A stretch of DNA of 64,000 nt, taken from Haloferula sp. BvORR071. Lineage in GTDB: Bacteria; Verrucomicrobiota; Verrucomicrobiia; Verrucomicrobiales; Akkermansiaceae. Shown here piece by piece: positions 1 through 64,000 of this stretch (positions within the stretch are counted from its first letter, which is position 1; every line of letters starts with the position of its first letter). A model generated the notes under the pieces. That model worked only from the letters and a program-made list of their open reading frames with translations. It searched no databases and was not told where the DNA came from. The position numbers and the translations under genes are program-made. Location of the stretch: the NCBI RefSeq assembly GCF_000739615.1, contig NZ_BATP01000032.1, positions 124,001 to 188,000 of the forward strand. The letters run 5' to 3'.

Positions 1-1
1 C

Positions 2-295
2 CGCACCCAGGGCAGCTCTTTCTCCTCCGCCTACATCGACGACATCCAGCTCCGCGCGCTGCGGCCTTGGGACCGCTTCTCGATCGACTCACAGACCCTG
101 AAGTCGGGCCAAACTTCAAAAGTGCGGTGGACCTCCTTCAACGGCCGCAACTATTCGATCGAACTCTCACCGACCATGGCGAATGGGGCATGGACCACTC
201 TCGGCCAAGCCTTTGGCAACGGCCTCGTGACCGAGTACAGCTTCTCCATGCCCGCCGGACCACGCCGCTTTGTCCGGGTCCGGGAGCTGCCCTGA
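2..295 (+). CDS. C-terminal end of a secreted protein (5' end outside window)
   Basis: An open frame runs in from the left edge and stops with TGA at 293-295, giving 97 residues. The tail ends in a run of short beta-strand-like segments (WTSFNGRNYSIELSP, then a final RRFVRVRELP). This pattern, with a Y.I..S....W core and a closing FVRV, is common at the C-terminus of large verrucomicrobial exoproteins; here it is an inference from memory. The catalytic or adhesive part lies upstream of the window, so no function can be assigned. It lies 57 bases before the start of the TonB-dependent receptor on the same strand. Confidence 0.6.
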   Translation, partial: RTQGSSFSSAYIDDIQLRALRPWDRFSIDSQTLKSGQTSKVRWTSFNGRNYSIELSPTMANGAWTTLGQAFGNGLVTEYSFSMPAGPRRFVRVRELP

Positions 296-352
296 CATCG
301 CGGGAGATTGCGATTGCCGCGCTCCCGGATTTCAGGTTTGAGGCAGCTTGAA

Positions 353-2437
353 TTGAAGACGCAGCTTTTCGCGATTCTGGGGGCGGGCACGGTGGTGGCA
401 GGGGCGGCGGCACAGGATGCCGATGCCCTTTCGGATGTTACGGTGCTGGCGGAGCGGCTGGCTGGCAGCGTGGCGGATACGCCGGGCTGGACCTTGGCGG
501 AATGGGATCGTGAGGAGATCTCGAAAGAGGCACCCCGGACCCTCGATGAACTGCTCGCGCAGGAGCCCTCCTTCTCACTCTACCGGCGCCAGACTTCCCT
601 CTTCGGCAATCCAACTTCGGCAGGCGTGAGCCTGCGCAACACCGGGGCCACCGCAGCCTCGCGGACCTTGGTGCTGCTCGATGGCATCCCGCAGAATGAT
701 CCCTTCGGCGGCTGGGTCTATTGGGCGCGCTACGAACCCTCGACCCTCGAGTCGGTGCGCATTGTCCCCGCCGCGCAATCGGCGGTCTGGGGCAACCAGA
801 GCCCGGCGGGCGTGGTGCAGATGGAGAGCCAGTCGCCCTTCACCGAGCGGCATCTGCTGCGGATGGGCGGTGGCAGCCAGGGAACGATCTCTGGCGCGAC
901 CACACATACCCTGGTCGCGGATGATGGCTCGCTGGGCGTGACCTTTTCAACCTTCGGACTGCACTCGGACGGCTTCTTCGCAGTGCCCCCCTGGCAGCGC
1001 GGGACGATTGATCGCCGCCTGGAACTGGATGCCTACGGCGCCGATCTGAAGATGGCATGGAAGGCTTTCCAAGGGGTGACCATCGAACCGATGTTCTCCT
1101 GGTACGAGGAAGACCGCGGCAACGGCACGCCGCTGGCGGAGAACGCCACCGAGGCACTCGACTTCGCCCTCCGCGTCACCGCTGCGGAGGAAGGCGGCTT
1201 CTCCTGGCAAGCACTCGCCTACCACCAGCGCCGGCGCTTCGAGGCGATGTTCACCTCGGTGAATGCCGCCCGTACTGCCGAGAATCCCTCGCTCGATCAA
1301 TTTCACGTGCCGGGCAATGGCACCGGCGGCGCCCTCACCTTCCGCTACGCGCCGGAGGGCCCATGGTCGCTCACGGCGGGCGCTGACCTCCGCCAGATCG
1401 AGGGCTCCACCAACGAGAACGCGAGCTTCATCGCCGGCCGCTTCACCCGCCGCCGCGAGGCCGGCGGCGAGCAGGGCAATGCCGGCATCTTCGTCGCCGG
1501 CGGCTACGAAGCCCAGTCCAAGACCCGCATCGATGCCAGCCTGCGCCTCGACGCCTGGTGGCTCGACAATGGCAGCCGCCTCGAACGCTCGCTGGTAACC
1601 GGCAAGCCATTGCGCGTGAACTTCCAGGAGGACCGCGACGGCGTCGAACCCTCCTTCTCCCTCGCCGTGAATCATCCGCTCACCGAGGACCTCCACATCG
1701 GCGCCTCGGCGGGAACCAGCTTCCGCCTGCCCACTCTCAACGAACTGCATCGGCCCTTCCGCGTCCGCAGCGACATCACGGAGGCCAATCCCGCCCTCGA
1801 CCCGGAGCGCTTCTACAGCGTGGAAGGCACCCTCGACTGGCAGGCAGCAGACTGCCTGAGCTTCGAGGCGGCGGTTTTCCACCATTGGATCCGGGACGCC
1901 ATCGCCAACGTCCCGATCACCGACCCCGCCCAGATCGCCGCGATCTTCGGCACCATCCCGCCCGGTGGCTCCGGCCAGCAGCGCCAGAACGTCGACGAGG
2001 CCCGCGTCTTCGGCATCGAAGCCGGAACAAAATGGGAGCCCATGAACAGCATAACCCTGCATTTCGACGGCATCTGGAGCGAGACCGAGTTCGCCGATTC
2101 CCCCAAGCAGCCTCTGTTGGAAGGCAAGCCCTTCCCCCAGGCCCCCGACCTCCGCCTCATCGCCTCCGCCGACTGGCACGCCACCGACCGCCTCACTTTT
2201 TCCGCAGGCTATGAATATGGCTCCCACCAATTCGACGACGCCCTCGCCGCCCGCCGCATTCCCAGCTACTCCAGCGTGAAAGTCGGCGCGAGCTGGCAAG
2301 CCAAGGACAACCTCCTTCTCACCGCCCGCGTCGATAATCTCTTCGACGAAGAAATCGCCACCGGCCTCAGCACGGACGGGATCCGCACCATCGCCGGCCC
2401 GCGATCCTTGTGGATAGGGGCAGAGTGGGGGTTTTGA
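353..2437 (+). CDS. TonB-dependent outer-membrane receptor
   Basis: This 694-residue protein has the plan of a TonB-dependent receptor. A signal peptide (MKTQLFAILGAGTVVAGAAA) is followed by a plug domain (about residues 25-160, with DELLAQEPSF and RTLVLLDGIPQNDPFGGWV), then a 22-strand-type barrel ending in the terminal phenylalanine typical of outer-membrane proteins (WIGAEWGF). I start it at the TTG at 353, with GAGG at 340-343 about 9 bases upstream. An earlier TTG at 308 would put a basic stretch before the signal peptide. The substrate cannot be read from sequence. The next two genes encode periplasmic sugar dehydrogenases, so a carbohydrate ligand or PQQ is possible, but siderophore or cobalamin uptake is not excluded. 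Confidence 0.9.
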   Translation: MKTQLFAILGAGTVVAGAAAQDADALSDVTVLAERLAGSVADTPGWTLAEWDREEISKEAPRTLDELLAQEPSFSLYRRQTSLFGNPTSAGVSLRNTGATAASRTLVLLDGIPQNDPFGGWVYWARYEPSTLESVRIVPAAQSAVWGNQSPAGVVQMESQSPFTERHLLRMGGGSQGTISGATTHTLVADDGSLGVTFSTFGLHSDGFFAVPPWQRGTIDRRLELDAYGADLKMAWKAFQGVTIEPMFSWYEEDRGNGTPLAENATEALDFALRVTAAEEGGFSWQALAYHQRRRFEAMFTSVNAARTAENPSLDQFHVPGNGTGGALTFRYAPEGPWSLTAGADLRQIEGSTNENASFIAGRFTRRREAGGEQGNAGIFVAGGYEAQSKTRIDASLRLDAWWLDNGSRLERSLVTGKPLRVNFQEDRDGVEPSFSLAVNHPLTEDLHIGASAGTSFRLPTLNELHRPFRVRSDITEANPALDPERFYSVEGTLDWQAADCLSFEAAVFHHWIRDAIANVPITDPAQIAAIFGTIPPGGSGQQRQNVDEARVFGIEAGTKWEPMNSITLHFDGIWSETEFADSPKQPLLEGKPFPQAPDLRLIASADWHATDRLTFSAGYEYGSHQFDDALAARRIPSYSSVKVGASWQAKDNLLLTARVDNLFDEEIATGLSTDGIRTIAGPRSLWIGAEWGF

Positions 2438-2500
2438 TCCCGTGAAAGACACTCTGGGAATTTGAAATCGGTTTGATCCCTCGTAAGGGTCCCGATCTCC

Positions 2501-3931
2501 ATGAAACGCTTCCTCCTCCTGCCGCTGCTCGCGCTGCCTTCTGTCGCCCTCGCTCAAGACGCCAAACCGGCGGACCTTTCCAAACTGAAGGCGGAACAAC
2601 TCTGCGGCCAGCTCTGCTCGGGCTGCCATGGTGCTGACCTGAGCGGCGGCCAAGGTGGCTCGCTGATCGATGGCGAATGGAAGCACGGCAGCAGCGATGC
2701 TGACCTGATGCGCTCGATCAAAGAGGGCAATCCCCAGCTCGGGATGACGCCCTTCGGGACCTTGCTCGATGACGGGCAGCTCCGGATGATGGTCATCTTT
2801 ATCCGCGAGAAGGAGAAGCAGGCGAAGGAGAAGGGGATGAGCTTCCCCAAGCCGAAGCCCGGCGAGGTGACCAAGACCCAGCAGGAGAACTACAAGATCG
2901 AGATGGTGGTCGAGAACGGGCTCAAGGATCCTTGGGCCCTGGCTTTCCTGCCCGACGGCCGAAAGCTGGTGACAGAGAAGTCCGGCCGGCTGCGCCTCAT
3001 CGAGGCGGACGGCAGCTTGAACCCGGAGCCGGTGAAGGACACGCCGCAGGTGGTCGAGCATGGCCAGGGCGGGCTGATGGAAGTCGCCGTGCATCCCGAC
3101 TACGAGAAGAACGGCTGGATCTACCTGGGCTTCGCCGATGGCGCCAAGGAAGGCAAGCAGGTGAAGACCATCACCGCTTACGTCCGCGGCAAGATCAAAG
3201 ACGGGCAATGGGTCGAGCAGCAGCAGATCTTCAAGGCGGAGCCGCAGTACTACACGGATGCCGGCGTGCATTTCGGCACCCGCTTGGTCTTCGATGGCAA
3301 GGGCTTCATCTACTTCATCGTCGGTGAGCGTGGCGGCCGCATGGAAGTCCAGGACGTGGCCAACCCGAAGGGCAAGATCTACCGCCTGCGCGACGATGGC
3401 ACGGTGCCGGATGACAACCCGAAGTTCGACAAGGCACCGGTCCCCGGTGTGTGGACCTACGGCCACCGCAACCCGCAGGGCCTCGACATCGACCCGCGCG
3501 ATGGCTCGATCTACAACACCGAGCACGGTCCGCGCGGCGGCGACGAATTGAATTGGGTGCTGCCCGGCCACAACTACGGCTGGCCGGTGATCACCTACGG
3601 GATGGATTACGATGGCTCGCCGATCAGCGATAAGACGGCCCAGGAGGGCATGGATCAGCCGGTGACCTACTGGCAGCCTAGTATTGCGACTTGCGGACTG
3701 GCCTTCTACCGCGGCGATAAGTTCCCGAAGTGGAAGAATGACCTCCTTGTCGGCGCACTGGCCCAGCAGGAAATCCGCCGCCTGCGCCTGGTGGATCACA
3801 AGGTGACCGAGCAGGAAGTGGTGCTGAAGGGCATCGGCCGGGTGCGCGACATCAAGAGCGCGAAGGATGGCAACATCTACGTCATTTTGAACGGGCCGGA
3901 CCGTGTGATTCGCTTGGTTCCTGCGGAATGA
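2501..3931 (+). CDS. PQQ-type sugar dehydrogenase with N-terminal cytochrome c domain
   Basis: The 476-residue secreted protein begins with a signal peptide (MKRFLLLPLLALPSVALA). A cytochrome c domain follows at about residues 30-115, with haem motif CSGCH and a likely distal Met in QLGMTPFG. A six-bladed glucose/sorbosone dehydrogenase propeller fills residues 130-476. Family hallmarks are PWALAFLPDGR, YGHRNPQGLDIDP and EHGPRGGDELN. Such enzymes (soluble aldose dehydrogenase/YliI family) oxidise aldoses with PQQ in the periplasm, and the attached haem can pass electrons to the respiratory chain. Its stop overlaps the start of the next gene (ATGA at 3928-3931), so the two are translationally coupled. 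Substrate range is unknown. Confidence 0.9.
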   Translation: MKRFLLLPLLALPSVALAQDAKPADLSKLKAEQLCGQLCSGCHGADLSGGQGGSLIDGEWKHGSSDADLMRSIKEGNPQLGMTPFGTLLDDGQLRMMVIFIREKEKQAKEKGMSFPKPKPGEVTKTQQENYKIEMVVENGLKDPWALAFLPDGRKLVTEKSGRLRLIEADGSLNPEPVKDTPQVVEHGQGGLMEVAVHPDYEKNGWIYLGFADGAKEGKQVKTITAYVRGKIKDGQWVEQQQIFKAEPQYYTDAGVHFGTRLVFDGKGFIYFIVGERGGRMEVQDVANPKGKIYRLRDDGTVPDDNPKFDKAPVPGVWTYGHRNPQGLDIDPRDGSIYNTEHGPRGGDELNWVLPGHNYGWPVITYGMDYDGSPISDKTAQEGMDQPVTYWQPSIATCGLAFYRGDKFPKWKNDLLVGALAQQEIRRLRLVDHKVTEQEVVLKGIGRVRDIKSAKDGNIYVILNGPDRVIRLVPAE

Positions 3932-5343
3932 AAACGATCGCTGCAGCTCTCTTGATTCTTCCCGCGCTTGCCGCGGCCGAGCCGATGTCAATCGCGGCTC
4001 CGCCGGATGCGGCGCTGGTCACGCCACACCGGATCGAGGAGCTGGCTACGGGGCTTATCGTACCATGGGAACTGCGCTTCCTGCCGGATGGCCGCGAGAT
4101 CTTCACCGAGCGGATCGGGCGGGTGAGGATCGTTGAGAAGGGCAAGGTGCTTGAGGAACCGGCGCTGACCCTGCCCGCGGCGCAGGGCAACAAGATGTGT
4201 CTGTTGGGTCTGGCGCTCGCGCCGGACTTCGCGAAGACCGGCTTGCTCTTCCTCGCCTGGGACAAGCAGAAGGGAGAGAAGGACTTCGAGCTGCGGATGG
4301 AGCGCTACCGTCTCGATGGCAACAAGTTGGTCGAGCCGAAGACTATCATCGAAGGCATTGCGGCGAACCAGAACCACACGGGCTGCCGCCTGGAATTCGG
4401 ACCGGACGGGATGCTCTACATGACGACCGGCGATGCCGACAAGCAGGACGGCCCGCAGAAGCTCGACCAGCTTCACGGCAAGATCCTGCGCTTCAACGCG
4501 GATGGCTCGGTCCCAGCGGATAATCCCTTCGTCGGCAAGGAAGGGGCACGCCCCGAGGTCTGGTCGTACGGCCATCGCAATCCCCAGGGCCTCGCCTTTC
4601 AACCGGGGACCGGGCGACTCTACGAGGCTGAGCACGGGCCACTTCACGGCGACGAAATCAATCTGATCGAGAAAGGCGCGAACTACGGCTGGCCGGTGAT
4701 CTCGCATCGCCGCGAGGCGGAAGGAATGCGCACGCCGCTGATTGAGATCACGCCTGCGGCAGCGCCGGGGCGCCTGCTCTTCTATCAGGGTACCGCCTTT
4801 CCGGAGTTGCGCGGCTGCCTGCTGGTGGCCTGCCTGCGCGGCGAATCGGTATTCCGGGTCTCGCTTGGTGGCGACGGCTTGCCGAGCCACGTCGAGCGGC
4901 TGTGGTTCAAGAAGTGGGGCCGCATCCGCTTCATCAATGAAGCGCCGGATGGCTCGTTGTGGTTGGGCACCTCGATGCAGGACCCCGCCGAAGGCAAGCC
5001 ACGTGAGGGGGATGATCGCTTGATCCGAATTGTCGCCGATCCCGCAGGAACAATCGAACCGGTGGCCGGCCAAGCCGCCGCCCCGGTCATGATCACGCCG
5101 GAGACGAAGGACCCGGAAACGATCATCGCCGCTGCCTGCGCCGCCTGCCACGGTCCCGGCCTTGCTGGTGGCGAGAAGCGCGGCTTGCTGACCGGCGAGC
5201 TGAAGTTCGCGAAGAATCCCGCGGATCTGGAGAAGGTCATCCACGATGGAGTCCCTACGGCGGGCATGCCTCCAGCGTCGGGCCTGCTGACGGACGCCCA
5301 GATCTCGCTGGTGGCGGACTACATCCGCGCAAAGCGGCACTGA
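3928..5343 (+). CDS. PQQ-type sugar dehydrogenase with C-terminal cytochrome c domain
   Basis: This is a 471-residue paralogue of the preceding gene, overlapping it by four bases. A signal peptide (to about residue 17) precedes the glucose/sorbosone dehydrogenase propeller (about residues 35-365; PWELRFLPDGREIF, YGHRNPQGLAFQPG, EHGPLHGDEIN). The cytochrome c domain is at the C-terminus (about residues 385-471) with haem motif CAACH and a probable distal Met in TAGMPPASG. The domain order is therefore the reverse of its neighbour. It probably acts in the periplasm as a PQQ-linked aldose or related dehydrogenase. The overlap suggests co-translation and perhaps a shared electron route, which is inference. 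Confidence 0.9.
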   Translation: MKTIAAALLILPALAAAEPMSIAAPPDAALVTPHRIEELATGLIVPWELRFLPDGREIFTERIGRVRIVEKGKVLEEPALTLPAAQGNKMCLLGLALAPDFAKTGLLFLAWDKQKGEKDFELRMERYRLDGNKLVEPKTIIEGIAANQNHTGCRLEFGPDGMLYMTTGDADKQDGPQKLDQLHGKILRFNADGSVPADNPFVGKEGARPEVWSYGHRNPQGLAFQPGTGRLYEAEHGPLHGDEINLIEKGANYGWPVISHRREAEGMRTPLIEITPAAAPGRLLFYQGTAFPELRGCLLVACLRGESVFRVSLGGDGLPSHVERLWFKKWGRIRFINEAPDGSLWLGTSMQDPAEGKPREGDDRLIRIVADPAGTIEPVAGQAAAPVMITPETKDPETIIAAACAACHGPGLAGGEKRGLLTGELKFAKNPADLEKVIHDGVPTAGMPPASGLLTDAQISLVADYIRAKRH

Positions 5344-5358
5344 TGCTGCCTTTTTGAA

Positions 5359-7539
5359 TCAAGCGGGCTGCAAGGATGCCCCCCGGGCCTCGATGGCGCG
5401 GAAGAGCCTCAGTTTCCCGTAACTCATGCGGCCGCCGAGCTGCTCGAAGATGGGCTTGAGGGCGAGATCGTCGGAGCCTTCGAAGGCGGCGCGCATTTCT
5501 GCTTCCTCTTTCTCGGAATAGCAGCGGCGTGGGTCGATGTCCTCGCCGGACTCGATGATCGCGCCGAGGTGGCTTTCGATGGTGGAGATGGCCAGCCCAC
5601 GTTTGGCGGCAATCTCATCCATGTTTTTGCCCGCACGCCAGAGTTCCAAGGTGGCGAAGGTGGTGCCATTGAGCACGGGTTTTGGAACGGAAGCCCTTGG
5701 ATCAGGCAGGGGTGCAAACTTCCGGCGCTCATGGGTTTCCAGCCATGTGGAAACCTCGCGGAGGAAGCCGGGACCGTAGTCATTGAGCTTGCGATCGCCG
5801 ACACCGGGGATGCGGGCGAAAGCGGCTTTGTCGCCGGGGTATTCGCGGGCCATGTGGCGCAGGGACACATCAGAGAAGACGACGTAGGGTGGCACCCCGG
5901 CAGCGTCGGCGACCTGCTTGCGGTGATTGCGAAGAGCCTCGAAAAGCTCCGCGTCGCACTCGATGTCACCGGCTCGACGAGTGGTGGTTTTCTCTCCCTC
6001 CATCAGGCGGGTGAGGCTGACAGCGCGGCGCTCACGAAGTATGGCGACGCCTTCGTCGGTGACGGAGATCACGGGATAGTTCCCGCCATCCACGGCAAAC
6101 CAGCCCTTGCGCACAAGGGTGCGGGCGATCTCCGCCCACTTGGCGGCGGAGTGCTCCTTGCCGATGCCGTAAGTACTAAGCTTATCGTGCTTACGGGCCA
6201 AGATCTTCTCGGCACGGGAGCCTGCCAGGATGTCGGCCAAGTGGCGGATGCCTACGGGTGGACCGCCAGCCTGCTTCACGCGGATGACACAGCTGATCAG
6301 CTTCTGCGTTTCCACGGTTGCGTCCCAGTTCCCTCGCGGGGCCAGGCAGTTGTCGCAGGCACCGCAGTTTTCCTCCGGCCACGATTCGCCGAAGTAGTCT
6401 AACAGGCCGATCCGCCGACAGGCATCGCTCTCGGCGAAGTCGGCCATGTGCTCGAGCTGTTCGCGGGCGTTGTCGCGGGCTTCCTCATCGCTGATATCGG
6501 CGATGAAACGCTGCTGCTTCACAATATCGCCGCGGGTGAAGAGCAGCAGGCAATCGGCCGGCAGGCCATCGCGACCGGCGCGGCCGGTTTCCTGATAGTA
6601 GCCTTCAAGGTTCTTCGGCAGATCGGCATGGATCACGAAGCGGACGTCGGGCTTGTTGATGCCCATGCCGAAGGCGACGGTGGCGCATACCACGCGGACC
6701 TCATCGCGCAGGAAGGCTTCCTGGTTCCGAGCCCGCTCCGCGGTTTCCAGCCCGGCGTGGTAGCAGACGGCGGGGATCCCGGAGGCACGGAGGCTGGCAG
6801 CGAGTTCCTCGGTACGCTTGCGCGACTGGGCATAGACGATGCCGGACTCCTGTCCGCGCTCGCGGATGAAGTGAACGACGCGGGCGAGCGCATCCTGCTT
6901 GGGCTCGACCAGGTAGTTCAGGTTCGGGCGGTTGAAGCTGGCGAGGAAGGCCGCCGGATCGCGCAGGCCGAGTTGGACGAGGATGTCATCGCGCACCCGC
7001 GGCGTGGCGGTGGCGGTCAGGGCGATGGCGGGCACTTGCGGCAGCGCCTGGCGGAGTTCGCGCAGCCGCCGGTACTCCGGCCTGAAATCGTGGCCCCATT
7101 CGCTGATGCAGTGGGCCTCATCCACGGCCAAGGCGGTGACATTCCAGCGCTGGACCTCAGCGAGAAAGGCGCCGGACATGAGCCGCTCGGGAGCCAGATA
7201 GACAAGCTTGAAGTCGCCGTTGCGGATCGCCTCGATGCGGTCGCGGTTCTCCTGCATGCCCAGCGTGGAATTGAGGAAGGTGGCCGCCACACCTGCTGCG
7301 GTAAGCTGGTCCACTTGGTCCTTCATCAGCGCGATCAGCGGGGAGACGACCAGGGTCACTCCTTCCCGGGCGAGTGCCGGAAGTTGGTAGCAGAGACTCT
7401 TGCCCGCGCCGGTCGGCAGGATCGCCAGCACATCCCGGCGGGCGAGGGCGGCCTCGACGATCTCCCGCTGCAAGGGGCGGAAGCTGTCGTAGCCGAAATG
7501 CGTTTTGAGCAGGCGGGAGAGGGGGATGCCTGTGGTCAT
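5359..7539 (-). CDS. recQ: ATP-dependent DNA helicase RecQ
   Basis: This 726-residue protein has the complete RecQ order. The helicase core has Walker A PTGAGKS (residues 42-48) and the DEAH box in AVDEAHCISEWGHDF (near residue 138). The Arg/Gly-rich motif VI lies in YYQETGRAGRDG. A RecQ zinc-binding segment follows (CRRIGLLDYFGESWPEENCGACDNC region, four Cys). Next are a winged-helix RQC domain and an HRDC domain (LFEALRNHRKQVADAAGVPP). The last 120 residues form a helix-turn-helix-like tail (MDEIAAKRGLAISTIESHL), also seen in longer bacterial RecQ proteins. It unwinds DNA 3'-5' in recombination and fork repair. It is convergent with the dehydrogenase genes (15-base gap) and divergent from the Fur-family gene. 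Confidence 0.97.
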   Translation of the reverse strand: MTTGIPLSRLLKTHFGYDSFRPLQREIVEAALARRDVLAILPTGAGKSLCYQLPALAREGVTLVVSPLIALMKDQVDQLTAAGVAATFLNSTLGMQENRDRIEAIRNGDFKLVYLAPERLMSGAFLAEVQRWNVTALAVDEAHCISEWGHDFRPEYRRLRELRQALPQVPAIALTATATPRVRDDILVQLGLRDPAAFLASFNRPNLNYLVEPKQDALARVVHFIRERGQESGIVYAQSRKRTEELAASLRASGIPAVCYHAGLETAERARNQEAFLRDEVRVVCATVAFGMGINKPDVRFVIHADLPKNLEGYYQETGRAGRDGLPADCLLLFTRGDIVKQQRFIADISDEEARDNAREQLEHMADFAESDACRRIGLLDYFGESWPEENCGACDNCLAPRGNWDATVETQKLISCVIRVKQAGGPPVGIRHLADILAGSRAEKILARKHDKLSTYGIGKEHSAAKWAEIARTLVRKGWFAVDGGNYPVISVTDEGVAILRERRAVSLTRLMEGEKTTTRRAGDIECDAELFEALRNHRKQVADAAGVPPYVVFSDVSLRHMAREYPGDKAAFARIPGVGDRKLNDYGPGFLREVSTWLETHERRKFAPLPDPRASVPKPVLNGTTFATLELWRAGKNMDEIAAKRGLAISTIESHLGAIIESGEDIDPRRCYSEKEEAEMRAAFEGSDDLALKPIFEQLGGRMSYGKLRLFRAIEARGASLQPA

Positions 7540-7763
7540 GAATTGTCCTGATAACTGTTCATTAGATCAGTTCAAGGAGAATTTTTGATAAGACGCTCCT
7601 CCCTTTCCATCAAGGAGCCGGGGTGATCTCCCTAGCTCCCGGGGTCCGGTCACCCGCAGCGAGGACGACTGCTGCGAACCTAGCTCGCCCGTTGAAAAAG
7701 AGTTGCCCGAGAGCTTGGATCCACGCTACGCCACCAGTCCTTCAGTCAGGCTAAGAATTAAAA

Positions 7764-7778
7764 TTAGAATTATTCTTG
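7764..7778. promoter_or_regulatory. PerR/Fur-box-like operator upstream of the Fur-family gene
   Basis: The sequence TTAGAATTATTCTTG contains a perfect 5-1-5 inverted repeat, AGAAT-T-ATTCT (7766-7776). It closely resembles the 7-1-7 PerR box TTATAATnATTATAA. A second, weaker AT-rich half (TAAGAATTAAAATTA, 7752-7766) overlaps it on the left. The box sits about 40 bases before the ATG of the regulator, in a strikingly AT-rich patch, so autoregulation and control of the downstream suf genes are likely. Confidence 0.65.
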
Positions 7779-7817
7779 CCTTGGGGTAGACTAGTCGTAG
7801 CTTCCGCCGCCCCGTCC

Positions 7818-8261
7818 ATGGTCGATCTTTCAACAGACAGCGATTCCGACTTTTCCGCCGAAACCCCGGTGGAAACGGGAGGGCTGCGGATGACCAAGCA
7901 GCGGCAGGAGGTTTACCGCTTGCTTTTGGCGCAGCGTGACCACCCGACCGCCCAGGATGTGTTCATGCGGGTCAAGGACACCCTGCCCCACATTTCGCTC
8001 GCGACGGTTTACAACACTTTGGAAGCGCTGGTGCAGCACGGCTTGGTGCGGCAGGTCAATTTCGACCGCGAGCCTTCGCGCTTTTGCCCGAACCTGGCCG
8101 ACCACGGCCACTTCCACGACAAGACCAGCGGGAAGATCCATGATGTGACCTTCAAGCCGGGCGTCTGTGTCTCGGATCTCCTCGATCTGCCGGAAGGCGC
8201 GGTCGTCACCGGCATCGAAATCACCCTGCGCGGCGAGCTGCCTGCGGAGGGCGCTCGCTAA
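7818..8261 (+). CDS. Fur/PerR-family transcriptional regulator without CxxC zinc motifs
   Basis: The 147-residue protein has a Fur-type winged helix (about residues 20-85: RMTKQRQEVYRLLLAQ, PTAQDVF, ISLATVYNTLEALVQHGLV) and a short dimerisation domain. The usual HxHxxCxxCG segment reads HGHFHDKTSGKI, so the first CxxC is replaced by DxxS; the second C-terminal CxxC is absent too. Only two cysteines remain. Histidines and aspartates of the sensing site are kept. The start is set at ATG 7818; a TTG at 7776 lies inside the predicted operator. It directly precedes sufC (43-base gap), so it probably controls iron-sulphur assembly in response to iron, haem or peroxide. Whether it acts as Fur, PerR or Irr cannot be decided from sequence. 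Confidence 0.85.
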   Translation: MVDLSTDSDSDFSAETPVETGGLRMTKQRQEVYRLLLAQRDHPTAQDVFMRVKDTLPHISLATVYNTLEALVQHGLVRQVNFDREPSRFCPNLADHGHFHDKTSGKIHDVTFKPGVCVSDLLDLPEGAVVTGIEITLRGELPAEGAR

Positions 8262-8304
8262 GAATTCCAGATCTCAAATTTCAAATCTCAGATTTTAGTC
8301 AGTC

Positions 8305-9063
<759 letters not shown>

Positions 9064-9086
9064 TCCCTGCTACGGCAGGCATTGCC

Positions 9087-9647
9087 ATGAAACTGCGCAA
9101 GACACGTCATCCCCTCGACAAGCAAAGCCGCGAGAAGTCCGTCGCTCTGCTGAACGACTTCCTTGTACTCGCCATCGACCTCCGCCTGCAGGTCAAGCAA
9201 GCGCACTGGAACGTGCGCGGGCCGAACTTCATGACCCTTCACGAGCTTTTCGACCGCTTGGCCGGTGAGCTGGAGGAGACCATCGATGAACTTGCGGAAC
9301 GTGTGACGGCCCTCGGTGGTCGCGCGCTCGGCACCGCCAACCGCATTGCCAGCAAGACCGAACTGGCCGACCTGCCGAAGAAGGCCACCCACGGTGTGGC
9401 ACTGACGGCCCTGCTTGCTGATCGCTTCGCCGCTGTCGGCAAGTGCGCCGGCATGGCGATCGAGTGCGCCCAGGAAGTCGACGACGAAGTCACCGCCGAC
9501 CTTTTCATCAAGACCTCGCACGGCCTCGACCGCGCGCTGTGGTTCCTCGAAGCGACCCTCGATGGGGATTCGCGCGAGGAAGAAGAATACCCCGCCTTGT
9601 CGGAGATTTCCGGCCCCGGCGGGGAAGACCTGAAGATTTCCGCCTAG
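9087..9647 (+). CDS. dps: Dps-family ferritin-like DNA protection protein
   Basis: This 186-residue protein carries the Dps signature KQAHWNVRGPNFMTLHELFD (about residues 34-53), with the inter-subunit ferroxidase His and Asp, then ELEETIDELAERVTALGG. The N-terminus is basic (MKLRKTRHPLDKQSREK), as in Dps proteins that bind DNA. Dps forms a 12-subunit shell that oxidises Fe(II), usually with H2O2, and stores ferric iron. It sits between sufC and sufB with gaps of 23 and 15 bases, so it is almost certainly co-transcribed with the suf genes. That couples iron storage to cluster assembly, an unusual but sensible arrangement. Confidence 0.93.
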   Translation: MKLRKTRHPLDKQSREKSVALLNDFLVLAIDLRLQVKQAHWNVRGPNFMTLHELFDRLAGELEETIDELAERVTALGGRALGTANRIASKTELADLPKKATHGVALTALLADRFAAVGKCAGMAIECAQEVDDEVTADLFIKTSHGLDRALWFLEATLDGDSREEEEYPALSEISGPGGEDLKISA

Positions 9648-9662
9648 CAACCTTTCCGTTCC

Positions 9663-11099
9663 ATGTCCTACGACGCATCTAGTATCATCGACGCCGACAC
9701 GCAGGAGGCGATCGACATCGACCGCACGAAGGGTGACTTCTCATTCCCCGAGCGCCACAAGTTCGATGCCGGCCGCGGCCTGACCGAGCGCACGATCGAC
9801 TACATCAGCGATGTGAAGGGCGAGCCGCAGTGGATCCGCGACTTCCGCCACAAGGCCCTCAAGGTCTTCCGCGAAAAGCCGATGCCGACGAACTGGGCGA
9901 CCAAGGACCTGGAGAACATCGATTTCGACATTATCCGCTACTACCTGTCCGACGGTGAGAAACCGAAGCGCTCGTGGGAGGATGTGCCCGAGGATGTCCT
10001 GCGCACCTTCGAGCGGCTTGGTATTCCGGAACAGGAGCGCGCCTTCCTGGCCGGGGTGGAGGCCCAGTACGACTCGGAGGCGGCTTACTCCAACATGAAG
10101 GAGGAGCTGACCAAGCAGGGCGTGATCTTCGTGAACTCGACCGAGGGCCTGAAGAACCACGAGGAGATCTTCCGCCCCTACTTCGGCAAGGTGATCCCGA
10201 CCGGCGACAACAAGTTCTCGGCGCTGAACAGCGCGGTCTTCTCGGGTGGCTCCTTCATCTACATCCCGAAGGGCGTGAAGCTGAAGCAGCCGCTGCAGGC
10301 CTACTTCCGGATCAACTCCGAGAACTTCGGCCAGTTCGAGCGCACCCTGATCATCGCGGACGAAGGCGCCGAGGTGATGTACATGGAAGGTTGCACCGCG
10401 CCGAAGTTCGAGACCGCCACGCTGCACTCCGCGGTGGTGGAACTGGTCGCGCTGAAGGGTGCGAAGATCCAATACGTCACGGTCCAGAACTGGAGCAGCA
10501 ATGTCTTCAACCTGGTGACCAAGCGCGGGATGGCGATGGAAGATGCGGAGGTCCGCTGGATCGACTGCAACATCGGCAGCCGCCTGACGATGAAGTATCC
10601 CGGTGTGATCATGAAGGGCGAGCGCGCCCGCGGCGAGGTGATCTCGATCGCGCTGGCCAACAGCGGCCAGCACCAGGACACCGGTGCCAAGATGATCCAC
10701 GCGGCGAACAACACCACCTCCAATGTGGTGTCGAAGTCCATCTCCGTGGGCCAGGGCCGCGCGACCTACCGCGGCCAGGTCCACATTCCGAAGCACCTCA
10801 AGGGCTGCAAGAACAACACCGAGTGCGATGCCCTGCTAATCAACACCCGCAGCCGCACGGATACCTATCCGGCGATCACGGTGAAGGGCAACCAGCATGC
10901 GACCCAGCACGAGGCCAGCGTCTCGCAGGTCTCGGAGGACATGCTCTTCTACATGCAGCAGCGCGGCCTGAGCGAAGCCGCGGCAATGTCGCTCGCGGTG
11001 AACGGTTTCATCAATGACCTGGTGCGCGAATTCCCGATGGAATACTCGGTGGAACTGAAGCGCCTGATCGATCTCGAAATGGAAGGCAGCGTGGGCTGA
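9663..11099 (+). CDS. sufB: Fe-S cluster assembly scaffold SufB
   Basis: The 478-residue protein matches SufB throughout, including [54 protein letters not shown] and the C-terminal [13 protein letters not shown] region. SufB is the scaffold of the SufBC2D complex, on which Fe-S clusters are built with sulphur delivered by a SufS/SufE or SufU pair. No sufS or sufE lies in this window, so sulphur donation must be encoded elsewhere. Its length is normal for the family. It is followed by sufD after 45 bases. Confidence 0.97.
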
Positions 11100-11144
11100 T
11101 CGAATCGCCACTCCCATCCCAACACACATTCTCTCACTTCTTCG

Positions 11145-12455
11145 ATGCCCGCCGTGCTCGACCAAACCGCCTCTCTGCTCGAATCTGCACCTGAAACCCC
11201 TGCCGCCTTTCCCGCGTGGTTCGCGGAGCGGCGCCGGGCGGCATGGCAGCGTTTCCTGGAGATCCCGACGCCGAAGCGTGGCGACGAGCCATGGCGCTTC
11301 TCGTCCATCAAGCAGTTGGATTTCTCGGGCTTCGCGACTGCCTCTGGAAACGGTACCGGCAACGCACTGGTGAAGGATTCCGTGGGCCTCGAAGCGCCGG
11401 TGGCCAAATTCGTCTTCGCGAATGACGTGCTGCTGCACGCCGAGTCGAAGCTGCCGGAAGGCGTGATCTGTCTACCGCTGGAGCAGGCGCTCGTTTCGCA
11501 CGGCGATCTGGTCCGCGAGCACTTCATGCTCCGCGATACCCGCCTTGGCTCGGGCAAGTGGACCGCCCTGCACGAGGCGAACGTCAGCAATGGTCTCTTC
11601 GTCCACGTGCCTGCTGGTGTGGAGGTGGAAGGCACCATCGAGGTCTTCCATTGGATCGCCGGTGACATGACCGCGGTCTTCCCGCACACCCTGATCATCA
11701 CCGGCGCGAATGCGAAGGTCCGCGTGGTGGACTACTTCCGCTCCGCTAATGACAGCGATGCAGGTCTCGCCATCGCGGTGAATGACCTGAACGCCGGCCC
11801 GGGCTCGAAGCTCGATTACATCGCGATCCAGGCCTTCAACGAGAAGACCAAGGTGATCCAGGTCAATGAGACCGGCGTTGCCAAGGATGCTTCCGCGATC
11901 GGCTTCATCCTGAACACCGGTGCCGTTTGGGCCCGGAATGAGTCGCTCAGCCGCCTCGATGGCGAGGGCTCCCGCTCGGACATGCTCTCCGTGAGCGTTC
12001 CCGCCCGCGAGCAGGAGTACGACCAGCGCACCTTCCAGCACCACGTGAGCCCCGGCGCTTACAGCGACCTGCTCTACAAGAACTCCCTGTACGATGAGTC
12101 CCGTACCATCTTCTCCGGCCTGATCTTCGTGGACGAAGGCGCACATCGCACCGATGCCTACCAGACCTGCCGCAATCTCTTCATGAGCGACGAGGCCGAG
12201 GCCAACTCGATGCCCGGTCTGGAGATCAATGCGGACGACGTGAAGTGCTCCCACGGCAGCACCTCCTGCCAGATCAGCGAGGAAGAGATCTTCTACCTCC
12301 GCGCCCGCGGCATTGATCCCGTTCGAGCCCGCCAGTTGATCGCCCGCGGCTTCTCCGTGGAGGTCATCGAGCGCCTGAAGGACGAGAAGGTGGAGGAGAT
12401 GGTCCTGCGCTTCTTGGACGACAAGTTCGCGCACATCGCCAGCGGCGGGGCATAA
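11145..12455 (+). CDS. sufD: Fe-S cluster assembly protein SufD
   Basis: This 436-residue paralogue of SufB completes the SufBCD scaffold. It has the right-handed beta-helix core (VFHWIAGDMTAVFPHTLIITG region) and the conserved C-terminal stretch DVKCSHGSTSCQISEEEIFY and YLRARGIDPVRARQLIARGF. The N-terminal helix carries the usual PKRGDEPWRFSSIKQLDF motif. SufD assists iron acquisition by the complex. It is the last gene of the operon; a strong hairpin with a T-run follows 98 bases downstream. Confidence 0.95.
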   Translation: MPAVLDQTASLLESAPETPAAFPAWFAERRRAAWQRFLEIPTPKRGDEPWRFSSIKQLDFSGFATASGNGTGNALVKDSVGLEAPVAKFVFANDVLLHAESKLPEGVICLPLEQALVSHGDLVREHFMLRDTRLGSGKWTALHEANVSNGLFVHVPAGVEVEGTIEVFHWIAGDMTAVFPHTLIITGANAKVRVVDYFRSANDSDAGLAIAVNDLNAGPGSKLDYIAIQAFNEKTKVIQVNETGVAKDASAIGFILNTGAVWARNESLSRLDGEGSRSDMLSVSVPAREQEYDQRTFQHHVSPGAYSDLLYKNSLYDESRTIFSGLIFVDEGAHRTDAYQTCRNLFMSDEAEANSMPGLEINADDVKCSHGSTSCQISEEEIFYLRARGIDPVRARQLIARGFSVEVIERLKDEKVEEMVLRFLDDKFAHIASGGA

Positions 12456-12939
12456 GCTGTCAGACATCCTTATCTCCAGCCCGCTATCCGGGTGGAATAG
12501 ATAGTCTAACACTAGGATTTATCCGACTATCTGGCGTAATGGACTAAGGAAGAGCTGCGCCATGAAAGCGCAGCTTTTTTGCCTTCTTCGGACGCGCCGA
12601 GGTTTAGTCGTAGGACACGTTTTGCAAACTTTGCAGAGCGGTATTGCGTATTGCAAATGAGCGACTTGCTGGGGTGAGTTGCACGCAATTTCAGACGCCA
12701 AGTTGATCCCTGAAATTTGTTTTCGCCAGAGAGATCGATTCCTAGGGAGGTGTCAGCAAAAAGCATTTGCCCGAGATAGATCAGAAGTGTTAGGGGCGAG
12801 GTCTGATTCCAGAGCTGCCCTTGGGAGTCAGATTAATTGATCGAAGTGGTGAATCTCCTCCTGCACCCGATGAAACAACCCAACACAGACCCGGCGGGAG
12901 ATGGTTCATGGCTTCGCGGCCAAACACCAAAAAATACCT
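12456..12939. other. 484-base intergenic region after the suf operon
   Basis: Besides the terminator at 12553-12580, this stretch holds an inverted repeat AGATAGTC/GACTATCT (12499-12506 and 12525-12532) and AT-richer sequence with repeated TTGCA words around 12620-12690. I see no convincing gene, tRNA or ribosome binding site. It presumably contains the promoter of the metzincin gene. Confidence 0.5.
12553..12580 (+). terminator. Rho-independent terminator of the suf operon
   Basis: An 8-bp perfect stem AGCTGCGC/GCGCAGCT closes a 7-base loop (CATGAAA) and runs directly into a run of six T. This is a classical intrinsic terminator for sufCBD. Confidence 0.85.
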
Positions 12940-15936
12940 ATGAACTCCCGTTTGACCCAAACCCAAGCCACCGCGCGGCAGCGCCGGAGAAGATGGACTA
13001 GAGCTGGCCTCACGGCAGCCGCATTGCTCATTGCCGGAATCGTCCTGGTTCCCCGCGGCGGGCAGCAACAAGCCCAACACGACCCGAATCTCACCAAGGC
13101 CCCGACCTCGCCGCAGAAGCCCGCGGCGGCGGACGATGCCAAGGGCATGAAGCGCATCGCTGATCTGGTGGAGCGCGGCAAGAATGCCATCCCGCTGGCG
13201 CAGGTCGCCGCAGATAGCCCGCCGGTGCCCTCTATCATGCCCGAGCGCGAGTTGATCGCGAGTGGCTGGCAGAAGGATCCTGAGCCCGCGCTGCAGGACT
13301 TCGCCGCTTGGACGAATCGCTACCTCGCCACCCCGGCGGGAGAGCGCGGCGCCTTGACTGAAGAAGGCCTGGCCGTTGCACAAGCCCGCCGCACTGCCCT
13401 GGAAGCGCAAATCACTTCCGACCCGCGCCGGGCCCTGTCGAATGCCCTGCCGCTGGCGGTGCGCGAGCAACTTCCCCAGGAAGTGCAGGCTCTGTTAGAA
13501 AAGCGTGCCGATGGCTTCGGCGATGTTTCGCTAGTCAATGCGATGGCGGTTCCCGGCGGCGCGGAGATTCCGCCCTCCGATCGTGTTGCGCTCGATGGCT
13601 CCTTCTACGAAGCTTATCGCTACGGCAATCGCGAGAATGTCTCCTGGATGCGCGACGTCTCGCTGCACGGCATCGTTCTCGGCAACAAGATGGCGGTGCT
13701 CGATAGCCCCTTGCGCATGCTGGAAGAAGGCGAGCGCCTCGAAGGCGAGATCGTCAACGAAAGCTGTCCTGTTTCCGGCAAGACCGTTGCGGCGGTCGGC
13801 CATGGCAGCGTGAAGGCCGATAACAAGACCCAGTTCCAACTGGGTGACTCGAACTTCGAGACCTGCGAGCCGGCCCACGTGGCAAACGTGGAATCGGGAA
13901 TTGTGGCGAAGGAGCAGGCGAACGAGCCGACTGGCAAGACCCTCGCGGACCTTGGCCTGCACGCGCTGTGTATGCCCAAGCCCCAGGCCCTCGGCGATAG
14001 CTCGGCACCTGGAACTTCAGGCTATCTCGGCAAGCCGCCGACCAGCATGACCTTTGGCGGGAAGAAAATCCTGATCATGCGTGTGCAGGCCAATGACACC
14101 GGATTCCCGGCGAATGGCAGCCCGACCGACTTCAACAACATGGTCTACGGCTCCGGCGGCTTCGACACCCGCATGCGCCGCATCTCCTACAACAACACTT
14201 GGATCTCGCAGTCCGACATCACACCGGTGATGACCCTGCCGCAGCCACGGACCTACTACGTCGGCAATCCCTTGGGCACTGCCTACGATTGCAACCGTTG
14301 GATCACCGATGCGAAGAATGCCGCGGTGGCACAAGGCTATGTGCTCTCGAACTATGCGCAGCTCATCGTTGCGCACGAGAGCTATAACACCGGTGCCGCC
14401 GGCCTCGCATGGGCGGGCTACATCTTCCTCAACGGCTTCTTCGGCGTGGAAGTGACCTTGCACGAGTACGGCCACACCTTCCGGCTGCCGCACGCGAATT
14501 CTTGGTACACCACCGATGGCAATCCGATTTCCACGGGCAAGCAGCATCGCGAGTACGGAGATGCAGCCGACCCGATGGGCAATGCCTGGGGTGCGAACCA
14601 GTACAATAGCTTCAACCCCTACTATAAGAACATCTGCAGTTGGCTGCCGGACAGCGCCGTCCAGACGGTCACGCGAAGTGGCACCTACCGCGTCTATCAG
14701 CACGATGGCTCGACCGCATTGAACCGCACGGTGGCGATCAAGATCGGCCGCGACTACGAGTACAACTACTGGATCGGCATCCACGGCGACCCCGTCGCGC
14801 AGACGAACTTCAACAACGGCGTGGCAGTCTATGCCGTGTCCTCGTTCAAGTTCTCCGACTCGCACTTGCTCGACATGAACAACCCCGGCGACGACAACCG
14901 GGATAATGCGCCCTTGGCAGTCAACCAGACCTGGTATGACTCCGCGGCGGACGTGACGATCAAGACCGTGGCCGTGGCCGGCACCGCTCCGAACCGTTAC
15001 GCCGACGTTCAGATCACCTTCGGTCCGAAGAGCAAGGGCAACTACCGCCCGCTGGTCAGCGGCGGCGTCTATCGCTTCAAGAACCGCAGCAACAACCTCT
15101 ACCTCGGCATCGCCGGCAACAGCTCCGCCAATGGCGTTCCGATTACCGTTGCGGCTGCTTCCGGCTCCGCCGCGGAGAACTGGGTGGCTTGGCGCCAGAG
15201 TGATGGCAGCTACAGCTTCAACCACCAGGGCACTGACAAGTGGATGGATGTCGACAACAACGGCCAGGGCGATGGTCCGGAGATCTGGCAATACACCGGC
15301 AATACCAGCGATGCCCAGCGTTGGTTCATCGGGCAAAATCCCGATGGCTACGTTTATTTCACCCACAAGGGCACGGACGGCAAGGTGATCGACATGGATC
15401 CCGGTGGCGTCAATGACGTGCACCAGTGGGGAAGCTTCGAGGCCACTTGGCAGCAGTGGTATCCGGAGCTGGTGGGGATGAGTGCGGGCACGTACCGCCT
15501 CATTCCCCGCCACGCTCAGGGCCAGGTCCTCGACATCGCCGGGGGTGGCACGGCCAACGGTGCGGCCACCAACCTCTATCAGTGGAGCGCCACCTCGAAC
15601 CAGTTGTTCACGCTGAGCGACGTCGCGGGCTATGCTGGCCGGATCCGCCTGACCCCGACCAACGCGACTGCGAAAGCGCTCGACGTGAATGCCTCGGGAT
15701 CGGCCAACGGCACCAAGCTCCAGCAATGGGATTGGCTCGGCACCGGCAACGCCGCACAACGCTGGGCCTACACCCGCACTGACGGCAACTGGCTGCGCTT
15801 CACACCCGACTGCGCGACCGGTAGCTGCATGGAAGTCAGCGGCGACGACAACGCCTTCAACAACGGCAGCGTCGTCCAGCTCTGGCAATTCACCGGGGCA
15901 CAGGACCAGCAGTGGCGCTTCGCCGACTCTGATTGA
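12940..15936 (+). CDS. Secreted metzincin-type metallopeptidase with two ricin-B lectin domains
   Basis: The 998-residue protein has a basic N-terminus (RQRRRRWTRAG) and one hydrophobic segment (AALLIAGIVLV), so it is exported or membrane-anchored. Residues about 350-640 form a zinc protease: HEYGHTFRLPH (from residue 508) fits HExxHxxxxxH, and YGDAADPMGNAWG supplies a Met-turn, as in gametolysin-like M11 peptidases. Two ricin-type beta-trefoil lectin domains follow (about 706-845 and 852-998) with QxW repeats such as AQRWFIG, NAAQRWAY and DQQWRFAD. It probably cuts extracellular glycoproteins, with the lectins binding sugar chains. I chose ATG 12940; ATG 12901 in the same frame is possible. 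Residues 50-340 are of unknown fold. Confidence 0.85.
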   Translation: MNSRLTQTQATARQRRRRWTRAGLTAAALLIAGIVLVPRGGQQQAQHDPNLTKAPTSPQKPAAADDAKGMKRIADLVERGKNAIPLAQVAADSPPVPSIMPERELIASGWQKDPEPALQDFAAWTNRYLATPAGERGALTEEGLAVAQARRTALEAQITSDPRRALSNALPLAVREQLPQEVQALLEKRADGFGDVSLVNAMAVPGGAEIPPSDRVALDGSFYEAYRYGNRENVSWMRDVSLHGIVLGNKMAVLDSPLRMLEEGERLEGEIVNESCPVSGKTVAAVGHGSVKADNKTQFQLGDSNFETCEPAHVANVESGIVAKEQANEPTGKTLADLGLHALCMPKPQALGDSSAPGTSGYLGKPPTSMTFGGKKILIMRVQANDTGFPANGSPTDFNNMVYGSGGFDTRMRRISYNNTWISQSDITPVMTLPQPRTYYVGNPLGTAYDCNRWITDAKNAAVAQGYVLSNYAQLIVAHESYNTGAAGLAWAGYIFLNGFFGVEVTLHEYGHTFRLPHANSWYTTDGNPISTGKQHREYGDAADPMGNAWGANQYNSFNPYYKNICSWLPDSAVQTVTRSGTYRVYQHDGSTALNRTVAIKIGRDYEYNYWIGIHGDPVAQTNFNNGVAVYAVSSFKFSDSHLLDMNNPGDDNRDNAPLAVNQTWYDSAADVTIKTVAVAGTAPNRYADVQITFGPKSKGNYRPLVSGGVYRFKNRSNNLYLGIAGNSSANGVPITVAAASGSAAENWVAWRQSDGSYSFNHQGTDKWMDVDNNGQGDGPEIWQYTGNTSDAQRWFIGQNPDGYVYFTHKGTDGKVIDMDPGGVNDVHQWGSFEATWQQWYPELVGMSAGTYRLIPRHAQGQVLDIAGGGTANGAATNLYQWSATSNQLFTLSDVAGYAGRIRLTPTNATAKALDVNASGSANGTKLQQWDWLGTGNAAQRWAYTRTDGNWLRFTPDCATGSCMEVSGDDNAFNNGSVVQLWQFTGAQDQQWRFADSD

Positions 15937-15957
15937 TTGACGCGCACTAAACTCAAG

Positions 15958-15985
15958 GCCCCGGGAGGTGACTCCCGGGGCTTCT
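15958..15985. terminator. Bidirectional intrinsic terminator between convergent genes
   Basis: A perfect 10-bp stem GCCCCGGGAG/CTCCCGGGGC (15958-15967 and 15972-15981) has a GTGA loop and is followed by TTCTTC. It lies between the stop of the metzincin gene and the stop of the minus-strand gene. Confidence 0.8.
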
Positions 15986-15993
15986 TCGTCTCT

Positions 15994-16515
15994 TCAAGCG
16001 ATCTCCACCGGCCAATGCGCCGCTTCCCAGATCGCCGCGCACACCGCCGTGATCAGTTGCTCCAAGCGCTTCTTGCGGATCTGCGAGCCCTTCTCCTTCG
16101 CCATGCTTTCCAGCATGTCCGCAGCGGTCGCGGCGACCTGCTCCTGCGCGGTCTCCACGAAGATGCCTTCGAGCCGGTCCTCCATCTCCTCACCCGGCTT
16201 CCGGTCCGCCATCTTCTGCTCATACCACTCGGACATCCGGAAGGCATCCGGGTCGTAGTCTCTGCTGACAGTGGGGTGCATCGCGCCCAGCGCGATGATG
16301 GTCACTGTGAAGATGGCCTGCAGCTCATCGTCATTGAGTGACTCATCGAGATCCGCAATTTCCTCCAAGAGATCGCCAAGACGGATCTCCAGGCGGTTCC
16401 ACAGCGCGGCATCACCGATCACTGTGTCCATGCGCTTCTGCAATTCGTCTCCCTTCAGTAGCGGCTGGGCAGGCGGGGCTTCGAGCGGCAAATCCTCATC
16501 GTCGTCGGCTTCCAT
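15994..16515 (-). CDS. Small acidic protein of unknown function
   Basis: This 173-residue protein is not recognised. The N-terminus is very acidic and proline-rich (MEADDDEDLPLEAPPAQP) and the rest is predicted helical, with no signal peptide or membrane span. It contains LLEEIADLDESLNDDELQ and a basic stretch near the end (EKGSQIRKKRLEQLI). I start it at ATG 16515; the frame stays open to 16647, but that part is low-quality sequence that would overlap the SNF2 gene. It is divergent from the SNF2 helicase with a gap of about 110 bases, so a shared role is possible but unproven. Confidence 0.65.
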   Translation of the reverse strand: MEADDDEDLPLEAPPAQPLLKGDELQKRMDTVIGDAALWNRLEIRLGDLLEEIADLDESLNDDELQAIFTVTIIALGAMHPTVSRDYDPDAFRMSEWYEQKMADRKPGEEMEDRLEGIFVETAQEQVAATAADMLESMAKEKGSQIRKKRLEQLITAVCAAIWEAAHWPVEIA

Positions 16516-16627
16516 GCCGCGAGCCTGCGAACCCGCGATTCCCGCGTCCACTCCGAAAAAGCGCGGCTGAACTTGGCCGCTACTTGGTCTCGACTCCGCC
16601 TCCCGCTGCGCCATCCTCGGCGCCCCT

Positions 16628-19351
16628 TTGGAGGACCAGCCCGACATTCACGAATTCTTCGACGACGCCCAATGGCAGGAGCGCTTCGATGAAGAGTGCC
16701 GCGAAGCCGGGCACCGCCTGCGCCCGAAGGTCCGCGACCTCGCCGGCGAATGGGTAGATGCCGACAACTTCCTCCTGCGCGCGAATGTCGCCAGCGAAGT
16801 CTGCGAAGTCACCCTCTGGCCCACCGAGGCGCGCTGGGACTTCGAGACCCAATGTGGCTGCGAAGCCGGGCGCTTCTGTCCACACGCCGCGGCCCTGCTG
16901 GAAGAAGCGGGGAAGGGCAAGAACCTTTCACGCCTGCTGGAAGGCCGCACGGCCCGCACCGTGGCACCCACCACATCCGCTATCAGCGCCGAGGAGCCGG
17001 GCGAAGTCTCGTATCTCGAGACCAAGCCCTCCCTCCTGCTCATGGTCCTGCGCGAACCGACCGAGACCAAGGTCGTCCGCCTTCTGCTCCAGGCACTGAA
17101 GATCCCCGATAGCGGCGACTGGGTCGTGGCCCGCCCGCACATGATCTACGGTGAACATCGTATTCCGCTCGGCGGAATCCCGGGTCCGCGCGAGCACCGA
17201 ATCGAAACTCCGCAAGGCCCGCTCGTCATCCGCCGCGATATCGCCGCGGAGATGAATGCGATCATGACCCTGCAGCAGGCAGGTCTCGCCAGTCTCGCCG
17301 GGCATTCCCAGTTCCGCTTTCTCCTCGGCCTCGCCGGCAAGTCGAAGAAAGGCGCCGCCAACGAGGCCGGCCTCTGGTTCCCCAATCCCGGCCATGGTCC
17401 GCTCGCGGAGTTCTGGCCATGGCTGCGCTCGACCGGCTCCGCCACGCTGGAGGCCGCCGGTTGGCTCGTCTTCTTTGCGGACGAAGTCGGTCACGAGATC
17501 ATCGACCTCGATCCCGATGGCTTCGTCTATACCCTGGAAGACGATGGCTCCGGCTGGTTCCACCTCTCCGTCGGCTTCGATGTCGGCGGCAAGCAGCTCG
17601 ACCTGCTGCCAATCCTTGCTCAGTTGTTAGATCGCGGGGCGCTGGAAACTACCCTCGAGTTCCCCGCGGACGGTCACTTCCTGCACCATCTGGAAGACGG
17701 CCGCGCGCTCAAGCTTCCCGCTGCCCGCATCCGCAAGATCCTCAAGCAATTCGCCGCACTCATCGACCCGCGGCGCTTCAAGGGCGGCAAACTCAAGCTT
17801 CACCCGCTGGATGCTGCTGCCATCGCCACCTCGGAAGAACTTGGCATCCAGGCTCCCGAGCGGCTCGCCGAGCTGGCCCAGAAACTCGGCAACTTCTCTG
17901 GAATCGAGAAGACGCCCTCGCCCGCCGGCATCAAGGCCGAGCTGCGCGAGTATCAGGCGGAAGGCTTCCACTGGATGCAGTTCCTCGCCCGCCACGAACT
18001 CCACGGCATCCTCGCCGATGACATGGGCCTCGGCAAAACCCTCCAGACCATCACGCACATTCTCGCGGAGAAGGAGAGTGGCCGTTCGCAAGGCAAGCCG
18101 ACCTTGGTCGTGGCTCCCACCAGCGTCGTGCCAAACTGGCGCGCGGAAGCACAGAGGTTCGCGCCCTCGCTCCGCATCCTCATGTTAGATGGACCGCAGC
18201 GGAAAAAATACTTCCGCTCGATCCCTTATGCCGACCTCGTCCTGACCTCATACGCCCTGATCCAGCGCGATATCGATAAGCTCAAGGACTACTCCTTCCA
18301 TCTCGCCGCGCTCGATGAAGCACAGTATGTGAAGAACCCGACTTCGAAGATGGCGCAAGCCGTCTGTCAATTGGATGCCCGCCACCGCCTCTGTCTCTCA
18401 GGCACTCCGGTGGAGAATCACCTGGGCGAGTTGTGGAGTCTCATGCGCTTCCTCATGCCCGGCTTCCTCGGCGGCCAGGAAGACTTCAATCGCCGCTTCC
18501 GCACTCCCATCGAGCGGGATGGCGATGAAGAGCGCCGCGCCTCGCTGAAAGCCCGCGTCGCCCCGCTGATCCTGCGCCGTACCAAGGACCAGGTGGCCAA
18601 GGAGCTGCCGCCGAAGACCATCCTGATCCACCCGGTCGAGCTGAATACCTCGCAGAAGGATCTCTACGAGACCGTGCGCGCCACCATGGACAAGCGCGTC
18701 CGCCAGGCGATCGCCATCAAAGGTCTCGAAGGCTCGCGCATGGTTTTCCTCGAAGCCCTCCTCAAGCTCCGCCAGATCTGCTGCGAGCCCAAGCTGCTCA
18801 AGTTTGAAGGCGAGTCAAAGCTCGAGGCCGATGCTGCTGGCTCCGCGAAACTCGACTACCTCGCCGATCTGCTCGATACCCTCATCGAGGAGGGCCGCCG
18901 CATCCTCATCTTCTCCCAGTTTACCTCGATGCTTGAAATCATTGAGGGCCTGCTCCAATTACGAAAGGTTCCGTACTTGAAGCTCACCGGCGCTTCCAAG
19001 AACCGCGGCGAGCTCGTCGAGCGCTTCCAGACTGGAAAGTTTCCCGTCTTCCTCATTTCCCTCAAAGCTGGCGGCACCGGCCTTAACCTCACCGCTGCGG
19101 ACACCGTGATCCACTACGATCCTTGGTGGAACCCCGCCGCCGAGGCCCAAGCCACCGACCGCGCCTACCGCATCGGCCAGACCCAGCCGGTCTTCGTCCA
19201 CAAGCTCATCTGCCAAGGTACTGTCGAAGAGCGCATCCACCAGCTCCAGGCCAAGAAGAGCCAGCTTGCTGACTCGCTGCTCTCCGATGCCGCCCGCGCC
19301 GCGGCTCCGGATGAGGGGACACTTGCAGCATTGCTCGCCCCCTTGGGCTGA
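16628..19351 (+). CDS. SWI2/SNF2-family helicase with N-terminal SWIM zinc finger
   Basis: The 907-residue protein has a SWIM zinc finger (QCGCEAGRFCPHAAALLEE, about residues 74-92; CxC...CxH). A long linker follows, then a SNF2 ATPase with Walker A DDMGLGKTLQTI (about residue 464), DEAQ box (ALDEAQYVKN, near 562) and helicase motifs V-VI (KAGGTGLNLTAAD, DRAYRIGQTQPV). Bacterial SNF2/HepA-type proteins translocate on DNA and remodel protein-DNA complexes, for example RNA polymerase recycling. The SWIM finger probably binds DNA or protein. The start is TTG 16628; an in-frame stop at 16568-16570 and no better start lie upstream, and no clear ribosome site is visible. Substrate and partner are unknown. 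Confidence 0.92.
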   Translation: MEDQPDIHEFFDDAQWQERFDEECREAGHRLRPKVRDLAGEWVDADNFLLRANVASEVCEVTLWPTEARWDFETQCGCEAGRFCPHAAALLEEAGKGKNLSRLLEGRTARTVAPTTSAISAEEPGEVSYLETKPSLLLMVLREPTETKVVRLLLQALKIPDSGDWVVARPHMIYGEHRIPLGGIPGPREHRIETPQGPLVIRRDIAAEMNAIMTLQQAGLASLAGHSQFRFLLGLAGKSKKGAANEAGLWFPNPGHGPLAEFWPWLRSTGSATLEAAGWLVFFADEVGHEIIDLDPDGFVYTLEDDGSGWFHLSVGFDVGGKQLDLLPILAQLLDRGALETTLEFPADGHFLHHLEDGRALKLPAARIRKILKQFAALIDPRRFKGGKLKLHPLDAAAIATSEELGIQAPERLAELAQKLGNFSGIEKTPSPAGIKAELREYQAEGFHWMQFLARHELHGILADDMGLGKTLQTITHILAEKESGRSQGKPTLVVAPTSVVPNWRAEAQRFAPSLRILMLDGPQRKKYFRSIPYADLVLTSYALIQRDIDKLKDYSFHLAALDEAQYVKNPTSKMAQAVCQLDARHRLCLSGTPVENHLGELWSLMRFLMPGFLGGQEDFNRRFRTPIERDGDEERRASLKARVAPLILRRTKDQVAKELPPKTILIHPVELNTSQKDLYETVRATMDKRVRQAIAIKGLEGSRMVFLEALLKLRQICCEPKLLKFEGESKLEADAAGSAKLDYLADLLDTLIEEGRRILIFSQFTSMLEIIEGLLQLRKVPYLKLTGASKNRGELVERFQTGKFPVFLISLKAGGTGLNLTAADTVIHYDPWWNPAAEAQATDRAYRIGQTQPVFVHKLICQGTVEERIHQLQAKKSQLADSLLSDAARAAAPDEGTLAALLAPLG

Positions 19352-19373
19352 ATGCGCCCATTTTGATGGCTAT

Positions 19374-19399
19374 CCCGCACTCCCAAAGCGGCGAGGCCG
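19374..19399. repeat. Solitary REP-like repeat copy
   Basis: This 26-base piece shares the word CGCACTCCCAAAGCGG with the paired repeat at 37469-37695. Its complement carries the GCCGCTTTGGGAGTGCGG core of the repeat family flanking the RAYT gene at 57994. It lies between two convergent genes. Confidence 0.55.
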
Positions 19400-19442
19400 T
19401 AAACGGGAGCACCAAGAGCGAGACTCGACGACCCCAGCCCCC

Positions 19443-19895
19443 TCACTTCTCCGCCACCGCCGGGATCACCAGGGTCGGCACCACAGCCTTTCTCACCAAG
19501 CCTTCTGCCACGCTCCCCAGCAGCAGTACAGCCATCGCCCCGTGGCCATGCGCGCCCACCACCACCAGATCCACCGAGAACTTCTTCACGTAGTCCAGCA
19601 CCGCGTGCAGCGGGCTGCCCTCGGCCAGATGCACCGTGGTATTCGGCACATCACTCGAGACCTTCCCGAGCAACTCATTCAGCCGCGCCGTTGCCCGCTT
19701 GCGAGCCTCCTCCTGGAAGAGATGGATCGCGGGAAACTCGTCCGGCGTGAAGCCGTAGGCCGTGTAGCTCGGCTCCGGCTCCACCACGTGCAGCACATGC
19801 AGCGCCGCACCGAAGGCCTTGGCCATTTGGGCGGCAGAGTCCAGAACTCCCGGGGTGGCGTTCGAGAAATCGACGGCAGCTACGATGTTTTTCAT
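19443..19895 (-). CDS. Universal stress protein (UspA family)
   Basis: The 150-residue protein has the Usp fold. It opens with a beta strand (MKNIVAAVDFS) and ends with the ATP-binding motif GAHGHGAMAVLLLGSVAEGL and the strand TLVIPAV. The G-x2-G-x9-G(S/T) pattern suggests an ATP-binding UspA-type protein. I use ATG 19895, preceded by GGGAG; a GTG nine bases upstream is too close to that site. Its exact stress role cannot be inferred. It is convergent with the SNF2 helicase. Confidence 0.93.
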   Translation of the reverse strand: MKNIVAAVDFSNATPGVLDSAAQMAKAFGAALHVLHVVEPEPSYTAYGFTPDEFPAIHLFQEEARKRATARLNELLGKVSSDVPNTTVHLAEGSPLHAVLDYVKKFSVDLVVVGAHGHGAMAVLLLGSVAEGLVRKAVVPTLVIPAVAEK

Positions 19896-19995
19896 GGCTT
19901 CCACTCCCTAGCACGGCTTTCCGCCGCCCGCTACTATTGGATAACTCATGCGCTGGCTTTGCAAATCCCCGCGCTGCGTCCATCTTCCCGCCGTC

Positions 19996-20370
19996 ATGAT
20001 CAAGTTCCTCCACACCCGCATTCGGGTGGTCGATATCGACCGCTCCATCGCCTTCTATGAGAAACTGGGCTACAAGGAGGCTCGCCGCCAGGACTCGCCG
20101 CAGGGCAACCAGCTCGCCTTCCTCGAGCTCCCCGGCAATGAAGTCTTCCTCGAGCTCTGCTACTCGCCCGACTACACCGACAAGTGCCCCGAGGACCTCA
20201 TGCACACCTGCCTCGGCGTGCCGGACATCGTCGAATACTGCGACGGCGTCGAGAAGGCCGGCATCGAGATCTGGCCCTCCGGCTGGCGGGAGAAGTTCAC
20301 CTCCGGTCAGCGCAAGATGGCCTTCGTGACCGACCCCGATGGCTACGAGGTCGAGATCCTGGAGCGCTGA
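19996..20370 (+). CDS. VOC-family (glyoxalase-like) protein
   Basis: The 124-residue protein carries one glyoxalase/bleomycin-resistance fold. MIKFLHTRIRVVDIDRSIAF starts the first beta-alpha unit (metal His in HTRIRV), FLELC supplies a Glu, HTCLGV starts the second half (His), and DPDGYEVEILE ends with the catalytic/metal Glu. The four putative ligands match glyoxalase I (lactoylglutathione lyase), which detoxifies methylglyoxal. The closeness to GloA is suggestive, but no partner gene is nearby. The start is ATG 19996; an upstream ATG at 19948 would add a stretch that does not look like the family. Confidence 0.85.
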   Translation: MIKFLHTRIRVVDIDRSIAFYEKLGYKEARRQDSPQGNQLAFLELPGNEVFLELCYSPDYTDKCPEDLMHTCLGVPDIVEYCDGVEKAGIEIWPSGWREKFTSGQRKMAFVTDPDGYEVEILER

Positions 20371-20387
20371 GTGGGGAAATATCGGTT

Positions 20388-20418
20388 CTGTTGATGTTTC
20401 GTCACAAAACATCAACAG
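20388..20418. promoter_or_regulatory. Perfect 12-bp inverted repeat, possible operator
   Basis: CTGTTGATGTTT (20388-20399) and AAACATCAACAG (20407-20418) form a perfect inverted repeat around a 7-base spacer. It lies between the VOC gene and the alpha/beta hydrolase gene, 37 bases before the latter's ATG. No T-run follows, so an operator is more likely than a terminator. Confidence 0.5.
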
Positions 20419-20454
20419 GCCATCCGCCCGGGCGGCTGCTACTCTAACCGGCGA

Positions 20455-21354
20455 ATGAAGGAAGACCTCCAACTGCAGCTCCCGGACGGGCGCCGCATCG
20501 GCTATTGCGAGTACGGCGCGCCGGATGGCCAGCCGCTCTTCTTCTTCCATGGCTGGCCCAGCAGCCGCTACCACGGCATGATGCTCCATCAGGCGGCGGC
20601 CAAGCGCGGCTGGCGGGTGATCGCGCCGGACCGCCCGGGCATCGGCCTCTCCGACCCTTTGCCAGGGCGCGGCTTTGCGGCCTTCCCCAAGGATATTGCA
20701 GGACTTGCCGACGGGCTGGGCATTGAGAAGTTCCGGCTCTTCGGGATCTCCGGCGGCGGGCCCTACACCCTTGCCACGGCCGCCGCCCTGCCGGAGCGGG
20801 TCCAAGCGGCTGCGGTCCTCTGCGGCGCGCCGCCCTTCGGAGGGCCGGAGGAAAGGGCCAACATGCACTGGGCCTACCGCATCTTGGCCGGGCTGAAACC
20901 CTTGCGCCGGGCGATCATGCCCGTGGTCCTCGGTGCCAGCCGCTGGATGATTGGCCGCGGCTCGCACCGCATCCCGATGTCCTGGGTCATGCGGAGCATC
21001 CCGGCCAGTGATCGCGCCGCGATCGCGGAGAACGCCTGCTGGGTCGATGTGTCCCGCAGTTACTTGGAGGCAGCCCGCAGCGGCTCGGCCGCCGTGCTAG
21101 AGGATGGCGAACTTTATCTGGAACCTTGGGACTTTGCTCCGGAGGACATCCGCGTCCCGGTCGGCTTCTGGCACGGCTTGGAGGACCGCAATCTGCCCTT
21201 TGAGGTCGCCCAGCGCCTCGCCGCCCGAGTCCCCGGTGCCACCGGGCACTGGATCGTGGGTGAGGGCCACTATTCCCTCCCGCTCCGCTTCCGGGATCAG
21301 GTGCTCGATTGGCTGGAGGACCCAGATCGGGATCCCGATTGGGACCCAGATTGA
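20455..21354 (+). CDS. Alpha/beta hydrolase
   Basis: The 299-residue protein has the alpha/beta hydrolase fold. FFHGWPSSRYHGMML carries the oxyanion HG motif, the nucleophile elbow is GISGGG (Ser in FGISGGGPYTLATAAAL), and the catalytic His is probably in VGEGHYSLPL near the C-terminus. A conserved DRPGIGLSDP follows the usual strand-3 layout. The likely acid is Asp in GLEDRNLPF. It has no signal peptide, so it acts in the cytoplasm on an unknown ester or similar substrate. The C-terminus ends in a repetitive acidic tail (DPDRDPDWDPD). Confidence 0.88.
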   Translation: MKEDLQLQLPDGRRIGYCEYGAPDGQPLFFFHGWPSSRYHGMMLHQAAAKRGWRVIAPDRPGIGLSDPLPGRGFAAFPKDIAGLADGLGIEKFRLFGISGGGPYTLATAAALPERVQAAAVLCGAPPFGGPEERANMHWAYRILAGLKPLRRAIMPVVLGASRWMIGRGSHRIPMSWVMRSIPASDRAAIAENACWVDVSRSYLEAARSGSAAVLEDGELYLEPWDFAPEDIRVPVGFWHGLEDRNLPFEVAQRLAARVPGATGHWIVGEGHYSLPLRFRDQVLDWLEDPDRDPDWDPD

Positions 21355-21422
21355 CCACTTGGTAGCAGATCGGGCTTGAGCCCTAGCTCCCTAGCAGGGA
21401 ATTTCCGACCTCTTCTTTCTTC

Positions 21423-22208
21423 ATGGACTGGTCTCACGCCATTTTCGGACCCGACCCTGCCGCAGGGGTCATGGTGGTCCTCATTCTCGTGCTGATCGAG
21501 GGGGTGCTCTCCGTCGATAACGCCGCCGTGCTGGCGACGATGGTGATGGGCCTGCCCAAGGAGCAGCAGGGCAAGGCGTTGAAGTACGGGATCATCGGCG
21601 CCTATGCCTTCCGCGGCCTCTGCCTCGCCTTGGCCGCTTGGCTGATTACCATCTGGTGGCTCGAGCCCGTCGGCGGCCTCTACCTGCTCTATCTCGCCTG
21701 GCAGCACTTCACGAAAAAGGAATCGCTCGAGGAGGAAGCGGCTGAGGCCGCCCGGACCGAGGGCAACTGGCTCTATCGCCACACCCTAGGCCGCTTGGGT
21801 CCCTTCTGGGCCACCGTCGTCGCGGTGGAGGTCATGGACCTCGCCTTCTCCTTGGACAATGTGCTCGCCGCGGTGGCCTACGTGAAGAGCTTCCCGATGC
21901 CCTCGAAGCTGATTCTAGTCTGCGTCGGCGTCTTCCTCGGCATCCTCGCCATGCGCTTTGCGGCCCAAGGCTTCGTGACCTTGATGCACAGGTATCCCTT
22001 CCTGGAGACCTGCGCTTTCGTCGTCATCGGCATCCTCGGGGTGAAGCTGCTCCTCAGCATCCCGCGGCACCTGCTGGCGGAGGGGCACACGGTCCGGGAG
22101 TTCCTTGAGAGCAAGTACTTCGATCTGGGCACCTCCGTCCTGACCCTCCTGATCTTCATTGTGCCGGTGGTGGTCTATCGGCTCAAGGGCAACACCCCGC
22201 AGACCTGA
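21423..22208 (+). CDS. TerC-family integral membrane protein
   Basis: This 261-residue protein has about seven membrane spans and the TerC hallmarks: LIEGVLSVDNAAVLATMV in the first span and VEVMDLAFSLDNVLAAVAYV in the middle, each with the acidic/Asn residues thought to bind metal. TerC/Alx proteins export Mn(II) or support metal loading of secreted proteins and confer tellurite resistance in some species. No ter cluster is present here, so a manganese role is more likely. The M14 peptidase gene follows 11 bases downstream on the same strand. Confidence 0.93.
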   Translation: MDWSHAIFGPDPAAGVMVVLILVLIEGVLSVDNAAVLATMVMGLPKEQQGKALKYGIIGAYAFRGLCLALAAWLITIWWLEPVGGLYLLYLAWQHFTKKESLEEEAAEAARTEGNWLYRHTLGRLGPFWATVVAVEVMDLAFSLDNVLAAVAYVKSFPMPSKLILVCVGVFLGILAMRFAAQGFVTLMHRYPFLETCAFVVIGILGVKLLLSIPRHLLAEGHTVREFLESKYFDLGTSVLTLLIFIVPVVVYRLKGNTPQT

Positions 22209-22219
22209 ATCGAGCGATC

Positions 22220-22957
22220 ATGGGCGGCGGCTTCGAAATTGAGTCCTTCCTCGCCGAGTTCGGCGACTTGGCCGCGTCGAAGGGCTTCACCCGCCGCCAT
22301 CTCTGCGACACCGCCGCCGGTCCGCTGCTCGCTTGGGAGCGTCTGGAGGCGGAAGCTCCCACCTACCTTTCCGCCGGCATGCACGGCGATGAACCGGCCG
22401 GCCCCCGCGCCGCGCTCGAGCTGCTCCGCTCCGGCCTCATGGACCGCGGCTCGTGGCTCGTCTGTCCCGCGCTCAATCCCACCGGTCTCGCCGCTGGCAC
22501 CCGCGAAAACGACACCGGCATCGACTTGAATCGCGACTACCTCGCCCTGCGCAGCCCTGAAGCCCGGGCCCACACCGCCTGGCTTGGCACCTTGCCCTGC
22601 CCGCGGCTCTTCGCCTCCCTGCACGAGGATTGGGAAACCAGCGGCTTCTACTTCTACGAGATCAATCTGGGCGTAGACCGTCCCGAGCGCGCCGCCTCCA
22701 TTCTCGGCGCCGTCGCCCCTTGGTTCCCGCCGGAGCCCGCCAGCCTCATCGACGGCCACGAAATCCGCAGCGCCGGCTGGATCTATCACGTTCCCGAGGC
22801 CGATAGCCCCGAGCACTGGCCCGAGGCCATCTTCCTCGCCAAACGCGGTTGCCCCGTCTCCTTCACCTTGGAGACCCCCAGCGCCAACTGCCTCGACGCC
22901 CGCATCGCCGCTCACGTCGCCGCCGTGAAGGCGGCGCATGCCTCGCTCGGAGGCTAG
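22220..22957 (+). CDS. M14-type zinc carboxypeptidase / succinylglutamate desuccinylase-like protein
   Basis: The 245-residue protein shows the zinc hydrolase motifs of the M14 family. These are GMHGDEPAGP (His and Glu ligands, about residues 54-63), NPTG, DLNRDY (substrate Arg), LHEDWE (third zinc ligand His) and the general base Glu in FTLETPS. There is no signal peptide. Related proteins trim peptides or act as aspartoacylases and deacylases; the substrate is not readable. It is probably co-transcribed with the TerC gene and is convergent with the next gene. Confidence 0.85.
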   Translation: MGGGFEIESFLAEFGDLAASKGFTRRHLCDTAAGPLLAWERLEAEAPTYLSAGMHGDEPAGPRAALELLRSGLMDRGSWLVCPALNPTGLAAGTRENDTGIDLNRDYLALRSPEARAHTAWLGTLPCPRLFASLHEDWETSGFYFYEINLGVDRPERAASILGAVAPWFPPEPASLIDGHEIRSAGWIYHVPEADSPEHWPEAIFLAKRGCPVSFTLETPSANCLDARIAAHVAAVKAAHASLGG

Positions 22958-23055
22958 CGTATTTTCGGAGATCTGGCGCAGACGAATCCCAGCTCCATCT
23001 CGCTCCCCTCATCTGGCAGGCCGCCGTCTGACGCGTTCCGTGTGGCGATCGGAAG

Positions 23056-23775
23056 CTAGAACCAATTCCTCACTTCCCCCAAAGCCATGACCAGAATCAA
23101 CGCTCCCGGAATGCACTCAAGGACCAGCAAGGCGAGCACCACAAACCGCAACTGCAGCCACCGTTCCCTCCGCCGCTCCGCGAAATAATAGGCCGCGCAG
23201 CCCACGAAAGGTGAGGCGGCACCAAGCACGATGATATACCCCAAAGGCGAGGGGATGAAATCCGGATAGCCAGCCTTTTTGTATTCGTCCTCTACCACCG
23301 CCATCAAGATCGGCGGACTCGCCAAGGCTGCGGCTGCGATACAGGTGAAGAGAGGCAGGGTGCGTGGCTGTTCCACATCCAGCCAATCCCCGGACGGAAT
23401 CTCTGCGGCTGCATCCGTCGGACCAATCCACCGCCACACCCACGCCAGGGAAGCTGGAACCTTGCCTTCCGGAGACGGGATCGGCTCCTGTGCGCGAGTG
23501 TAGCATCCGCCTCCCGTCCCTCCGTCCTCTCGCTCATGCCAGCGGTCGATCTCCTCCAGTTGGTCCACCCGCACCCGGTAAAGATCTCCCAATACTCGCG
23601 ACTTCACATCATCGCTCCTCACCAACGCTGGCTTCGAATCGATTTCCCGGAGCGCACCTTGGATCGTCCTTCTGCCGATTTGTTCTGCCTCCGCCATCCT
23701 CGCGCCCTCCGAGGCCCTGCGCCGGAGCGTGCCATAGACGAATACCAGAACCTTGCCCTCCGCCTCCCCGGACAT
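23056..23775 (-). CDS. GGCT/AIG2-fold protein with C-terminal membrane spans
   Basis: The first 110 residues of this 239-residue protein match the gamma-glutamylcyclotransferase/AIG2 fold, with VFVYGTLRRRASEGARM containing the YGTLR glycine loop and a probable catalytic Glu in DRWHERE. Three hydrophobic segments follow (LFTCIAAAALASPPILMAVV, YIIVLGAASPFVGCAAYYF and FVVLALLVLECIPGALILVM), so the enzyme domain is tethered to the membrane. I start at ATG 23775 behind GAGGGG; an upstream ATG at 23814 is less likely. The fusion of GGCT with membrane spans is uncommon. Substrate unknown. Confidence 0.75.
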   Translation of the reverse strand: MSGEAEGKVLVFVYGTLRRRASEGARMAEAEQIGRRTIQGALREIDSKPALVRSDDVKSRVLGDLYRVRVDQLEEIDRWHEREDGGTGGGCYTRAQEPIPSPEGKVPASLAWVWRWIGPTDAAAEIPSGDWLDVEQPRTLPLFTCIAAAALASPPILMAVVEDEYKKAGYPDFIPSPLGYIIVLGAASPFVGCAAYYFAERRRERWLQLRFVVLALLVLECIPGALILVMALGEVRNWF

Positions 23776-23963
23776 GACCCCCTCTAACACGATCCGGCAG
23801 AAATCACATTCCATTTGAAGAACTCATTCAAGCTCACCCCGACCCGCAAAATCCCACCTCACCCCGGTTTCTCCAGATCCCGTATGACAACCACGGGCGA
23901 CACCAAACCACTCTTCCAAATCCCGAGATTGATCCCGTCAACCGCGCCGCTAGCGTGCGCGAC

Positions 23964-26195
23964 GTGAAATATCTCCTGCTCCCTCTGTTCTTCACCGGAA
24001 GCGTCCTCGCCGCGCCGGTCGATGACTTCATCGCCGCCGCGAAATCCAAGCACGGCGAAGCCGGCGAAAAGGCCGCGCGTTTCCTGAGCGACCACATGCC
24101 CGCGCAGGATCGCGAGAAGCTCGATGCCGCCTTCCTCGCCGAGAACCTCGACCTCGCCTTCCAGGCCCGCAGCGAGTTCCCTTGGGCCAAGGATGTTCCC
24201 GAGGATGTCTTCCTGAATGACGTCCTGCCCTACGCCGTCTTCGATGAAACCCGCGAGGCCTGGCGCAAGGACTACATGGAAAAGGCCCGTTGGGTGGTGA
24301 AGGACGCCAAGACCATCACGGAAGCGACCCAGGCGCTTAACCGTGACTTCTTCAAGATCGTCAACGTCCACTACAACACCGGCCGCAAGCAGCCGAACCA
24401 GAGCCCCTCCGAGTCAGCCGCCATCGGCAAGGCGACCTGCACCGGCCTCTCGATCATCCTCGTCGATGTCTGCCGCTCGGTCGGTATCCCGGCCCGCGCC
24501 GCGGGCACCCCGCTATGGGCGAATGAGCGCGGCAACCACACTTGGACGGAGGTCTGGGACGGCGGGAAGTGGTACTTCATCGGCGCGGATGAGTACGACA
24601 AGGAAGGCCTCGACCGCGGCTGGTTCGTGAACGATGCCGGCCAGGCCAGCGAGCCGAAGTACGGGATCTATGCGACTTCCTGGAAGAAGGGCGACCTCGC
24701 CTTTCCGATGGTCTGGAATCCGGGCAGCAAGGATGTGGGCGCCGTGAGCGTGACCGCGCGCTACGCGAAGGCCCCGGGCGCTCCGGTGGATCTAGCCTAT
24801 CTTGGCGTGCGCCTCTTTGGCATCGGCAAGCCGGACCGCGTGGTGGCGAAGGTCATGGCGCTGGATGAAGGCGGCAAGGAGATCGGCCAAGGCGAGACCC
24901 GTGCCGGCACCTCGGACATGAACGACATGCCTCGCTTCCCGCTGAAGCCTGGCAGCAAGGTCCGCCTGCGCTTCACCGTGGAAGGGGTAACCCGCGAGCG
25001 GGTCTTCGGCCCTTTCCAAGGCAGCGAGCCGACCATCGATGCACTGTGGAACGAGCTCGGCGAGCCGATGACGGTGGTTCCTCCGCCCACTCCCGTATGC
25101 GCGCCTCCGGATGCCGCGGCACCGGCTGGATTGACGAAGGAGCAAGCGACGGAAACCGCAGCCAAGATCTCCAGCGAGCACCTCGCCAAGCTGCGCGAGG
25201 AGCGCAAGGACGAGTTCGACAAGATGGCCCTCACCATTGGCGACAAGACCATGCGCTGGCTGGAGCGGAGCTTCGGCGATGAACCGCAGGGCGGCCATAG
25301 CCTGTGGATCTCCATGCACGGCGGTGGCAGCGGTCCGTCCCAGATGAACGACGGCCAGTGGAAGAATCAGATCCAACTCTATCAGCCGGCGGAAGGCATC
25401 TACGTCGCACCCCGCGCTCCGACCAATACTTGGAACCTGTGGCACGAGAGCCACATCGATCCGATGTTCCAGCGCTTGATTGAAGACTACGTCGCCCTCC
25501 GCGGCGTGAACCCCGACAAGGTCTATCTGATGGGCTACTCCGCCGGTGGTGATGGCGTCTGGCAGCTCGCGCCGCGCATGGCGGACCGCTTCGCTGCCGC
25601 GGCAATGATGGCCGGGCATCCGAATGAGGCCCAGCTCGATGGCTTGCGCGACCTGCCCTTCGCGGTCTTCGTCGGCGGTGCCGACTCCGCTTACAACCGC
25701 AACAAGATCGTCGCCGAGCGCGCCGCCAAGCTGGATGAGATGGCGAAGGCCGATCCCGGCGGCTACGTCCACATGTCCCGTGTCTACGAAGGCCTGCCGC
25801 ACTGGATGAACAAGAAGGACGCCGAGGCGGTGCCATGGATGGCCAACTACACCCGCACTGCTTGGCCGAAGAAGATCGTCTGGCTGCAGGATGACGTCAC
25901 TCACGACCGCTTCTACTGGCTCAAGATCCCGGACGCCGCTGCCGCCAAGGCCGGTCAGAAGATCGAAGCCAAGGTCGAAGGCCAGACCATCACCCTCACC
26001 GGTGAAGTCCCCGCCAAGACCGAAGTCCGCCTCTCCGATGCCCTCGTCGATCTCGACCAGCCGGTAAAGATCATCGTCAACGGCACCGAAGCCTTCAACG
26101 CCAAGGTCCCGCGCAGCGCCGACGCGATCCGCAAGACCCTCGACGAGCGCACCGACCTTACCGCTGCGGCCACGGCCATCATCACGCTCCCCTGA
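23964..26195 (+). CDS. Secreted transglutaminase-like protease fused to an alpha/beta hydrolase (esterase-like) domain
   Basis: The 743-residue protein starts with a signal peptide (KYLLLPLFFTGSVLAAPV). A transglutaminase-like domain occupies about residues 90-230, with catalytic Cys in TCTGLSIILVDVCRSVGIPA, His in NHTWTEVWDG and Asp in FIGADEYD. A beta-rich linker follows, and an alpha/beta hydrolase at about 430-640 shows LWISMHGGGSGP (oxyanion site) and GYSAGGDGVW (nucleophile Ser), as in feruloyl-esterase or depolymerase-like proteins. The start is GTG 23964; GTG 23955 is the alternative and neither has a clear ribosome site. It could process extracellular or cell-wall peptides and esters. 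No binding partner is evident. Confidence 0.85.
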   Translation: MKYLLLPLFFTGSVLAAPVDDFIAAAKSKHGEAGEKAARFLSDHMPAQDREKLDAAFLAENLDLAFQARSEFPWAKDVPEDVFLNDVLPYAVFDETREAWRKDYMEKARWVVKDAKTITEATQALNRDFFKIVNVHYNTGRKQPNQSPSESAAIGKATCTGLSIILVDVCRSVGIPARAAGTPLWANERGNHTWTEVWDGGKWYFIGADEYDKEGLDRGWFVNDAGQASEPKYGIYATSWKKGDLAFPMVWNPGSKDVGAVSVTARYAKAPGAPVDLAYLGVRLFGIGKPDRVVAKVMALDEGGKEIGQGETRAGTSDMNDMPRFPLKPGSKVRLRFTVEGVTRERVFGPFQGSEPTIDALWNELGEPMTVVPPPTPVCAPPDAAAPAGLTKEQATETAAKISSEHLAKLREERKDEFDKMALTIGDKTMRWLERSFGDEPQGGHSLWISMHGGGSGPSQMNDGQWKNQIQLYQPAEGIYVAPRAPTNTWNLWHESHIDPMFQRLIEDYVALRGVNPDKVYLMGYSAGGDGVWQLAPRMADRFAAAAMMAGHPNEAQLDGLRDLPFAVFVGGADSAYNRNKIVAERAAKLDEMAKADPGGYVHMSRVYEGLPHWMNKKDAEAVPWMANYTRTAWPKKIVWLQDDVTHDRFYWLKIPDAAAAKAGQKIEAKVEGQTITLTGEVPAKTEVRLSDALVDLDQPVKIIVNGTEAFNAKVPRSADAIRKTLDERTDLTAAATAIITLP

Positions 26196-26208
26196 GTTCT
26201 CAAGCCCT

Positions 26209-26302
26209 GTGGAGGGCGGACACTTCTGTCCACCCCTCCACCCGGCTCACCCTGAACTCCCACCTGATCCGATAGGCGGCGGACAAAGTGTCCGCCTTCC
26301 AC
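26209..26302. repeat. Paired inverted repeat (GTGGA.GGCGGACACTT family)
   Basis: GTGGAGGGCGGACACTT (26209-26225) recurs inverted at 26286-26302 with one mismatch over 17 bases. Each arm also forms its own hairpin: 26209-26222 with 26227-26241, and 26278-26296. This is a small interspersed-repeat unit just after the transglutaminase gene. Confidence 0.6.
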
Positions 26303-26307
26303 AGCAA

Positions 26308-26340
26308 TAAAAAACCCGGCCTCCATTCGGAAGCCGGGTG
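26308..26340 (-). terminator. Intrinsic terminator of the PII gene
   Basis: Read on the minus strand, a GC-rich stem ACCCGGC/GCCGGGT (26333-26339 and 26314-26320) is followed by TTTTTTAT. It sits about 30 bases after the stop of the glnB-type gene. Confidence 0.8.
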
Positions 26341-26370
26341 CTTGGGGAAAATACTTGGGGAGGGTTTGGC

Positions 26371-26733
<363 letters not shown>

Positions 26734-26745
26734 TCAGCGACGCTT

Positions 26746-26763
26746 GAGCATGGCCCATGCCAA
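26746..26763 (-). promoter_or_regulatory. Sigma-54 (-24/-12) promoter of the PII gene
   Basis: On the minus strand the sequence TTGGCATGGGCCATGCTC has GG and GC exactly 12 bases apart, in the form TGGCATG-N5-TGC, close to the RpoN consensus TGGCACG-N4-TTGC. The predicted start of transcription is near 26737, about 19 bases before the ATG. This fits nitrogen control of a PII gene. Confidence 0.65.
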
Positions 26764-26977
26764 AAGCAGCTGGGATGTTTTTAAAACTATCCGAAGCTAG
26801 TCATAAAACCCTTTCTTGGCGAGAGCAAAACCAGTCAGCGTGAAGACTTTCCGGCGATCTGACGACTTTGGAACAATCCGCGAAAATTTCCGTCCGCTTT
26901 GCTGAAATCCCGGCTTCCGCGGGTCGGAAAAGCCCTCTAACATATCCCCTTGCTGGAGTTGGAAATCCGGCCATTCC

Positions 26978-27346
26978 ATGACTCCTCCATCCATCCCGCG
27001 CCGCCGCACCGGTTCCACCCAATTCGGACTGCTCCGGATGCTTGTGGCCCTGTCGCCAGGGTTCGGCAGCGGCCTGGTCATGGGAGCTCTCTGCGGGAGG
27101 CTGTCGCCTCTGCATTGTCCCGAGCCGCGTTGGGCTTGGGCAGCGGCGGGAGCGACGGCAGTGGTGCTCATCGCCTTCTTCGCTTGGCTGGACGCCCTGC
27201 TGAATCCTTCCCTTCCGAAACCTGATGGCCACCCTTCGTGGCGGGACCTCGGCAGGAGTGCTGGCTGGTTCGGACTGGGCCAAATCTTCGTGCTACCGGT
27301 CATCTTCTTTGTGACTGGGGGCATCGCGGAGAACTTCCTTCGGTGA
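26978..27346 (+). CDS. Small membrane protein of unknown function
   Basis: This 122-residue protein is not recognised. It has a basic N-terminus (IPRRRTGSTQF) and about three hydrophobic segments: MLVALSPGFGSGLVMGAL, WAWAAAGATAVVLIAFFAWL and GWFGLGQIFVLPVIFFVTGG. No motif points to a function. It is divergent from the PII gene (259-base gap) and lies 110 bases before azurin on the same strand. Confidence 0.7.
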   Translation: MTPPSIPRRRTGSTQFGLLRMLVALSPGFGSGLVMGALCGRLSPLHCPEPRWAWAAAGATAVVLIAFFAWLDALLNPSLPKPDGHPSWRDLGRSAGWFGLGQIFVLPVIFFVTGGIAENFLR

Positions 27347-27456
27347 GCTTTATTAAGGACCGCGCGGGCCAATTGGAAAAAAATCCCCCGTTTGGACTGT
27401 TGCTCCGGGCTGAAAGATTACTCACTTTCCCGGCGTACCTGAAGCGTTACCACTGT

Positions 27457-27909
27457 ATGAAGAAATTGATTTTGACCCTTTCCGCCGCCTGCATGGTGAC
27501 TGCCTTGCATGCTGAAGAGAAGAAGCTCGAGCTGACTGGCAACGACCAGATGCAGTACAGCACCAAGACTCTCGAAGTCACCGCCGGTGACAAGGTGACC
27601 TTGACCCTCAAGCACATCGGCCAGATTCCGAAGACGGCGATGGGTCACAACGTGGTGATCCTGAAGGCCGGCACCCCGGTCCCGACCTTCGCCACCAAGG
27701 CGATGACCGCCGCGGCCACCGACTACATCCCGGCTGATGAGGAGTCCAAGAAGCTGATCGTCGCCCACACCAAGGTGGTCGGTGGCGGCGAATCCGACAC
27801 CATCACTTTCACCGCCCCCGCTGAGGCTGGCGACTACCCCTACCTCTGCACCTTCCCCGGCCACTTCGCCCTCATGCAAGGTGTGCTCAAGGTGAAGGCG
27901 AAGGAATAG
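27457..27909 (+). CDS. azu: Azurin (periplasmic blue copper electron carrier)
   Basis: The 150-residue protein has a signal peptide ending at about residue 20 (CMVTALHA) and a mature cupredoxin of azurin type. The type 1 copper ligands are His in MGHNVVIL, Cys in YLCTFPGH, the following His and Met in ALMQG. The HIGQIPKTAMGHN and CTFPGHFALMQG blocks are close to proteobacterial azurins. It carries single electrons in the periplasm, for example between cytochrome c and oxidases or reductases. It is monocistronic between its own terminator and an upstream gene. The ATG at 27457 is clear, although no good ribosome site is seen. Confidence 0.95.
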   Translation: MKKLILTLSAACMVTALHAEEKKLELTGNDQMQYSTKTLEVTAGDKVTLTLKHIGQIPKTAMGHNVVILKAGTPVPTFATKAMTAAATDYIPADEESKKLIVAHTKVVGGGESDTITFTAPAEAGDYPYLCTFPGHFALMQGVLKVKAKE

Positions 27910-27938
27910 TCCTTCCGCTTTTCCCGATTGGTTTTTCG

Positions 27939-27974
27939 AAATCCCTGCCCGCTATCCAGCGGGCGGGGATTTTT
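27939..27974. terminator. Bidirectional terminator between azurin and the DsbD-like gene
   Basis: A long stem, AAATCCCTGCCCGCT against AGCGGGCGGGGATTT with one mismatch and an ATCC loop, is followed by T on one strand and preceded by A on the other. It can serve both convergent genes. Confidence 0.85.
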
Positions 27975-27975
27975 C

Positions 27976-28863
27976 TTATCGGCTCACGCTGCCTGCCGCC
28001 TCTTTCTCACACTCGGGGCAAGTCGCCGCAGCATTCGCAGCCACAGCCTTCTCGTCGTTGATCCCGGCGAAGCAGGGGCCGTCCTTCCACAGCGGCGTCT
28101 TGGAGATCAGCACGCCCGGCAGGTTCTTGATGCCCTTCGGCCCGTATTGCGCCCGGGCTGCGGTGATCTCGATCACGCCATCCTTCACCGTGGCCTTCTG
28201 GACCGGGGAGGAAGAGATCTGGCCGTCGCTGGAAAAGAAGTAGGGCTCGGTCGGTGCCAACGCCTGCCCGTCGGCCGGCGTCAGGCGCAGGCGGATCTCC
28301 TCGGCATCCACGGCCGAGAGCAACTCGAACTTCCAGTGGGCGATCGGCTGGGGTAGCTCGGCCCGGGCCTGGGCGAAAAAGGCCCGGTTCTCGGCCCCTT
28401 CCCGGGCCTTTTCGGCCTTGGGCAGGGTCAAAGTCAGCTCGGTCTTCCCCGGGTAGCAGCCATCCGCACAGGCCATCCAGGATGCGGTCGCCTTCAATTC
28501 CGCCGTGGTCGCGGCAAACTGCGCCGGCGGCGTGATCTCGACCATCAGCAGGACGTCCCGCTCGAAGCCGTGGACCGGGTGGATGGCCATCATGCTGCGC
28601 TGCGGGTAGGGCCACTGGATCGGACCAGCGCTGAAACCTTCCGGAAGTTGCCACTCCAGATTCACCGGGATCCCGGCAATTCCCGGATTCTTCCAGTAGG
28701 TGTGGAATCCGGGATGGTGGTGGATCTTGAGACCCACCGTGAAGGGCTGTCCGGGCGCGATGGCCGTTTGTTCGGAAATCAGGCTGACATCCACTCCCTT
28801 GGTGGCCGCGGGCTCCGCGAGGGCGGAGCACAGCGTGAGCAGTAGGGCGAGCAGTGGCTTCAT
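27976..28863 (-). CDS. Secreted DsbD N-terminal-domain (DsbD-alpha) protein
   Basis: The 295-residue protein has a signal peptide (MKPLLALLLTLCSALA) and a DsbD-alpha-like immunoglobulin fold, with FHTYWKNPGIAGIPVNLEW and the redox pair WMACADGCYPGK (CxxxCxPG). It lacks the membrane and thioredoxin domains of full DsbD. A CxxC motif near the end (CPECEKEA) could be a second redox site. It would accept or donate electrons in thiol exchange in the periplasm, probably with a partner such as a ScsB/CcdA-type protein encoded elsewhere. The adjacent azurin gene is convergent with it. Confidence 0.8.
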   Translation of the reverse strand: MKPLLALLLTLCSALAEPAATKGVDVSLISEQTAIAPGQPFTVGLKIHHHPGFHTYWKNPGIAGIPVNLEWQLPEGFSAGPIQWPYPQRSMMAIHPVHGFERDVLLMVEITPPAQFAATTAELKATASWMACADGCYPGKTELTLTLPKAEKAREGAENRAFFAQARAELPQPIAHWKFELLSAVDAEEIRLRLTPADGQALAPTEPYFFSSDGQISSSPVQKATVKDGVIEITAARAQYGPKGIKNLPGVLISKTPLWKDGPCFAGINDEKAVAANAAATCPECEKEAAGSVSR

Positions 28864-28916
28864 GGCTGGCCCATCAACGTCGCGGCCCGCCCCAAGCTGT
28901 CAAGGAAGTCCGCTCC

Positions 28917-29849
28917 TCAGGCCACTTGGGGCAGAGCGGCTTGCATGAATTGGGCGTAGCCGGCCTCGCCCATGTAGCGCGCCAGCACGGTTGCAGGGGC
29001 CTGGCGGAGATCCACCAGCACCAGCGCGTCGAGCACGTCGGAGAAGTCGGGGTCCACGTTGAACTCCAGCAGGGTGGCGTTCAGCTTGAGGTATTGCCGC
29101 AGCAGGACCGGCACGCCCTTGCTATCAGGCTCGGCGGCGGCCACGGCAGCGGAGACGTCCTCGATCGATTGCAGGCAGGAGCTGATGTCCGCGCCCTCCG
29201 GCAGACCGTAGGGGTGGAGCGGGTGGACCCAGCGGGAGATGGCCTTGTCCTGGCGGCGGTCGCGCAGGAAGCGCACGATCAGATCCGTGGAGGTGGCCGT
29301 GTAGTCGCTGGAAATGCTCACCGGCCCGAAGAGCCGGGCATAGCGCGGGCGCTCCGCGACGAAGCGGCCGATCCCGCGCCACAGGAGGCCGAGCGGGTGG
29401 ATCGACTTCTGGTATTCCGGGATCACGAAGGAGCGGCCGAGCTCCAGCGCCGGCTTCAGGAAGTCCAGAAAGGGCTGCTCGAAGTGGAAGAGCGTTGAGG
29501 TGTAGAGCGCGTCGGCACCGCCGGAGGCCAGCAGCACATCAGTGCAGCCGAGGCGATAGCCGCCGACCACGCAAGCGGCCTCGCGGTCCCAGAGGAAGAG
29601 CTGCAGGTAGCTGGCATCGAAGCGGTCGAGGTCGAGCTCCTTGCCGGTGCCTTCGCCGACACCGCGGAAGGTGATTTCGCGCAGGCGGCCAATCTCATGG
29701 AGGATCGCGGGGATCTCCCAAGCAGCGGCGAGAAAGACATCCAGCTTGCCCTGCGAGGCCAGTGGCCCGCGGCGCTGGAGATGGGCGATTTCGGCTTGGA
29801 CCTCGGCCTGATCGGCGGGTGCCGCAATCGGTTGAAGTGATAGGTTCAT
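28917..29849 (-). CDS. GNAT-family acyltransferase, OlsB-like (ornithine-lipid synthesis)
   Basis: The roughly 310-residue protein belongs to the family of OlsB and the N-terminal half of OlsF. It has a GNAT core (LFLWDREAACVVGGYRLG, FEQPFLDFLKPALELGRSFV, PEYQKSIHPLGLLWRGIGRF). Family members transfer a 3-hydroxyacyl chain from ACP to the alpha-amino group of ornithine. The next gene upstream on this strand is a PlsC-type acyltransferase, which would supply the second step. The start may be ATG 29849 or 29870; both are in frame. Substrate amine and acyl chain are inferred, not shown. Confidence 0.75.
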   Translation of the reverse strand: MNLSLQPIAAPADQAEVQAEIAHLQRRGPLASQGKLDVFLAAAWEIPAILHEIGRLREITFRGVGEGTGKELDLDRFDASYLQLFLWDREAACVVGGYRLGCTDVLLASGGADALYTSTLFHFEQPFLDFLKPALELGRSFVIPEYQKSIHPLGLLWRGIGRFVAERPRYARLFGPVSISSDYTATSTDLIVRFLRDRRQDKAISRWVHPLHPYGLPEGADISSCLQSIEDVSAAVAAAEPDSKGVPVLLRQYLKLNATLLEFNVDPDFSDVLDALVLVDLRQAPATVLARYMGEAGYAQFMQAALPQVA

Positions 29850-29979
29850 GACTGAATCGCTTCTGATCATGTCTCCAGTGGCTCCATTCTCCGAATCGAA
29901 GAATCTTCGTTCTTCATCGCTGGAACCGATGGCGCGGGCGATTCCCCTTCGCCGACATTCTCGTCACACGAGGAGTCGT

Positions 29980-30789
29980 TCAGGCCTCAGGAATAGCCAT
30001 CGTCCGCAGCCGCAAATGGCGGGCGGCATCCTCCGGACTCATGCCCGCGACCTCGGCGGGGTCCACCGCTTCAGCGCGGCAGTGGACGGTCTGGCCGCGG
30101 GAGCAAAGGAGCACGCGGGGTAGCAGCGCAGTGCGGACCAGCGGATGGATACCGCCAGCGAGGTGGAACCATGAGGGGTTCCTGCCGAAGAACTTCACGG
30201 TCACCAAGGTGGCACCGCTTTTCAGCGCCAGTGCGGCCACGTGCGGTGACCAAGGGCCTTCCTCGACGGCCTTGCCCTTCCAGCTTGCGACTTCGCCGGA
30301 AGGAAAGACTGCCAGCAGGCCGCCATCGCGCAGATGTCCGAGGGCGCGGCGCAGGGAAGGGGCATTCTTCCGGGCCGAGCCCTCGCCACCGAGGATCGAG
30401 AGCGGAATCATGAGCTTGCCCGGGCCCGGGACCCGCGCCGCCATTTCATTGGCCAGCATCAGCGTGTCCGGCCGCCAAGCTGCGCAGAGAGTGCCCAGAG
30501 CGAGGGCATCAGCCCCGCCGAAGGGATGGTTTGCCATCACCACCACCGGGCCGGAGGCAGGAATCGCGGTGGCGAAGTCCTGGCCCGCGGCGCTGAGACC
30601 GTAGCCGGTAAAAGCTTCTGCGAAGGGCTCGCCGCTACGGGCGGCGGCCTCGCGGAAAATGGTGCGGACGCGCTTCAGGCCAAGCGCGTCTTCCAAGCCA
30701 TTCCGCGCGGACTCGCGCCAGCCTTCCCCATCGAGGAAGGGTAGCGCGTCACGCACGTCGAAGGGCAGCGGCTCGCGGTCCGGCGGCAT
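29980..30789 (-). CDS. PlsC-type lysophospholipid acyltransferase
   Basis: The 269-residue protein carries the HX4D catalytic motif in VVMANHPFGGADAL and the substrate-binding block VFPSGEVASWKGK. The start is ATG 30789 (MPPDREPLPFDVRDALPFLD). Such enzymes acylate lysolipids. Placed immediately before the OlsB-like gene on the same strand, it may act as the OlsA-type second acyltransferase that esterifies the lyso-ornithine lipid. A conventional role in phosphatidic acid synthesis is equally possible. Confidence 0.85.
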   Translation of the reverse strand: MPPDREPLPFDVRDALPFLDGEGWRESARNGLEDALGLKRVRTIFREAAARSGEPFAEAFTGYGLSAAGQDFATAIPASGPVVVMANHPFGGADALALGTLCAAWRPDTLMLANEMAARVPGPGKLMIPLSILGGEGSARKNAPSLRRALGHLRDGGLLAVFPSGEVASWKGKAVEEGPWSPHVAALALKSGATLVTVKFFGRNPSWFHLAGGIHPLVRTALLPRVLLCSRGQTVHCRAEAVDPAEVAGMSPEDAARHLRLRTMAIPEA

Positions 30790-30819
30790 GGGCGGAGGCG
30801 AGCAGAGCCGGGGAAAGGA

Positions 30820-31257
30820 TCAAGCCTTTCCCTGTTGCGATTTCAGCAGGTCGCGGATCTCAGTGAGGAGCTTCACGTCTTCCGGAGTGGCTGCGGCAGC
30901 GGCCACGGCGGGTGCTTCGAAGCGCTTCTTGGCCGCGGTGTAGAGCTTCACCACGATGAACAGCGCGAAGCCGACGATGATCAAGCTGATGAAGGCGTTG
31001 ATGATCGGCGCGAGGTCGATCACCTTCCATTTGGTGACATCTACATCCTTGCCGTCCACCTTCTCCATGACATGGAAGGCCCGCTTCTTGATCTCCACTG
31101 CTCCTATCTCGGTGCTATCGGTCGGGAAAGTGATGACCGAGAGCAGGAACTCGGTGAAGGCGGTGACCACCTTGCCGAAAGCCGCGCCGATGATGACACC
31201 GACGGCGAGGTCCAGCATGTTGCCCTTGAGGATGAAGTCTCTGAATTCTTTGATCAT
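30820..31257 (-). CDS. mscL: Large-conductance mechanosensitive channel MscL
   Basis: The 145-residue protein has the MscL N-terminal helix and first pore span MIKEFRDFILKGNMLDLAVG then VIIGAAFGKVVTAFTEFLL. A second span follows (PIINAFISLIIVGFALFIVV), with a C-terminal helical bundle (EDVKLLTEIRDLLKSQ). It forms a homopentameric channel that opens under membrane tension to release osmolytes. The loop between the spans is rather long and charged (KVDGKDVDVTKWKVID). It is followed by the acyltransferase gene. Confidence 0.96.
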   Translation of the reverse strand: MIKEFRDFILKGNMLDLAVGVIIGAAFGKVVTAFTEFLLSVITFPTDSTEIGAVEIKKRAFHVMEKVDGKDVDVTKWKVIDLAPIINAFISLIIVGFALFIVVKLYTAAKKRFEAPAVAAAAATPEDVKLLTEIRDLLKSQQGKA

Positions 31258-31381
31258 GGCGACTGAATGGGATTTGCGCCTCTATCAAAGCATTCCATCT
31301 AACATCCCGCAACCTTGATTCGTCCAAGGCTTCCGGGCATTGCCCGCGGGTGGAATATCGCGGGGAGTGAAGTTTGGGGGC

Positions 31382-31505
31382 TATGGAGTGCGGCGGCACG
31401 ACGCCGCTTTGGATTGGTGAGGACTTGCCTCTCACCAATTCGGAACCGCTAATCGCGAAATCACCAACCCGGAGCCAAAGCGGCGTCGTGCCGCCGCACT
31501 CCATA
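31382..31505. repeat. Paired inverted REP-like repeat A
   Basis: A 31-base arm at 31382-31412 recurs as its exact reverse complement at 31475-31505, with 62 bases between. The spacer holds a second hairpin, ATTGGTGAG/CTCACCAAT (31413-31421 and 31431-31439). The arms contain the words GGAGTGCG and GCCGCTTTGG shared with the other REP-like copies. It fills the gap between mscL and prfB. Confidence 0.8.
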
Positions 31506-31515
31506 ACGAGGTGGC

Positions 31516-32656
31516 TCAATCGTCCTCGTCCTTCGCGCCCTTCACCCGGACCTTGCCACGCAGCTTGGCCTCGATGAACGCATCGATATCCCCATCCATC
31601 GTCGCCTGGATGTTATTCGTCTCCTCACCGGTCCGCAGGTCCAAGACCTTCTGGTAAGGCTGGAAGACGTAGGAGCGGATCTGGTTGCCCCAGGCGATGT
31701 CGCCTTTCTCACCGTAGGCGCGCTCGGACTCGGCCCTGCGCTTGTCTTCCTCAAGCTGGAAGAGCTTGGCCTTGAGGATCTCGAAGGCGAGTTCCTTGTT
31801 AGCACCCTGCGAGCGGGCATTGGTGGAGCGGATCAGGATGCCGGTGGGGAAGTGGCGCAGCAGCACGCCGGTCTCCACCTTGTTCACGTTCTGACCACCC
31901 TTGCCGCCGGAGCGCATGGTGGTGATTTCCCAGTCCTTCTCGTTGATCTCGATCTTGATCTCGTCGTTGATCTCCGGAGTCGCGTCGACGGACGCGAAGG
32001 AGGTGTGGCGCTTGCCAGCCGAGTCGAAGGGCGAGATGCGCACCAGACGGTGCACGCCGCGCTCGTTCTTCATGTAGCCGTAGGCGTAGTCCCCGGTGAT
32101 CTTCATCGAGGCACCGCGCAGGCCGGCCTCGTCGCCATCTTCCCAGTAGATCGTCTCGCAGGTGAAGCCCTTGCGCTCCGCCCAGCGGCCGTACATGCGA
32201 TAGAGCATCTGTGCCCAGTCGCAGGCCTCCGTGCCGCCCGCACCGGCCTGGACCACCAGGTAGCAGGACGACTGGTCATTCGGCCGGTCAAGCAGCGTGA
32301 GCAGCTCGAAGGACCGGATGTCCTTGTCCAGCTCCGCGGCGGAGTTCACCGCCTCGGCTGCCGCATCGTTGTCGTCGAATTCCTTCGCCAGTTCGATGCC
32401 GGCGAGCAGGTCGTCGTAGCGGCTGTTGAGCTTCTGGAAGGCACCCAGCTTCTTTTTCAAGCTGGCGATCCGGCTATTGGCGGCGCGGGCCTTCTCCTGA
32501 TTGTTCCAGAAATTCGGGTCGCCCATGGCGGCCTCGAGCGAACCGATCTCCCGTTCCAGGGTCGGCAGGTCAAAGATACCTCCCGAGCTGGGTCAGACGG
32601 CTCTTCAGAGCGTCCGTATCCAGCGTCAAGAGGTCGGCGGTTTGCGGTTCAGCCAT
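31516..32656 (-). CDS. prfB: Peptide chain release factor 2, with programmed +1 frameshift
   Basis: The short first frame (32656 down to 32570, starting [13 protein letters not shown]) ends at an in-frame TGA inside the sequence CTT TGA C. Reading shifts +1 there and continues as [20 protein letters not shown] into the 336-residue main frame, ending at 31516. RF2 hallmarks are the GGQ motif in [18 protein letters not shown] and the anticodon-like SPF motif in [11 protein letters not shown]2 recognises UGA and UAA. The internal UGA makes synthesis sensitive to RF2 level. The frame starting with MGDPNFWNN alone would miss the first 45 residues. Confidence 0.96.
32570..32584 (-). promoter_or_regulatory. 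Programmed +1 frameshift site of prfB
   Basis: On the minus strand GGGAGG TAT CTT TGA places a Shine-Dalgarno-like GGGAGG three bases before the slippery CTT and the UGA (32572-32570). This is the classical autoregulatory element of RF2 genes. Confidence 0.92.
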
Positions 32657-32833
32657 AATCGTGGGCGGGAAGGTGGGGGCGTGGGGGCGGGGAGTCAAGG
32701 AGCAGTGCGGAGCGGGGAATGCGGAGTGGCGAGTGATTGGGGTGAGATGGGAGCTTCCGCCTTGATTCGGGGGCCTGGAGGAGTATGGAAGGAATTTGCG
32801 GAGGGGCGTCGGGCTCCTACTGCTTTCCTCGTC

Positions 32834-33202
32834 GTGTCACGCCTTGCCTCCATCTTCACCTGCTTGCTGGCCCTCTTGGTCGCCAGCCCGCTGTGTTGTT
32901 GTGCGGGCGAGGTGGCGAAGCAGGCAGAGTCCTCCTCCTCCTGCTGCTGTGGCAGCGGGAAGAAGAAGGAGCAGAAGCACGACGATTGCTCCTGCGCGAC
33001 GAACAAGGAGCCGCGGGAAAAGGCGCCGGATGCGGTGTTGCCGGCCCTGCCGGTAGTGGCGCTCGCGCCGCAGCCGGCGGAACTGTGGCTGCCGGTCGTG
33101 CTGCAGGGCGACCTTGAGCTGCGGCCGGAGTGGGTGCCGGCGATTCCCTGGCATGCGCCGCCGGCGCAGCGACGGGCGATGTTGGTGAGCAGGACACTGT
33201 GA
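32834..33202 (+). CDS. Small Cys-rich exported protein of the metal island
   Basis: The roughly 122-residue protein has a signal peptide (SRLASIFTCLLALLVASPLC) and Cys clusters CCC, CCC and CSC, mixed with Lys/Asp/His-rich sequence (SCCCGSGKKKEQKHDDCSCA). The rest is Pro/Ala-rich with no fold I recognise. Cys clusters of this kind suggest metal binding. I chose GTG 32834; ATG 32747 in the same frame is the alternative and would make an overlong N-terminus. It is the first gene of a run of metal-handling genes going right. Confidence 0.6.
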   Translation: MSRLASIFTCLLALLVASPLCCCAGEVAKQAESSSSCCCGSGKKKEQKHDDCSCATNKEPREKAPDAVLPALPVVALAPQPAELWLPVVLQGDLELRPEWVPAIPWHAPPAQRRAMLVSRTL

Positions 33203-33326
33203 GAAGAAAGCGGCGCGGCAGCCCATTCACTGCCGCCTGAGCCTAGCCGTGCCTTCGTGCCCCTTTTCAAGGGACTGCCGTGGCGTGGACGGCCGCCGTC
33301 TTCTTTCTCACTCCCTGTCCCTATCG

Positions 33327-33947
33327 ATGAAACCTCTTGCGATTCTATTGCTCGGCACCGCGGGTGCCGTGGCCCATCCCGTATCCTTCGAGGGTGCCTG
33401 GCAGATCATGCTCGGTACTAGCGGCGATGTGCAGAACTTCGAAGCCTACCACTCCTACACCTCGCAAGCCGCCCTCGGGGTGCATGCCATGCGCTTCGGG
33501 GACGAGCGCGACGACGACTACTACACCGGCATCCAGCACAACTGGCTGCTCAAGCGCTGGAACATGCCGGAAGCTCAGGCAAATATTTACCTCGGCCTCG
33601 GGGCCGGGGCGGCCAAACAGGACGGGGATTCCTGGGCTCCCGCGGGCCTCGGCTTCTTCCGCGCGGACTACGAGACGCGGCGGATCTACACCGCCTTCGA
33701 GACCAAGCTAATCGGCTCGGAGGACGTCTCGCGCGGCGTGACCAGCCTGTCCTTCGGCGTCGCGCCGTACAAGGCGGAATTCGAACACCTCAATACCTGG
33801 CTGATCCTCCAGCTCGAACACGTCAGCGGCATGGAGGACGACCTGGAGATCATCCCGAAGGTCCGCTTCTTCAAGGGGCCCTACTTTATCGAACTCGGCT
33901 GCTCGCTGGATGGCGATCCGCTGGTGAACTTCATGATGCACTTCTAA
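33327..33947 (+). CDS. Outer-membrane beta-barrel-like protein of the metal island
   Basis: The 206-residue protein has a signal peptide (MKPLAILLLGTAGAVA) and alternating amphipathic strands (AALGVHAMRF, ANIYLGLGAGA, GFFRADYETRRIYTAFETK), and it ends in the terminal phenylalanine typical of outer-membrane proteins (NFMMHF). It has no named domain. Its position 17 bases before an HMA metal-binding gene, and a similar barrel in the CopA fusion downstream, suggest a periplasmic/outer-membrane metal role. I start at ATG 33327; an earlier start at 33249 would add a non-signal extension. Confidence 0.7.
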   Translation: MKPLAILLLGTAGAVAHPVSFEGAWQIMLGTSGDVQNFEAYHSYTSQAALGVHAMRFGDERDDDYYTGIQHNWLLKRWNMPEAQANIYLGLGAGAAKQDGDSWAPAGLGFFRADYETRRIYTAFETKLIGSEDVSRGVTSLSFGVAPYKAEFEHLNTWLILQLEHVSGMEDDLEIIPKVRFFKGPYFIELGCSLDGDPLVNFMMHF

Positions 33948-33966
33948 CAAAACCAATTTTACGATT

Positions 33967-34305
33967 ATGAACCATAATATCCTATTCAGCCTGATTGTTG
34001 CCTGGCTCTTCGCCGCCAGCCCCGCCCGCGCTTCCACCGAGCGCGTGATGACTGTGAAGACCACCGTGGACGGAATGGTCTGCTCCTTCTGCGCCCAGGG
34101 CCTGGTGGGCTACTTCAAGAAGCACCCCGCGGTCTCGAACGTCCACGTCGACCTCGAGCGCAAGCTGCTGATCATCGAGGAGAAGAAAGGCGCCGCCATC
34201 AAGGACGAGGAGATCACCGAGTTCATCAAGAAGTCGGGATTTGAGCCGAAGAAGGTGGAGAGGGTGACGGAGTCCTTCGAGAAGGTGAAGACGGCGAAGA
34301 AGTAG
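33967..34305 (+). CDS. Periplasmic heavy-metal-associated (HMA/MerP-like) protein
   Basis: The 112-residue protein has a signal peptide (about residues 1-22) and one HMA domain with the metal motif DGMVCSFCAQGL (GMxCxxC). A beta-alpha-beta core ends in KKSGFEPKKV. It binds a soft metal such as Cu(I) or Hg(II) through the two Cys in the periplasm. The C-terminal tail is Lys-rich (FEKVKTAKK). It is 19 bases after the barrel gene and on the same strand, so the two are probably an operon. Confidence 0.88.
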   Translation: MNHNILFSLIVAWLFAASPARASTERVMTVKTTVDGMVCSFCAQGLVGYFKKHPAVSNVHVDLERKLLIIEEKKGAAIKDEEITEFIKKSGFEPKKVERVTESFEKVKTAKK

Positions 34306-34361
34306 CGGCGGCGCGATTTACAGGAGCCGAGCCTCATGGCAGGCTCCATTCACACACTTCC

Positions 34362-35321
34362 GTGAACGCTGGATTCATCACCTCGGTCGCTCTGCTCGTC
34401 GGTTTGCCCCAGCTCGTTCTTGGGCAAGTGCCGGTAGATCCCGCGACTTTGCCGCCTGCGGTTCGGGAATATGTCGAGAAACGGACCTCGGACCCTGCAG
34501 GGGAGTTTCCCGCTTTGCGTGAGCGACTGCCGGAGCAGGAGCTCAAGTTCGGCCCCCACCTAGCCGATGCGAAACGAGCGGATCGCAATCGCTGGATACT
34601 CGGGCTTGCGTTCGGCAGAAACCAAGCACGTGAGCATCTTGAACTTTCGGATGTGGTCTTGATTTCCGAAGAGGGTGCCGAGCTTGGGCACTTTCCCTTC
34701 CTTGGCGAACTCGATCATGAGGTTGTAGGTCCCCCGTCCATGGAGTTGCGGGCGCCGTTGAGCGGAGTCGTGGCTTTCTCGACTTCCGCGGACGAAACTT
34801 GGCTTGGGGTTTCTTGGGCGTCGGGACGCGAGGTGGCCGGCACTGTGGATCTGGCGCGGAACGGAGACGAGGATGGCTCGGTCTGGCGTTGGGATTGGGA
34901 CTGGAATGGTAGGGCCCAAAGCAGGTTGGGATCCGTGGAGTCGATGTTCTATTTCCGCGATGTGGATGGAGACGGCCGAAGGGACGTGGTGATCAATCAG
35001 CGCCTCTGTCTGCAGGTGAAAGACGACCAGTATCGGTTTGAGAACCGGAAGCTCGCCTACCGGATACTGGAAAATGGCAAGGGATTCGCACCAATCCAAC
35101 TGTCACCGGAGAAGCTCATGGAGGCGGTGCGGAGCTGTAAAAGCGATCCGGATGTGCCTTATTTGATTCGCGGTGCGATGCTGCCTGAATTGCAGGATAA
35201 ATCCGGGTTTGGAGAGGCGATCTTTCCCGCAGAGGCGAAGTATGAGGACACAGCACTGCCGACAGCCACCGGGCCATGGCCGGTGGCTAAGCTGGAGCGG
35301 GTGGAGAAGCGGAAGAAGTAA
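34362..35321 (+). CDS. Secreted protein of unknown function with an FG-GAP-like calcium motif
   Basis: The 319-residue protein has a signal peptide (ITSVALLVGLPQLVLG) and a single FG-GAP/calcium-type motif FRDVDGDGRRDVV (about residue 205). No enzyme motif is visible. The start is GTG 34362. It is not an obvious part of the metal pathway, and its G+C and codon use look like the neighbours'. Function unknown. Confidence 0.7.
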   Translation: MNAGFITSVALLVGLPQLVLGQVPVDPATLPPAVREYVEKRTSDPAGEFPALRERLPEQELKFGPHLADAKRADRNRWILGLAFGRNQAREHLELSDVVLISEEGAELGHFPFLGELDHEVVGPPSMELRAPLSGVVAFSTSADETWLGVSWASGREVAGTVDLARNGDEDGSVWRWDWDWNGRAQSRLGSVESMFYFRDVDGDGRRDVVINQRLCLQVKDDQYRFENRKLAYRILENGKGFAPIQLSPEKLMEAVRSCKSDPDVPYLIRGAMLPELQDKSGFGEAIFPAEAKYEDTALPTATGPWPVAKLERVEKRKK

Positions 35322-35334
35322 GGCTGATGAACCC

Positions 35335-35720
35335 ATGAGCCGCTGGCGCCGCGAGGCATCTGAACGCCTGCCCGAACTTCAACCGCTGATCGCATCGCGG
35401 GAGGTGGAGGGGCCGATGATGCTGTGGATCGAGTTGCAATCCAAGTTCCGGGCGCTCTGTGAAGAGAGCCCGCTGCCTTTGGATGCGATTGGTGCTTGAT
35501 CCACGGCGGCGATGATGTCCGGACCGGCGCGGCGCTCGGCTTCTGCGAGCATCTCATCGATACACCCGCGCAAGCGAAGCTGCTGCCCCAGATCATGAAG
35601 CGCGAGGACTTCGTGGCGCTGAGGAGCTTCATGGAGTATCACCATGCTCCGGCGGAGGTGGAGGCTTTGCTGCGCGAGTTGTGGCCGGGTGCCTTCAAGG
35701 ATGCGCGCAGGAGGAGCTGA
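35335..35720 (+). pseudogene. Broken gene: two fragments of one small conserved protein
   Basis: A 54-residue frame (MSRWRREASERLPELQPLIA, 35335-35499) stops at TGA, and a second frame (TTG 35496, IHGGDDVRTGAALGFCEHLI, to 35720) continues with no start of its own that looks convincing. The second frame read slightly upstream gives DWCLIHGGDD. The first frame turns to PLDAIGA, so a short deletion and frame shift near 35480-35495 is the simplest explanation. The two parts look like the N- and C-terminal halves of one protein. Whether the product is still made is unknown; a sequencing error is possible. Confidence 0.55.
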
Positions 35721-35779
35721 TCGCATTTACGGGATGTTTACGGACAGGACGCGATTCTCCGGCTATCACCGGAGGAACC

Positions 35780-37450
35780 ATGAAAGCCGCGATCTGTCTG
35801 TTAGCCCTTGTCGTCGTCCCCATTTACGCTGCAGAGGAGACTGCGGTCACGCCGCGGGTCGATTCCGTGGGCCTCTTCAAGAACAGCGTGGCGGTGGTCC
35901 GCGCTTCCTTCGAGGTGAAGGGCCCGGGCGTCTACTGCTGGCAAGACCTGCCCCGCGCGGTGCATGGCAGCTTCTGGGTGGAGAGCGATGGCCAAGTGAC
36001 GATCCGCTCCACGACGCGGATGCTGGAAGATCCCGAGCCGGTTCTGCCTTCCGGCATTTTGCAGCGCGATCTGGCGGGGGCACCGGTGACGGTGAAGCTC
36101 AAGAGCACAGCGCCCGCGCAAGAGCCGCTGGTGAGCGGCAAGGTCTGGACGATGCCTGAGTTCACCCCGCGCCGGATCTGGGACAATTCGATGCCGACGA
36201 ACGATCCTTGGGCCAGCATGCGCGCATGGACTGTCACGCAGGCCAATGGCACGCTGCCGACTGCCTCGGCCGGCAATTTCCTGGTGCTGGAGCCGGAGAA
36301 GGGAGGGCGGCAGTATCTCGATCTCGGCTCGATCGCATCGGTGAGCGTGGATGGGCCGATCGAGGCGAAGAAGCGCAAGCTGGAGAAGCCGGTGATGATC
36401 TTCGAGGTCGGGCAAGCGCCTGCCAATGGCGGTCGGGTGCAGATCTCCTACCTCGCGCGTGGGATCGCCTGGGCACCGTCCTATCTCATCGATCTGGCGG
36501 GTACGGACCAGCTTTCGATCCGGCGGAATGCAGTGGTGCGGAATGAGTTGATCGACCTGAAGGACACGGAAGTGCAACTCATCTCGGGCTTCCCGAACAT
36601 CGAGTTCGCGCATGTCGATTCGCCGCTGTGGGCGGGTGGCTCGCTGGCGGCCTTCTTCCAGCAGCTCAGCCAGCAGCCGGGCAGCCCTGGCGGGATGGCA
36701 TCGCAGCAGATGGTGATGTACAACACGATGACGCCATCAGGCGGTGGTGCTGCGGCCTTGCCGAACCTGGCGGAGGCGGGCGGCGGGGACGATGTGCACT
36801 TCGAGAGCATCGGGCCGCGCAGCCTGGCGCCGGGTGATTCGCTGTCGCTGGAGATTGCTTCGGCGAAGACTGCTTGCCAGCGGGTGGTGGAGTGGGTGGT
36901 GCCGGATCCCCGGGATGAGTATGGGCGCTATCGCCGCGAGAGTGGCTCGAGCCAGCAGCAACAGAAGGATGAGGACGCGCCTTGGGATGCGCTGAAGTTC
37001 ACCAATCCCTTCAAGTTCCCGCTGACCACCGGTCCGGCGATGATCACGGAGAGCGGGCGCTTCCGCGGTCAGAGTCTGAGCCAGTGGGTGAACCCGGGGC
37101 AGTCGACCTGCCTGCGCGTGACCAAGGCCTTGAGCATCGATGCGCGCTATGCGGAGGTGGAGGAAGAGCAGCAGCGCGAGCTGGTCTGGATCGGCGGGAA
37201 TGATTTCCAGAAGACCAAGGTGAAGGGCACGATGGTGGTGCGGAATTTCCGTGGCAAGGACTCGGTGATGAGCATCCGGGCCTGCTTCTCGGGGGAGATG
37301 ATCGATGCGGAGGGCAATCCCGCCGCCAAGCTGCGGACGGAAGGCGTAAGCAGCGTCAACCCACGCCGCGAGCTGGAATGGACCCTGAAGCTGGCAGCAG
37401 GAGAGGAGAAGACTCTGAGCTACCGCTACTCGGTATTGGTGGATCGGTGA
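35780..37450 (+). CDS. Secreted DUF4139-like protein
   Basis: The 556-residue protein has a signal peptide (MKAAICLLALVVVPIYAAEE) and a large beta-rich body resembling DUF4139-type proteins (EKPVMIFEVGQ, RGIAWAPSYLIDL, IRRNAVVRNELIDL, GEEKTLSYRYSVLV). These are found with DUF4140 in secreted proteins of unknown function. The central region is Gln/Gly-rich (SQQPGSPGGMASQQMVMYN). The start is ATG 35780, 5 bases after a perfect GGAGGA. Nothing in it points to metal handling, although it lies within the metal island. Confidence 0.78.
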   Translation: MKAAICLLALVVVPIYAAEETAVTPRVDSVGLFKNSVAVVRASFEVKGPGVYCWQDLPRAVHGSFWVESDGQVTIRSTTRMLEDPEPVLPSGILQRDLAGAPVTVKLKSTAPAQEPLVSGKVWTMPEFTPRRIWDNSMPTNDPWASMRAWTVTQANGTLPTASAGNFLVLEPEKGGRQYLDLGSIASVSVDGPIEAKKRKLEKPVMIFEVGQAPANGGRVQISYLARGIAWAPSYLIDLAGTDQLSIRRNAVVRNELIDLKDTEVQLISGFPNIEFAHVDSPLWAGGSLAAFFQQLSQQPGSPGGMASQQMVMYNTMTPSGGGAAALPNLAEAGGGDDVHFESIGPRSLAPGDSLSLEIASAKTACQRVVEWVVPDPRDEYGRYRRESGSSQQQQKDEDAPWDALKFTNPFKFPLTTGPAMITESGRFRGQSLSQWVNPGQSTCLRVTKALSIDARYAEVEEEQQRELVWIGGNDFQKTKVKGTMVVRNFRGKDSVMSIRACFSGEMIDAEGNPAAKLRTEGVSSVNPRRELEWTLKLAAGEEKTLSYRYSVLVDR

Positions 37451-37455
37451 CCCCT

Positions 37456-37711
37456 TTCGCGGCGCAGCCGCTTTGGGAGTGCGCGCGAGAATCGCCGCTT
37501 TTTGGGCGCGTGTGGGCTTTGGGGCGACGCGCGAGTTCTAGGTGAAGTGACCACTACCTCAGGTGAAATGAGCGGTCCCCGGTGAAGGGGGCCGCTCTAT
37601 CCTCAGGTGGGGCTGTACCCCCCTAGAACTTGAATGGCGGTGATTTGGGAGACTTCGCAGAGAAAGCGGCGATTCTCGCGCGCACTCCCAAAGCGACTCT
37701 GTCGCAAAGGG
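37456..37711. repeat. Paired inverted REP-like repeat B with structured spacer
   Basis: The 33-base arm at 37469-37501 recurs exactly inverted at 37663-37695; the outer flanks are related but diverged (GGCGCAG against CTCTGTCGC). The spacer holds further palindromes, notably GTTCTAG (37535 region) against CTAGAAC (37623 region) and a GAGCGG/CCGCTC stem around 37575-37600. The arms share GCCGCTTTGGGAGTGCG with the RAYT-flanking repeats. It fills the 344-base gap between the DUF4139-like gene and csoR, with no gene inside. Confidence 0.8.
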
Positions 37712-37773
37712 TAGCACGTAGGCTGAAAGCACAGCCTGAGGTCGGGGCGAAATTTCCATTTGCAGGAATACAT

Positions 37774-37790
37774 ATACCCCCTATGGGTAT
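37774..37790. promoter_or_regulatory. CsoR operator
   Basis: ATACCC-CCTAT-GGGTAT is an exact inverted repeat that matches the CsoR copper-responsive operator type (ATACCC...GGGTAT with a GC-rich middle). It lies 4 bases before the start codon of csoR, so copper-free CsoR would block its own operon. Confidence 0.8.
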
Positions 37791-37794
37791 CTGC

Positions 37795-38070
37795 ATGGAA
37801 CGCAGTTGCCACGACAGCGCCCCCCTTCTCGGCCGGGTGAACCGGATTGCCGGGCAGGTTCAGGGGATCGGACGGATGATCACGGAGAACCGGGATTGTC
37901 CGGAGATCCTGCACACGATCTCCGCGATTCACTCCGCGCTGCGCGGTCTGGAGGCGAAACTTCTGGAGGACCACGTGCGCCACTGCGTGACGGAGGCGGC
38001 GACCGACTCAAAGCAGCTCGACCGCCGGATGGAGGAGTTGATCGCGCTCTACAAGCGGCGCCTGGCCTGA
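37795..38070 (+). CDS. csoR: Copper-sensing transcriptional repressor CsoR
   Basis: The 91-residue protein is a CsoR/RcnR-family (DUF156) all-alpha repressor. The Cu(I) ligands Cys35 (NRDCPEIL), His60 and Cys64 (EDHVRHC) have the same spacing as Cys36-His61-Cys65 of M. tuberculosis CsoR, which marks it as the copper type rather than RcnR or FrmR. It binds its operator without copper and releases it when Cu(I) is bound. The start is ATG 37795; ATG 37783 lies inside the operator. The permease gene follows 20 bases downstream. Confidence 0.93.
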   Translation: MERSCHDSAPLLGRVNRIAGQVQGIGRMITENRDCPEILHTISAIHSALRGLEAKLLEDHVRHCVTEAATDSKQLDRRMEELIALYKRRLA

Positions 38071-38090
38071 ACCCCAATCCTGGACCTACG

Positions 38091-39269
38091 ATGTCATCTT
38101 CTTGCCATAATCATCAGGAATCCGCGGACCTCGAAGCCCGCCCCTCATGCTGCGCTCCCGCCCCTGCGAAGGAAATCAAGCCATCGTGCTGTGGCGGTGG
38201 TGGAGAGGTGCAGATGGCCTCTTGCTGCGGCGGAGGTGCGGAGCAGGCCGCTTCGTGCTGCGGCACTTCCGCGAAGCGCAGGGTTGATTGGATTTTGTGG
38301 GGCTCTCTCGTCTTGGTCGCCGTGGGGATCGTGGGGCACTTCATCGGCGGCGGTCCCGCGTGGTGGGGGACCTTCGCGCACGGCAGTTACGAATTCATGT
38401 CGAAGGCTTGGTGGGGCCTGCTGGCGGGTATCGTCGCGGTCGGCGTGATCGGACGCTTGCCGGAAAATCTGGTGCCGGGCCTGTTAGGCCGGGGTGGCAC
38501 TTTCGGCGGGATCCTGCGGGCGACCTTCGCCGGCGTGCTGCTGGACCTCTGCAACCACGGGATCCTGATGGTCGGCGCGCAGCTCTATCGCAAGGGCGCC
38601 TCGCTCGGCCAGACGGTGGCGTTCCTGGTGGCCAGCCCTTGGAACTCGCTTTCGTTGACCCTGATCCTGGCCGCAATGATTGGCTGGAAGTGGATGCTGC
38701 TCTTCATCGTGGCGTCGATGGTGATCGGGATTCTCACCGGCTGGATCATCGACCTGCTGGTGAAGCGCGGCAAGCTGCCGGCGAATGCGAATGCCCGCGA
38801 GCTGCCGGATGATTTCTGCTTCGGGCCGGCCTTCCGGGAAGCCTTTGGCAGGCTGAAGCCGAATGCGGCGAACCTGCGGGAGATCGCGCGGACCGGGATG
38901 TCCGAGTCGCGGATGATCCTACGCTGGATCTTCCTCGGTGTGGTGATCGCCGCGGCGATCCGGGCCTTCGTGCCGCCGGATAAGTTCCACGCCATCTTCG
39001 GTCCCACGCTGCTGGGTCTGATCAGCACCTTGGTGGCGACGACGCTCATCGAAGTCTGCTCGGAAGGCTCCAGCCCGATCGCCGCGGACCTGCTGACCCG
39101 TGCCGCCGCGCCGGGCAATGCCTTCACCTTCCTGATGGCCGGTGCCGCCACCGACTACACCGAAGTGATGGTGCTGCGCGAGATCACCAAGTCCTGGAAG
39201 GCGGCGCTCGCACTGCCCCTGATCACGGTGCCGCAGGTGCTGCTGATCGGCTGGTTGCTGAATCAGTGA
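38091..39269 (+). CDS. ArsP/SO_0444-type permease with Cys-rich N-terminus
   Basis: The 392-residue protein has a cytoplasmic-looking head of about 60 residues with at least five Cys pairs or Cys-His clusters (SSSCHNHQ, SCCAP, SCCGGGG, SCCGGGA, SCCGTS) and then about ten membrane spans of the DUF318/ArsP permease type (LLDLCNHGILMVGAQLY, SPWNSLSLTLIL, TTLIEVCSEGSSPIAADLL). It is thought to export metals or arsenic compounds, and the Cys-rich head fits loading with Cu(I) or Zn(II). It is directly downstream of csoR and probably under its control. Confidence 0.88.
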   Translation: MSSSCHNHQESADLEARPSCCAPAPAKEIKPSCCGGGGEVQMASCCGGGAEQAASCCGTSAKRRVDWILWGSLVLVAVGIVGHFIGGGPAWWGTFAHGSYEFMSKAWWGLLAGIVAVGVIGRLPENLVPGLLGRGGTFGGILRATFAGVLLDLCNHGILMVGAQLYRKGASLGQTVAFLVASPWNSLSLTLILAAMIGWKWMLLFIVASMVIGILTGWIIDLLVKRGKLPANANARELPDDFCFGPAFREAFGRLKPNAANLREIARTGMSESRMILRWIFLGVVIAAAIRAFVPPDKFHAIFGPTLLGLISTLVATTLIEVCSEGSSPIAADLLTRAAAPGNAFTFLMAGAATDYTEVMVLREITKSWKAALALPLITVPQVLLIGWLLNQ

Positions 39270-39365
39270 AGCGGGGAAAAAGTTCAAGGGTTTCCCGGAG
39301 GGTCGGTGTTTTACCCGGTGGAACGCAATATCGATGCGTTCCCAATCCGAACCGAAACCAAGACG

Positions 39366-39668
39366 ATGAAAAACAAGATCCTCAATCTCTCCGCGCTGAC
39401 ATTTGCCGCCGCCCTGTTCGGGTCCGCTGCCTATGCCCGCCCGGACTTCCCGGTGAAGCGGCTGACCCACGGTTCTGCCGCGAAAAGCGACTGCTGTCTC
39501 GTGATGGCGGATTGCAAAGGCAAAGCCTGCTGCAGCAGCAAGATGGTCGCCAAGGACGTGCCTGGTGGCCGCGCCTCACGCAGCACCTTCAAGAAGGTCC
39601 GCACCTGTGAATCCAACTGCACGCTCGCCGCTTCCGAACAGCGCGCGACCTGTGGCAAGGGGATGTAA
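39366..39668 (+). CDS. Small exported Cys-rich protein
   Basis: The 100-residue protein has a signal peptide (NILNLSALTFAAALFGSAAYA region) and seven or more Cys in the mature part (SDCCLVMADCKGKACCSSK, RTCESNCTLA, RATCGKGM). No fold is recognised. The spacing and position suggest a periplasmic metal-binding or metallothionein-like protein. It is 97 bases after the permease on the same strand. Confidence 0.6.
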   Translation: MKNKILNLSALTFAAALFGSAAYARPDFPVKRLTHGSAAKSDCCLVMADCKGKACCSSKMVAKDVPGGRASRSTFKKVRTCESNCTLAASEQRATCGKGM

Positions 39669-39707
39669 GCTCGCCGCCGGCACGGCGGCTATCCTGTCAA
39701 CTCAGCC

Positions 39708-40013
39708 ATGAACGACTCCGAATTTGATGAGCTGCTGAGGAGGGCGGCAAGGGACGAAGCGCCCTTGCCTCCGTCCTTCCGGCAAGGGGTGTGGCACCGC
39801 ATCGAAATGGCGGCGCAGCATCCTCCGGAAGGGATTCCTTGGCTCGCGGCCGTGGCCGCTGTCTTCAGCCGCCCGTGGGGAGCCTTCGCGAGTGTGGCAA
39901 CGACCGTGGCTTTGGGACTTTGGTTGGGAGCCGCGAGCTTGCCGGAAGCACCGGATGCCAAGGCTGCCTATGCCGAATCCATCAGTCCCTTTGCCCACAC
40001 CACCGCGAAGTGA
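39708..40013 (+). CDS. CnrY-like anti-sigma factor candidate
   Basis: The 101-residue protein has a short cytoplasmic head (MNDSEFDELLRRAARDEAP), one membrane span (about residues 57-77, GAFASVATTVALGLWLGAA) and a short periplasmic tail. This size and topology match CnrY-type anti-sigma factors, and the next two genes are a periplasmic metal sensor and an ECF sigma factor in the same order as cnrYXH. Sequence identity to CnrY is not claimed. Confidence 0.6.
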   Translation: MNDSEFDELLRRAARDEAPLPPSFRQGVWHRIEMAAQHPPEGIPWLAAVAAVFSRPWGAFASVATTVALGLWLGAASLPEAPDAKAAYAESISPFAHTTAK

Positions 40014-40014
40014 A

Positions 40015-40479
40015 ATGAAGAAAGGGCTGACGATTCTTATCCTCGCGCTGCTGGGCGGCGTCCTCGCGTTCTGCCTCATGCGTTCGCACAAGATGGCAGA
40101 ACGGCAGGAGACCTTGCTCGACTCCATGCCCGAGCTCTCTTGGCTGCGCAGCGAGCTGAAGCTCAGCGATGATCAGTTCGCGCGGGTTTCCGAGTTGCAT
40201 GCAGCCTACCGGCCGAAGTGCATGGAAATGTGCCAGCGCATCGCTGCCGCTCGCTCAAAGGTCGAGACGCTCGCTCGGGCCAGCCGTGAGGTCAGTCCTG
40301 AGCTCGAGGCGGCGCTGAAGGAACATGCGGAGACCGACGCCCAGTGTCGGCGGGCGATGGTGCAACACATGTACGAAACCGCTGCGGTTCTCGATTCCGA
40401 TCAGGCGGCCCGCTATCTGGAAACGATGTTGCCCTTGGCGCTGGAGGGCAGCCATGGCGATCCGCATGGCGGTCACTAG
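40015..40479 (+). CDS. Periplasmic heavy-metal sensor (CnrX/Spy-like)
   Basis: The 154-residue protein has an N-terminal membrane anchor (MKKGLTILILALLGGVLAFC) and an all-helical periplasmic part with two LxxxQ-type motifs (LKLSDDQFARV and LDSDQAARYLETML), as in the Spy/CpxP and CnrX sensors. The tail is His-rich (GSHGDPHGGH). In CnrX, metal binding releases the anti-sigma factor. It starts one base after the stop of the anti-sigma candidate, and the sigma gene follows after 12 bases. Confidence 0.75.
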   Translation: MKKGLTILILALLGGVLAFCLMRSHKMAERQETLLDSMPELSWLRSELKLSDDQFARVSELHAAYRPKCMEMCQRIAAARSKVETLARASREVSPELEAALKEHAETDAQCRRAMVQHMYETAAVLDSDQAARYLETMLPLALEGSHGDPHGGH

Positions 40480-40491
40480 GACAGCACCGCT

Positions 40492-41061
40492 ATGGACCTT
40501 TCCGATGCCGAATTGATGGGTCGTCTGGCACGGGGCGAGGATCTCGCGTTGAATTCTCTGATGGACCGCTGGGGCGCACGAATCACCTCGTTCCTGCACA
40601 AGATGACGGGCAATCGCGAAACTGCCGACGATCTGGCGCAAGAGACCTTCGTGAAGCTCTACCAGTCGTGTGCGCGCTACCGTCCCAGCGGAAGTTTCAG
40701 CACCTATCTGTTCACGATTGCATCCAACCTCGCGCGCAATCACGCCCGCTGGAGAATCCGCCATCCCGCGCTGGAATTGGATGCTGCGGCTGACGGTGCG
40801 GGTCATGCCGCGCTTGAGCCGGCCGATCCCGGGAAGACCCCGGAGGAGGCAGCCCAAGCAAGCGAACGGGCCCAGGCGATCGACGATGAGTTCTTGAAAC
40901 TCCCTGACGACTTGCGGGAGGCGATGTCGCTCTTTATCTACGAGGATATGAGCTATGCGGACATTGCCGCGATCACCCGTTGCAGTCCGAAGGCAGTGGA
41001 GACCCGCATCTATCGGGCCCGCCAGATCCTCAAGGAACGACTCAAGCATTTCGGGTCCTGA
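40492..41061 (+). CDS. ECF-family RNA polymerase sigma factor (CnrH-like position)
   Basis: The 189-residue protein has sigma region 2 (GRLARGEDLALNSLMDRW, then QETFVKLYQSCARYRPSG with the -10 recognition helix) and region 4 (SYADIAAITRCSPKAVETRI, an HTH). The linker is Ala/Pro-rich. It has no signal peptide. Placed after an anti-sigma candidate and a periplasmic sensor, it completes a cnrYXH-like set, probably switched on by periplasmic metal. copA follows after 37 bases and may be a target or a co-transcribed gene. Confidence 0.9.
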   Translation: MDLSDAELMGRLARGEDLALNSLMDRWGARITSFLHKMTGNRETADDLAQETFVKLYQSCARYRPSGSFSTYLFTIASNLARNHARWRIRHPALELDAAADGAGHAALEPADPGKTPEEAAQASERAQAIDDEFLKLPDDLREAMSLFIYEDMSYADIAAITRCSPKAVETRIYRARQILKERLKHFGS

Positions 41062-41097
41062 GAGACGCCGCCCAAGAAGCCCCTCCCCGTTGCCAAT

Positions 41098-43209
41098 ATG
41101 AAAGCACTCCTCATCTTCCTTCCTGCTCTCTTTCTAACAGCCGCGCAGGCGCGCGTGGTCGAATACAACCTGGAAGTCGCCGAACAAGCGTGGAGCCCCG
41201 AGCCGGGTATCAAGACGGTGCGGGCGCTGACCTTGAACGGCGGCGTCCCGGGGCCGACGCTGCGCTTCCACGAAGGCGACATCGCGCGGATCCACGTGCA
41301 CAACAGCCTGAAGCATGACGAAACCTCGATTCACTGGCACGGCGTGCTGGTGCCGAATGCTCAGGACGGGGTGCCCTACCTCACCACGCCGCCGATCAAG
41401 GCGGGCACCACGCACACCTTCGAGTTTCCGCTCAAGCACTCCGGCACCTATTGGTATCACAGCCACACCGGCTTGCAGGAACAGCAGGGCGTCTATGGCT
41501 CGATCGTGATCGAGCCGAAGGGCGGGGAGCCGGTGCATGCCGCGCGGGAGCAGGTGGTGGTGCTGTCCGACTGGACCACCGAGAATCCGCACGAGGTGAT
41601 GCGCACGCTGATGCGGGGCAGCGATTGGTATGCCATCCGCAAGGGCAGCGCGCAGAGCCTCACCGGCGCGGCCCGGGCCGGGGCCATGAAGGATTTCTGG
41701 GAGCGCGAGCGGATGCGCATGCCGGCGATGGATATTTCCGATGTCGCCTATGATGCCTTCCTGGCGAACGGGAAGCGCGCGATCCAGGTGCCGGGGAAGC
41801 CGGGCGAGCGGGTGCGGCTGCGCTTCATCAACTCCGCCGCCTCCACCTACTTCTATTTGGAGTCTGCGACCGGGCCGATGACGATCGTGGCGGCGGATGG
41901 TCCGGCGGTGAAACCGCTCTCGGTGAAGCGGCTGCTGGTCGGGATGGCAGAGACCTACGATGTGATTGTCCGGGTGCCGGAGTCCGGCCAATGGGAGGTG
42001 CGGGCTACCTCTCAGGATGGCTCCGGCCATGCCTCGGTTCTGCTTGGCAGTGGCGAGCTGCACGCCGCCCCGGAGATCCCGCGCCCGGACCTCTATCGCA
42101 TGGACTACATGACGGCCGGCCTGAACGACATGGACGACGGCATGGACATGGAGGGGATGAATCACTCCGCCATGTCGATGCAGGGCATGGACATGGGCGG
42201 CATGAAGGGCATGGACCACGGCAAGATGGACATGGGCGGGAACGAGAGCGAGCGGCCCCTGGCACCTTACTCGAAGCTGCATGCCACCAAGAGCACCGCT
42301 TACGATTCCTCTCATCCGCGTCGCACGATCCCGCTGCGCCTGACCGGCGACATGGAGCGCTACATCTGGTCCTTCAATGGCAAGACCATGGCGGAGGACG
42401 GCGTGATCAAGATCAAGCGCGGTGAGGTGCTGCGGCTGGAAATGGTGAACGACACCATGATGCATCACCCGATCCACCTGCACGGCCACTTCTTCCGCGT
42501 GTTGGAGGGGCAGGGCAGCGATGCCCCGCTCAAGCACACCATCGACGTGCCGCCGATGGGCAAGCGCACGATCGAATTCGAGGCGGACGAGAGCGGCGAC
42601 TGGCTCTTCCACTGCCACTTGCTCTACCACATGCATGCCGGGATGGCGCGGGTCTTCTCTTACGAGGAGCAGGGACCGGAGCACATGCCGCAGATGGGCG
42701 AGCACGCGGAGGATCCCTTTTACGCGATGATCGACGGCTCAGTTCAGAGCCACATGAGCATGGGGATGCTGACCTTCATGAACTCGCACAACGACTTCTT
42801 CGGCACCTGGGATGTCGGCTACGGCCACCACGAAGAGGACGAGACCATGTATGAAATCGAGGCGGGCTGGAAACGCTACTTCAACCCGAACTTCTCCACG
42901 GTGCTCGGCTACCGCTTCACCAACATGGAGGACGAGGAAGACCGGGCCTTTGCCGGCTTCCAGTACCGGCTGCCCTATCTGGTGTGGAGTTCCGTCCAAT
43001 TCGACACCGCGGGCGACCTGCGCCTCGGCCTGGCGAAGAGCCTCCAGATCACCGACCGCCTCGGGGTCTTCGGCGAGGCCCGCTACGATACCGGCAGCGA
43101 GTGGGAGTGGACGCTCGGCGCCGAATACACCCTGACCAAGCAATTCTCCCTGGTCACCCAATACCATTCCGATCACGGCTTCGGGGCCGGCTTCGGATTC
43201 CATTTCTAA
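41098..43209 (+). CDS. copA: Multicopper oxidase CopA fused to a CopB-like outer-membrane barrel
   Basis: The 703-residue protein has a signal peptide (about 1-18) and a three-domain multicopper oxidase (about 20-530). Copper sites are HWHGVL (near 79), WYHSHTG (near 119), HPIHLHGHFF (near 457) and HCHLLYHMHAGM (near 505). A Met-rich insert (about 345-382; repeated MDMGGM, MKGMDHGKMDM) is typical of CopA/CueO copper oxidases. From about 535 the chain becomes CopB-like: EDPFYAMIDG, then amphipathic strands to the terminal GFGAGFGFHF ending in Phe. In other bacteria copA and copB are separate genes. It would oxidise Cu(I) in the periplasm while anchored in the outer membrane. Confidence 0.9.
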   Translation: MKALLIFLPALFLTAAQARVVEYNLEVAEQAWSPEPGIKTVRALTLNGGVPGPTLRFHEGDIARIHVHNSLKHDETSIHWHGVLVPNAQDGVPYLTTPPIKAGTTHTFEFPLKHSGTYWYHSHTGLQEQQGVYGSIVIEPKGGEPVHAAREQVVVLSDWTTENPHEVMRTLMRGSDWYAIRKGSAQSLTGAARAGAMKDFWERERMRMPAMDISDVAYDAFLANGKRAIQVPGKPGERVRLRFINSAASTYFYLESATGPMTIVAADGPAVKPLSVKRLLVGMAETYDVIVRVPESGQWEVRATSQDGSGHASVLLGSGELHAAPEIPRPDLYRMDYMTAGLNDMDDGMDMEGMNHSAMSMQGMDMGGMKGMDHGKMDMGGNESERPLAPYSKLHATKSTAYDSSHPRRTIPLRLTGDMERYIWSFNGKTMAEDGVIKIKRGEVLRLEMVNDTMMHHPIHLHGHFFRVLEGQGSDAPLKHTIDVPPMGKRTIEFEADESGDWLFHCHLLYHMHAGMARVFSYEEQGPEHMPQMGEHAEDPFYAMIDGSVQSHMSMGMLTFMNSHNDFFGTWDVGYGHHEEDETMYEIEAGWKRYFNPNFSTVLGYRFTNMEDEEDRAFAGFQYRLPYLVWSSVQFDTAGDLRLGLAKSLQITDRLGVFGEARYDTGSEWEWTLGAEYTLTKQFSLVTQYHSDHGFGAGFGFHF

Positions 43210-43237
43210 AATCCAAACTGCAATCCAATATATTACT

Positions 43238-43489
43238 ATGAAAACGACCCTTATGCTTATCGCCACCGCGATCCTTGCCTCCTGCGCCGCCAGCGGTGGT
43301 GGCAGTGCCAGCACGGCTGCCGTGAAACGTTACAACCGCGACACCTGCGTCGTGGGCGACAACAAGCTCGGCTCAATGGGGACTCCCGTCACCAAGGTCT
43401 ATGGCGACCAAGAGGTGAAGTTCTGCTGCAAGCCCTGCGTGGCCAAGTTCGAGAAGAATCCCGGGAAGTATCTGGCCAAACTGCACTGA
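43238..43489 (+). CDS. YHS/TRASH-type small lipoprotein A
   Basis: The 83-residue protein has a lipoprotein signal (LIATAILASCA) and a short domain with CVVGDNKLGSMGTPVTKVYG and KFCCKPCVAKFEKNPGKYL, which matches the YHS/TRASH pattern (C...CCxPC, ends in FxxNPxKY). YHS domains bind copper and other metals. It follows the copA fusion by 28 bases on the same strand, so it is probably part of the copper operon. Confidence 0.82.
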   Translation: MKTTLMLIATAILASCAASGGGSASTAAVKRYNRDTCVVGDNKLGSMGTPVTKVYGDQEVKFCCKPCVAKFEKNPGKYLAKLH

Positions 43490-43513
43490 ACCCCTTCAAT
43501 AGATCCACCCGAT

Positions 43514-43825
43514 ATGAAACCCTTCTTCCTGCTTCTGGCTGCCTGCGTCTTCGCCTCCTGCGCCACCACCAAGCCGGATCCGGCGGCGGCGAACGCCCCG
43601 GCCGGCAAGAAAGCGCACTCCAAAAAGGTCGCCAAAAACGAGGCCAAGCCGAAGCCCTATCCGCTGAAGAAATGCCTGGTCACCGGTGACGGGCTGGACG
43701 ACATGGACGAGCGGGTGACGACCGTTTACAAGGGCCAGACCTTCGAATTCTGCTGCAAGCCCTGCCTGAAGAAGTTCAACAAGAACCCGGAGAAATATCT
43801 CACGGCTCTAGAAAAGGCTAACTGA
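43514..43825 (+). CDS. YHS/TRASH-type small lipoprotein B
   Basis: This 103-residue paralogue of the preceding gene has a lipoprotein signal (LLLAACVFASCA), a Lys/Ala-rich linker (GKKAHSKKVAKNEAKPKPYP) and the same metal-binding core (CLVTGDGLDDMDERVTTVYK and EFCCKPCLKKFNKNPEKYL). The tandem pair probably arose by duplication; the linker differs strongly. It lies 24 bases after its sister gene. Confidence 0.82.
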   Translation: MKPFFLLLAACVFASCATTKPDPAAANAPAGKKAHSKKVAKNEAKPKPYPLKKCLVTGDGLDDMDERVTTVYKGQTFEFCCKPCLKKFNKNPEKYLTALEKAN

Positions 43826-43877
43826 TAGAGCGGCGGAACTTGTGTCGCGGCGGACCCGGTGCTATGACCGCGGCGTA

Positions 43878-45758
43878 GTGACCTTTTGTCGTCCCGCGGT
43901 CCGTCACCTCATGGCAGCGCTATTGCTGCTATCCGTCCCGGCGTGCCGCAGTCCGCAGCGGGAGGCGATCCGGACCCTGCAGAAACGCGGGGTGGACCCG
44001 ACCGCCGCCTCGCTGCTGACGGCGGTGCAGGCGGGCGATGCCGATCTTGCGCGCCTGCTGCTGCAGGCGCGCGTCTATACCGGCCAGCGCGATGCGGAGG
44101 GTAACAGCCCGCTACACATCGCGATCGACAAGGGGAACCTGGCGATTGCCTGGGGTCTGATTGAGAATGGTGCGGATCTCGGTGCAACCACGCCTGGCGG
44201 TGTCACCGCCGTTTCGCTGGCTGTTTGCCGTGGCGAGACGGCGATCACCGAGCGCCTGCTGAATGCCGGAGCACCGCCGGAGGGCAAAACGCCCGATGGC
44301 GATCAGGTGCTTCCCTGGGCGATTCGCCACGGGCGGCTTTCTTTTGTGGAGCGCCTGATGAAGGGCGGTGCCGATCCGCACCAGAAGGATGCGGCGGGCA
44401 ATCCTCTGCTGCATGTGGCGATCGAGTCCGGCCGTCGCGATCTGATGGCGGAGCTCCTGAAACTTGGAGCGGATGCCGCGGCGGTGAATGGCCCGGGCGA
44501 GTCCTCGCTGGTAGCGGCCTTGCGCAAGGATTGGCGGGACCTCGCCAAGCCGTTGGTGATGGCGGGGGCGGATCCGAATCTCCGTGATCGCAATGGCAAG
44601 GTGCCACTGCAGGCGGCGCTCGATGCGCGGGACTTGGACCTCGCGAAGCTTTTGGTGGGAGTGGGCGCGCGCCCACTCGATGGCTCGTGGGCGACCGCCT
44701 TGTGGAAGGCGTATGGCGCGCGGGACATTGAGGTGTGCCGCTTGCTGATGGGCTTGGGGATCTCGCCGGAGACCCGCGACGCGAAGGGACGCCGGCCGGT
44801 GGAAGCCGCCTTGGTCGATGACCGTCCGGATTTCCTGCATCTCTTCCTGTGCTATGGCGCGGATGGCCGGGGGCTCTTCTACGAGGCCAGCCGCCGCGGT
44901 GCGCGGGATGAACTTGAATTGCTGCTCGGCCACTGTGGCCTGCCCGGGCCCATGCCCGCGCCCTTCATCGATACCCCCTTGGGTGTGGCGATCCGCCATG
45001 GCGACCAGCGGACGGTGGAGAAGCTCTTGGAATTCGGGGCCTCGCCGGTGGAGCCGATTGGAGAAGGCCAGGCGCCGCTGCAGTTGGCGATCGTGCTCGG
45101 CCAGTCGCGGATCGTGAAGAGCCTGCTGATGGCCGGGGCGGATGCAAATACGGCCCTGAACCTGCCGGCTTCGGAGAGCTTCATCCGCCATGTGCGGGGT
45201 GGGACGATGCGCTGGCTGCTGCGGCACGACAAGAACATCACCCCCCTGATGCTGGCGGTGGATGCCGGGAATGCCGAGAGCGCCCGCCAGTTGATGGCGG
45301 CCGGCGCCAAGACCGAGGTCTGGACCAAGCCGAGCCGGATGTGGCCGATCAACATCGCCGCCCGCAAGAGCGACGTGAAGATGATGCGGGTGCTGCTCGG
45401 CAAGGATCCGGCAGTCGAGCAGCGCCGGATTGTAGTGGATCTCTCCGACCAGAAGGCGTGGATCTTCGATTCCTCCGGCTTGGAGCTCTACAGCACCCAG
45501 GTCTCCACCGGCCGTTCCGGCTTCGCGACGCCGACCGGGACTTACGCGATCACCAACAAGTACAAGACCTGGACCTCCACCTTGTATGCCGCGAGCATGC
45601 CCTTCTTCCAGCGCTTGAGCTGCGGGGACTTCGGCTTCCACCAGGGCGTGGTGCCGGGCTATCCGGCCTCGCACGGCTGCATCCGCGTGCCCTATGGGAA
45701 TGCGACGAAGCTATTCTCGCTGACGGAGCTGGGGGACCGGGTGGAGATCCGGCCGTGA
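43878..45758 (+). CDS. Ankyrin-repeat lipoprotein with C-terminal L,D-transpeptidase domain
   Basis: The roughly 626-residue protein has a lipoprotein signal (ALLLLSVPACR) and about a dozen ankyrin repeats (for example NSPLHIAIDKGNLAIAWGLI, NPLLHVAIESGRRDLMAELL). A YkuD-type L,D-transpeptidase domain occupies about 525-626, with active-site motif SHGCIRVPYGN and the preceding HQG. It should cross-link peptidoglycan or attach lipoprotein, with ankyrins binding a partner in the periplasm. The start is GTG 43878, giving an arginine-bearing n-region; GTG 43842 and ATG 43911 are alternatives. It is convergent with the exoprotease gene. Confidence 0.88.
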   Translation: MTFCRPAVRHLMAALLLLSVPACRSPQREAIRTLQKRGVDPTAASLLTAVQAGDADLARLLLQARVYTGQRDAEGNSPLHIAIDKGNLAIAWGLIENGADLGATTPGGVTAVSLAVCRGETAITERLLNAGAPPEGKTPDGDQVLPWAIRHGRLSFVERLMKGGADPHQKDAAGNPLLHVAIESGRRDLMAELLKLGADAAAVNGPGESSLVAALRKDWRDLAKPLVMAGADPNLRDRNGKVPLQAALDARDLDLAKLLVGVGARPLDGSWATALWKAYGARDIEVCRLLMGLGISPETRDAKGRRPVEAALVDDRPDFLHLFLCYGADGRGLFYEASRRGARDELELLLGHCGLPGPMPAPFIDTPLGVAIRHGDQRTVEKLLEFGASPVEPIGEGQAPLQLAIVLGQSRIVKSLLMAGADANTALNLPASESFIRHVRGGTMRWLLRHDKNITPLMLAVDAGNAESARQLMAAGAKTEVWTKPSRMWPINIAARKSDVKMMRVLLGKDPAVEQRRIVVDLSDQKAWIFDSSGLELYSTQVSTGRSGFATPTGTYAITNKYKTWTSTLYAASMPFFQRLSCGDFGFHQGVVPGYPASHGCIRVPYGNATKLFSLTELGDRVEIRP

Positions 45759-47354
45759 TCACTCCGCCAGTTCCACCCGCACGCGGGCGAAGAGTTCCGG
45801 CGCGCTCTTCGGCCAGGTGATAACCCGCTTCACGAATCCGGGAATTGCGGGGCTGTAGGCTTGGGTGGTGGTGCTGGCTCCCACCGGTAGAGCGAGGGTC
45901 CAAGGGCCCGGGGCCATGGCGGGGGATGTCTCCACTTGGTACGATAAGCCTAGTAGGGCGGCGCTGAGCCGCTCGGGGTAGCTCAGGGTGACGGTGTCCG
46001 TGCCCGCGTCGTAGGTGACTTGCGGACGGGTGGCATCACCGCCGGGGAACAAGGTCTGGCCGGACTCCGGATCACTGCCGAAGGCGTATTCCAGCAGGTT
46101 GATTTCGCCATCGCCGTCTGGGTCATCGGTTTGATCGCCTTCGGTGAGGCCCGAGGCCCAGGCGGTGTAGCCCTCGGCGACAGCGATCGTCAGCGGATTC
46201 ACGCTAGGGGTGCTGGTGTCGGATGCCAAGGCGACGCTCGCGGCGATCTGCGAGGTATTCGGCATGGCGGTCCATGAAGCGGTTACGACGATCTGCTCGC
46301 TGGCGGCGACCAGCGCCTTGCGCACCTGCCAGACTCCACTGCCGGGCGATTCGATCACACAGCCAGTGGCGGTGAGCGCGGAAGGTGCCTGCGCCGTCGG
46401 GAAAGTCAGGGTGGCGGCGAAGTTGCCGGTTTCGGTGGCACCCGTGTTCTGCAGGGTGACGGTCACGCTGCCCGGATCGCCGGCTTCAAGGATCGCCGGT
46501 GTGGAGGTCCAGGCGAAGGACAGGGTGGTAGGCGTGAAGTTCGCTGGCCGCATCCGGTAGCCGGAGGGTGCGAGCAAGAGGTCCAGGGCCGGCACATAGT
46601 GCGGCACGAAACTATCGTAGTTGTAGTGATCGCCGGAGTCTTCGGCTGCGGTGAAATGGACGCCCACCACCGCCGGTTGGGTGCCTGCCAGCGCGAAGGT
46701 CGGGCTGCCGGAATCGCCGGTCGTCAGGTAGGCATCGTTTGGATCGGTGCCGGCAGCCTCATAGACGTATTCCATCAGGCGCTCCACCCCGTAGGTTCCG
46801 CCGGGTCCGTCGACGTCAGCATCATCGATGTCGTTGATCGTGCTCCGGCCGGCACGAACGACGACGCCGGGAGTCAGGCCGAAGCCGAAAACCTGGAGCT
46901 CCTTGCCCAGATAGTCCGCCTCGTCGGCGAGATTCAGGTAGGGCATTGGCTTGACCGTGGCGGGCAGCGGGGTGGCCAGGGTGACGAGAGTGAGATCGGT
47001 GATGCCGGGCGGATTGTCGGGCCCGATGTTGTTGAAGGACTGGACCGCGCTCTGCACCATGCTGCCATTCGGAGCGATGAAGCTGATCAGGTGGCCCACG
47101 GACGGCAGGTAGTGCTGCGCGGCGAGGACATGGCGGGGCGAGACCAGCACGAATTCCCTGTTGGCTTGGGAGGCATTCCAGCCGACGCCGGTAAACTTCA
47201 GCGGGTCGTAGAGAAAGCCGGGATTCATGACCGGCGCGCCGGGATAGCCGGTGAAGCGGTCATGGGCGGCCGGATTGTAGGCGCGAAGCTCGAGCGCCAC
47301 TGCCGGCAGGGTGAGGGCCGGTAGCAGCCAGAGGTGCAGGGAAGGGCGGTTCAC
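45759..47354 (-). CDS. Secreted trypsin-like serine protease with calcium-motif C-terminus
   Basis: The 531-residue protein has a signal peptide (about 1-21) and a chymotrypsin-type domain. The likely triad is His81 (VLAAQHYLP), Asp120 (GITDLTLVTL) and Ser215 (TTGDSGSPTF). A beta-rich middle (about 270-395) resembles a CARDB-like/Ig fold (SVTVTLQNTG). Near the C-terminus is a calcium motif DPDGDGEINLLEYAFG (about residue 417) and a further Ig-like end. It is probably exported to digest polymers. It starts with GTG 47354; no CxGDS variant changes the catalytic Ser. Confidence 0.83.
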   Translation of the reverse strand: MNRPSLHLWLLPALTLPAVALELRAYNPAAHDRFTGYPGAPVMNPGFLYDPLKFTGVGWNASQANREFVLVSPRHVLAAQHYLPSVGHLISFIAPNGSMVQSAVQSFNNIGPDNPPGITDLTLVTLATPLPATVKPMPYLNLADEADYLGKELQVFGFGLTPGVVVRAGRSTINDIDDADVDGPGGTYGVERLMEYVYEAAGTDPNDAYLTTGDSGSPTFALAGTQPAVVGVHFTAAEDSGDHYNYDSFVPHYVPALDLLLAPSGYRMRPANFTPTTLSFAWTSTPAILEAGDPGSVTVTLQNTGATETGNFAATLTFPTAQAPSALTATGCVIESPGSGVWQVRKALVAASEQIVVTASWTAMPNTSQIAASVALASDTSTPSVNPLTIAVAEGYTAWASGLTEGDQTDDPDGDGEINLLEYAFGSDPESGQTLFPGGDATRPQVTYDAGTDTVTLSYPERLSAALLGLSYQVETSPAMAPGPWTLALPVGASTTTQAYSPAIPGFVKRVITWPKSAPELFARVRVELAE

Positions 47355-47516
47355 AGCATCAATAATCTAACCCATTGATTTTGCGGATGCCAGCGGCGAT
47401 CGCGCGGGTGATTCACGGCGGGAATACTAACAGATTGAACCTGATCCGCCCAGCCCCGGATCCGGGTTTCTGCGGAGCGGGTCATTTGGCTCCCGCTTTC
47501 CCGGTGGAAACCAAGA

Positions 47517-48620
47517 TCACTCATCGAAGGTCCAGACCCGTCTGCCGCTATCTTCCCCGAAGCGGCGGGTCTCGTCCTCAAAGCGGACCAGCTCGACGGT
47601 CTTCGTGTCGCACTCGATCTCGATCGCCTTGGCCAGCGGCTGGGCGTGGGTGACCACGATGATCTGGGTTTCGTGTGGCACCTTGGCGATCAGGGCGGCC
47701 AGCGGTTCCAGCACGCCGGGGTGGAGGCTGGTCTCCGGCTCGTTCAGCACCAGCAGCGGCGGGGGCTTGGGCGTGAGCAGGGCAGCGCAGAGGCAGAAGA
47801 AGCGCAGGGTGCCGTCGGAGAGTTCGGCGGCGTTCAGCCAGCGGTTCAGGCCGGGGCGTAGGATCTGAAGCTGGAAGCGGCCGTGATCGTCCACCGCCCG
47901 CCACTCGGTGCCGGGAAAGGCGGCCTCGACCGCCTTGCTGATGCTGCCACGCTGGTCCGCCTCGTCGATGCTTTGGAGGGTTGCGGCGAGGTTCGAGCCA
48001 TCGTGGGCCAGCACCGGTGAGTGGAAGCCGACCTGCGGACGGCGCATGGGTGAGTCCGGATCGCTACGGAACTGGTGGTAGAAGCGCCAGCGCAGCAGGG
48101 TCTCGCGGGTGGCCGCCAGCGCCGGGTAGGAAGTGCCATCCCGCACCTCGGCCAGCATTGATTCCGGCGCGTGGAAGGGCAGGGGCACCATCTCCATCCC
48201 GCCATCCATGGTCCGCAGCTCGACCGCGGGCCCACGGCGCTTGGCGACGATCCGGCCCTTCGGCCCGCCGTAGCGAAGGGTCTCAACCTTCATGTCGGGA
48301 TCGGTTTTGAAGACGGTGATGGAGGGCGGGGGCAAGCCACACTCAATGGCGAAGGCGAAGTCGTCGTGCTCGATTTCCCAGCAGACGCGGTTGGGCTCGT
48401 CCTTCCGGCGGTCACCAGCCCACATCAGGCTGGGCATGCCGCCTTCTTGGGCGACCGACTCGGCGAAGCGGCCGTCGGCCATCCGTTGAAGCATTGCCAG
48501 CGCGCGGTAGAAGTTGGATTTGCCCACGCCGTTCTCGCCAGTGATGACGGTCAGGCGGCCGAGCTTCAGGCGGAAGTTGCGCAGCGAGCGGTAGCCGCGG
48601 ATGTGAAGGCTGCGGAGCAT
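47517..48620 (-). CDS. AAA family ATPase (RecF/OLD-like, single-gene)
   Basis: The 367-residue protein starts LRSLHIRGYRSLRNFRLKLG and has Walker A TGENGVGKSNFY (near residue 28). It has the SMC-like D-loop and Walker B (LLVLNEPETSLHPG, near 290) and a following THAQPLAKAIE. The fold is the ABC-type ATPase of RecF/AbiL/OLD-like proteins. No toprim nuclease domain is present. It begins inside the stop of the upstream gene (TGATG), so the two are coupled. Target unknown; a role in phage defence or DNA repair is possible but not shown. Confidence 0.85.
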   Translation of the reverse strand: MLRSLHIRGYRSLRNFRLKLGRLTVITGENGVGKSNFYRALAMLQRMADGRFAESVAQEGGMPSLMWAGDRRKDEPNRVCWEIEHDDFAFAIECGLPPPSITVFKTDPDMKVETLRYGGPKGRIVAKRRGPAVELRTMDGGMEMVPLPFHAPESMLAEVRDGTSYPALAATRETLLRWRFYHQFRSDPDSPMRRPQVGFHSPVLAHDGSNLAATLQSIDEADQRGSISKAVEAAFPGTEWRAVDDHGRFQLQILRPGLNRWLNAAELSDGTLRFFCLCAALLTPKPPPLLVLNEPETSLHPGVLEPLAALIAKVPHETQIIVVTHAQPLAKAIEIECDTKTVELVRFEDETRRFGEDSGRRVWTFDE

Positions 48621-49657
48621 CAGTGATTCTTCTTCTTCTTTTTCTTTTTCTGCTGCTTCTCGCCGCCCTTGGCTCTGGCCTGGGTCTCCTCCGCGGCTTC
48701 CTTGGCGTGGCGGTCGATTTCCTCGTCTTTCGAGAGCATGTCGAAGTCGCCCTTCGGCTTGTCCATGACCCACCAGCGATGATTGCTCCACATCGCGGCG
48801 GTCTTGCCATCGGGAGAAATCGCCAGCGGCGCATAGGCCTCGTCGCCAGACAGGTCCTCCCACTTGATCGGTAGGCCTTCTTTGTAGGAATCCACGTTTG
48901 GCACGCGGACCGTGGCGCCGATGCTGTGCGAATAGTCGAGATGAACCAGGAGCTGATTCCCGAAGGCCACGACTTGAGTGGCGAGCTCGCCATCACGATT
49001 GGATGACTCGGTTTCCAAGTCTGCGATTGGCCAAGTGCGCTTGCCGCCGAGCACGAAGGGAGTCTCCGGGAACTCTCCTTTCATCAGATAGCCCTTCCAG
49101 AGGTCGCCGTAGCAGATGAAGTAGAGCTTGCCCTCCGCATCGAAGAAGGGTGCCGAAGGTCCCGGCGCGCGGCGGTTATAAACCTTGGCTGGCTCCTTGG
49201 CATTCTTGGCCCAGTAGAACCAAGGAAAGCTTTCTTCCTCATCCCGATCCGGGCCCTTGTAAGAGGTGTCGAAGAGAATGCCGCCTGTCTTTGGGTCGCA
49301 GGCGACATCGGTGATCGTCCGATCCACCGGAGGTCGCCACAGCTCCTTCCATTCCTTGGATGCCGGATTCCAAGTCATCGCCAGAGCCTCCGCAGCGACG
49401 ACCAGCAGACCATCCGGGGTGCGGGAGATCTCGGGAGTGGGTGGATCCTTTCGATCCTGCCCATCCTTGTAGAGCGCCTCCGGCAGCTTGACCTCGCGCT
49501 CGTGGGATTCGTCGTCGAGATCCTTGATCCATAGCGAGGTCTCCTCGCAGCGGACGACTGACTTGTCACCCGGAAGGAAGGCCACATGTGCCGCCAGGCA
49601 GGAGGAGGCCCCCATCCCCGCGAATCCCGCCAACAAGCCGACCCACGCCACTCTCAT
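48620..49657 (-). CDS. Secreted propeller-like protein, paralogue 1
   Basis: The 345-residue protein has a signal peptide (MRVAWVGLLAGFAGMGASSC region) and repeats of FLPGDKSVVRC, ISPDGKTAAMW and TWNPASKEWKELW that suggest a beta-propeller. The C-terminus is a long Lys-rich tail (GGEKQQKKKKKKKNH). It is a clear paralogue of the next gene upstream (49719-50633; shared motifs WNPAS.EWKELW, ACDPKTG, YKEGLP.KWE). The gene ends inside the start of the AAA ATPase gene. Function unknown. Confidence 0.72.
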   Translation of the reverse strand: MRVAWVGLLAGFAGMGASSCLAAHVAFLPGDKSVVRCEETSLWIKDLDDESHEREVKLPEALYKDGQDRKDPPTPEISRTPDGLLVVAAEALAMTWNPASKEWKELWRPPVDRTITDVACDPKTGGILFDTSYKGPDRDEEESFPWFYWAKNAKEPAKVYNRRAPGPSAPFFDAEGKLYFICYGDLWKGYLMKGEFPETPFVLGGKRTWPIADLETESSNRDGELATQVVAFGNQLLVHLDYSHSIGATVRVPNVDSYKEGLPIKWEDLSGDEAYAPLAISPDGKTAAMWSNHRWWVMDKPKGDFDMLSKDEEIDRHAKEAAEETQARAKGGEKQQKKKKKKKNH

Positions 49658-49718
49658 GGCAAGAGGAGTAGTCGGTGGCTCGGGACATGGAAGGTGAAAG
49701 CAATGGGTCTCATCGGAC

Positions 49719-50633
49719 TTATTTCTCTTCCTTCGAGAGCGGCTCGAATTGGCCATCCGGCTTCTCCATCACCCACCAGCGCTGGTCCCGGGAATTCCAA
49801 GTCGCGGCGGTCTTGCCATCGGGCGAGATGGCGAGCGGCGAGTAGCCGTTGTTCGCTTGCAGTTCCTCCCACTTCAGCGGCAGGCCCTCCTTGTAGGCAT
49901 CGGCATTTGGCACGCGCACGATGTTGCCCCAGCCGCTGCCGCCGGCGCGGCTGAGATCCACCAGCAGCTTGTTCCCGAAGGGCAGAACCCCTTTCGCGGC
50001 CAGACCGTAGGCGTTGCTATCCGAGGTCTGCTTGGTCGCCAGCGGCCAGATCCGGCTGCCGAATAAAATGTAAGGCACTGCCGCGTCCTCGCTCTTTTCG
50101 AGATCGCCCGTCCATACATCGCCGGCGCTGGTGAAGTAGAGATTCCCTTTCGTATCGAAGGCCGGATCCTTGGCCCCGGGTGCATTGCGGTTGAAGATCT
50201 TCAGCGCCACGGTCTCGCCCTTTGGCAGCAGCTTCCAGGATAGCTCTCCGCTCTTCCGGTGACGGAGGACGAGGACGATGTCGCCGGTCTTCGGGTCGCA
50301 TGCCAGGTCGTCGATATCGCTTTCGAATTCCTCCGGGACCCTCCACAGCTCCTTCCATTCAGTGGAGGCGGGGTTCCAAGTCATCAGAAGATCGGAGCCG
50401 CCGACGAGCAGACGACCGGCGGTACGGGCGAGGGTGGGAGTGTCGACGCCCATCGCCGGCGGCAGCTTGATCTCGCTTGCGGGGAACTCATCGGCCAGGT
50501 CCTTGACGAGGAGGATGCCCTTCTCGCAGCGGGCCACGCTTTTGCCATCGGGGAGGAAGCTGATGGAGCCGGCGGGACAGGTGGCCGGGATGAGCATCGA
50601 GATCGCCAGCAAACCGGGACGCGCCATTCTCAT
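49719..50633 (-). CDS. Secreted propeller-like protein, paralogue 2
   Basis: The 304-residue protein has a signal peptide (MRMARPGLLAISMLIPATCP region) and the same repeats as its neighbour (SFLPDGKSVARC, MTWNPASTEWKELWR, ISPDGKTAATW). It lacks the Lys-rich tail of paralogue 1. The pair is about 60 bases apart and on the same strand, so a tandem duplication followed by divergence is likely. Function unknown. Confidence 0.72.
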   Translation of the reverse strand: MRMARPGLLAISMLIPATCPAGSISFLPDGKSVARCEKGILLVKDLADEFPASEIKLPPAMGVDTPTLARTAGRLLVGGSDLLMTWNPASTEWKELWRVPEEFESDIDDLACDPKTGDIVLVLRHRKSGELSWKLLPKGETVALKIFNRNAPGAKDPAFDTKGNLYFTSAGDVWTGDLEKSEDAAVPYILFGSRIWPLATKQTSDSNAYGLAAKGVLPFGNKLLVDLSRAGGSGWGNIVRVPNADAYKEGLPLKWEELQANNGYSPLAISPDGKTAATWNSRDQRWWVMEKPDGQFEPLSKEEK

Positions 50634-50750
50634 GAGAAAAGCAGTAGTGAGGCTGGGACGGGAGTCAATGAGGGGCGCCGTGCCCGCCCACCTTTAATAG
50701 CCGCCTTCCAAGCCCTTGCCTTCGCGGCATTCGCCCGCTACCTCCCGGGC

Positions 50751-51749
50751 ATGGGTCTGCGCACCAGCGATTTCCATTACGAGCTGCCGGAGGAGCTGAT
50801 CGCTTCGCGGCCGCTGGAGGAGCGCGCGGCCTCGCGGATGATGGTGATCCACCGCGATACGGGGAAGATCGAGCACCGGATGTTCCGCGATTTCCCGGGC
50901 TACCAACGCAGCGGGGATCTGCTGATGCTGAACAACACGCGGGTGATTCCGGCGCGCCTCTTCTCGGATGACGGGAAGATCGAGCTGCTCTGCCTGGACC
51001 GCTTGTCGCCGCTGGAGTGGCGCTGCCTGGTGCGGCCGGGCAAGAAGATGCGCGAGGGCAAGACGGTGGTGGTCGGCGGGATCACGGGTACGGTCACCCA
51101 AGTATTCGAAAACGGCGACCGCCTGATCCGCTGGGACGCGCCGGTGGATCTCGACCAGCACGGCCACCTCGCGCTGCCGCACTACATGAAGCGCGAGGAT
51201 GAACTCGCCGACCGCGAGCGCTACCAGACGGTTTTCGCCAAGGAGGAAGGAGCGATCGCCGCGCCGACCGCCGGGCTGCACTTCACCCCGGAGCTGCTGG
51301 CGGGGCTGCCGCATGACTTCCTCACCCTGCACGTCGGTGTCGGCACCTTCCGCCCGGTGCAGGTGGATACCCCGGAGGAACACGTGATGCACTCCGAGCG
51401 CTACGCGCTGAAGGCGGAGACCGCGCGGCGGATCAACGCAGCGGAGCGGGTGATCGCCGTGGGCACCACGGTCACGCGGGTGCTGGAGCATCTCGGGAGA
51501 CGGGAAGCGGAAGGTGGCAAGCGTCTGTTAGAAAAAGACCAGCAAGGCGAGACGGACATCTTCATCTACCCGCCACACGAGTTCCGGGTGATCGGCGGAC
51601 TGCTGACGAACTTCCACTTGCCCGAGAGTACCCTGATCATGCTGGTGAGCGCCTTCGCCGGGCGGGAGCTGGTGTTGGAGGCCTACCGCGAGGCGGTGCG
51701 GGAGCGCTACCGGTTTTTCAGCTACGGGGATTGTATGCTGCTGGTGTGA
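50751..51749 (+). CDS. queA: S-adenosylmethionine:tRNA ribosyltransferase-isomerase QueA
   Basis: The 332-residue protein matches QueA throughout, including FHYELPEELIASRPLEERAA, LNNTRVIPARLF, APTAGLHFTPELL and HVGVGTFRPVQVD. QueA adds the epoxycyclopentanediol precursor to 7-aminomethyl-7-deazaguanine at position 34 of tRNA, the penultimate step to queuosine. The start is ATG 50751. The gene is divergent from the propeller-protein pair and convergent with the next gene. Confidence 0.97.
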   Translation: MGLRTSDFHYELPEELIASRPLEERAASRMMVIHRDTGKIEHRMFRDFPGYQRSGDLLMLNNTRVIPARLFSDDGKIELLCLDRLSPLEWRCLVRPGKKMREGKTVVVGGITGTVTQVFENGDRLIRWDAPVDLDQHGHLALPHYMKREDELADRERYQTVFAKEEGAIAAPTAGLHFTPELLAGLPHDFLTLHVGVGTFRPVQVDTPEEHVMHSERYALKAETARRINAAERVIAVGTTVTRVLEHLGRREAEGGKRLLEKDQQGETDIFIYPPHEFRVIGGLLTNFHLPESTLIMLVSAFAGRELVLEAYREAVRERYRFFSYGDCMLLV

Positions 51750-51756
51750 GCGCCAC

Positions 51757-52074
51757 TCACTTCGCTTCCGCGATGTACTTCCGGATCGTCGCGAGCACCC
51801 CGTCGATCACGCAGTTTTCGTAGGCACCCGAGCCAAGATAGCGGTCGGCCGCGGCCTCCCGATCGGGGATATCCACCGAGATATTGAAGCGCCCCGCTAC
51901 GGCGTTGTCAGCGGTTACAGCCACCATGGCCTCCTCGCTGCTCACCCGCTCGAAGCCGATGGTGCCCGGCAGATCCGGCCAATAATCCACGATCCGCACA
52001 CGCCGATTCCCGTGCCGCGAACGCACAGCGGCGACGAGTTCGGAAATCGCTGGGTTCTTGTGGCTTAGGTCCAT
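51757..52074 (-). CDS. Small protein of unknown function
   Basis: The 105-residue protein starts MDLSHKNPAISELVAAVRSR. No motif is recognised. It has no signal peptide or membrane span and contains FNISVDIPDREAAADRYLGS. It is convergent with queA (7-base gap). The 253-base region between it and the OmpA-type gene holds no clear gene. Confidence 0.6.
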   Translation of the reverse strand: MDLSHKNPAISELVAAVRSRHGNRRVRIVDYWPDLPGTIGFERVSSEEAMVAVTADNAVAGRFNISVDIPDREAAADRYLGSGAYENCVIDGVLATIRKYIAEAK

Positions 52075-52327
52075 GGCCCGACGGAATGATCCTTGGAAGA
52101 GCGGTGACAGATGCCGGGTGGAATGGCGAATCAAACCGCTTGCCACGCCCGCCCCGGGGCTGTTTGCTCCGCGTGCTGCCAGGGGCCGTGGAGGTTCGGC
52201 AGGCGAACCCCGCCAGGCCTTGATCGGAGCAACGGTAGTTTGTCCGTGCTTGCCGCGGTTCCCTGGCAGCCTTTTTTTCGCTGGAATGGCTCTGACGGCT
52301 TTCGAAGCCGCGCCCCAGATTAGTTTC

Positions 52328-53671
52328 TCAATCGAAATCCAAGTAGATCTCGCTCCGGCGATTCGCCCTCCGCCCTTCCGGATTATCCTCCCCACTGGCG
52401 GTGAAGTTGGGCCTCCGGGGTTGAGACTGGCCGCTGGCGACGGTGATCACTTGGTCTTCGCGCACGCCGGTCTTCACCAGGAAGTTCTTCACGATCTCGG
52501 CACGGCGGGCGGAGAGCTTTTTGTTGTACTCCTCGGTGCCCAGAGCATCGGTATGGCCGGAGATGGTGAGCTGCTTGTTGACGTCGGTCTTCAGGATCTG
52601 CGCGACGATCTCAAGCTGGCGCTGAGTGCGTGGAGCGAGCTGGTCTTCGTTGAAGCCGAAGTAGAGCACCAGCGTGTCGCCACCCTTCGGGTTCTTCACC
52701 AGCGGCGAATAGTAGACATCCCCGCCGGCGACGCGTGAGGCGTAGTCCGCGAGCAACTGGTCGAGGTTGATGTCGGAGACGCGCCAGTTGCCGTTGTGCT
52801 GCGGCTGCTGGAGGGTCAGGGAGAACTCCGCGGCATCGGCACCCTTGGAGGTGACCACGCGGGCGATGTAGCCGGCGGTGTCTTCCTTCTGGAACATCGC
52901 CCGCAGCGGCTTATCCGGACGCAGGCGGTAGTTACCTTCCTCGAAAAGAATACAGAGGCCCGCGATCTTGGCGTCGGAGACGCTCGAGGTATCGGCGAAT
53001 TCCTTGGCGAGTTCGAATTGCTGGCGCAGCGCGGCTTGCAGGAAGGCATCCGCGATGCCGAGCGAGTCCACCAGCACGGCCTTCGGCACTGGCTGACCTT
53101 CACCGGGTGGCAAGGTCACCGCTTGCACCGACCACTTGTCCGCGGTGCGCTTCAGATCGAAGAAGATGCGATCGCGTCCGGCTTCCGCACCATCCAGCCA
53201 GAGGGCCCAGCGCGCGCGGCTGCCGAGTTCCAGCTCGCCGACTTCCTGCACGGCATCCGGCTGGCGTAGCTTCACCTGGTGGCCGCCGGCGGCCAGCTCG
53301 GCGAGGCGATTGCGCGTGGCCTCGTCGAGGGCGTCCTTGCCGATCAACTTGCCGAGTGCGCTGAAGTCACCGGCTTCGAGCGCCGCGCCGATCTTGGTCA
53401 CCAAGTCGGCCGGGTTCGCGCTGGCGACACCGACTCCGGCATTCGCAAGAGCCGCCACAGGATCCTGCGGGCCATCGGCGGTTGATTCCTTCTGCGTGGT
53501 CGGAAGCGTGGCCGGATTCCCGGCACCCGGCGTCACCGGGGCGGTCTGCGCAGGCGGAGCCTCTACGACAGGCTCGGGAGCGCCGCGCTTGTAATACAAG
53601 AAGGCCACGCCGCCCGCGAGGGCGACCGCCACGACTACAAAGACTGCCGGAAAGCTGGACTCGTCACGCAT
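52328..53671 (-). CDS. OmpA-family peptidoglycan-binding lipoprotein/anchor protein
   Basis: The 447-residue protein has an N-terminal membrane anchor (SFPAVFVVVAVALAGGVAFLYY), a Pro/Thr-rich linker, a middle domain of unknown fold, and a C-terminal OmpA domain (about 325-447). There, LYFGFNEDQLAPRTQRQLE and TISGHTDALGTEEYNKKLSARRAE fit the peptidoglycan-binding motif. It probably tethers the membrane to the cell wall. The start is ATG 53671. Confidence 0.83.
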   Translation of the reverse strand: MRDESSFPAVFVVVAVALAGGVAFLYYKRGAPEPVVEAPPAQTAPVTPGAGNPATLPTTQKESTADGPQDPVAALANAGVGVASANPADLVTKIGAALEAGDFSALGKLIGKDALDEATRNRLAELAAGGHQVKLRQPDAVQEVGELELGSRARWALWLDGAEAGRDRIFFDLKRTADKWSVQAVTLPPGEGQPVPKAVLVDSLGIADAFLQAALRQQFELAKEFADTSSVSDAKIAGLCILFEEGNYRLRPDKPLRAMFQKEDTAGYIARVVTSKGADAAEFSLTLQQPQHNGNWRVSDINLDQLLADYASRVAGGDVYYSPLVKNPKGGDTLVLYFGFNEDQLAPRTQRQLEIVAQILKTDVNKQLTISGHTDALGTEEYNKKLSARRAEIVKNFLVKTGVREDQVITVASGQSQPRRPNFTASGEDNPEGRRANRRSEIYLDFD

Positions 53672-53808
53672 GGTCGAAGAAAGCGGAGAGGAAAAAACGA
53701 GGAAATTGGGCTCGGGATACCGATGCCCCTTCAACGTCGGAGGGGCAACCGCTTTATCCCGAAAGCGAGGCCCCATGCATGAATTATGCTCAACCCGGTT
53801 TGGCTAGT

Positions 53809-55281
53809 TCACTCCTCCTTGCGCGGCACGGCGGGAAGATCGGCGCGGGCAGCCTTGCCCTCGCGCACATAGCTGATCGTCGTGGGTTGCACGCCAGCGC
53901 TGGCAGCGAGGTTCCGATAGAATTCGTAGCGGTTGCGCACGTCGTTGTGATTCACCGAGATGATGCAATCGCCCGCTTGCAGGCGGTTTGCGGCAAGGCC
54001 GGTGGACGACACACCCGTGACCACCACGCCGCTGGACCCGAGCCGGCGCTCGGTCTCGGAGAAGTCGCGAACCCGCACGCCGACGGCTTCCAGCACTTCT
54101 TCCGGCTCGCGCGTCCTGCTCTGGTCCGCCACGGGAGCTTCCGGCTCCGGCTGGCTCTCGGTGATGGTAGCTTCCAGCTTCATCTGCTGGCCCTCGCGGT
54201 TCACGATCAGACTGACCTTGCGGCCGATCCGGGTGCGCTGGACCGAGGTGATGAGTTGTTCGATCGAGTGGATCTTGTCGCCGTCGTAGTTCTCCACCAG
54301 ATCACCGGCCTTGATGCCGGCTGTCTCCGCAGGGCCACCCGGCGAGAGTGCCAGGACTTGGACTCCCGAGGGAGTATCGACCATCCGCAGGCCGAGGTAG
54401 CCGCGGATCGGGCGACCGCGTTCCAAGATCGCCAGGAGCGCGTCCCTCACATCATTCGAGGGAATCGAGAAGCCCACGCCCTGGAAGCCCGGGTTGGCAC
54501 GGTCTGGCGAGTAGATGGCGGAGTTGATGCCGATGATTTCGCCTTGGACGTTGACCAGCGGGCCGCCGGAGTTGCCGGGATTGATCGCGGCGTCGGTCTG
54601 GAAAAGATCGCGCTGGGTATCCGAGATCGAGCGTTCCACGGCTGAGATCATGCCGCCGGTCACGGACTCGCCGAAACCGAAGGGATTGCCGATCGCGAAG
54701 ACCTTCTGGCCAAGCAGCACCTGGGAAGAATCACCGAACTTGAGCGGCCGGAACTTCTCACCTGCGGGTGCATCGAGCTTCAGCACGGCCACGTCGAGCT
54801 GCGGATCCTGGCCCACGATGCTGGCGCCGTATTCCTTGCCGTCGTAGGTGCGGATTCGGATCTGCGGTTGGCCGGAGATCACATGCTGGTTGGTGAGGAT
54901 GTGGCCTTCCTCACTGACGATCACCCCGGAGCCTTGGCCCTGTGTGGGCACCCGGCGGATCCCGCGGGTCTGACCCCAGCCGTCGATCAGGCGTTCGCTG
55001 CGGACCCCGGCGGTATCGATGCTGACCACGGAGGGGACCACCGCTTTCATCAGCTTGGTCTGCTCCGCGTCCAGCCGCGCCAAGAGTTCCACCTCGCCCA
55101 GTTCCAGGGGCGCGCGGTCGGACATGGTGGCTTTCTCGGGCTGATGATAGCTACCGGAGCCATCGCGATGGTCCCAGAGCCGGGAGATGCCGGCAGTACC
55201 ATTGCGGATCACATAGACGGCACCGAATGCGACCGTGAAAACGGCCACCAGTGCCAACAGGCGGTGGATGCCTTGTTGCAT
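53809..55281 (-). CDS. degP: HtrA/DegP-type periplasmic serine protease with two PDZ domains
   Basis: The 490-residue protein has an N-terminal membrane anchor (about 5-25), a trypsin-like protease with triad His133 (HILTNQHV), Asp163 (QLDVAVLKL) and Ser238 (NPGNSGGPLV), then two PDZ domains (about 290-385 and 410-475; GYLGLRM and GVVVTGVSSTGL). It acts in periplasmic protein quality control. The start is ATG 55281; a longer in-frame start at 55377 would disrupt the anchor. Confidence 0.94.
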   Translation of the reverse strand: MQQGIHRLLALVAVFTVAFGAVYVIRNGTAGISRLWDHRDGSGSYHQPEKATMSDRAPLELGEVELLARLDAEQTKLMKAVVPSVVSIDTAGVRSERLIDGWGQTRGIRRVPTQGQGSGVIVSEEGHILTNQHVISGQPQIRIRTYDGKEYGASIVGQDPQLDVAVLKLDAPAGEKFRPLKFGDSSQVLLGQKVFAIGNPFGFGESVTGGMISAVERSISDTQRDLFQTDAAINPGNSGGPLVNVQGEIIGINSAIYSPDRANPGFQGVGFSIPSNDVRDALLAILERGRPIRGYLGLRMVDTPSGVQVLALSPGGPAETAGIKAGDLVENYDGDKIHSIEQLITSVQRTRIGRKVSLIVNREGQQMKLEATITESQPEPEAPVADQSRTREPEEVLEAVGVRVRDFSETERRLGSSGVVVTGVSSTGLAANRLQAGDCIISVNHNDVRNRYEFYRNLAASAGVQPTTISYVREGKAARADLPAVPRKEE

Positions 55282-55385
55282 GGGTAGGGTGAATCGGGTG
55301 GGGTGCGAGCGAAACAGGACGTCGGAAATGCGCCATGGCAAGGAAATCCTCTCCATGGCGGATGTGCCGGGTGGCACGATGCCAG

Positions 55386-57167
55386 TCAGTTATTGTCGTT
55401 CAACGAGACCTTGGGGATCGTGTATTCGGCCTGGTCGCCCGCCGCTTCGGTGAGGGTGGTCAGCGTGGCGACGTAGGCGCGCCAAGCCGCCTTGTGGGCG
55501 GCGATCTGCTTGGAGAGGACCTCGTAGGGATATTCGTTGTCGCTCTTGCCCATCTGGCGGGCAAGCGCGCGCATTTCATCCGCCGCGGCCACCGCGGCCT
55601 TGTGCAAGTCGCGGTCGCGGATGTCGATGTAGGAGCCCATCTTATCGAGCTTCTCGCGGCATTGCTGGAAGATCTCGTCGAGGCGTTTCGGGACGAGTTT
55701 CTCAGTGGTGATGTTCTCGATCTCGCGGATCGGCTCGATGGCGTCGCGGATTTCGCGGGCCAGTATATTGCGTTGCAGGGCGCGCGGGCGGTTGTTCGAA
55801 CCCTGCAGGGTCAGCAGGCGGGCGGAGGCGTGCTGGGGCATCGCGGTACCCAAGTCGCGCAGGCGGGTTAGCACGCTCGGATTGGAGATGAAGGTGCCCA
55901 GTGGCTTGCCGACGGCGGCCTTGCGGATTTCGGCGAAGCGGCCGTAGGCATCGGCGGCCTCCGGTTTCGGGGTGCCGGAGCCCAGGTCGCAGAGTTCGTC
56001 CACATTGGCCGCCACCACGACCTCCCAGTTCATGAAGAAGGAGGCGTTGTCCAGGACCAGCAAGCCAGCGAGGTATTCAGCACCGGCAGCAGGCACGATC
56101 AGGCGGCCGCCGGGAGCGGACTTCATCGCGGCCAGGCTGCGCAGGTTTTCCCAGAAGTGCGGTGGCAGCTCGAGCTTGCCATCCTTGCCGACCACCGCCA
56201 GCGCGATGGCACCCGGGGCCTTGCCGCTCAGCGCGCCATCGGCCAGCAGCAGACTGCTGCCAGAGAGCGAGGCACCGTTCCAAGTGGGTGAGAGATCTTT
56301 CCCCGGAGTGACCAAGGCGTGGACCGGGCCGCCGGTCTGATGGCGGCGGCCGAGAAAGGCCTGCACCTCCTTGGCGGCATCGGCATTGGCCGTGGCCAAA
56401 GGCTTGGCGGAGAAGCCGATCGTCACACCTTCGCCCTCGCTGGCGGGGCTGGCGGCGAGTTCGACCGGGACCAGCTCCAGTGCCGTGTGGGCACCATCCT
56501 TGTCGACGGGCCATGCGGGGATCAGTGAGCTGACATTCGGCAGCGCGATGTTGGCGACCACCGGCGGCTTGTCCGGGGTCAGCGGATCGCTACCGCCATC
56601 ATCCTCCTTGCGGGGCTTCACCTTGGGTCCGACCTTCTTGCCGAAGGCGGATTCCGGGGCGATCCAGCCGGCCCATGCGCCTTGCTCGCCGGATTCCTTG
56701 AGGGCGTTGGCCTTCGGGTGCCGCGGATCGGAAAAAGCGAGGACATCGCCCAGGCAGGCGGCGAGCGCGTGACCATCGGCCCCGGCTTCCGGCATTTCCA
56801 GCCAGTCGAGCAACTGCCAGGCACGGCTGAGGGAGCGCTCCAGCTCCTTGCCATCGGTGTGTTCCGGGAATTCGCCGGCCTGGAGCTTCTCGAGTTGCTC
56901 GCGGGCCTGGCGGTTCGCCGGGTCCAGCGCCAGGGCCAGTGCGGTCATCTGGGCCAGTGCCCGGGAGGCCTCGGGACCGCGGCCAAGCTTCGCCCCGGAA
57001 ATCGCCAGCACTTGGCGCGAGAGGGTACCCATGGTCTCGACATCCACCGGCAGGCGGTCACGGCGGAAGGGCACGGGGCCTTCCGCGGGCGCCACGAAGT
57101 CCGCCCGAGCCCCTGCCGTTGCCGCGTATGCCACCATGGCGAATGCGAGCCATTTCATCCGCTTCAT
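55386..57167 (-). CDS. Secreted protein of unknown function with helical repeats
   Basis: The 593-residue protein has a signal peptide (MKRMKWLAFAMVAYAATAGA) and alternating helical segments (ASRALAQMTALALALDPANR) resembling TPR-like arrays, then a Lys/Asp-rich linker (KVKPRKEDDGGSDPL). The C-terminal half is again helical (AREIRDAIEPIREIENITTE). No enzymatic motif is visible. It lies about 104 bases from degP on the same strand and might be co-transcribed with it, which is inference. Confidence 0.68.
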   Translation of the reverse strand: MKRMKWLAFAMVAYAATAGARADFVAPAEGPVPFRRDRLPVDVETMGTLSRQVLAISGAKLGRGPEASRALAQMTALALALDPANRQAREQLEKLQAGEFPEHTDGKELERSLSRAWQLLDWLEMPEAGADGHALAACLGDVLAFSDPRHPKANALKESGEQGAWAGWIAPESAFGKKVGPKVKPRKEDDGGSDPLTPDKPPVVANIALPNVSSLIPAWPVDKDGAHTALELVPVELAASPASEGEGVTIGFSAKPLATANADAAKEVQAFLGRRHQTGGPVHALVTPGKDLSPTWNGASLSGSSLLLADGALSGKAPGAIALAVVGKDGKLELPPHFWENLRSLAAMKSAPGGRLIVPAAGAEYLAGLLVLDNASFFMNWEVVVAANVDELCDLGSGTPKPEAADAYGRFAEIRKAAVGKPLGTFISNPSVLTRLRDLGTAMPQHASARLLTLQGSNNRPRALQRNILAREIRDAIEPIREIENITTEKLVPKRLDEIFQQCREKLDKMGSYIDIRDRDLHKAAVAAADEMRALARQMGKSDNEYPYEVLSKQIAAHKAAWRAYVATLTTLTEAAGDQAEYTIPKVSLNDNN

Positions 57168-57248
57168 CGTAGCGATTCATACGCCCGCCCGCGAGCGGGA
57201 ATTACCGCGGAAGAGGCTTTTCGGAACCGTGAAGGAATAGCGGCTGGG

Positions 57249-57345
57249 GATTTGAGCCGCGGATAAGAAGGCCTCGCAGATCCGCCTCCTCGGATTCTTC
57301 CTGCCTTTCATCCGTGGAAATCCTTCTCCATCCGCGGTTCAAATC
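57249..57345. repeat. Paired inverted repeat (GATTTGAGCCGCGGAT)
   Basis: The 16-base word GATTTGAGCCGCGGAT (57249-57264) recurs inverted with one mismatch at 57330-57345. It sits in the 247-base gap between the TPR-like gene and the thioesterase gene, close to another repeat type. Confidence 0.6.
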
Positions 57346-57372
57346 GGCCTTCTGCCCCCGCAGGCACCCTCC

Positions 57373-57406
57373 GATTGATGATTGGAAGATCGGGGATTGA
57401 TGATTT
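57373..57406. repeat. Single copy of the GATGATTGGAAGAT repeat
   Basis: GATTGATGATTGGAAGAT followed by GATTGATGATTT is the same family as the 28-base inverted pair at 62055-62213. It ends only 8 bases before the thioesterase ATG, so it may influence that gene's start region. Confidence 0.55.
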
Positions 57407-57414
57407 CTTCCCGC

Positions 57415-57825
57415 ATGCCTTTGCCCGCCGACCTGAGCTCAGACACCCGTGAGGAAGTGATGTTTTTCGATACCGACATCGGCGGGGTGGTCCACAACCT
57501 GGCCTACCTGCGGATGATCGAGACCTGCCGCACCCGCCTGGCCGCGAAGATGGGCATGGACCTGAAATCGATGGCCGAGACCAAGCTCTTCCCCGTGGTA
57601 GTGCGGACCGAGATCGATTACCGCAAGCCCGCGACCCTCGGCGATGTGCTGCTGCTGCACGGCAAGCTGGATGAGCTGCAGCGGGCGCGGTTTTGGTGCG
57701 CCTTTGAGGTCCGCCGCGAAAGCGACGACGCTCTCCTGATCACCTGCCGCCAAGCCCTCGCCCTCGTGCAGATGCCAGAGGGCAGGCCGGTGAGGCTGCC
57801 GAAGGAGTGGGGGAATGGGGCGTGA
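57415..57825 (+). CDS. Acyl-CoA thioesterase (4HBT/YbgC-like)
   Basis: The 136-residue protein has the 4HBT hotdog fold with the catalytic pattern FFDTDIGGVVHNLAYLRMIE (DxD..GVVHN..Y.R) as in YbgC/4-hydroxybenzoyl-CoA thioesterases, and TEIDYRKPATLGDVLLLHG in strand 2-3. It would hydrolyse short acyl-CoA thioesters. The start is ATG 57415; ATG 57400 is also in frame but falls in the repeat. It is adjacent to the RAYT element. Confidence 0.88.
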   Translation: MPLPADLSSDTREEVMFFDTDIGGVVHNLAYLRMIETCRTRLAAKMGMDLKSMAETKLFPVVVRTEIDYRKPATLGDVLLLHGKLDELQRARFWCAFEVRRESDDALLITCRQALALVQMPEGRPVRLPKEWGNGA

Positions 57826-57832
57826 TCTTTCT

Positions 57833-58724
57833 GCGGCGCAGCCGCCTTGGAGTGCGTGTAGCCTGCTACCGCTTTCCGACAGGCAGCCTGCTGCCGTGAA
57901 TCGTGTGAACGTCCTCCCGATCACCTCGCCACCGTCCCCTCAGCCAATCCCGGATTCCTTGATCCACCTCCGATCTTCCCCCATCTTCATCTCATGGAAT
58001 CCGTCCCCCTCCTCCCGGACGACGAAGCCACCATCAAGGGCACCCGCGATTGGCCCCACGCTCCTCCCCATCGTCTGAAGGACACAGGCGTTTACTTCCT
58101 AACAGCTCGAGCCATTGGTGCCCGCCACCTCCTCTTGGAGCCAGACATGCGGGACTGGTTCCAAGACCTTCTCCTGTCACTGATGGAGGAGAACGGCTGG
58201 AAGCTCGAAGCTTGGGCGATTCTCTCCAATCACTACCACTTGATTGGTCACAGCCCCACGGGAGGAGGGCAGACGCTCCGGAAGATGGTGACCAAGCTCC
58301 ACAGCTTCACCACCAAGGAGCGGAACCGTCGTGATGGGATGGCTGGCAGGACCGGCTTGTGGCACAATTATCGCGAGACCTTGTTGACGCACCAGAGGAG
58401 CTATTTGGCGCGGCTTCATTATGTGCACCAGAATGCGGTGCATCACGGATTGGTGCAGCTTGGGTCGGATTGGAAATGGTGCAGCGCTGCGGCTTTCAAA
58501 AAGGCGGTGTCGCCGGCTGGGGTGAAGGCGATTTCTAGTTTCAGTTACGACGAGATCGCGGAGAAGGACGGGGATAACCGGTGATGGGCGGGTGTGTCCC
58601 GTAGGATTTGGGGCACGCCATAGCGGGCGTGGAGATTGACCGAGACCTTGCGCGTGCTTCACGGTAGCAGGCTACCTGCCGAAAGCGGTAGCAGGCTACA
58701 CGCACTCCAAGGCGGCTGCGCCGC
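57833..58724. mobile_element. RAYT transposase enclosed by inverted REP-like repeats
   Basis: Arms at 57833-57900 and 58658-58724 are reverse complements: the outer 43 bases match exactly and the remaining 24-25 bases match partly. Each arm carries two nested GTAGC-CTGC-like stems. The transposase gene lies wholly between. This is the layout of a REP-associated transposase unit. Confidence 0.85.
57994..58584 (+). CDS. REP-associated tyrosine transposase (RAYT, Y1_Tnp family)
   Basis: The 196-residue protein shows the HUH/Y1 motifs of RAYT: AWAILSNHYHLIGHS (HxH) and RSYLARLHYVHQNAVHHGLV with the catalytic Tyr in YLARLHYVHQN. It cleaves single-stranded REP-type hairpins in cis and may spread them. 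Inverted repeats of the same sequence family flank it and occur at three other positions in this window, which supports activity in this genome. It lies 168 bases after the thioesterase. Confidence 0.92.
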   Translation: MESVPLLPDDEATIKGTRDWPHAPPHRLKDTGVYFLTARAIGARHLLLEPDMRDWFQDLLLSLMEENGWKLEAWAILSNHYHLIGHSPTGGGQTLRKMVTKLHSFTTKERNRRDGMAGRTGLWHNYRETLLTHQRSYLARLHYVHQNAVHHGLVQLGSDWKWCSAAAFKKAVSPAGVKAISSFSYDEIAEKDGDNR

Positions 58725-58749
58725 GTTAAGCAGCCGCCCCCCTGCCTGT

Positions 58750-61965
<3,216 letters not shown>

Positions 61966-62054
61966 GGCTTGCTAGCGGGCTAGGTCGTTGAGGCGGAAAG
62001 GGCGGGGAAGGTGGAGGATGCCGCGCGGGGAGTAAAGCACCGGCTTGGGGCGGA

Positions 62055-62213
62055 AAATCACCAATCATCAATCTTCCAATCACCAATCAGACTGTGTGAA
62101 GGGGGGCGCAAGCGGGAGCGGGCCGGACCGATAGGCTCTGAATTCCAACCGCTTGCGCAAAAATTCTGCCAAACACTTCGTTTGATGATTGGAAGATTGA
62201 TGATTGGTGATTT
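62055..62213. repeat. Paired inverted repeat (GATGATTGGAAGATTGATGATTGGTGATTT family)
   Basis: A 28-base arm (62055-62082) recurs as its exact reverse complement at 62186-62213, with 103 bases between. A related single copy lies at 57373-57406. It sits between alaS and the RRM gene, ending 12 bases before the latter's ATG. Confidence 0.75.
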
Positions 62214-62225
62214 CCTTGTCCCGGC

Positions 62226-62543
62226 ATGATCATCCTCGTCCGCAACATCGACCGCGCCATCACCGAGATGGAAATGCGCAAGGTCCTCGAAAAGCACGGC
62301 AAGGTCCGCAGCTTTGACCTCGTTTTGGACAAGGCGACCGGCCAGTCCAAGGGCTTCGGCTTCGCCGACATGCCGGGCCACGACGAAGCGCTGGCCGCGG
62401 TCGAGGCGTTGGATGGCTTTCAGGTCGGCACGCTGAAGCTGCGGGTGAAGCGCGCCGCTTCTTCCTCCCTACTCAAGGAACCGCCGCCCTCCCGCCCCAA
62501 GCCGCAAAAGCGCCCCCGGCCGCCTGGGAAGGGTCGGAGGTAG
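62226..62543 (+). CDS. RNA-binding protein (RRM)
   Basis: The 105-residue protein has one RRM with RNP2 ILVRNI and RNP1 KGFGFADM, and a basic Pro/Lys-rich tail (PKPQKRPRPPGKGRR). Bacterial RRM proteins of this size are cold-shock or sRNA-type RNA binders. It is divergent from alaS and convergent with the next secreted gene. Confidence 0.88.
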   Translation: MIILVRNIDRAITEMEMRKVLEKHGKVRSFDLVLDKATGQSKGFGFADMPGHDEALAAVEALDGFQVGTLKLRVKRAASSSLLKEPPPSRPKPQKRPRPPGKGRR

Positions 62544-62614
62544 TGCGACTTGATTTTCGCGGTTAAAGAAGCAGACCGCGAACCACGGCAAGACTATGCC
62601 TTCGGCTTGGCCGC

Positions 62615-63484
62615 TCAGGGCTTCTTGATCGTCGCATTGATCACCGAATTGGAAGGTCCTTCCGCGGTCATGAAAACCTGCGGGCTCGGCTTCATCTCCA
62701 TGTTCATGGTGGAGAGCGTGCTGATTTGCAGGTCCACACGGTCGGCCAAGGAGCGGCGGATCGTGGACTCGCCCTTGAACTTGAGCTTCACCCCGGCATC
62801 GGTCCGGCCGATCGGGGTGCCGCTGATGTCGAAGCTCATCTTCAGCAGCGCGCAGGGCGTGCCGGCGTAGTCCTCGACCTTCACGAATTCCATCGTGCAG
62901 CTGCCTTCCGGTTTCGCGGCACCCGCGAGGGACTCCAGTTGCTTGAGGTCCACCGGCCACTTGTCGCCGGGCTTGCGCGGAGTGTCGCCGTAGCGGCTGA
63001 GGTCTTCGTCCTTGGTGAAGCTGTCGGCCATCGTCTTGAGGAAGGCCGTCATCGCGTCGTTGGGCGTGCCTTGCTCCAGGGTGGCGGTCCAGGTGCCGTC
63101 CTTTTCCTCCAGGATCACCGCCTTGTCCGCGAGCGGCGAGGGCGCGGGCGGTATTGCCTGATCCTTGCCGGACATGACCATCTTGCCGGTGGTGTCGATC
63201 AGGCCGGTGATCTTGCGGAGCTTGGAGGGGCTGAGGATCTCGGTGGTATCGGTGACGATGTCCTTGCGGCTCATCGTCCCATCCATCGACTGGCCGTTCG
63301 GCAGGGTGGCGGTCAGCTTTGCTTCCTTGAGGTCGGTGGTGGTCTCACGGGTGATCTTGGTGCCCGCCGGGAGGTCGAAGCGCTTGCCCTTCACCGCCAG
63401 CACCTGGCCATCGTCCGCGAAGGCGCTGGGAAGCAAGGACAGGCCGGCGGCGGCGAGCGTGGCAAGGAGCGGGGCTTTCTTCAT
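62615..63484 (-). CDS. Secreted protein of unknown function, paralogue A
   Basis: The 289-residue protein has a signal peptide (PLLATLAAAGLSLLPSAFA) and a beta-rich body. GDTPRKPGDKWPVDLKQLES and VEDYAGTPCALLKMSFD recur in the next gene to the right, showing a tandem paralogue pair. No enzymatic motif is recognised. Confidence 0.68.
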   Translation of the reverse strand: MKKAPLLATLAAAGLSLLPSAFADDGQVLAVKGKRFDLPAGTKITRETTTDLKEAKLTATLPNGQSMDGTMSRKDIVTDTTEILSPSKLRKITGLIDTTGKMVMSGKDQAIPPAPSPLADKAVILEEKDGTWTATLEQGTPNDAMTAFLKTMADSFTKDEDLSRYGDTPRKPGDKWPVDLKQLESLAGAAKPEGSCTMEFVKVEDYAGTPCALLKMSFDISGTPIGRTDAGVKLKFKGESTIRRSLADRVDLQISTLSTMNMEMKPSPQVFMTAEGPSNSVINATIKKP

Positions 63485-63554
63485 GGCCGCGAGGCTGGCG
63501 CAGCGCCGCGGGGAGGGGAAGCAAATGTCTCGCCGCCCGGGAAGGGCCTGCCGC

Positions 63555-64000
63555 TCAGGGCTTGGCGAGGGTGTTGTGGTCCTCGAACCGCATCGTCCCC
63601 TGCATCGTGATCACGGGGCCGGCATCCGGGGTCGCACTCGCATCCTTGAGCGTGAACTTCGCCTCCAGCTTGGTTTCGAGATCCACCAAATCGGCCAGCG
63701 AGCGCAGGGTGCTGCCCTCGCCCTTGAGGGTCAGATTGCCACCGCTGAGGGTGCCGCGGGCCAAGACGCCCCGGAGATCGAAGACCGGCTTCAGCACGGC
63801 GCAGCGGACGCCGCCGACTTCCTTGATCTCCACGAATTCGATCGTGAGCGAGCCGCTGAGCTCCATGGCCCCGGCGAACTCCGCCAGTTGCTTGGGATCG
63901 ACCTTCCAGGTGTCACCCGGCTTGCGCGGCGTATCGCCGTAAAGGAGCAGGGCGTCGTTGCGGGCGAAGATGCTGGTGAAGAGCTTGATTTCCTCCTGCT
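63555..64000 (-). CDS. Secreted protein of unknown function, paralogue B (5' end outside window)
   Basis: The frame is open through the right edge; the visible 3' part of about 148 codons shares GDTPRKPGDTWKVDPKQLAE and FVEIKEVGGVRCAVLKPVFD with the preceding gene. It would continue to the right. The two lie 70 bases apart in the same direction. Confidence 0.68.
   Translation of the reverse strand, partial: QEEIKLFTSIFARNDALLLYGDTPRKPGDTWKVDPKQLAEFAGAMELSGSLTIEFVEIKEVGGVRCAVLKPVFDLRGVLARGTLSGGNLTLKGEGSTLRSLADLVDLETKLEAKFTLKDASATPDAGPVITMQGTMRFEDHNTLAKP

Follow-up and report, generated by a model that had tools for sequence, protein, structure and literature searches.

The 64,000-nucleotide stretch of the Haloferula sp. 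BvORR071 genome analysed here, referred to as the window, contains a gene whose predicted product is supported by sequence comparisons and structure models as a CopA-type multicopper oxidase carrying a CopB-like outer-membrane barrel at its C-terminus. Such a fusion would fix the oxidase to the outer membrane. Fused genes appear to be widespread as an alternative to split copA and copB, with a changed export signal. Taken as a whole, the data are probably best explained by a Sec-exported protein whose barrel is inserted by BAM, with a Cu(I) oxidase tethered beneath it. The parts of the protein and the neighboring genes are given in Table 1.

Table 1. Features of the fused oxidase gene and its surroundings (positions in the window)
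Feature	Position	Strand	Basis
CsoR/FrmR-type repressor, then ArsP-type permease	37630-39269	+	Domain search
Metal_resist protein, possible periplasmic metal sensor	40015..40479	+	PF13801 E 9.3e-11, stretch scanned from 40012
ECF-type sigma factor	40492..41061	+	Sigma70_r2 E 3.5e-17, Sigma70_r4_2 E 2.6e-13
Signal peptide, residues 1-18	41098..41151	+	Sec-type by eye, without twin arginine; sequence MKALLIFLPALFLTAAQA
CopA-type multicopper oxidase, three domains, residues 19-522	41152..42663	+	Pfam, TIGR01480, ligand conservation
Met/His/Asp-rich insert, residues ~337-382	42106..42243	+	Sequence; low pLDDT
Linker from oxidase to first barrel strand, residues 523-541	42664..42720	+	Strand boundaries in model
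Predicted CopB/PcoB-like 12-stranded barrel, residues 542-703, C-terminal Phe, stop codon	42721..43209	+	Predicted models, structure and profile comparison
Small YHS/TRASH-type protein with KFCCKPC	43238..43489	+	PF24273 and PF04945, both below cut-off
Second YHS protein with EFCCKPC	43514..43825	+	PF04945 E 9.5e-11, 42 bits (cut-off 30.3)

The open reading frame at 41098-43209 of the forward strand is uninterrupted for 703 codons, which agrees with the initial annotation of an oxidase running without a stop into a C-terminal segment. That annotation also described the oxidase as complete, with its copper motifs and a Met-rich insert, and these points were confirmed. All three copper oxidase domains were matched by Pfam: Cu-oxidase_3 at residues 30-141 (E 1.5e-42), Cu-oxidase at 152-307 (E 4.1e-19) and Cu-oxidase_2 at 407-524 (E 6.4e-36). 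The best NCBIfam model was TIGR01480, the copper-resistance oxidase, with 435.3 bits, which falls short of its curated cut-off of 478.95 bits. Twelve residues, H79, H81, H121, H123, H457, H460, H462, H505, C506, H507, H511 and M516, were invariant among 51 aligned fused proteins, and we take them to be the copper ligands. The insert is predicted to be disordered, as residues 349-382 are the only stretch of the AlphaFold2 model with a pLDDT below 50. The signal peptide was modeled as a helix at residues 2-15.

The C-terminal half was modeled with AlphaFold2 both within the whole protein and by itself. Twelve strands were predicted for residues 542-703 each time, with a pLDDT of 91.5 for the model of the whole protein and 93.2 for the barrel part alone. 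Phe703 closes the predicted barrel, in line with the terminal Phe pointed out earlier; in an alignment of 81 fused barrels, the final position is occupied by F in 49 sequences and by Y in 30. According to the available text of the report on the PcoB crystal structure, PcoB also has 12 strands, and both of its ends lie on the same side, which was read as periplasmic (PMC9210255). The 50 matches listed for a fold search with the whole protein were laccases and other oxidases and, therefore, the barrel was predicted and searched by itself. With the modeled barrel, Foldseek placed PcoB (7pge) first among solved structures (E 1.4e-6, the next being 8.7e-5). VIA-align also ranked 7pge first, with Z 16.3 and an rmsd of 3.3 over 161 aligned residues. 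Other 12-stranded barrels scored near PcoB (VhGalP, Z 15.2; OMPLA, Z 15.1), and this margin is small enough that kinship is not provable from the fold alone.

The initial annotation had called the C-terminal segment CopB-like. Family profiles and structure upheld this description, but the HMM search for CopB that the annotation itself had proposed did not, as Pfam PF05275 (gathering score 27 bits) matched neither the window protein nor any other protein of the genome up to a limit of E 10. Among the 51 fused proteins, PF05275 matched 10 with an E of 1 or less (best 1.8e-4), whereas nine matched a generic barrel family (best E 0.001). In the fused proteins of five genomes of the window's class (G042, G124, G152, G180 and G147), the weak CopB match lay in one and the same region, profile positions 49-141 of 208. 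Pfam and NCBIfam gave only matches below their cut-offs for the C-terminal half of the window protein, namely OMP_b-brl (E 0.0033), Porin_4 (E 0.037) and PorV (E 0.077). PHROGs yielded two weak matches without an assigned function (E 0.019 and 0.069), and no relatives of the barrel half were found among viral contigs.

The relationship with CopB was clearer in profile comparisons. In hhalign, a profile of 21 fused barrels matched a profile of seven split CopB sequences at 93.4%. With 81 fused barrels, the match to the CopB profile was 95.1% over 137 columns, and with a profile of 21 CopB sequences it was 96.1%. The latter two matches were collinear over 130-138 columns. Reversed-sequence controls gave 0.6% and 1.6% in the run with 81 fused barrels and 2.5% in the run with 21 CopB sequences. 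A generic outer-membrane protein control, built from 15 OMP_b-brl stretches, reached 82%, over 40 columns only. An OmpW control was dropped because a single genome of 57 had OmpW, which did not suffice for a profile. Across 296 genomes belonging to the same phylum as Bizionia argentinensis, the fused-barrel profile detected the CopB gene itself in two of the 22 CopB genomes (G778, 3.3e-6; G754, 6.0e-6). From these profiles, we conclude that the fused barrel is a remote homologue of CopB, a sister group lying outside PF05275 as curated.

The barrel could be an outer-membrane anchor only, which holds the oxidase without passing copper, a reading that overlaps with our best explanation and that we consider rather unlikely. 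It would account for the closeness of the fold to OMPLA, KdgM and VhGalP and for the 82% reached by the generic profile. It also fits the search of PDB sequences with a profile of 21 fused tails, in which a designed 12-stranded barrel, 9fdg (E 1.2e-4), came before 7pge (E 0.005); since a de novo protein outranks PcoB there, the sequence signal is partly general barrel character. PcoB is described in the available text as binding copper in its pore through an acid pair, D97/E207 (PMC9210255). This pair could not be recognized in the fused barrels, as hhalign does not align the first strands reliably; near the E207 position, 75 of 81 fused proteins have K or R. A mere anchor is harder to reconcile with PcoB leading both structure rankings and with the length of the collinear match to CopB. 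It also does not explain why the fused barrel replaces CopB across genomes, with none carrying both and none of 72 oxidase-bearing genomes carrying neither.

This replacement was seen in two sets of genomes. In the class of the window genome (188 genomes), 36 genomes had a match to the whole protein: 22 fused, seven split and seven with distant oxidases only, the last being excluded to leave a count of 29. CopB above the cut-off occurred only in the seven split genomes, where copB adjoins copA, and no genome of the 188 had both forms. In one of the 22 fused genomes (G100), the barrel part contains an in-frame TGA. Among the 296 genomes of the Bizionia phylum, the oxidase was found in 72, the fused-type barrel in 51 and CopB in 22. 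The 72 oxidase-bearing genomes divide into 51 fused and 21 split, and the only CopB genome outside them, G711, holds a fragment. The count of 51 was reached after removing G754 and G778 from 53 barrel-positive genomes, as their weak match sits in the CopB gene itself. The fused frame is at least 710 codons long in 48 of the 51 and is cut or broken in G541, G749 and G761. The overlap of fused barrels and CopB across the 296 genomes departs from random with a Fisher's p of 0.019, a test that ignores kinship. Thus, both states exist, the fused one is common beyond the window, and they exclude each other in the genomes examined. A family with oxidase and barrel joined, and without CopB above the Pfam cut-off in any of the 73 fused genomes (22 + 51), suggests that PcoA and PcoB work jointly at the outer membrane.

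A scan of genome records gave 107 confirmed fused loci, 80 of which were listed. Among the matches listed, the loci are labeled Verrucomicrobiota, Bacteroidota, Nitrospirota, Acidobacteriota, Thermodesulfobacteriota, Myxococcota, Kiritimatiellota, Elusimicrobia, Bdellovibrionota and an alphaproteobacterial MAG; many of these records are MAGs. Fused genes were also found on plasmids of Ilyobacter (Fusobacteriota), Spirosoma, Hymenobacter and Mucilaginibacter. The barrel half goes unnamed in annotation, as the 20 listed plasmid records describe the product as, for example, 'multicopper oxidase domain-containing protein'.

Homologues also speak to the concern, raised in the initial annotation, that a frame error had joined two genes. 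No sign of such an error was found. In 13 of 14 split plasmids, the two genes overlap by four bases or are separated by no more than 47, so that one slip could merge copA with copB. Nevertheless, the barrel shares one frame with the HCH motif of the oxidase in all 80 listed loci, 77 of which also have HWHG in that frame. The lack of a stop in 703 codons, the presence of a second fused gene in the same genome and the far divergence of the barrel from CopB also argue against an artefact. We rejected this explanation, whose probability we regard as negligible, because homologues carry both halves in one frame.

The second fused gene of the genome (C43; locus L209, positions 5447-8023) has 858 codons from a TTG start. 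Its Met/His-rich insert is much longer than that of the window protein. On one side it is flanked by RND pump and YHS genes, the YHS match being weak and below the cut-off, and on the other side by MerR and P-type ATPase genes. Plasmid relatives of the fused gene likewise adjoin copper or heavy-metal ATPases or copper-binding proteins. These surroundings bear on the substrate of the oxidase. Multicopper oxidases accept a broad range of substrates, and the main one here could be another metal or an organic compound, such as Fe(II), Mn(II) or phenols, with copper detoxification a lesser role. The Met-rich insert, of a kind seen in cuprous oxidases, speaks for copper. The split PcoAB of iron oxidizers has been proposed, in the available text of that study, as a porin-oxidase pair possibly oxidizing Fe(II) (PMC5566968, 2017). 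With metal-resistance genes around both the second copy and the plasmid relatives, we find a different main substrate improbable.

The oxidase parts were compared in trees of a quick type, which are unrooted and carry SH-aLRT support only. The 103 fused and 23 split oxidases fell on opposite sides of one branch with a support of 100. The same separation was obtained for 50 fused and 42 split oxidases after adding 19 split copies from the Bizionia phylum. The 50 fused rows were taken from the 103 (16 chosen and 34 random), and the added copies represent every split genome of that phylum except G530 and G546 (19 of 21). Since most fused rows came from the barrel search, barrel-less members could not be revealed by the tree; the whole-protein searches cover them in its place. 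As the tree is unrooted, it is compatible with one origin of fusion and with one origin of splitting. The second copy sits on another branch than the window gene, near copies from Nitrospirota, Acidobacteriota and Thermodesulfobacteriota. Eight fused copies from one genus of the window's family (g2; L009-L016) nest within Bacteroidota, a placement that points to probable lateral transfer.

The two forms also differ in their export signals. Tat transports folded proteins, and BAM receives unfolded barrels from Sec. A BAM-assembled barrel thus needs Sec export, and absence of the Tat motif is expected in fused proteins. The window protein has no Tat motif by the motif rule. Under the strict rule, which was applied to both groups, the motif was found in 39 of 42 split CopA (20/23 in the first set and 19/19 in the added one) compared to one of 103 fused proteins, a doubtful case (L007); two of the 103 (L112 and L135) have no usable N-terminus. 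The difference between the fused proteins and the first split set gives a Fisher's p of 4e-19, with kinship ignored. The strict rule misses one split CopA that reads ISRRQLLK and is Tat-like (L208) and, therefore, 20/23 is a low figure. Two other split CopA, L168 and L175, have no Tat motif, with copB adjacent to both; a signal of the Sec type is thus not confined to fused proteins. They pair in the tree on long branches with a support of 95. A loose rule found the motif in 15 of 103 fused and 10 of 11 split proteins, many of the fused cases being in frame but upstream of the likely start codon. These Tat calls come from a motif rule rather than a trained predictor, and the fused signals were judged Sec-type by eye. 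At the level of sequence, the absence of the Tat motif is independent support for the predicted tail being a real outer-membrane barrel.

The join between the two halves is short. The linker is about 20 residues in the window protein, with a median of 23 aa in 81 fused proteins, four of which have a linker holding at least five His. A disordered His/Met-rich N-terminal domain before the barrel is absent from the window protein. In 14 examples of split CopB, the barrel is preceded by 26-231 residues, signal included. Five of the 14 have only 26-41 residues there, so the N-terminal domain is no strict criterion. In Caulobacter, as given in the available text, there is a four-base overlap between pcoA and pcoB, and deleting the disordered N-terminus of PcoB lowers the stability of PcoA, which the authors see as a possible docking site (PMC12509749). 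A four-base overlap was also found in six of the 14 split plasmid pairs that we measured. Since this N-terminal part of PcoB is missing in the fused form, covalent linkage may replace the docking of PcoA.

The fused architecture modifies a pair of proteins that is already known, and it had been glimpsed at least once in print. PcoA and PcoB of E. coli pco, CopA and CopB of Pseudomonas cop, and PcoAB of Caulobacter likewise combine a three-domain oxidase with a 12-stranded barrel, encoded side by side. They are made as two proteins, with CopA mostly carrying a Tat motif and CopB having an N-terminal part of its own, whereas the window gene encodes one protein without a Tat motif, in which a short linker leads to a barrel below the Pfam CopB cut-off. 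The same architecture as in the window is found in an oxidase of Bizionia argentinensis, G2EDV6, whose authors described residues 611-809 as apparently porin-like and somewhat similar to PcoB (PMC11213822, 2024). G2EDV6 is very probably our locus L105, an 810-codon frame from the same organism. The available text of that paper makes this remark about one protein and claims no family, CopB exclusion or export switch. The study of iron oxidizers shares the idea of PcoA and PcoB as one outer-membrane unit but, in the text available, as a hypothesis about separate proteins (PMC5566968), and the available text of PMC10654088 contained nothing relevant. No other reports of a joined or outer-membrane copper oxidase were found in the open-licence PMC literature, nor, in the text available there, any experiments on a fused protein. 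Judging from these searches, both the mutual exclusion of the two states and the Tat-to-Sec switch are new.

We propose that the polypeptide would be exported unfolded via Sec and that its C-terminal barrel would be placed in the outer membrane by BAM. If both barrel ends are periplasmic, the oxidase would hang on its linker below the periplasmic mouth of the barrel. There, the Met-rich loop may gather toxic Cu(I), and the oxidase may convert it to Cu(II) at a PcoB-like pore. Copper might then flow through the barrel, in one direction or the other; for PcoB, the direction of flux is disputed between import (PMC9210255, 2022) and efflux (PMC12509749, 2025) in the available texts. A more specific version, which we put forward only tentatively, is a covalent unit of oxidase and pore that oxidizes Cu(I) at the channel mouth and passes Cu(II) directly through, forming a second, long-standing type of periplasmic copper defence. 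Because the barrel is assembled unfolded, the oxidase of such a unit would use Sec instead of Tat, and its coppers would be loaded in the periplasm. If this is true, the fusion would amount to evidence from nature that PcoA and PcoB, where split, act as one complex. The fused family bears on whether PcoA and PcoB touch and on which way PcoB moves copper, and it offers a single protein for purification, reconstitution and structure determination. The swap of export signals puts the rule that BAM barrels are exported unfolded to a natural test, and it also bears on how multicopper oxidases are loaded after Sec export.

The surroundings of the window gene include candidate regulators. The ECF sigma factor gene ends 36 bp upstream of the oxidase start, and its product is the probable regulator of the oxidase gene. 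The Metal_resist protein could possibly sense metal for this sigma factor, a role that we assume by analogy with CnrX. A 101-aa protein without a Pfam match, the Metal_resist protein and the sigma factor are encoded consecutively at 39708-41061 of the forward strand. We take this row to resemble an anti-sigma/sensor/sigma set of the CnrYXH kind, and such a set may control the operon. Farther upstream, the ArsP-type permease has repeated SCC motifs in its N-terminal part.

Downstream, the small YHS/TRASH-type proteins are possibly periplasmic copper carriers for the fused oxidase. An FCC-type YHS motif just downstream of the fused gene was found in 12 of the 80 listed loci. Eleven of these 12 have verrucomicrobial titles, and the untitled remaining one (L070) groups with them in the tree. 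Farther downstream, a single protein encoded at 43842-45758 of the forward strand combines ankyrin repeats (six Ank_2 stretches) with an L,D-transpeptidase (YkuD) domain behind them.
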